Shown piece by piece: positions 1-20,307 of a stretch of DNA of 20,307 nucleotides. Source of the DNA: a virus; the IMG/VR virus record IMGVR_UViG_3300017706_001303, positions 1-20,307 of that record; one strand, written 5' to 3'. Numbering within the stretch: the stretch's first letter is position 1; each line of letters opens with the position of its first letter. The position numbers were made by a program, and so were the translations under genes. Below the pieces are notes generated by a model that saw only the letters and a list, made by a program, of their open reading frames with translations, was not told the DNA's origin and did no database searches.

Positions 1-71
1 ATAAAAAAGTCAGAGTTTATTCATCGAGCAAAGATGTACTTTTATCTAAACAAACAAATCCTCAGGGGTAA
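1..71 (+). CDS. 3' end of an upstream gene (partial, frame uncertain)
   Basis: Two frames stay open from the window edge towards gene 21. One ends with TAA at 69-71 and its last residues read VLLSKQTNPQG. The other ends with TGA at 76-78, overlapping the gp21 start as ATGA. I prefer the first because its codons (TCA, TCG, GTA, CTT, TTA, TCT) match the neighbouring genes, whereas the other frame needs codons such as CTC-AGG-GGT. In T4 the genes before 21 are the prohead core genes 67 and 68, and before those the portal gene 20. Twenty-odd residues are too few to say which protein this is. Confidence 0.4.
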   Translation, partial: KKVRVYSSSKDVLLSKQTNPQG

Positions 72-74
72 GAT

Positions 75-716
75 ATGAAGTTAATCACAGAAGAGATTAA
101 TGAAGTAAAAATTATTAATGAAGAATCTGGCAATAAGTCTTTATGCATAGAAGGTATTTTTATGCAGGCCGAAAAGAAAAATCGTAACGGAAGAATTTAT
201 GCCAGACCTGTATTAGAAAAAGCAGTGGCTGAATATGACACTAAGTTCGTGAGACCTGGAAGAGCTGTAGGTGAACTAAACCATCCACCTAGTCCTACTA
301 TAAACCTAGATAAAGTTTCTCATTTGATAACAAATTTAAGATGGGAAGGTTCGAACGTAATAGGTAAAGCTAAAATCTTAGATACTCCGATGGGTAAAAT
401 AGCAAGAGGTCTCCTTGAAGGTGGAGTTCAACTTGGTGTTTCTTCGAGAGGTATGGGATCTATTACCGAAAAAGGTGGAGTCTCTTACGTGAGAAGCGAT
501 TTCGTATTGAATACTGTAGATATTGTAGCAGACCCTTCAGCTCATGAAGCATTCGTGAATGGTATTATGGAAGGGGCGGATTGGGTTTATAACGCAGCAG
601 GTGATAGCTGGGTTAAACAAGAACAGATTCAAGAGCTATCAAGAACTGCCTCAAAGGGCAAAGTCGATGAAGGTAAGCTCTTAAAAGATTTGAAAAATAT
701 ACTTATAAAAGCGTAA
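75..716 (+). CDS. 21: Prohead core protease (T4 gp21-like)
   Basis: The 213-residue product matches T4 gp21 (about 212 aa), the serine protease that sits in the prohead core and cleaves the scaffold and capsid proteins during maturation. The herpesvirus-assemblin/HK97-protease type active site is visible: His70 in GELNHPP, Ser123/Ser124 in GVSSRGMG, and an acidic segment DIVADPS at about 149-155. The start is backed by an AGGGG Shine-Dalgarno about 6 bases upstream. It is the first of three consecutive capsid assembly genes (21, 22, 23), the T4 order. A T4-type protease cuts after (L/I)-x-E, and matching sites occur in the gp23 encoded downstream. The identification rests on length, motifs and synteny. 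Confidence 0.95.
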   Translation: MKLITEEINEVKIINEESGNKSLCIEGIFMQAEKKNRNGRIYARPVLEKAVAEYDTKFVRPGRAVGELNHPPSPTINLDKVSHLITNLRWEGSNVIGKAKILDTPMGKIARGLLEGGVQLGVSSRGMGSITEKGGVSYVRSDFVLNTVDIVADPSAHEAFVNGIMEGADWVYNAAGDSWVKQEQIQELSRTASKGKVDEGKLLKDLKNILIKA

Positions 717-727
717 GTTTTAATTTG

Positions 728-735
728 TATAAATA
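728..735 (+). promoter_or_regulatory. T4-type late promoter (TATAAATA) before gene 22
   Basis: An exact TATAAATA lies in the gap between genes 21 and 22. In T4 this octamer alone is the late promoter, recognised by RNA polymerase carrying gp55, and a gp55 homologue is encoded at 6389-6913. Initiation would be expected near 741, giving a leader of about 110 bases before the gp22 start. No -35 element is evident, as expected for this class. Confidence 0.8.
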
Positions 736-756
736 TGTTATGAGTGGCAAGTAATT

Positions 757-784
757 GTCACACATTTGTAAATGGGAAAGTGAC
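757..784 (+). other. Possible stem-loop in the gene 22 leader
   Basis: GTCAC (757-761) pairs with GTGAC (780-784). Inside it CATT (763-766) can pair with AATG (771-774). The element lies shortly downstream of the late promoter at 728-735, so it would sit in the 5' leader of the scaffold/capsid mRNA. T4-like late leaders often carry short stabilising hairpins. This one is modest and its role is inference. Confidence 0.35.
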
Positions 785-851
785 TTTATGGGACTGAGAT
801 TACTTAAGTAGTTTCCTCTCAATCTTTAATTAAATAATAGGAGTTTAACTA

Positions 852-1763
852 ATGGATCCAAAAGATCAAGAAGTACTCCAAGATGAACTCGTTGAAGAGA
901 TTGAAGAACTTGACGAGGAAACTTTGGAAGAAGAATTAGTTGATGATGTCGAAGAAGGCTATGACAGTAAAAAGAAAATGGCTGAAGATGACGATGACGA
1001 CGAAGAAGTTGAAGTTGAAGACGAAGACGAAGAAGATGTAAAAGAATCTTTTTCTGAATTTGATTCTCTTATCGACTCTGAAGAGTTAGCTTTAAGCGAA
1101 GACTTTACCTCGAAAGCCAAGCTTGTTTTTGAAACTGCTCTAAAATCTAAAGTCAAAGCTAAAACTTTGGAATTAGAAGAGAATTTTGAAACTCGTCTTA
1201 ATGAAGAATTAGAAAGTTCTAAGCAAGAACTTGAAGAGCAAGTTGATTCTTATCTAAACTACGTTGTAGAGCAATGGGTTACTGATAATAAAATTGCTAT
1301 CGAAACAGGTCTTAGAGCTGAAGTTGCTGATTCATTCATGGAAAGTCTTAAGAATGTATTTGCTGAGCATTATGTTGAAGTTCCGGAAGGTAAATTGAAT
1401 TTAGTAGATGACCTTTCTGAGCAAGTAGCTAATCTCAAAAAAGATTCTCAAGCAGAAATCGATAAAAACATCGAATTAGCCGAAGAACTGAAAGTCTTAA
1501 AGCGTGAAAAAATATTTTCAGCTGTAAGTGAGTCGCTTTCTGTCGCTCAGGCTGAAAAAATGAAAGAACTTATCGAAGATGTAGAATATTCTAATGACGA
1601 ACAGTTCGAAAAATCTTTACAAACTATTAAGTCTTCTTTCTTTAAAGAAGATGTACAACATACTTCAGTTGAAGAGTCTTTAGAAGAATCTCAAGATGAA
1701 GTAGTTGAACTTAGTCCCGTTATGGCAAGTTACGTTTCTGCCCTAAAAAATGCAAATAGATAA
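852..1763 (+). CDS. 22: Prohead core scaffolding protein (T4 gp22-like)
   Basis: The 303-residue protein lies between the protease and the major capsid gene, exactly where T4 places gp22 (269 aa), the main internal scaffold that is degraded by gp21 during maturation. It is extremely acidic and almost all helix or coiled coil. A run of Asp/Glu lies at about 45-65 (for example EDDDDDEEVEVEDEDEED), and long Glu/Leu/Lys heptad-like stretches follow from about 85 to 270. No enzymatic motif is present. The start has an AGGAG Shine-Dalgarno about 8 bases upstream. The acidic N-terminal block makes it longer than T4 gp22. Sequence similarity in this family is weak, so context and composition carry the call. 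Confidence 0.88.
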   Translation: MDPKDQEVLQDELVEEIEELDEETLEEELVDDVEEGYDSKKKMAEDDDDDEEVEVEDEDEEDVKESFSEFDSLIDSEELALSEDFTSKAKLVFETALKSKVKAKTLELEENFETRLNEELESSKQELEEQVDSYLNYVVEQWVTDNKIAIETGLRAEVADSFMESLKNVFAEHYVEVPEGKLNLVDDLSEQVANLKKDSQAEIDKNIELAEELKVLKREKIFSAVSESLSVAQAEKMKELIEDVEYSNDEQFEKSLQTIKSSFFKEDVQHTSVEESLEESQDEVVELSPVMASYVSALKNANR

Positions 1764-1777
1764 GGAGACATTTACAA

Positions 1778-3109
1778 ATGTTTACTGCTGATAAAACCCT
1801 TATGGAGAAATGGTCTCCAATACTTAACGAAGAATCTGCTGGTTCAATCAAAGATTCACACAAAAAATCTGTTACTGCTGTTGTTCTAGAGAATACAGAA
1901 AAAGCACTAGCTGAAGAACGTGGTCAATCACAAATGCTTAGTGAAGCGCCTACAAATGCTACTGGTGCTGGTGTTGACAATTGGGATCCAGTGCTTATCT
2001 CTTTAGTTCGCCGTTCTATGCCTAATTTGATCGCATATGATCTCTGTGGTGTTCAACCAATGACTGGTCCAACTGGTCTTGTATTCGCTATGAAATCTCG
2101 CTACGGCGGTCAAAGCGGTGATGAAGCTATGTTTAGCGAAGCTGATTCATCTTTCTCTGGTAAAGACGCTGATGGTAACATCACAGCAAGTCAAGCCGAA
2201 GATCCTTCATCTTTAGGTGGTACTGATACTACTCCTGCTGACGGTGTTAACGACGCGTTCAAATTCGGAACCGGTATGACTACAAGTGAAGGTGAAAGCC
2301 TTGGTGAAACTGGTAACGGTTTTAACGAGATGTCTTTCAGCATCGAGAAAGCAACCGTTACAGCTAAGACTCGTGCTCTTAAAGCTGAATATTCAATGGA
2401 ACTAGCTCAAGATCTTAAAGCTGTCCACGGTCTAGAAGCTGAAAGTGAATTAGCAAACATTCTTTCTGGTGAAATCCTTGCTGAAATTAACCGTGAAGTT
2501 GTTCGTACTATTAACTCGCGAGCTAAACTTGGTTGTTCAGGTACTACTGCTACTACTGTTGCTGGTACTTTTGACCTTGATGCTGATGCTGATGGTCGTT
2601 GGTCTTTAGAGAAATATAAAGGTCTATTGGTACAAATTCAACGTGAAGCTAACGTTATTGCACGTGAAACTCGTCGCGGAAAAGGTAACTTCATCCTAGT
2701 AAATAGTGATGTTGCTGCTGCTCTTTCTGCTACAGGTATGCTTGATAACACCACTGCTCTTAGTGGAAATTCTTCTCTAGACGGAGACGTTACTGGAACT
2801 ACTATGATAGGTACTCTATCTGGTGGAATTAAAGTATATCTTGACCCTTATGCAACTACTAACTTCGTAAACGTTGGTTATAAAGGTGCTAACGCTTATG
2901 ACGCTGGTTTGTTCTATTGCCCATACGTTCCATTAACAATGGTTCGTGCAATGGATCCAAATACTTTCCAACCTAAGATTGGATTTAAAACTCGTTACGG
3001 TATGATTGCTAACCCATTCGTTGGAGCAACTGCTGGTGATAATGTTGGTGCTGTTCGTGCAAACCAATATTACCGCATCTTCGGTGTTACTAATATCTTA
3101 GTTGGATAA
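1778..3109 (+). CDS. 23: Major capsid protein precursor (T4 gp23-like)
   Basis: The 443-residue protein is a T4-type major head protein (T4 gp23 is 521 aa; marine relatives are usually shorter). Hallmark segments are VRRSMPNLIAYDLCGVQPM at about 77-95 and TGPTGLVFAMKSRYG just after it, nearly identical to T4. The HK97-fold shell protein forms the hexamers of the head. A gp21 cleavage site, L54-S-E56 followed by Ala57, would remove an N-terminal delta domain of 56 residues, a length similar to T4's 65. Codons are richer in GCT/GGT/ACT than the neighbours, as in a highly expressed gene. The start follows AAGGAGA, and a strong terminator follows the stop. Confidence 0.97.
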   Translation: MFTADKTLMEKWSPILNEESAGSIKDSHKKSVTAVVLENTEKALAEERGQSQMLSEAPTNATGAGVDNWDPVLISLVRRSMPNLIAYDLCGVQPMTGPTGLVFAMKSRYGGQSGDEAMFSEADSSFSGKDADGNITASQAEDPSSLGGTDTTPADGVNDAFKFGTGMTTSEGESLGETGNGFNEMSFSIEKATVTAKTRALKAEYSMELAQDLKAVHGLEAESELANILSGEILAEINREVVRTINSRAKLGCSGTTATTVAGTFDLDADADGRWSLEKYKGLLVQIQREANVIARETRRGKGNFILVNSDVAAALSATGMLDNTTALSGNSSLDGDVTGTTMIGTLSGGIKVYLDPYATTNFVNVGYKGANAYDAGLFYCPYVPLTMVRAMDPNTFQPKIGFKTRYGMIANPFVGATAGDNVGAVRANQYYRIFGVTNILVG

Positions 3110-3130
3110 TTAATCCTCCTACCTAGGATC

Positions 3131-3144
3131 GTTACTTCGGTAAC
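3131..3144 (+). other. UUCG-capped hairpin after gene 23
   Basis: GTTAC (3131-3135), loop TTCG (3136-3139) and GTAAC (3140-3144) form a perfect five-pair stem closed by the extra-stable UUCG tetraloop. It stands just upstream of the main terminator hairpin and has no U tract of its own, so mRNA 3'-end stabilisation is a likelier role than termination. Confidence 0.6.
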
Positions 3145-3147
3145 AAT

Positions 3148-3174
3148 AAAAGGAGAACTTCGGTTCTCCTTTTT
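3148..3174 (+). terminator. Rho-independent terminator of the capsid operon
   Basis: AAAAGGAGAAC (3148-3158) pairs perfectly with GTTCTCCTTTT (3163-3173) around a TTCG tetraloop, and the T-rich run continues to 3174. It lies about 40 bases after the gene 23 stop. UUCG-capped terminators are standard at the ends of T4 operons. Confidence 0.9.
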
Positions 3175-3178
3175 CTTT

Positions 3179-3186
3179 TATAAATA
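3179..3186 (+). promoter_or_regulatory. T4-type late promoter (TATAAATA) after gene 23
   Basis: A second exact TATAAATA lies immediately downstream of the gene 23 terminator and would drive the tail tube-like gene at 3365 with a leader of roughly 170 bases. The pairing of a terminator with a late promoter restarts transcription and sets the tail gene apart from the abundant capsid message. Confidence 0.7.
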
Positions 3187-3364
3187 CTATATTAACAAAT
3201 TCTAATGATTTACAATAAAATATTAGAATGCCTATAACACAAAGGTTAAAATACTCGCATTATCTGAAATACTTATAACAAATATATCACTTTATTGAAA
3301 TAAATATTCTAATATTTTTAAGTGATTATTATAGGTGTATTATATCACACAAAAATGGTGAAAT
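3187..3364. other. AT-rich non-coding gap with short inverted repeats
   Basis: No reading frame is credible here. ATTCTAAT (3199-3206) is inverted as ATTAGAAT (3222-3229) and occurs again directly at 3306-3313. ATCACTT (3286-3292) is inverted as AAGTGAT (3320-3326). A weak sigma70-like pair, TTTACA around 3209 with TATAAC 18 bases later, is also present. The segment may be a long leader of the 3365 gene or a binding region; nothing here identifies a protein that binds it. Confidence 0.3.
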
Positions 3365-3874
3365 ATGAAAGAATCCCACAATTTTACAAAAAAAGAACTT
3401 CGCAATAGAGATATCAATTACTTACAACCTAACCGGTTTAAAGTAGTTTTAGATAATTTAGTTTTACCTAATGTAGATTTTACTATAACAGAAATTGAAC
3501 TTCCAGACATAAGTGTTCCGCCTGTAACTATTTCCGGTGGAGTATCGAAGCTAGAGTTATACGAGCCTGCAGATTCAGTGAAATACTCAGATCTAAACTT
3601 TACGTTTTTAGTCGATGAAGATTTAAAAAATTACACTGAGCTCCACAATTGGATGCTTGGAACTACTACTAACCCGGATTATGTTGAAGACGGGAAAGAA
3701 AAATCGATGTCTTTGTTGATAAATAGTTCACATGGAAATGTAGTTAGAAAGATTACATTTAACAATTGTAAGCCTACTGCTTTAAGTGCTATACCTTTTA
3801 ACAGCGGAAATACCGGAACAGAAGCAAGTACTTGTTCAGTTACTATGAGTTATACATCGTTTATTATTGAATAG
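3365..3874 (+). CDS. Tail tube-like virion protein (T4 gp19-type family)
   Basis: The 169-residue protein has the pattern I associate with the gp19-like tail tube family of marine T4-like phages: NRFKVVLDNL near 23-32, ELPDISVP near 45-52, then VKYSDLNFTFLVDEDLKNYTE followed by HNWMLG. The rest is mostly beta strand. This family forms the stacked rings of the inner tail tube or tube-like baseplate and terminator parts. It stands alone between the head genes and recombination genes. In some cyanophages the gene at this position is named gp3 (tail completion), so the exact tail role is open. Only a weak GGTGA precedes the start. A late promoter at 3179 fits a virion protein. Confidence 0.6.
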   Translation: MKESHNFTKKELRNRDINYLQPNRFKVVLDNLVLPNVDFTITEIELPDISVPPVTISGGVSKLELYEPADSVKYSDLNFTFLVDEDLKNYTELHNWMLGTTTNPDYVEDGKEKSMSLLINSSHGNVVRKITFNNCKPTALSAIPFNSGNTGTEASTCSVTMSYTSFIIE

Positions 3875-3883
3875 TGAGATTAT

Positions 3884-4333
3884 ATGAATTTGACGTTAGA
3901 ATCTATTTTAGAAATGTGGAAAACTGATGGGGAAATAAAAGAGCTAGAACTAGATTCTGCCTCAATAAATACTCCAATGCTTCATGCTAAGTATTTAGAG
4001 TTTCATACTATATACAAGCTGAAATTAAAGAAAAAGGAGTATAGCTTTAATATACTCCTTAAAAATAAATTTTTATGGTATAATGGAAAACTCACAAAAG
4101 AACAAATGGATGATTTAGGTTGGGACTATGACCCATTAAATGGATTAAAAATCTTAAAAGGTGACATGGATAAGTTTTATGAATCTGACAATGATATACT
4201 TAAGTCTAAAGCTGAGATAGATTATTACAAAACTATTTTAGAAACTTTAGACGAAATTATTCAGAATCTTAAATGGAGACATCAAAGCATTGCCAACGCG
4301 GTGAACTTTAAGAGATTTATGTCGGGTATGTGA
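3884..4333 (+). CDS. uvsY: Recombination mediator UvsY-like
   Basis: The 149-residue protein matches T4 UvsY (137 aa) in length, helical character and pattern. An N-terminal W-K-x-D segment is followed by SASINTPMLHAKYLEFHTIYKLKL, and the C-terminal LKWRHQSIANAVNFKRFMSG corresponds to T4 IKSRGFAIKHIQDMRAF. UvsY helps load the UvsX recombinase onto gp32-coated single-stranded DNA. The next gene is uvsW, as in T4, which supports the call. The gene starts 9 bases after the preceding stop. No catalytic motif is expected. Confidence 0.85.
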   Translation: MNLTLESILEMWKTDGEIKELELDSASINTPMLHAKYLEFHTIYKLKLKKKEYSFNILLKNKFLWYNGKLTKEQMDDLGWDYDPLNGLKILKGDMDKFYESDNDILKSKAEIDYYKTILETLDEIIQNLKWRHQSIANAVNFKRFMSGM

Positions 4334-4370
4334 TAGATAGTATATAAGAAGTAGATTAAGTAGGTAATAA

Positions 4371-5876
4371 GTGACAGATGTCTTAAAGATTCAGAAATTA
4401 AACGAAGCGTTTCTTCACATTGAGGCGTCGCCTTCTGTTCGTTATGAATTAAGCGAGTATTTTTCTTTTTATGCTGACGGATACCAATGGTCACCTCAAT
4501 ATAAAAATAAGTGCTGGGATGGAAAAATTAGGCAGTTTGATACAAGAACTAATAAATTGCCTATCGGTCTATATCCATACTTAACTGAATTCATAAATTC
4601 TCGAGATTATAAAATTGAATGGATCCACAATAACTATTACGGCATTGTGGGTCAAGATTATGATATAAGTTTAGACTTCTTAAAAAATATGAAAACTACT
4701 TCAGGCGGACAAAAAATCAGTCCTAGGGATTACCAAGCAAGTGCCATATATGAAGCTCTTAAAAGAAAAACAATTTTACTTCTTTCACCTACGAGTTCAG
4801 GTAAATCTTTTATAATCTACCATTTGATTAGATATTATCTCGAAAATCATGATAAGAAGATTTTAATAATAGTTCCAACAACTTCACTTGTAAATCAAAT
4901 GTATGGGGATTTTGCTGACTATTCAGAATATGACGAAAACTTCAATAACCAAGATGAATGTCATAGAATATATTCTGGTCAAGACAAAGTATCTCACCAA
5001 AGAGTGATAATTTCTACTTGGCAGTCTATATACAAAATGGGTCCAAATTATTTCCAAGAATTTGGAATGGTGATAGGAGATGAAGCACATACTTTTAAAG
5101 CAAAATCCTTAGTAGCCATTATGTCAAAATGTACAGAGGCTCAATATAGGATTGGGACTACTGGCACAATTGGAGAAGATTCTAAAGTTAATCGTATGGT
5201 TTTAGAAGGTAATTTTGGTATTGTCCACAGGGTTATAACAACTAAGAAGCTTATTGAAGATGGGACTATTTCAGACTTAGATATAAAAATAATGGTCTTA
5301 CAATATGACGATGCGACTAAACAGTCAACAAAAAATTTAAAATACCAAGAAGAAATAGATTATATTGTAGCGAATAAAAAGAGAAATCAATTTATATCTA
5401 ATCTTGCTCTAGATCAAGAGGGCAATACCTTAGTGCTCTTTAATTTAGTAAACAAGCATGGTAAGCCTCTGCATGAAATGATATCTTCTCTTGCTCATGA
5501 AAAAAGAAAAATATTTTATGTCTCAGGAGAAACTGATGCTGATACTCGAGAAGAAGTTAGACACATTGTAGAAAAAGAAAATGATGCCATAATTGTAGCA
5601 TCACTTGGAGTATTTTCTACCGGAGTCAATATTAAACGATTACATAATATTATATTTGCTGCTCCTTCTAAATCTCAAATTAAAGTTTTACAATCTATCG
5701 GTAGAGGATTACGTAAATCTGGAGATGGAATGGAATGTACTCTATATGATATTGTCGATGATTTAAGCTGGAAACAACACAAAAATTATACTCTTAAGCA
5801 TGCAGCCCAGAGAATAAAAATCTACACACAAGAACATTTCAATTATAGTATTTACAATTTAAGGTTTGATCAATGA
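4371..5876 (+). CDS. uvsW: Recombination/repair DNA helicase UvsW
   Basis: At 501 residues it is the length of T4 UvsW (503). UvsW is an SF2 helicase that unwinds R-loops and branched DNA, reverses stalled forks and helps switch T4 from origin- to recombination-dependent replication. The small N-terminal domain is recognisable (FFSFYADGYQWSPQYKN type, about 29-47). The helicase motifs follow: Walker A SPTSSGKS at 139-146, DEAH at 237-240, TGT in motif III near 263-266, and SIGRGLRKSG as motif VI. The start codon is GTG at 4371, preceded by a weak AGG. The stop overlaps the next start as ATGA, implying translational coupling. Confidence 0.95.
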   Translation: MTDVLKIQKLNEAFLHIEASPSVRYELSEYFSFYADGYQWSPQYKNKCWDGKIRQFDTRTNKLPIGLYPYLTEFINSRDYKIEWIHNNYYGIVGQDYDISLDFLKNMKTTSGGQKISPRDYQASAIYEALKRKTILLLSPTSSGKSFIIYHLIRYYLENHDKKILIIVPTTSLVNQMYGDFADYSEYDENFNNQDECHRIYSGQDKVSHQRVIISTWQSIYKMGPNYFQEFGMVIGDEAHTFKAKSLVAIMSKCTEAQYRIGTTGTIGEDSKVNRMVLEGNFGIVHRVITTKKLIEDGTISDLDIKIMVLQYDDATKQSTKNLKYQEEIDYIVANKKRNQFISNLALDQEGNTLVLFNLVNKHGKPLHEMISSLAHEKRKIFYVSGETDADTREEVRHIVEKENDAIIVASLGVFSTGVNIKRLHNIIFAAPSKSQIKVLQSIGRGLRKSGDGMECTLYDIVDDLSWKQHKNYTLKHAAQRIKIYTQEHFNYSIYNLRFDQ

Positions 5877-6208
5877 ATTCAGATTTAGATAATAAGGTCA
5901 TTAAGCATTTTAAGCTCGTTAATGGACATGAAGTTTTTGCTTTTGTAAAAAAAGAGACTCCTAAATCTTTCATTGTAGAAGGAATATTACAAATTGTCGA
6001 TAGAGTTGGTGATAGCGAATTTGGTTTAGTAGAATATTTTCCAGTTTCCGAATTTGATGGTGTAGTCGAACTTAATAAATACAGCATAGTGGCTCATATT
6101 AATTTACTCGAAGAAGCTAAATACGAATATCTTCAGGCAGCTCATAACATATTAATTGAAGATGATAAGGTAGAAAATGAATATGAATATCCTGATACCA
6201 TACACTAG
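5873..6208 (+). CDS. Small protein with possible Sm/LSm-like fold, paralogue of 17987-18268
   Basis: I do not recognise a named gene. The 111-residue protein begins VIKHFKLVNGHEVFAFVKKE and later has VVELNKYSIVAHINLLEEAKYEYLQ. The same pattern recurs in the 93-residue protein at 17987: VKIIRLSTGEELIATVKSE, then LVLNPKDYMFVVVPVEGLLNQYQ. The opening resembles an Sm1-type strand-Gly-strand motif, so an RNA-binding LSm-like fold is possible but is inference. The C-terminus adds an acidic tail (EDDKVENEYEYPDTIH). It overlaps the uvsW stop by four bases, so it is translated with uvsW. A minus-strand promoter at 6244-6272 points into it. Confidence 0.65.
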   Translation: MNSDLDNKVIKHFKLVNGHEVFAFVKKETPKSFIVEGILQIVDRVGDSEFGLVEYFPVSEFDGVVELNKYSIVAHINLLEEAKYEYLQAAHNILIEDDKVENEYEYPDTIH

Positions 6209-6243
6209 AATAGTATACTACTGCCCGTCCAACCAATGCTTCT

Positions 6244-6272
6244 ATTATAACAACTAAACTCAATCTTGTAAA
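6244..6272 (-). promoter_or_regulatory. Divergent consensus promoter on the minus strand
   Basis: On the minus strand, TTTACA (6272 to 6267) and TATAAT (6249 to 6244) are separated by exactly 17 bases, with TGT before the -10 as an extended element. The start would fall near 6237 and the transcript would run antisense into 5873-6208. No convincing minus-strand gene follows. The -35 lies in one arm of the 6265-6336 inverted repeat, so it is a mirror image of the gp55 promoter. Confidence 0.6.
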
Positions 6273-6336
6273 CGTTTATTTTTATCTGTCTTATATCAAT
6301 TAGTTATAAGCTTATAATAAAATAAACGTTTACAAG
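6265..6336. repeat. 18-bp perfect inverted repeat holding two divergent promoters
   Basis: The arm at 6265-6282 (CTTGTAAACGTTTATTTT) is the exact reverse complement of 6319-6336, with 36 bases between them. Each arm contains the palindrome TAAACGTTTA overlapping a -35 box. A separate 14-bp palindrome, TTATAAGCTTATAA, lies in the spacer at 6304-6317. The TAAACGTTTA core resembles LacI/GalR-family operators. Whether a host or phage repressor binds here is inference. Confidence 0.75.
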
Positions 6337-6357
6337 AGTATCGTTTTTGTATATAAT
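6329..6357 (+). promoter_or_regulatory. Sigma70-type promoter of gene 55
   Basis: TTTACA (6329-6334), a 17-base spacer and TATAAT (6352-6357) followed by AGT form a near-consensus vegetative promoter about 30 bases before the gp55 start. The AAAATAAACGTTTAC upstream part (6319-6333) is repeated exactly before the ATPase gene at 11724-11738. Confidence 0.8.
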
Positions 6358-6388
6358 AGTCATTAAATAACATATTAGTGAGTAAATT

Positions 6389-6913
6389 ATGACAAAAAAG
6401 AAGACTGAACACTACGTAAACAATAAAGAGTTTTCTCAAGCTGTATTTGAATACGTGAAATATTGTAATGAGGTTATGGAACAAGGCAATGATCGGCCTG
6501 TTATACCTAACTACATAGCAGAATCATTTTTAAAAATATGTGAAGGATTTTCCAGAAAAGGAAATTTTTCTCAATACCCATTCAGGGAAGAAATGGTTAT
6601 GGATGCCGTAGAAAATTGTTTAAAGGCAATTAACAACTTTGATATTTCTAAACCGACTCGAACCGGTCTCCCGAATGCCTTTGCATATTTCACCCAAATT
6701 ACATATTATGCCTTTCTTCGTAAAATTGCAAAAGAAAAAAGACAAGTTGAAATAAAAGAAAAATATATCAACTCAGCAGATATCACTCAGTTTTTAACTG
6801 AAGACGATAATTCACATGGTGATTTTATAGACGAATACAAGAACTACAATAATAAGATTTTTAATGATGTAGGTGCTTTTAGTTCACAATATGAAGAAGA
6901 GAAATCGAAGTAA
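6389..6913 (+). CDS. 55: Late transcription sigma factor (T4 gp55-like)
   Basis: The 174-residue protein corresponds to T4 gp55 (185 aa), the sigma-family subunit that directs RNA polymerase to TATAAATA late promoters. Shared features are YVNNKEF near the N-terminus, a region-2-like segment around FSQYPFREEMVMDAVENCLKAINNFD (about 60-85), and NAFAYFTQITYYAFLRKIAKEKRQ (about 96-119), close to T4 [23 protein letters not shown]. The T4 protein ends in a hydrophobic clamp-binding motif; this one ends in AFSSQYEEEKSK with no clear equivalent. It has its own sigma70-type promoter, and its TAA overlaps the gp47 ATG. Two late promoters in this window are its likely targets. Confidence 0.93.
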   Translation: MTKKKTEHYVNNKEFSQAVFEYVKYCNEVMEQGNDRPVIPNYIAESFLKICEGFSRKGNFSQYPFREEMVMDAVENCLKAINNFDISKPTRTGLPNAFAYFTQITYYAFLRKIAKEKRQVEIKEKYINSADITQFLTEDDNSHGDFIDEYKNYNNKIFNDVGAFSSQYEEEKSK

Positions 6914-7977
6914 TGCGTATAGCCTTCTTAAATGACACACATGCTGGTATTCGAGGCGGTGCACCTGTAATGATGCAGTACCAAGAAGACTTTTATACAC
7001 AAATATTTTTTCCATATTTAATAGAAAACGATATAAAGAATATTATACATCTCGGAGATTATTATGATGTGCGTAAAAACATAAATATCAGAATATTAGA
7101 GCACAATAATAGAGTGTTTCTTGACAAGCTTGATGAATATGGGATTACAATGCATATAATTCCCGGAAATCATGACGTCTACTTTAAATCTACAAATACT
7201 CCTAACTCGCTCGATGAGCTCTTAGGCCATAGATCTTCAGTCAAAATCTATAATTCGCCTGAAGTCATTGATTTTGGTGGGTATGAAGTAGCCCTTATTC
7301 CATGGATTAATAATGAAAACTACCATGACACTATGGAGTTTATAAAAAACTTAAAATCTCCGTTTGTAGGAGGTCATTTTGAGTTTAATGGGTTTGAGAT
7401 GATGAAAGGCATATTAAATACCCATGGAATGACTACAGAGCTTTTCGAAAGATTTGAGCATGTAGTGTCTGGCCATTTTCACACTAAATCTCAGCAAGGA
7501 AATGTCCAATATTTCGGCTCTCAGATGGAATTTACTTGGGCTGATTATAATGATCCTAAATATTTTCACATCCTTGACACTGAAACGAGAGACATTTCTT
7601 CTGTACATAATCCGCTCACCCTGCATCACCGCATAGATTATGATGATACTGTATATGACTATACTAAAATTAAATTTGATTTAGAAAGTATACAAAATAA
7701 ATTTGTTAAGATAATCTCGGTAAAAAAGAAAGACCCCTTTATGTTTGATCAAGTTGTCGAAAAAATAAAGGCTCTTAATCCACATGAACTTAAAATAGTA
7801 GAGACGTTTGACGAGTATTCGGGAGAAAACGTTGAAGACGGGGAAATGTCTGTAGAAGACACTGAGACTTTGATGAATAACTATATAAATTCTGTTAATA
7901 CTAATTTAGATAAAGATAGACTTAAGACTGTTATGTCTAGCCTTTATGTTGAAGCACTGAACGATGAGGTAGTTTAA
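6913..7977 (+). CDS. 47: Recombination nuclease subunit gp47 (Mre11-like)
   Basis: The 354-residue calcineurin-like phosphoesterase matches T4 gp47 (339 aa). With gp46 it forms the SbcD/Mre11-type nuclease that resects double-strand ends for recombination-dependent replication and takes part in host DNA degradation. Metal-binding motifs appear in order: D8-x-H10, GD49YYD, GNHD at 85-88, GGHFEF and SGHFH. The start ATG overlaps the gp55 stop (TAATG). The stop is only three bases before gene 46, so both subunits are translated together. Confidence 0.95.
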   Translation: MRIAFLNDTHAGIRGGAPVMMQYQEDFYTQIFFPYLIENDIKNIIHLGDYYDVRKNINIRILEHNNRVFLDKLDEYGITMHIIPGNHDVYFKSTNTPNSLDELLGHRSSVKIYNSPEVIDFGGYEVALIPWINNENYHDTMEFIKNLKSPFVGGHFEFNGFEMMKGILNTHGMTTELFERFEHVVSGHFHTKSQQGNVQYFGSQMEFTWADYNDPKYFHILDTETRDISSVHNPLTLHHRIDYDDTVYDYTKIKFDLESIQNKFVKIISVKKKDPFMFDQVVEKIKALNPHELKIVETFDEYSGENVEDGEMSVEDTETLMNNYINSVNTNLDKDRLKTVMSSLYVEALNDEVV

Positions 7978-7980
7978 TAA

Positions 7981-9702
7981 ATGTTAATTTTTAAACGTTT
8001 ACGTTGGCGCAATTTTCTTTCTACAGGTAATGAGTTCACTGAGATCCATTTAGATAAATCTCCAGCAACTCTTATCACTGGGAAAAATGGAGCAGGAAAG
8101 TCGACTCTCATTGATGCGCTGACCTTCTCTCTTTTTGGAAAACCACATAGAAATATTTCAAAACCTATGTTGATGAATAGTGTTAACAATAAGGATTGTA
8201 GAGTAGAACTTGAGTTTTCGATCGGTTCTAGAAATTTTAAAATAGTGAGAGGTATTAAGCCAGGTATTTTTGAAATATATCAAGATGGAACTATGATTAA
8301 TCAAGATGCTTCTGCCAAAGACTATCAAAAATTTTTAGAAAAAAGCATTTTAAAGCTAGATTTTAAATCTTTCCATCAGATCGTGGTATTAGGCTCATCT
8401 TCTTTTATACCATTCATGCAATTGCCAGTTAATAAGCGCCGCGAGATAGTTGAAAATATATTAGACATTGACATATTCTCTAAAATGAACAATCTTCTAA
8501 AGCAGAGAGTTACCGAAGTTAAAAACCAGGTTTTTAAAATAGAAAATGCTATAGAGCTCATTTCAAGTAAAGTAAAAAATCAGCAAACTCTTATAAACCG
8601 CATGAAGAGTAACTCAGAAGACGTTATTGAGGTAAATGAAAATAAATTGACAGACCTTAATTTAGAGCTGAGTCAATTAGAAAAATCTCGATTAGAATTA
8701 AGTAATGAACTTGAAAAACTTATGACTAAAGATTTAGAATCATTAACAGAGTCTTTGATCGTTAAGCAGAATAAATTACATAAATTTCAAACAAAATTTG
8801 AGCATGAAATCAATGACCACACTAAGCATTTAGATTTTTTCAATAATAAAGATGTATGTCCGACTTGCGATCAAAATATAAGTGAAGATACTCGAAACTC
8901 TAAAAAAGAGTATTATGAAAATCTCATAGTAAGCTCTAAAAATAATTATGAAGAGGCGTCAACTTCTTTAAACAAAACTCGAGATTCTATTGACGAAATG
9001 ACAAAATCTTTAAGTGTCATGAATGAAATTAAAGGTAATCTTAAAGTCAATTCAAAGTCTATAAATCTGACTGAAGACATGATATCTTCTATAAAAAATC
9101 AGATAGATGAGTCTCAACAAGATAATAGTGAAGCTATTAGTAAAGAAGTTGAAAAACAAAATGAGCTTCTTCTTATGAAAAACTCTCTTTATGATAAAAA
9201 ATCTACTTATATCGATGATAGAGAATATTATGTCGCAGCTTCAGAACTTTTAAAAGACACTGGAATAAAGACTAAAATCATAAAAGAATACGTACCTATT
9301 ATGAATAAGATGATTAACCAATATCTTGGCATTATGGATTTTTTCGTATCTTTCCACTTTGACGAAAATTTTAATGAAGAGATTCGAAGTAGACACAGAG
9401 ATAGTTTTAAATATAGCTCCTTTTCTGAAGGAGAAAAATCTAGAATAGACCTATCTTTGCTCTTTACGTGGAGGCATATAGCGAAACTTAAGAATAGCAC
9501 AAATACGAATTTGTTAATATTGGATGAAACTTTTGACAGTTCAGTCGATTCAAATGGTATGGGATCAATCCAGAGTATACTGCACACACTAACTGATACG
9601 AGTGTTTTTGTAATATCTCACCGGGAGTCTATGGAAGATAGTGAGCTTTTTCGAAATAAAATCACATTCGTTAAAGATGGAAACTTTTCTAAAATGGTAT
9701 AA
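7981..9702 (+). CDS. 46: Recombination ATPase subunit gp46 (Rad50-like)
   Basis: The 573-residue SMC/Rad50-family ATPase is equivalent to T4 gp46 (560 aa). Walker A GKNGAGKST lies at 34-42. Long coiled-coil arms flank a zinc-hook CPTC with Cys293 and Cys296. The ABC signature FSEGEKSR starts at 481, Walker B LLILDE is at 511-516, and a VISHRE switch His follows. It partners gp47 in DNA end resection. The start ATG lies directly after the gp47 stop. The first codons contain another TAAACGTTTA (7992-8001), but no -10 box follows it. Confidence 0.96.
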   Translation: MLIFKRLRWRNFLSTGNEFTEIHLDKSPATLITGKNGAGKSTLIDALTFSLFGKPHRNISKPMLMNSVNNKDCRVELEFSIGSRNFKIVRGIKPGIFEIYQDGTMINQDASAKDYQKFLEKSILKLDFKSFHQIVVLGSSSFIPFMQLPVNKRREIVENILDIDIFSKMNNLLKQRVTEVKNQVFKIENAIELISSKVKNQQTLINRMKSNSEDVIEVNENKLTDLNLELSQLEKSRLELSNELEKLMTKDLESLTESLIVKQNKLHKFQTKFEHEINDHTKHLDFFNNKDVCPTCDQNISEDTRNSKKEYYENLIVSSKNNYEEASTSLNKTRDSIDEMTKSLSVMNEIKGNLKVNSKSINLTEDMISSIKNQIDESQQDNSEAISKEVEKQNELLLMKNSLYDKKSTYIDDREYYVAASELLKDTGIKTKIIKEYVPIMNKMINQYLGIMDFFVSFHFDENFNEEIRSRHRDSFKYSSFSEGEKSRIDLSLLFTWRHIAKLKNSTNTNLLILDETFDSSVDSNGMGSIQSILHTLTDTSVFVISHRESMEDSELFRNKITFVKDGNFSKMV

Positions 9703-9704
9703 AC

Positions 9705-9723
9705 TTATAACAAAATGTTATAA
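9705..9723 (+). other. AT-only inverted repeat after gene 46
   Basis: TTATAAC (9705-9711) and GTTATAA (9717-9723) form a perfect seven-pair arm around AAAAT. It lies between the gene 46 stop and the next promoter. It could act as a weak terminator or an operator, but it is too AT-rich for a confident terminator call. Confidence 0.3.
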
Positions 9724-9731
9724 AAAGACTG

Positions 9732-9760
9732 TATACATTTAGAGGTTATTTTGATATAAT
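9732..9760 (+). promoter_or_regulatory. Sigma70-type promoter of the peptidase/VWA gene
   Basis: TATACA (9732-9737), 17 bases and TATAAT (9755-9760), with TGA just before the -10 (extended -10), stand about 30 bases upstream of the 9790 start. The -10 context TTGATATAATA is shared with the promoters at 11734 and 18273. Confidence 0.75.
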
Positions 9761-9789
9761 ATACCCCTAAATGGAGAAAACCTTATATT

Positions 9790-11718
9790 ATGAAAAAATC
9801 TCAAGAGTTAATAGCAAAGCTTCTCGCTGCAGAAAACATAACTTTAGTTGAAAAACCTTCTCCTACAGCGAGCTTTGACTTATCTAACAGGACATTATGT
9901 ATTCCAAATTGGGATAACATCAGTGATGATATTCGTTTGATGATGATTACCCATGAAGTAAGTCATGCCCTAAATACTCCCCTTGAAGGTTGGCACTCGT
10001 CAATAGTAGATCACGGAGTAAACAAAACAATCTTAAACATTGTTGAAGATGCTAGAATCGAGCGCCTTATAACAAAAACTTACCCGGGACTTAAAGGAAT
10101 ATTTGCTAAAGGTTATAAAGACCTTATTGCTGCCCGTTCGGACTTTTTTGGCAATATTGAATCTTTAAAAACCTTAGATGCTTTAAATACTAAAGCTAAA
10201 TTAAGACATTTAATCCACATAGAGTTTGATGAGCAAACTCAAGAATTCTTTGATAAAATGCATAGCACAAATACATTTGAAGAAGTTGTTGACCTTGCCA
10301 AAGAAATTCAAGAATGGTTGAAAAGTACTCCAAAAAATGAAGACGATCAACAACAGGCACAGAATAAGCAAAGCGGTAGTTCAGATGCGCAGCCAGAAGA
10401 AAGCCAATCAGATGAGCAGCCAGAAGAAAGCCAATCAGATGAGCAGCCAGAAGAAAGCCAATCAGATGAGCAGCCAGAAGACGAGTTTAAATCAGATCTA
10501 GATGATATTTTACGAGATTTTGACGATGAAACAGAAAAATCTTTTGAAGAAGGCCGTCAATTCTCATTGATGTCGTTAGATAATATCGATAGATTAAACC
10601 ATAAATATGAAGAATTAAATGTTAGGTATTATGGCAAAAGCATATCTAACTCAGAGTATAAAGAATTTTTATCTTTAAATAAGAAATCTTTGTCCGTAAT
10701 GATTAACGAATTTAATCGAAAAAAATCTGCCAACCAATATAAAAAGAATTTTGAATCTAAAACTGGAGAATTAGACTTAAACAAAATTCATTCATATAAA
10801 ACTTCAGAAGACATTTTTCTGCGTAACTCTATAACTCCAGACTCAGTTAATCACGGTATGATCATATTGCTAGACTATTCTGCATCTATGAATCTTTTAC
10901 GTAAAAAAATGTTTCAGCAAGCAATATTGCTTGCTAAGTTTTGCCAAAAGGTAGGAGTCGATCTTCAAATTATAGGATTTACTACTTACAATTATAAACC
11001 AATAAATTTTGAATTCTATAATAGCAAATCTAAGAATAAAGAGATACAGCTTCTAGATATGTTTAACAATTCAAACGGAGACAATATTTACCAATTTTAT
11101 ACCCGGGAACAACTTGGCTATCCTATTTCGATGTCAGGTACTCCTACAATCGAGGCTACACTTATGATTGAGCAATCTCTAAAAGAATTGCTTAGATCTA
11201 AGCAAAAACAACATTTTGTCCTTATGACCGATGGATCGATCACCCGTAGAGATTTTTCTGCTCGCAGCAATAAGCTAGATCTAGATTTTCTTGGAAAACG
11301 TACTAGAGTAGTTGACGCTAAAAAAGATCACTGGGAGCCTTTATCGGAAATATACAGCAAAATGGTAGATGTTATAAAAAAATCCGGAATATCTACTACG
11401 ATAATCCATATGGACTATGAGAATATGACGAGGTCTATACGAAAAATGTATAACAATTCTAATGACCGAAATACAAGTTTTCATATAATTAAAAACTCAA
11501 AGGTGAAAAGAAACCAAACATTCTTTGAAATATCTGATAAGTATGATAAACCTTATGGATTTGATAACGCTGCAGTGATATTGAATAACGAAGGATTAAA
11601 AGAGTTAGATATTGATGATTCTAACAAAAAAACCATCGAAAGATCTTTTAAGTCTGCAATGGTAGAAAATAAAAGACAACAAGAATTAGCAAAATACTTT
11701 GGAAAAATATTTGCATAA
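9790..11718 (+). CDS. CobT-like protein: HExxH metalloprotease-like N-terminus plus VWA domain
   Basis: The 642-residue protein belongs to the CobT/VWA family carried by many marine T4-like phages, often labelled peptidase or cobalamin biosynthesis CobT. Near the N-terminus ITHEVSHALNTP gives a zinc-type HExxH (H55, E56, H59), with NIVEDARIERL downstream as a possible third-ligand segment. A low-complexity acidic linker (about 184-245) includes a nine-residue tandem repeat. The C-terminal VWA domain has a MIDAS motif D362-Y-S-A-S366 and T480-D-G-S. The next gene encodes a MoxR/CobS-type AAA+ ATPase, the usual partner of such VWA proteins. I see no evidence for cobalt chelation as such; a remodelling or proteolytic machine is inference. 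Confidence 0.85.
   Translation: MKKSQELIAKLLAAENITLVEKPSPTASFDLSNRTLCIPNWDNISDDIRLMMITHEVSHALNTPLEGWHSSIVDHGVNKTILNIVEDARIERLITKTYPGLKGIFAKGYKDLIAARSDFFGNIESLKTLDALNTKAKLRHLIHIEFDEQTQEFFDKMHSTNTFEEVVDLAKEIQEWLKSTPKNEDDQQQAQNKQSGSSDAQPEESQSDEQPEESQSDEQPEESQSDEQPEDEFKSDLDDILRDFDDETEKSFEEGRQFSLMSLDNIDRLNHKYEELNVRYYGKSISNSEYKEFLSLNKKSLSVMINEFNRKKSANQYKKNFESKTGELDLNKIHSYKTSEDIFLRNSITPDSVNHGMIILLDYSASMNLLRKKMFQQAILLAKFCQKVGVDLQIIGFTTYNYKPINFEFYNSKSKNKEIQLLDMFNNSNGDNIYQFYTREQLGYPISMSGTPTIEATLMIEQSLKELLRSKQKQHFVLMTDGSITRRDFSARSNKLDLDFLGKRTRVVDAKKDHWEPLSEIYSKMVDVIKKSGISTTIIHMDYENMTRSIRKMYNNSNDRNTSFHIIKNSKVKRNQTFFEISDKYDKPYGFDNAAVILNNEGLKELDIDDSNKKTIERSFKSAMVENKRQQELAKYFGKIFA
10384..10482 (+). repeat. 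27-bp tandem repeat inside the CobT-like gene
   Basis: Three consecutive 27-base units (10384-10410, 10411-10437, 10438-10464) and a partial fourth (to 10482) encode D-[AE]-Q-P-E-E-S-Q-S. Units two and three are identical, and the first differs only in encoding Ala for Glu. They form a flexible acidic linker. Near-identity at the DNA level points to recent expansion by slippage or unequal recombination. Confidence 0.9.
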
Positions 11719-11733
11719 AAGTGAAAATAAACG

Positions 11734-11761
11734 TTTACTTTTACAGAGATCTTGATATAAT
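11734..11761 (+). promoter_or_regulatory. Sigma70-type promoter of the MoxR/CobS-like gene
   Basis: TTTACT (11734-11739), 16 bases and TATAAT (11756-11761), with TGA as an extended -10, precede the 11793 start. AAAATAAACGTTTAC at 11724-11738 is identical to the element before gene 55, including the TAAACGTTTA palindrome over the -35. Confidence 0.75.
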
Positions 11762-11792
11762 AGTACCATAAATTGATGAAGGAACTTATACT

Positions 11793-13016
11793 ATGAATAA
11801 CCAAAATGCTTTCGATTTTTTCTTAAAATCTTTCCCTCACGAAGCGACTGTTTATAAAGCAAGAAAAACTTTATGCAAAGCTCATTACGATGTATCAAAC
11901 GAAGATATAAAAATGTTTATGGCGAAAGGAATGTATTTTAAAGATTCAGCAAAAGGGTCTAAAAGATACTATCGTGATATTTATTCTCTGGAGAAACCTT
12001 CTCTAAATGAAACAATCAAAGAGACCTTTAAGATGAAAGATACCACTCTTGTCGAACAAAATGAAATTAAAATTCCAGAGCTCTCTTCGTCATATGTTTC
12101 TTGGGGATTTTTCAGTGACTTAACAAAAATCTTAAAAAGCAAAATGTTTTTTCCAGTCTACATCGGCGGTGTTTCTGGTAACGGAAAAACTATGATGTGT
12201 ATGCAGGCTGCTGCAAAGGCAAAAAGAAAACTAATTAGAGTTCAAATTACGCCTGAAACTGATGAATCTGACCTTATTGGTGGCTTTCGTCTCGTTAATG
12301 GTGATACTGTTTTCGAAGAAGGTCCGGCTATTAAAGCTATGAAAGAAGGTGCGATTCTTCTTTTAGATGAAATTGATCGCGGTACAAATAAAATTATGTG
12401 TTTGCAAGGTATTGCTGAAGGTAGTCCTTATTATGTGAAAAAAATTAATAAGGTTATCACTCCTAAAGAAGGTTTTCAAATACTAGCAACTGCAAACACG
12501 AAGGGAAGAGGTTGTGATGACGGTCGCTATTCAGCGGCTTCAATCATCGATGATGCGTTCTTGGAGAGATTTCCAGCGACTGTCACACAACCTTTCCCAT
12601 CAAATGGTGTAGAGTCTAAGATTCTAGCTGCCCATTTTATGAGTTATACCGGAGAAACTAACGATACTCTTACTGAGTATTTGATGCAATGGTCTCATAA
12701 TATCCGTAAAGTATACGAAGAAGATGCTATATCAGATGTTATTTCTACAAGACGCCTATGTCACATAATCCAAACATATTCGATATTTGGAGATCTTAAG
12801 AAAGCTGTATCAATGTGCATTAGCCGATACGAAGAAGAAACTAAACAATCTATGATGGTTCTACTAGACGCAGTTATTCCTAAAGAAACTGATGAGGACC
12901 CAAAGAAAGCCATGGATAGTTTTTTCGAAGATATAGAAAACCCTTTTATCGATACACCGCAGTCTAGAGCGGCTAAAGCTAAACCTAGAACTCTTGATGC
13001 CAATTACCCATTTTAA
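11793..13016 (+). CDS. MoxR/CobS-type AAA+ ATPase
   Basis: The 407-residue AAA+ protein has Walker A GGVSGNGKTM at 125-134, Walker B ILLLDEIDRG at 188-197, sensor-1 ATANT at 232-236 and a DDAFLERF arginine-finger segment at 253-260. It also has the ESDLIGGF loop typical of MoxR/CobS proteins. It is the CobS-like member often found in marine T4-like phages. In cells MoxR ATPases work with VWA-domain partners, and here the VWA protein is the immediately preceding gene with its own promoter. The product therefore probably assembles a ring that acts with the CobT-like protein on an unknown target. The C-terminal QSRAAKAKPR tail is basic. Confidence 0.9.
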   Translation: MNNQNAFDFFLKSFPHEATVYKARKTLCKAHYDVSNEDIKMFMAKGMYFKDSAKGSKRYYRDIYSLEKPSLNETIKETFKMKDTTLVEQNEIKIPELSSSYVSWGFFSDLTKILKSKMFFPVYIGGVSGNGKTMMCMQAAAKAKRKLIRVQITPETDESDLIGGFRLVNGDTVFEEGPAIKAMKEGAILLLDEIDRGTNKIMCLQGIAEGSPYYVKKINKVITPKEGFQILATANTKGRGCDDGRYSAASIIDDAFLERFPATVTQPFPSNGVESKILAAHFMSYTGETNDTLTEYLMQWSHNIRKVYEEDAISDVISTRRLCHIIQTYSIFGDLKKAVSMCISRYEEETKQSMMVLLDAVIPKETDEDPKKAMDSFFEDIENPFIDTPQSRAAKAKPRTLDANYPF

Positions 13017-13037
13017 TTAACTAACGGAGAAACAAAA

Positions 13038-13706
13038 ATGAAGCTATCTCAATCTACGATTGACGTCTTAAAAAACTTTAGTACTATAAATTCTAATATA
13101 GTCATCTCACCAGGAAGTGAATTAGCTACCGTAGCTGAAGCAAAGAACGTGATGGCCGAAGCGACCATAACTGAGACATTTGACTCTGAAATTGGAATTT
13201 ATGATCTTGGTGAGTTTTTAAGCATTTACGGTATGTTTACTGACCCTACGATTGAAGCTAAAGGTTCTGAACATATCTTGATTAAAGAGTCCGGCCGCTC
13301 AGTAAAATATTACTTAAGTGATTCGTCAATGCTCACAAGTCCATCTAAAAAGATTAAGATGCCTTCTACTGATATTGAATTTACTCTTTCACCAGAAGAC
13401 TTAAATTCTATCCGTAAAGCATCTTCAGCTCTTGGCTGTTCTGATCTAGTAATTACTAATGAAGAAGGAAAGCTTAAAGCTTTAGTTACTGATATTTCAA
13501 ATGACACCTCTAACGAGTTTGCTATCGATTTATCTGGAACTGTAGACGAAGACCTAAGTTTTAAAATCGTTTTTGCTGTCAAAAGTTTAAAAATTGTTGA
13601 CAACACCTATACGGTATCAATCAGTAAGAAGAATATTTCTAAATTTGTTTCTTCTGATATTACCTATTACATCGCCCTTGAAAAATCATCTAAATTTGGA
13701 GCATAA
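13038..13706 (+). CDS. 45: DNA polymerase sliding clamp (T4 gp45-like)
   Basis: At 222 residues this matches T4 gp45 (228 aa), the trimeric clamp that tethers gp43 to DNA and also activates late transcription through gp55 and gp33. The N-terminal MKLSQSTIDVLKNFSTINSN resembles T4 MKLSKDTTALLKNFATINSG, and IYDLGEFLSIYGMF resembles IYDLNGFLGILSLV. The rest is beta-rich as expected. A GGAGA Shine-Dalgarno lies nine bases before the start. The gene follows the ATPase by only 21 bases, so it is probably transcribed with it from the 11734 promoter. Confidence 0.95.
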   Translation: MKLSQSTIDVLKNFSTINSNIVISPGSELATVAEAKNVMAEATITETFDSEIGIYDLGEFLSIYGMFTDPTIEAKGSEHILIKESGRSVKYYLSDSSMLTSPSKKIKMPSTDIEFTLSPEDLNSIRKASSALGCSDLVITNEEGKLKALVTDISNDTSNEFAIDLSGTVDEDLSFKIVFAVKSLKIVDNTYTVSISKKNISKFVSSDITYYIALEKSSKFGA

Positions 13707-13707
13707 A

Positions 13708-13959
13708 ATGAAAGACCAAACCACATCAAATAAACCAGAGCAGGACTTAAGCTCAGAACAAGAAACTGCTACGAGTGAAGTCGAAGTACCTCGAATTGAA
13801 CTTTCTGACTTAGTCGATTGTGTAAAAGTTATCGATCTTTGTTCTACTCGAGGAGCCTTTAAAGGCGCTGAATTAGAAGCCATTGGTACTTTAAGAAAGC
13901 GCCTAATTGTTTTCGTTAACCACAACGCGCCTGACCAAGAAACTACAGAAAAGGAATAA
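13708..13959 (+). CDS. Small conserved-type phage protein, function unknown
   Basis: The 83-residue protein starts at the ATG one base after the gp45 stop. An upstream extension of the frame would lie inside gp45 and is not credible. The first 28 residues are hydrophilic and probably disordered (Gln, Ser, Thr, Glu). The remainder, IELSDLVDCVKVIDLCSTRGAFKGAELEAIGTLRKRLIVFVN, looks like a compact helical unit with an R-G-A-F-K-G turn. I have an impression of similar short proteins beside clamp genes in marine T4-like phages but cannot name a family. Position suggests a link to replication or late transcription, which is inference. Confidence 0.7.
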   Translation: MKDQTTSNKPEQDLSSEQETATSEVEVPRIELSDLVDCVKVIDLCSTRGAFKGAELEAIGTLRKRLIVFVNHNAPDQETTEKE

Positions 13960-13961
13960 AC

Positions 13962-14207
13962 ATGATTAGTACTCCAAACGATAGAAAAATATTAAAAGAC
14001 GCTATCCGTGAAGTTTCAGATTCTCTTACTCGGACTCAAAGCGAATCAGAGCATCGATCGTCTATTTACGAAAATCTTAAAGATAAAGTAGATATTAGTA
14101 AAAGTAATTTCAATAAGCTATGCAAACGTTATTTTAAACAGGATTTGTCGGAGGTTCAATCCGAAACTCAAGAGTTGGTAGATTTATATACTGAAATCTT
14201 TGAATAG
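13962..14207 (+). CDS. dsbA: DsbA-like double-stranded DNA-binding protein
   Basis: The 81-residue protein resembles T4 DsbA (89 aa), a small dsDNA-binding protein reported to bind late promoter regions and enhance late transcription. The match is best in the C-terminal half: KVDISKSNFNKLCKRYFKQD, then SETQELVDLYTEIFE, against T4 ELGVDGKMFNRLLALYHKDN and ETEEVVELYDTVF. Length, helical pattern and the Glu-rich end agree. It follows the 83-aa gene by two bases. Neighbouring gp45 and the gp55 upstream belong to the same late transcription pathway in T4. The call is by pattern only. Confidence 0.7.
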   Translation: MISTPNDRKILKDAIREVSDSLTRTQSESEHRSSIYENLKDKVDISKSNFNKLCKRYFKQDLSEVQSETQELVDLYTEIFE

Positions 14208-14210
14208 TTA

Positions 14211-14239
14211 TTTACTTTTTTTAATAACTGTTATATAAT
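14211..14239 (+). promoter_or_regulatory. Sigma70-type promoter of gene 44
   Basis: TTTACT (14211-14216), 17 bases and TATAAT (14234-14239) followed by AGT lie between the dsbA stop and gene 44. The predicted start near 14246 falls inside the hairpin at 14242-14265. Confidence 0.78.
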
Positions 14240-14241
14240 AG

Positions 14242-14271
14242 TAGGACGTTAGCAATAGCGTCCTAATTTTT
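14242..14271 (+). terminator. GNRA-capped hairpin with T run before gene 44
   Basis: TAGGACGTTA (14242-14251) pairs with TAGCGTCCTA (14256-14265), with a single G-U pair, around a GCAA tetraloop, followed by ATTTTT (14266-14271). For transcripts arriving from gene 45 this is a complete intrinsic terminator. For transcripts starting at the 14211 promoter (start near 14246) part of the 5' arm is missing, so a shorter hairpin would cap the message instead. Confidence 0.65.
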
Positions 14272-14291
14272 ACACTAAGGAATATTATATT

Positions 14292-15224
14292 ATGTCTGAT
14301 GATTTTTTGTTTGTTGAGCGATATAGACCTAAACTATTAAGTGAATGTATTCTCTCTACCACAATGGCTGAAACTTTTTATGGCATTGTGAAAGCCGGCC
14401 AACTTCAAAACATGTTATTTTCTGGAACTGCTGGCACAGGAAAAACAACTGTCGCAAAAGCTCTTTGTAATGAACTCGATCTCGATTATATCGTAATCAA
14501 TGGATCGATGGATGCAAATATGGATGCTCTGCGAGGTAAAATAAAACAATTCGCTTCATCAATTTCTCTCAGCGGAGGATATAAAGTAGTAATACTAGAC
14601 GAAGCAGATTACCTTTCCCCTCAAGTACAAGCTTCTTTACGTGGGTTTATCGAAGAATTCTCAAATAACTGTAGGTTCATTCTTACTTGTAATTTTAAAA
14701 ACAGAATTATTGAACCTATTCATTCAAGATGTTCGAACTATGAATTCAATCTAACTGGCACTGAAAAGGGTAAGCTCGCTTTAAATTTTCTTAAGCGCCT
14801 AGTTTCTATCTGTGAAAAAGAAAATATTGAAGTTGAAAAGAAAGTTCTTGCTCAACTAGTCAATAATCATTTTCCAGATTTCCGTAGAGTTCTCAATGAA
14901 GTGCAACGATATGGTTCTAATGGACAAATCAACAGTGATATTTTGGTAAATGAAAATACGAACATTCAATTATTAATGCAATCACTAAAAGAGAAGAATT
15001 TTAAATCCATGCGGAAATGGGTAGTTGATAACGTCGATGTTGAACCTACCACAATATTTAGAATGATATACGATAACATTTTTGATTATGCTAAAGGGCA
15101 CTCTTCTGCTCAAGTAATATTGATTCTCGCTGATTATCAATATAAAAACTCATTTGTCGCCTGTAAAGAATTGAACTTAGTTGCATGTTTAGTCGAAATT
15201 ATGGGCAGTGCTGACTGGCAATAA
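14292..15224 (+). CDS. 44: Clamp loader large subunit (T4 gp44-like)
   Basis: The 310-residue AAA+ ATPase corresponds to T4 gp44 (319 aa). Four gp44 plus one gp62 open the gp45 clamp and place it on primer ends using ATP. Features: VERYRPKLLSECIL at 8-21, typical of clamp loaders; Walker A SGTAGTGKT at 44-52; Walker B/DExx ILDEADYL at 101-108; sensor-1 LTCN; and the SRC arginine-finger motif at 145-147. An AAGGA Shine-Dalgarno precedes the ATG. T4 RegA represses gene 44 translation, and a regA gene lies in the same operon. Unlike T4, gene 62 does not follow directly. Confidence 0.95.
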   Translation: MSDDFLFVERYRPKLLSECILSTTMAETFYGIVKAGQLQNMLFSGTAGTGKTTVAKALCNELDLDYIVINGSMDANMDALRGKIKQFASSISLSGGYKVVILDEADYLSPQVQASLRGFIEEFSNNCRFILTCNFKNRIIEPIHSRCSNYEFNLTGTEKGKLALNFLKRLVSICEKENIEVEKKVLAQLVNNHFPDFRRVLNEVQRYGSNGQINSDILVNENTNIQLLMQSLKEKNFKSMRKWVVDNVDVEPTTIFRMIYDNIFDYAKGHSSAQVILILADYQYKNSFVACKELNLVACLVEIMGSADWQ

Positions 15225-15253
15225 TAAATAGTTATTTAGTCAGAGTATAGAGT

Positions 15254-16039
15254 ATGTTAAATTACGTATCGTTCGGAGTTTCTGTACTTATTGCTGGTGT
15301 AGCTGCATATTTTTCTATAATAGGACTTGCCACAATATTTGCTGGACAATATTTGTCAGTAATTGTTATGGCTACAGTACTAGAAATTGGAAAACTTGTC
15401 ACTGCTACGTGGTTGCACGTATATTGGAATGATGTAAGATTAGCATATAAAGCTTATCTGCTTTCGGCTGTAGTATCTTTAATGCTTATCACAAGCATGG
15501 GAATATTTGGATATCTTTCAAAAGCGCATTTTGAGCAAATGACAGAGCAAGAAACTATTCAAATGAACGTTGATAAGATACAATTTAAAATAGATAGTCA
15601 GCAAGAGCTTCTTACTGATATACAGTCTGAAATAGATATTCTCAACTCTGCAATGAATAAATATGTAGAGCTTGGTTATGTGACTAAAGGCTTAGAACAA
15701 CGAGAGACTCAAAGTGTAAAAAGAGACTCTTTACTAAAACAAAAAACATCAATAAACGATAAAATTCTTGTTTACAAACAAGATCAAATGTTGTATAATA
15801 GACAAATGGTAGCTTTTGAGTCTGAGATAGGACCAATGAAATACGTCGGAAAACTTATCTACGGAGAAGTTGAAGACATTACGACAAAAGCTGTCACTCT
15901 TGTAATATTATTTTTGATGTTCTCGTTTGACCCTTTGGCAGTTATATTACTTATAGTTTCTGCTAATAAAATTATTCTCTCAGATTCAGAATCTGTAGAG
16001 CCAATAGTAAAGTCAGACCAGATTTTTAACATGGATTAA
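15254..16039 (+). CDS. Membrane protein with central coiled coil, function unknown
   Basis: The 261-residue protein has three hydrophobic helices at about 5-30, 33-56 and 67-90, a long polar coiled-coil segment at about 93-200 (QFKIDSQQELLTDIQSEIDI and following heptads) and a fourth membrane helix at about 210-237. A short acidic tail follows. Conserved-looking elements are VLEIGKLVTATWL and TSMGIFGYLSKAH. I have the impression that relatives occur in other marine phages, but no function is known to me. It interrupts the gp44-gp62 pair, so it is co-transcribed with replication genes. Anchoring replication to the host membrane is a possible but untested role. A signal peptide is not evident. 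Confidence 0.8.
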   Translation: MLNYVSFGVSVLIAGVAAYFSIIGLATIFAGQYLSVIVMATVLEIGKLVTATWLHVYWNDVRLAYKAYLLSAVVSLMLITSMGIFGYLSKAHFEQMTEQETIQMNVDKIQFKIDSQQELLTDIQSEIDILNSAMNKYVELGYVTKGLEQRETQSVKRDSLLKQKTSINDKILVYKQDQMLYNRQMVAFESEIGPMKYVGKLIYGEVEDITTKAVTLVILFLMFSFDPLAVILLIVSANKIILSDSESVEPIVKSDQIFNMD

Positions 16040-16041
16040 TT

Positions 16042-16644
16042 ATGAAGTCATACATTTACGATTATGAAACACTTTCGAACGACGCTAAAACTACAGCGGC
16101 AGTTTGTGTCGCTCTACTAGAGTTTGATAACTCAATTGAAAAATACCTGCACGACCCTTATACCTTCGAAGGACTTTGCGCTCATGCAACGTATTACAAG
16201 TTTAATACGAAAGAGCAAGTCGAAAAATATGGCCGTACAGTAAATAAAGACACTCTTGATTGGTGGATAAGAGAAGTACCAAAAAAATATCGCGATATGA
16301 TGCTTACACCAAAAGAAGATGATTTGTCTATCACTGAATTACCAAGTCTGCTTGATAATTTCTTTGTTGATAAAAAAGCTACAATCTTCACACGCGGAAA
16401 TACCTTTGATCCAATCATTACTGAAACAATATGCGAAACCTTAAACGCCCCTCCAGTGCATCCTTGGTGGACAGTCCGCGATACTCGATCTTTCATCGAA
16501 GGTTTAACTTTTGGTGAAACTATTAGTAATAAATTTATTCCAGAAGAATTGGAAGACAAGTTTATTGCTCATGATCCTATCCAAGATATTGCTATGGACG
16601 TAATGAGAATACAAACCTTAGTAAGGGCTATACATGGCGAATAA
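16042..16644 (+). CDS. dexA: DexA-like 3'-5' exonuclease (DEDDh)
   Basis: The 200-residue protein has an RNase-H-like exonuclease fold and aligns by eye with T4 DexA (227 aa), a 3'-5' DNA exonuclease. Catalytic residues are in order: D7-Y-E9 in IYDYET, D123 in RGNTFDP, and the DEDDh pair H177 and D182 in AHDPIQD. Further shared blocks are TLDWW (T4 TIEWW), TVRDTRSFIEGL (T4 NQRDIRTRIEAL) and KFIAHDPIQDIAMDVM (T4 GFVAHDSIHDCAKDIL). In T4 dexA is far from the clamp-loader genes, so its place between 44 and 62 is a rearrangement. It starts two bases after the membrane gene and overlaps gene 62. Confidence 0.85.
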   Translation: MKSYIYDYETLSNDAKTTAAVCVALLEFDNSIEKYLHDPYTFEGLCAHATYYKFNTKEQVEKYGRTVNKDTLDWWIREVPKKYRDMMLTPKEDDLSITELPSLLDNFFVDKKATIFTRGNTFDPIITETICETLNAPPVHPWWTVRDTRSFIEGLTFGETISNKFIPEELEDKFIAHDPIQDIAMDVMRIQTLVRAIHGE

Positions 16645-17020
16645 ACCATCACCATTCGACTATCTAAATAGCATCAACAATAAAGTAGATCACCCAGATT
16701 TAGAGCATTATTCTCCATTCATGGCAAATAGAGGATTATCTTGGTTTATCGATACGGTAATGCTCGCGAATGAAATGAATATTCACCATTCTCTTGATAA
16801 AGATATTCAATTCAAATTCTTGTTTGACACTGTAAGAAAAAAGAGACGCTTCTCTAAATGGGATAAATATAAATCTGCGGATGGTATTGATGCTATAAAA
16901 GAGTATTATAACTATTCTGAAGATAAAGCGAGAGAAGTTCTCAGCCTACTAAGTATAGATCAGATAAATACATTAAAGAACAAGGTTGCCAAAGGTGGCA
17001 TGAAGAAAAAGGCGAATTAG
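16634..17020 (+). CDS. 62: Clamp loader small subunit (T4 gp62-like)
   Basis: The 128-residue protein is shorter than T4 gp62 (187 aa) but similar to the compact form in marine T4-like phages. SPFDYLNSINNK at 6-17, FMANRGLSWFIDTVMLANEMN at about 29-49 and RFSKWDK near 72 are typical of the family. gp62 is the non-ATPase subunit completing the pentameric loader with gp44. The ATG lies inside the last codons of dexA (11-base overlap), indicating translational coupling. The C-terminus is basic (KGGMKKKAN). Position before regA, as in T4, supports the call. Confidence 0.88.
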   Translation: MANKPSPFDYLNSINNKVDHPDLEHYSPFMANRGLSWFIDTVMLANEMNIHHSLDKDIQFKFLFDTVRKKRRFSKWDKYKSADGIDAIKEYYNYSEDKAREVLSLLSIDQINTLKNKVAKGGMKKKAN

Positions 17021-17022
17021 TA

Positions 17023-17430
17023 ATGAATCAAGATGAATTGCATTGGACTCCAGCAAATATGTTGGAAATTAGTTTGAACGAACCAGACGACTTTTTAAAG
17101 GTCAAAGAGACTCTTACTCGGATTGGAGTGGCTTCACGCAAGGACGATACTCTATTTCAGTCTTGCCATATTCTACATAAACAAGGTCACTATTTTATAG
17201 TACACTTTAAAGAGCTATTTTTGTTAGATGGGAAAGCTTCTAACCTCTTAGTTAATGATCTACAGCGCAGAAATACAATTGCTCAACTTCTTGCTGATTG
17301 GGGACTGATTACAATCGAAAACTTAGAACAAGTTTCAGACGTAGCGCCGCTAAGGCAAATAAAGATTATCCCGTACAAGGATAAATCAAATTGGAATTTA
17401 GTACCTAAATATAAAATTGGGGTACGATGA
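17023..17430 (+). CDS. regA: Translational repressor RegA
   Basis: At 135 residues this is T4 RegA (122 aa) with about 13 extra N-terminal residues. Very close matches include DFLKVKETLTRIGVASRKD, LFQSCHILHKQGHYFIVHFKE and WNLVPKYKIG at the C-terminus. RegA binds mRNAs around the initiation codon of early genes, including 44 and 45, and competes with ribosomes. The gene starts two bases after the gene 62 stop. If the first ATG is not used, an ATG at residue 13 (MLEISLNEPDDF) would give a product with the T4 N-terminus (MIEITLKKPEDF). Confidence 0.95.
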   Translation: MNQDELHWTPANMLEISLNEPDDFLKVKETLTRIGVASRKDDTLFQSCHILHKQGHYFIVHFKELFLLDGKASNLLVNDLQRRNTIAQLLADWGLITIENLEQVSDVAPLRQIKIIPYKDKSNWNLVPKYKIGVR

Positions 17431-17435
17431 ATGAT

Positions 17436-17524
17436 TAGAGGTTGATGCGAAAGGTCAGCCTCTATCATATCGGTGTAGGATGGTCCTAGCCGATTAACTT
17501 GCAGATAATAATCTGGAGAAAAAA
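17436..17524 (+). promoter_or_regulatory. Three-hairpin 5' leader of hsp20, ROSE-like RNA thermometer candidate
   Basis: Hairpin 1: 17436-17445 pairs with 17455-17464 (TAGAGGTTGA with TCAGCCTCTA). Hairpin 2: ATCGGT-G-TAGGA (17469-17480) pairs with TCCTAGCCGAT (17484-17494) with one bulged G. Hairpin 3: CAGAT (17502-17506) pairs with ATCTG (17511-17515). It then continues through a G17501-G17516 mismatch to U17500-A17517 and U17499-G17518, so the GGAG Shine-Dalgarno (17515-17518) is in the stem. Known ROSE thermometers precede small heat-shock genes, have 2-4 hairpins in 60-100 bases, and pair U-[UC]-G-C with the Shine-Dalgarno through a G-G pair. The match is by eye; thermal behaviour is inference. 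Confidence 0.6.
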
Positions 17525-17947
17525 ATGACACTAAATAATAGAACTTATGGTTTTAACTCTTTGAATCTTGACAGCTTAGTTGAGTCGGCTTTTGCTACTT
17601 TATGTGAAAAAAGTCCTATAAGCGCCCATCCATATTACAACGTCGTAAAAACTGGAGAGTACACTTTCAGTTTAGAGTTTGCTGTGGCTGGATTTGATAG
17701 AAAAGATCTTTCTGTTAGAACTGAAGATGGACGCCTTATCGTGAAAGGGGAAATTGAGCCTGCATCTAATGTGCCTGTAATGAACTACATTCACAAGGGG
17801 ATTTCTACTAAAAGTTTTAATCGAGTTTTCAAGCTTGCCGAAAACGTCGAAATTAAAGAAGTGGTCTATTTGAACGGCATTCTTACGGTAAATTTGATAG
17901 TAAATATACCAGAAACTAAGAAGCCGAAACATTTTGAAATTGTCTAA
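17525..17947 (+). CDS. hsp20: Small heat-shock protein Hsp20/IbpA-like
   Basis: The 140-residue protein is a bacterial class A (IbpA-type) alpha-crystallin chaperone, which holds unfolding proteins in soluble oligomers. The crystallin domain spans about 37-130: HPYYNVVKTGEYTFSLEFAVAGFDRKDLSVRTEDGRLIVKG is diagnostic, followed by KSFNRVFKLAENVEIKE and a G-I-L-T-V motif near 118. The N-terminal SLDSLVESAFATL resembles the IbpA start. Hsp20 genes are common in marine T4-like phages. The leader can hide the Shine-Dalgarno in a hairpin, so temperature or structure may limit translation. A UUCG hairpin follows the stop. Confidence 0.93.
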   Translation: MTLNNRTYGFNSLNLDSLVESAFATLCEKSPISAHPYYNVVKTGEYTFSLEFAVAGFDRKDLSVRTEDGRLIVKGEIEPASNVPVMNYIHKGISTKSFNRVFKLAENVEIKEVVYLNGILTVNLIVNIPETKKPKHFEIV

Positions 17948-17952
17948 CGAAT

Positions 17953-17968
17953 GAGGACTTCGGTCCTC
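17953..17968 (+). other. UUCG-capped hairpin between hsp20 and the next gene
   Basis: GAGGAC (17953-17958), TTCG and GTCCTC (17963-17968) form a perfect six-pair stem in the 39-base gap. The following TTATACT is only weakly U-rich, so a partial terminator or mRNA-stability element is likelier than full termination. Confidence 0.55.
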
Positions 17969-17986
17969 TTATACTAAGGAAATATA

Positions 17987-18268
17987 ATGTCTGTAAAAAT
18001 TATTAGATTATCTACTGGCGAAGAACTTATCGCTACAGTAAAATCTGAAGTGAATGGCGTATTAACTATTGAGAATGTGTCAATTTTAATACCTACACAA
18101 CAAAACTCGCTCGGTTTAGCTCCATTCCTTGCATATGCTGAGTTTAAAGAATTGGTCCTTAATCCTAAAGACTACATGTTTGTTGTAGTTCCGGTCGAAG
18201 GACTACTAAATCAATATCAAGAAATGTTTACTCAAGTGATTACTCCTACCAAAAAAATAATTGTCTAG
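17987..18268 (+). CDS. Small protein with possible Sm/LSm-like fold, paralogue of 5873-6208
   Basis: I do not recognise a named gene. The 93-residue product opens SVKIIRLSTGEELIATVKSE and continues GVLTIENVSIL, a beta-rich pattern reminiscent of the Sm1 motif (Gly followed by alternating hydrophobics, then an N-V turn). The second half, LVLNPKDYMFVVVPVEGLLNQYQEMF, parallels the protein at 5873. The two probably descend from one gene. An AAGGAA Shine-Dalgarno precedes the start. It lies between hsp20 and the polymerase promoter, so it probably ends the transcript that begins at gene 44. RNA binding is an inference from the fold resemblance only. Confidence 0.65.
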   Translation: MSVKIIRLSTGEELIATVKSEVNGVLTIENVSILIPTQQNSLGLAPFLAYAEFKELVLNPKDYMFVVVPVEGLLNQYQEMFTQVITPTKKIIV

Positions 18269-18272
18269 ACTG

Positions 18273-18301
18273 TTTACTTTCTAGTAAAACTTTGATATAA
18301 T
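18273..18301 (+). promoter_or_regulatory. Sigma70-type promoter of gene 43
   Basis: TTTACT (18273-18278), 17 bases and TATAAT (18296-18301), with TGA forming an extended -10 and AGT after it, give a start near 18308. It is the last member of the recurrent promoter set in this window. Confidence 0.8.
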
Positions 18302-18310
18302 AGTTGAATT

Positions 18311-18330
18311 GGTGGTCATTATTGGCCACC
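18311..18330 (+). promoter_or_regulatory. Leader hairpin of gene 43, possible translational operator
   Basis: GGTGGTC (18311-18317) pairs with GGCCACC (18324-18330), with one G-U pair, around the six-base loop ATTATT. It lies just inside the predicted mRNA start and about 10 bases before the GGAG Shine-Dalgarno at 18340-18343. T4 and RB69 gp43 repress their own translation by binding a hairpin just upstream of the ribosome site, so an equivalent operator is plausible. The loop differs from the T4 loop as I recall it. No U run follows, so it is not a terminator. Confidence 0.5.
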
Positions 18331-18349
18331 CTTTATAATGGAGAATAAT

Positions 18350-19822
18350 GTGCCAGAAATTTACACATCAATTTATCGATATGCTAATAACCTCTTATAT
18401 CGTGGGTATGACTCTCATGGTAATCCGGTAAAAAAGAAAATAAAATTTAAGCCGACCATGTTCGTTCCTTCTGAAAAGGGCACGATGCATGCGTTAGACG
18501 GTAAGCGCGTTGCCCCAGTTAATTTTGACAGTATGCGAGAATGTAAAGAGTTTATGGAACAATATAAAGACGTTCCAAACTTCAAGATTTACGGCAACAA
18601 AAACTATGTACACCAATACGTGTACGAGAAGTTTCCAAACACGATTGATTTCGATTTCAACACAGTCAAAAAAGGCAATTGGGACATCGAAGTATTTTGT
18701 CCGGAATTTCCACACCCATCTGAAGTAAAATATCCTGTCACCTCTATCACATTTTGGAATTCTTCTGACAACACATACAGGACTTGGGCCTATAAAGAGG
18801 ACTACGTACCTAAGCGCCAAGATTCAATCTACTATTATTGTAGAGACGAAAAAGACATGTTGATGAAATTTATAAACCACTTTAGTCATGAGGGAGTTAC
18901 TCCTGATATAATGACTGGATGGAATTGTAAGTTTTTCGATACTCCTTATGTAATTAATCGAGTAGTCAAAGTCTTGGGAGAAGAGTTTGCTAAAAAACTT
19001 TCTCCATGGGGAATCGTCAATCAAAGGTTTTTGACTCTCAACGGCCGAGAGCAAGAATACTATGAAATTCTCGGAGTTGTAGAACTCGACTACATCGAAA
19101 TATTTAAGAAGTTTACTATAAACACTCTCGGAGCTCAAGAATCCTACAAACTTGATCATATAGCTCACGTGGTTTTAGGTGAGCGTAAATTATCTTATGA
19201 AGAGTATTCTGGATTAAATGACCTTTATGAAAAGAACTTTGAGCTTTATATCGACTACAATATAAAAGACGTTGAACTTGTAAAACGTATAGATGATAAA
19301 CTCGGGCTTTTATCTCTTGTAGCTACAATGGCTTACCGTGCTGGAGTAAATTACGGAGATACACTCGGAACGACTGGAATATGGGATTCAATAATTTATA
19401 GAGTTCTTTCTAAAAATAATATAGCAGTTCCTCCAGCTGAAGATAACTTTAAGTCTGATTTTCCGGGAGGATACGTTAAGGTTCCTCAAACTGGTATGCA
19501 TAAATGGATTATGTCATTCGATTTAGCTTCACTATATCCGCATATTATTATGCAAGCTAATATGAGTCCTGAAACTCTCTTAGATGAGTCTGTAGAAGAC
19601 TTTATTGACGTCAACACATGTTTAAATAAACATCAACTCGATGCTCCAGAAAACTGTTCAGTTGCCCCGAATGGAGCACTCTTTAGTAATAAGGATAAAG
19701 GTGTTCTGCCTAAAATAATCGAAAGCTATTACGCCGAAAGAAAGAGCATAAAAAAGAAAATGCTTGAAAAAGAGCAAATGCTTGAAAATGTTAAAACTGA
19801 ACTTGCTAAGAGATTAGCTTAA
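18350..19822 (+). CDS. 43A: DNA polymerase, N-terminal part: exonuclease domain and palm motif A (split gp43)
   Basis: This 490-residue family B polymerase fragment covers the N-terminal and 3'-5' exonuclease domains and the first part of the palm. Exo I D112-I-E114 (the same numbers as T4), Exo II WNCKFFD197TPY, Exo III YNIKD307 and motif A D391LASLYPH are intact. It then stops in the fingers helices (KKKMLEKEQMLENVKTELAKRLA). I choose GTG at 18350 because GGAG at 18340-18343 is six bases upstream and the product starts MPEIYTSIYRYANN, like T4 MKEFYISIETVGNN. An in-frame ATG at 18338 has no Shine-Dalgarno. The stop overlaps the next ATG (TAATG). Confidence 0.92.
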   Translation: MPEIYTSIYRYANNLLYRGYDSHGNPVKKKIKFKPTMFVPSEKGTMHALDGKRVAPVNFDSMRECKEFMEQYKDVPNFKIYGNKNYVHQYVYEKFPNTIDFDFNTVKKGNWDIEVFCPEFPHPSEVKYPVTSITFWNSSDNTYRTWAYKEDYVPKRQDSIYYYCRDEKDMLMKFINHFSHEGVTPDIMTGWNCKFFDTPYVINRVVKVLGEEFAKKLSPWGIVNQRFLTLNGREQEYYEILGVVELDYIEIFKKFTINTLGAQESYKLDHIAHVVLGERKLSYEEYSGLNDLYEKNFELYIDYNIKDVELVKRIDDKLGLLSLVATMAYRAGVNYGDTLGTTGIWDSIIYRVLSKNNIAVPPAEDNFKSDFPGGYVKVPQTGMHKWIMSFDLASLYPHIIMQANMSPETLLDESVEDFIDVNTCLNKHQLDAPENCSVAPNGALFSNKDKGVLPKIIESYYAERKSIKKKMLEKEQMLENVKTELAKRLA

Positions 19823-20001
19823 TGATAAAACGAGATTTCTGGTCTTTATCAGATTTAGAAAAAGGCCCTTTCTTTACAAAAGCAAAGTATTTACAAGGGC
19901 TTGGACATATGTTAGAATATAACATGATGGAGCTAGCAGAAATCTTATATGATAGAGATAACAAGACTCAAGAAACCGAAGAAAAACCTAGGTGGTGGTA
20001 A
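19822..20001 (+). CDS. 59-residue ORF inserted between the two polymerase halves
   Basis: The ATG overlaps the 43A stop (TAATG) and the frame closes with TAA at 19999-20001, two bases before the 43B ATG at 20004. The product starts MIKRDFWSLSDLEKGPFFTK, continues with a helical stretch around YLQGLGHMLEYNMMELAEIL, and ends acidic then PRWW. I do not recognise it. It shows no endonuclease motif (GIY-YIG, HNH, LAGLIDADG), no intein splice residues and no resemblance to polymerase. It uses a different frame from both halves. It may be a small accessory subunit, a residue of a mobile insertion, or simply a coupling ORF. Confidence 0.6.
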   Translation: MIKRDFWSLSDLEKGPFFTKAKYLQGLGHMLEYNMMELAEILYDRDNKTQETEEKPRWW

Positions 20002-20003
20002 TA

Positions 20004-20307
20004 ATGGATCTAAGTAAATTGACAGTCAAAGAGCTTGAAGCTCTTCAAGAAAAACTCGACACAGAAGTTATAACACTAAACAACCAGCAGATGTCAATCA
20101 AAATTTTGCTCAACTCGCTTTACGGGTCCTTGGGCAACCGGTGGTTTAGGTACTTTAAACTTAAGACTGCCGAAGCTATCACGCTCTATGGTCAACTTGC
20201 TGTTCGGTGGGCAGATAAGGCTATAAATGACTATCTTAATTCAGTCCTTAAAACTGAAAATTGTGATTATGTCGTATATGGAGATACTGATTCAATATAT
20301 GTTACAT
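20004..20307 (+). CDS. 43B: DNA polymerase, C-terminal part: fingers, palm motifs B and C (split gp43, runs off window)
   Basis: The first 101 residues of the second polymerase half are visible; the gene continues past the window edge. It begins MDLSKLTVKELEALQEKLD, a helical lead-in, then LNNQQMSIKILLNSLYGSLGN carrying motif B (K33 to G41). FRYFKLKTAEAITLYGQ follows, and then motif C YGDTDSIY with catalytic Asp94 and Asp96. The last helix of the fingers and the catalytic palm are therefore intact and should pair with 43A, which supplies motif A. An AGGTGG sequence about 10 bases upstream serves as Shine-Dalgarno. Translation is probably coupled to the preceding 59-codon ORF, two bases away. 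Confidence 0.92.
   Translation, partial: MDLSKLTVKELEALQEKLDTEVITLNNQQMSIKILLNSLYGSLGNRWFRYFKLKTAEAITLYGQLAVRWADKAINDYLNSVLKTENCDYVVYGDTDSIYVT

Follow-up and report, generated by a model that had tools for sequence, protein, structure and literature searches.

Bacterial ROSE elements are RNA thermometers of two to four hairpins placed before a (small) heat-shock gene, the last hairpin containing the Shine-Dalgarno sequence and the anti-Shine-Dalgarno core carrying a G that is either bulged or G-G paired. Both geometries are known from solved ROSE hairpins (PMC11342760): in the crystal of the oppF thermometer the G is bulged, and in the B. japonicum structure it is G-G paired. Deletion of this G in proven ROSE elements abolishes or strongly reduces heat induction (PMC3669281, PMC11342760). 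The ibpA thermometer of Pseudomonas aeruginosa has been proven by experiment (PMC3669281). Phage RNA thermometers described in the literature covered here are those of lambda cIII, of SPbeta blyA (a fourU element) and of a Caudoviricetes sigma-70 leader (also fourU) (PMC10586365, PMC11182007). Cyanobacterial T4-like phages have the small heat-shock gene hsp20 among their core genes (PMC3037559), and the role of hsp20 is unsettled between capsid scaffolding and heat protection (PMC3037559, PMC7674155). The open-access papers searched, among which most subscription journals are missing, contain no account of ROSE elements in phages, and an earlier report elsewhere is possible. A full-text literature search for RNA thermometers associated with cyanophage or phage hsp20 yielded nothing relevant, and two papers on cyanophage small heat-shock proteins make no mention of an RNA thermometer.

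Here, we analyzed the whole 20,307-nucleotide stretch of IMG/VR record IMGVR_UViG_3300017706_001303 (hereafter the window, whose numbering is used throughout). It covers part of a T4-like phage genome and codes for a major capsid protein, a clamp and clamp loader, RegA, Hsp20 and a DNA polymerase; its nearest isolate by capsid protein is phage C48C1 of the family Kyanoviridae (61% identity). We conclude that the 94-nt hsp20 leader (17431-17524), which separates the regA stop (17430) from the hsp20 ATG (17525), is very probably a ROSE-like RNA thermometer gating translation of phage Hsp20, with a temperature response that we infer. This reading builds on structure, conservation, covariation, gene association and kinship with a proven bacterial thermometer, all of which we observed. 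A search of the leader gave neither a sigma-70 promoter nor a terminator. Elsewhere in the window, a strong AAAAGGAGAACUUCGGUUCUCCUUUU hairpin with a UUCG loop and a T-run, located 3' of the major capsid gene (3142-3182), is likely a terminator, and the DNA polymerase (gp43) frame at 18338-20001 ends after 494 amino acids in an ATGA overlap with a 59-aa frame; a split of the polymerase gene at this place is possible. The features of the locus are as follows.

17023..17430, plus strand: regA, T4-type translational repressor, directly 5' of the hsp20 leader (Pfam Translat_reg, E 1.6e-44)
17431..17468, plus strand: hairpin A, 5' structural hairpin with a YGC/GG module, GGUUGA-UGC-GAAA-GG-UCAGCC (fold, -21.8 kcal/mol at 25 °C)
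17469..17494, plus strand: hairpin B, middle hairpin, AUCGG...UAGGAUGGUCCUA...CCGAU (fold)
17498..17518, plus strand: hairpin C, candidate thermosensor, CUUGCAGAU/AUCUGGAG; G17501 either bulged or G-G paired (fold)
17499..17503, plus strand: anti-Shine-Dalgarno core UUGCA (ROSE motif U(U/C)GCU, last base compensated; sequence)
17515..17518, plus strand: hsp20 Shine-Dalgarno GGAG, masked within hairpin C (sequence and fold)
17525..17947, plus strand: hsp20, small heat-shock protein of 140 aa (Pfam HSP20, E 3e-15)

The three consecutive hairpins that the original prediction had read from the leader were recovered at 17431-17468, 17469-17494 and about 17498-17518, in a fold far more stable than that of shuffled sequences: the minimum energy of 17431-17530 is -35.2 kcal/mol, compared with -19.6 +/- 3.6 kcal/mol for dinucleotide shuffles (z -4.3), and none of 200 shuffles was as stable. 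In hairpin C, CUUGCAGAU (17498-17506) pairs with AUCUGGAG (17511-17518) through the outer pairs C17498-G17518, U17499-A17517 and U17500-G17516, followed by the G17501 bulge and C17502-G17515, and then through A17503-U17514, G17504-C17513, A17505-U17512 and U17506-A17511, closed by an AAUA loop; G17501 is unpaired or faces G17516. Masking of GGAG in the last hairpin is borne out, and the geometry proposed with it (U-A, G-G, C-G opposite the Shine-Dalgarno) is one of two registers, the one with U17499 unpaired; the other, with the U17500-G17516 wobble and G17501 bulged, pairs one further base. The bulged or G-G paired G of the ROSE class is present in the window as G17501, and the class layout is seen with three hairpins in the window and two in its relatives. 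The window core reads UUGCA/UGGAG instead of UUGCU/AGGAG, which departs from the strict motif and keeps the pair by a double change, a variant shared with two other leaders (L034 and L039).

Hairpin A is the counterpart of hairpin I in short ROSE elements, and its YGC/GG module also occurs in 53 leaders, with covarying stems. Hairpin B is missing in most relatives; both the Rfam model ROSE_3 and our own phage-trained model R2 align their first hairpin to it, probably because it is the nearer of the two. Since hairpin A has the conserved UGC-GAAA-GG module, hairpin B looks like an insertion or a collapsed duplicate of the upstream hairpin.

A search with 4,227 Rfam models gave ROSE_3 as the sole convincing match at the leader (17474-17530, over the start codon at its end), the remaining matches in the window being weak and unrelated. 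Its E value was 0.48 in the whole window, 0.0038 in a 161-nt stretch and 1.1e-4 in a single-family search, with a score of 23.5 bits that does not reach the gathering threshold of 43 bits; we therefore term the element ROSE-like. ROSE_3 also matched 23 of 50 sampled phage relatives at E<=1, the best at 39.9 bits (E 5.3e-9), and no phage copy tested (the window and the 50 relatives) attained the gathering score. The Rfam check suggested with the original prediction thus came out positive, though below that score, and together with conservation and covariation in relatives it supports the ROSE-like reading of the leader well.

For the comparison of relatives, hsp20 leaders were gathered from IMG/VR via hsp20 and, separately, via the neighbouring regA, and supplemented with annotated isolates. 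Nearly all leaders share a common design: a TATAAATA-like box, a stem-YGC-loop-GG-stem hairpin, a short spacer, CUUGCU or CUCGCU, 5-12 nt, AGGAG and the ATG. U(U/C)GC and GGAG face each other in 54 of the 58 non-redundant leaders of phage hsp20 and at 7 of 423 other ATG starts of the same contigs; the strict U(U/C)GCU/AGGAG combination is found in 49 of 58 versus 0 of 423, respectively. The motif G was present in all 54 parsed hairpins. Rather than being peculiar to the window phage, the element precedes hsp20 almost throughout the T4-like marine phages. The hsp20 leaders of S-TIM5 (L125), S-B68 (L128) and DSL-LC02 (L113) have a divergent or no clear ROSE-like element, a possible loss or replacement of the switch. 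In P-HM2 (L120) and P-HM1 (L285), the element lies inside the annotated gene, 3' of the annotated hsp20 start; these annotated starts are probably wrong, the true start probably being the ATG right after the element, which thereby also serves to fix hsp20 gene starts. The exact variant of the window, ACTTGCAGAT....ATCTGGAG, is present in three IMG/VR contigs, there within unrelated sequence lacking hsp20, and no near twin of the window was thus found. A search of genome contigs returned solely distant Spirochaete Hsp20 genes, and the phage model was unmatched in the five of those genomes searched.

The original prediction had called for compensating base changes across homologous phage leaders and had named hairpins without covariation or conservation in relatives as one outcome that would speak against it; we found that both hairpins covary strongly. 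In the upstream hairpin, all stem positions near the module vary yet stay paired while YGC/GG remains constant, as exemplified by pair p2 (GC 33, UA 9, CG 6, AU 4), and the result for pairs p1-p5 was unmatched by any of 5,000 shuffles. Because the finder used for this hairpin favours pairing, it was controlled on shuffled leaders: a YGC/GR module flanked by 7 or more pairs occurred in 35 of 58 real leaders and in 0.5% of shuffled ones. In the Shine-Dalgarno hairpin, the core is invariable because it is bound to the Shine-Dalgarno sequence, and covariation is seen at the flanking pairs p3 (UA 17, CG 16, AU 5), q1 (UA to AU) and q2 (UA 22, AU 16, GC 1). MAFFT alignments of mixed leaders (A2 and A3) were dropped because they put the 3' arm of hairpin 1 in the wrong place, and the uniform subset A4 was used to seed a model. 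In the resulting model-based alignment, which comprises 55 matches, 91% of cells form pairs and double changes occur in 12 of 17 pairs; a further covariation analysis gave a similar result. The covariation score of this alignment was 0.498, compared with 0.149 for shuffled and at most 0.090 for slid controls, the latter being the safer comparison as the alignment is fitted to the structure and somewhat favours the score. Chance folding of an AT-rich leader, for which one could invoke the Rfam score that by itself falls under the cut-off, is refuted by this conservation and covariation, and its probability becomes negligible given the held-out detection and genome-wide specificity of the phage-trained model.

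This covariance model, R2, was trained on 44 phage leader matches from which the window was excluded. In the window, 17476-17527 ranked first (25.1 bits, E 2.8e-5), the next site scoring 9.8 bits. On held-out GenBank isolates, R2 found the hsp20 start in 10 of 10 cases, and at 25 isolate hsp20 loci it reached E<1e-3 in 22; there was no match at hsp20 of S-TIM5 and S-B68, and that of DSL-LC02 was weak (E 0.056). When whole phage genomes of 140-490 kb were searched, R2 usually gave one match, at hsp20. The model also recognized a Pseudomonas ibpA leader (L114) with 34.4 bits and an E value of 3.5e-7. This leader comes from an unverified record, OQ572409.1 ('Pseudomonas phage Y7', 5128-5189), that contains a Pseudomonas-type ibpA with a ROSE thermometer and whose ibpA is possibly host DNA. 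Its C36, U38, G39, C40, G51, G52, G54 and CCGC 23-26 are the published positions of the P. aeruginosa ibpA thermometer (PMC3669281). Hairpin C of the window and ibpA hairpin II share the core C-G, U-A, U-G, bulged G, C-G, differ in one swapped and one added pair, and have similar predicted energies of -7.1 and -6.5 kcal/mol at 25 °C and of -4.35 and -4.0 kcal/mol at 42 °C, respectively.

Recognition of a bacterial gene leader by a phage-only model also argues against the idea that the leader is bound by RegA, the phage translational repressor, which works at translation starts and whose gene adjoins the hsp20 leader in the window. We consider such binding very improbable, as the element stays with hsp20 where over 2 kb separate it from regA (L028 and L030) and where regA is not adjacent (P-RSM4, syn9, Phosso and Atu_ph07).

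The association with hsp20 was also assessed with an IMG/VR DNA-pattern scan (GGATGCC-loop-GGGTCC-spacer-CTYGCT), which uses no protein query and is blind to the downstream gene, and which gave at least 120 matches. Among the 120 matches listed, hsp20 follows 107 and a 74-aa protein (L257) follows 1, while 10 run into a contig end and the remaining 2 (L182 and L267) are chance occurrences in coding DNA; hsp20 is hence downstream in 107 of the 110 readable matches listed. One contig (L004) has two ROSE-like copies, one before hsp20 and a second (908-962) before a phage-encoded dnaK (Pfam HSP70, E 3e-258); the genes there run clpX-like, dnaK, hsp20, clpS-like. In two others (L022 and L023), a second copy precedes a 70-aa protein with no significant Pfam match. 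Complete ROSE-like elements before 70-74 aa proteins were observed in L149/L150 (G010:11210-11271 and G052:34973-35034) and in L257:10492-10527; these proteins are phasin-like by eye and have no Pfam family. The finding that the pattern matches listed in IMG/VR lie almost solely before hsp20 argues against a DNA-level regulatory site, a reading prompted by the listing of ATTCAAACTCGCTTAAATA, at -31 of S-PM2 hsp20, as a putative Pho box (PMC10976474). We give it hardly any credence, since these bases form the anti-Shine-Dalgarno arm of the ROSE-like hairpin in S-PM2 (L122), covary with the opposite arm and lie 3' of the putative late promoter where such a box is seen.

Late promoters have been described as NATAAATA in S-PM2 and TATAAATA in T4 (PMC2984593). 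In most leaders, TATAAATA or a one-mismatch form of it occurs 15-20 nt 5' of the YGC in the upstream hairpin; with 0-1 mismatch and any distance searched, the box is present in 37 of 54 leaders, about 10% being expected from shuffles. As this late-promoter box sits just 5' of the hairpin, the RNA 5' end in most relatives would fall just before the upstream hairpin, and the switch would thus act on late transcripts. No clear late-promoter box was found in the window, where the best candidate, TATAAAAT near 17410, has two mismatches and is not significant; hsp20 may there be transcribed from upstream.

As a thermometer, the leader would work as follows. In the cool, hairpin C would pair the Shine-Dalgarno GGAG with CUUGC over the weak bulged-G core and block ribosomes; upon warming, hairpin C would melt, the stable upstream hairpin(s) would remain intact and hold the register, and Hsp20 would be made. 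This suggests that these phages make the Hsp20 chaperone mainly in the warm infected cell. Energy models, which cover neither the G-G pair nor ribosomes, point the same way: for GGAG in the window they predict a mean unpaired probability of 0.07 (10 °C), 0.17 (25 °C) and 0.30 (42 °C), and for a Pseudomonas-type control an increase from 0.02 to 0.17. Nearest-neighbour folding gives gradual opening only, with no trend in some relatives (e.g. L054, L118 and L121). Such graded opening would also be compatible with a conserved, structured leader whose role is to reduce translation of Hsp20, to set its timing or to shield the mRNA 5' end, without sensing temperature in the host range; a stable 5' hairpin could afford mRNA protection, and cool seawater is the habitat of most of these phages. 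We nevertheless regard a leader of this kind as unlikely, because the element is almost exclusively on the heat-shock gene hsp20, once on dnaK, and because selection has not perfected the anti-Shine-Dalgarno but preserves its bulged G, a hallmark of ROSE thermosensing. The strongest functional hint for a thermometer is indeed evolutionary: the bulged G is kept though a perfect anti-Shine-Dalgarno would mask better.

A conserved thermometer on the hsp20 mRNA points to heat-dependent use of the protein and makes the question of its role directly testable. We lean towards a broader proposal, that T4-like phages possess their own heat-gated chaperone programme in which a bacterial-type ROSE element, usually lying just 3' of a late-promoter box, would govern hsp20 in the majority of marine T4-like phages, cyanophages among them, and in some also dnaK or a 70-74 aa protein. 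If so, phage Hsp20 would presumably benefit the phage through proteostasis in warm late infection, beyond capsid scaffolding alone, and rising sea temperature would directly affect phage protein synthesis. The thermometer would link phage gene expression to water temperature and extend ROSE elements from bacteria to abundant marine viruses, for which few, unrelated phage thermometers were known before.

Among known systems, the cyanobacterial hsp17 thermometer (PMC4477652) likewise controls a small heat-shock gene, but it is a single hairpin with a 1x3 bulge and not a ROSE element; the cyanophage copies are thus unlike a host-type hsp17 thermometer. The thermometers of lambda cIII, SPbeta blyA and Caudoviricetes sigma-70 also control translation by temperature in phages, but belong to structural classes other than ROSE, are found in single phages and do not act on heat-shock genes. 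Bradyrhizobium hspA ROSE1, compared here by description rather than sequence, has the same U(U/C)GCU against the Shine-Dalgarno and the G-G pair (PMC11342760), but is larger, with three to four hairpins (PMC3669281). Rfam ROSE_3 (RF02523) has the same two-hairpin layout, GGAUG...GUCC followed by ACU(U)GC...GGAG and ending over the start codon, and differs in that its gathering score exceeds those of the window and of its best relative. The short ROSE-like thermometer of Pseudomonas ibpA (PMC3669281) resembles the phage element in its stable YGC/GG upstream hairpin, in CUUGC.../...GGAG with a bulged G, in the AUG and in the small heat-shock gene that follows. It is preceded by a sigma-32 promoter (PMC3669281), whereas the phage relatives have a T4-type late-promoter box instead; the gene is moreover a phage gene, and the window adds a middle hairpin and the swapped A-U pair (UUGCA/UGGAG). 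We class the elements as a phage branch of the ROSE-like kind, with the window copy as a compensated variant formally outside the strict five-letter motif and the Rfam cut-off.
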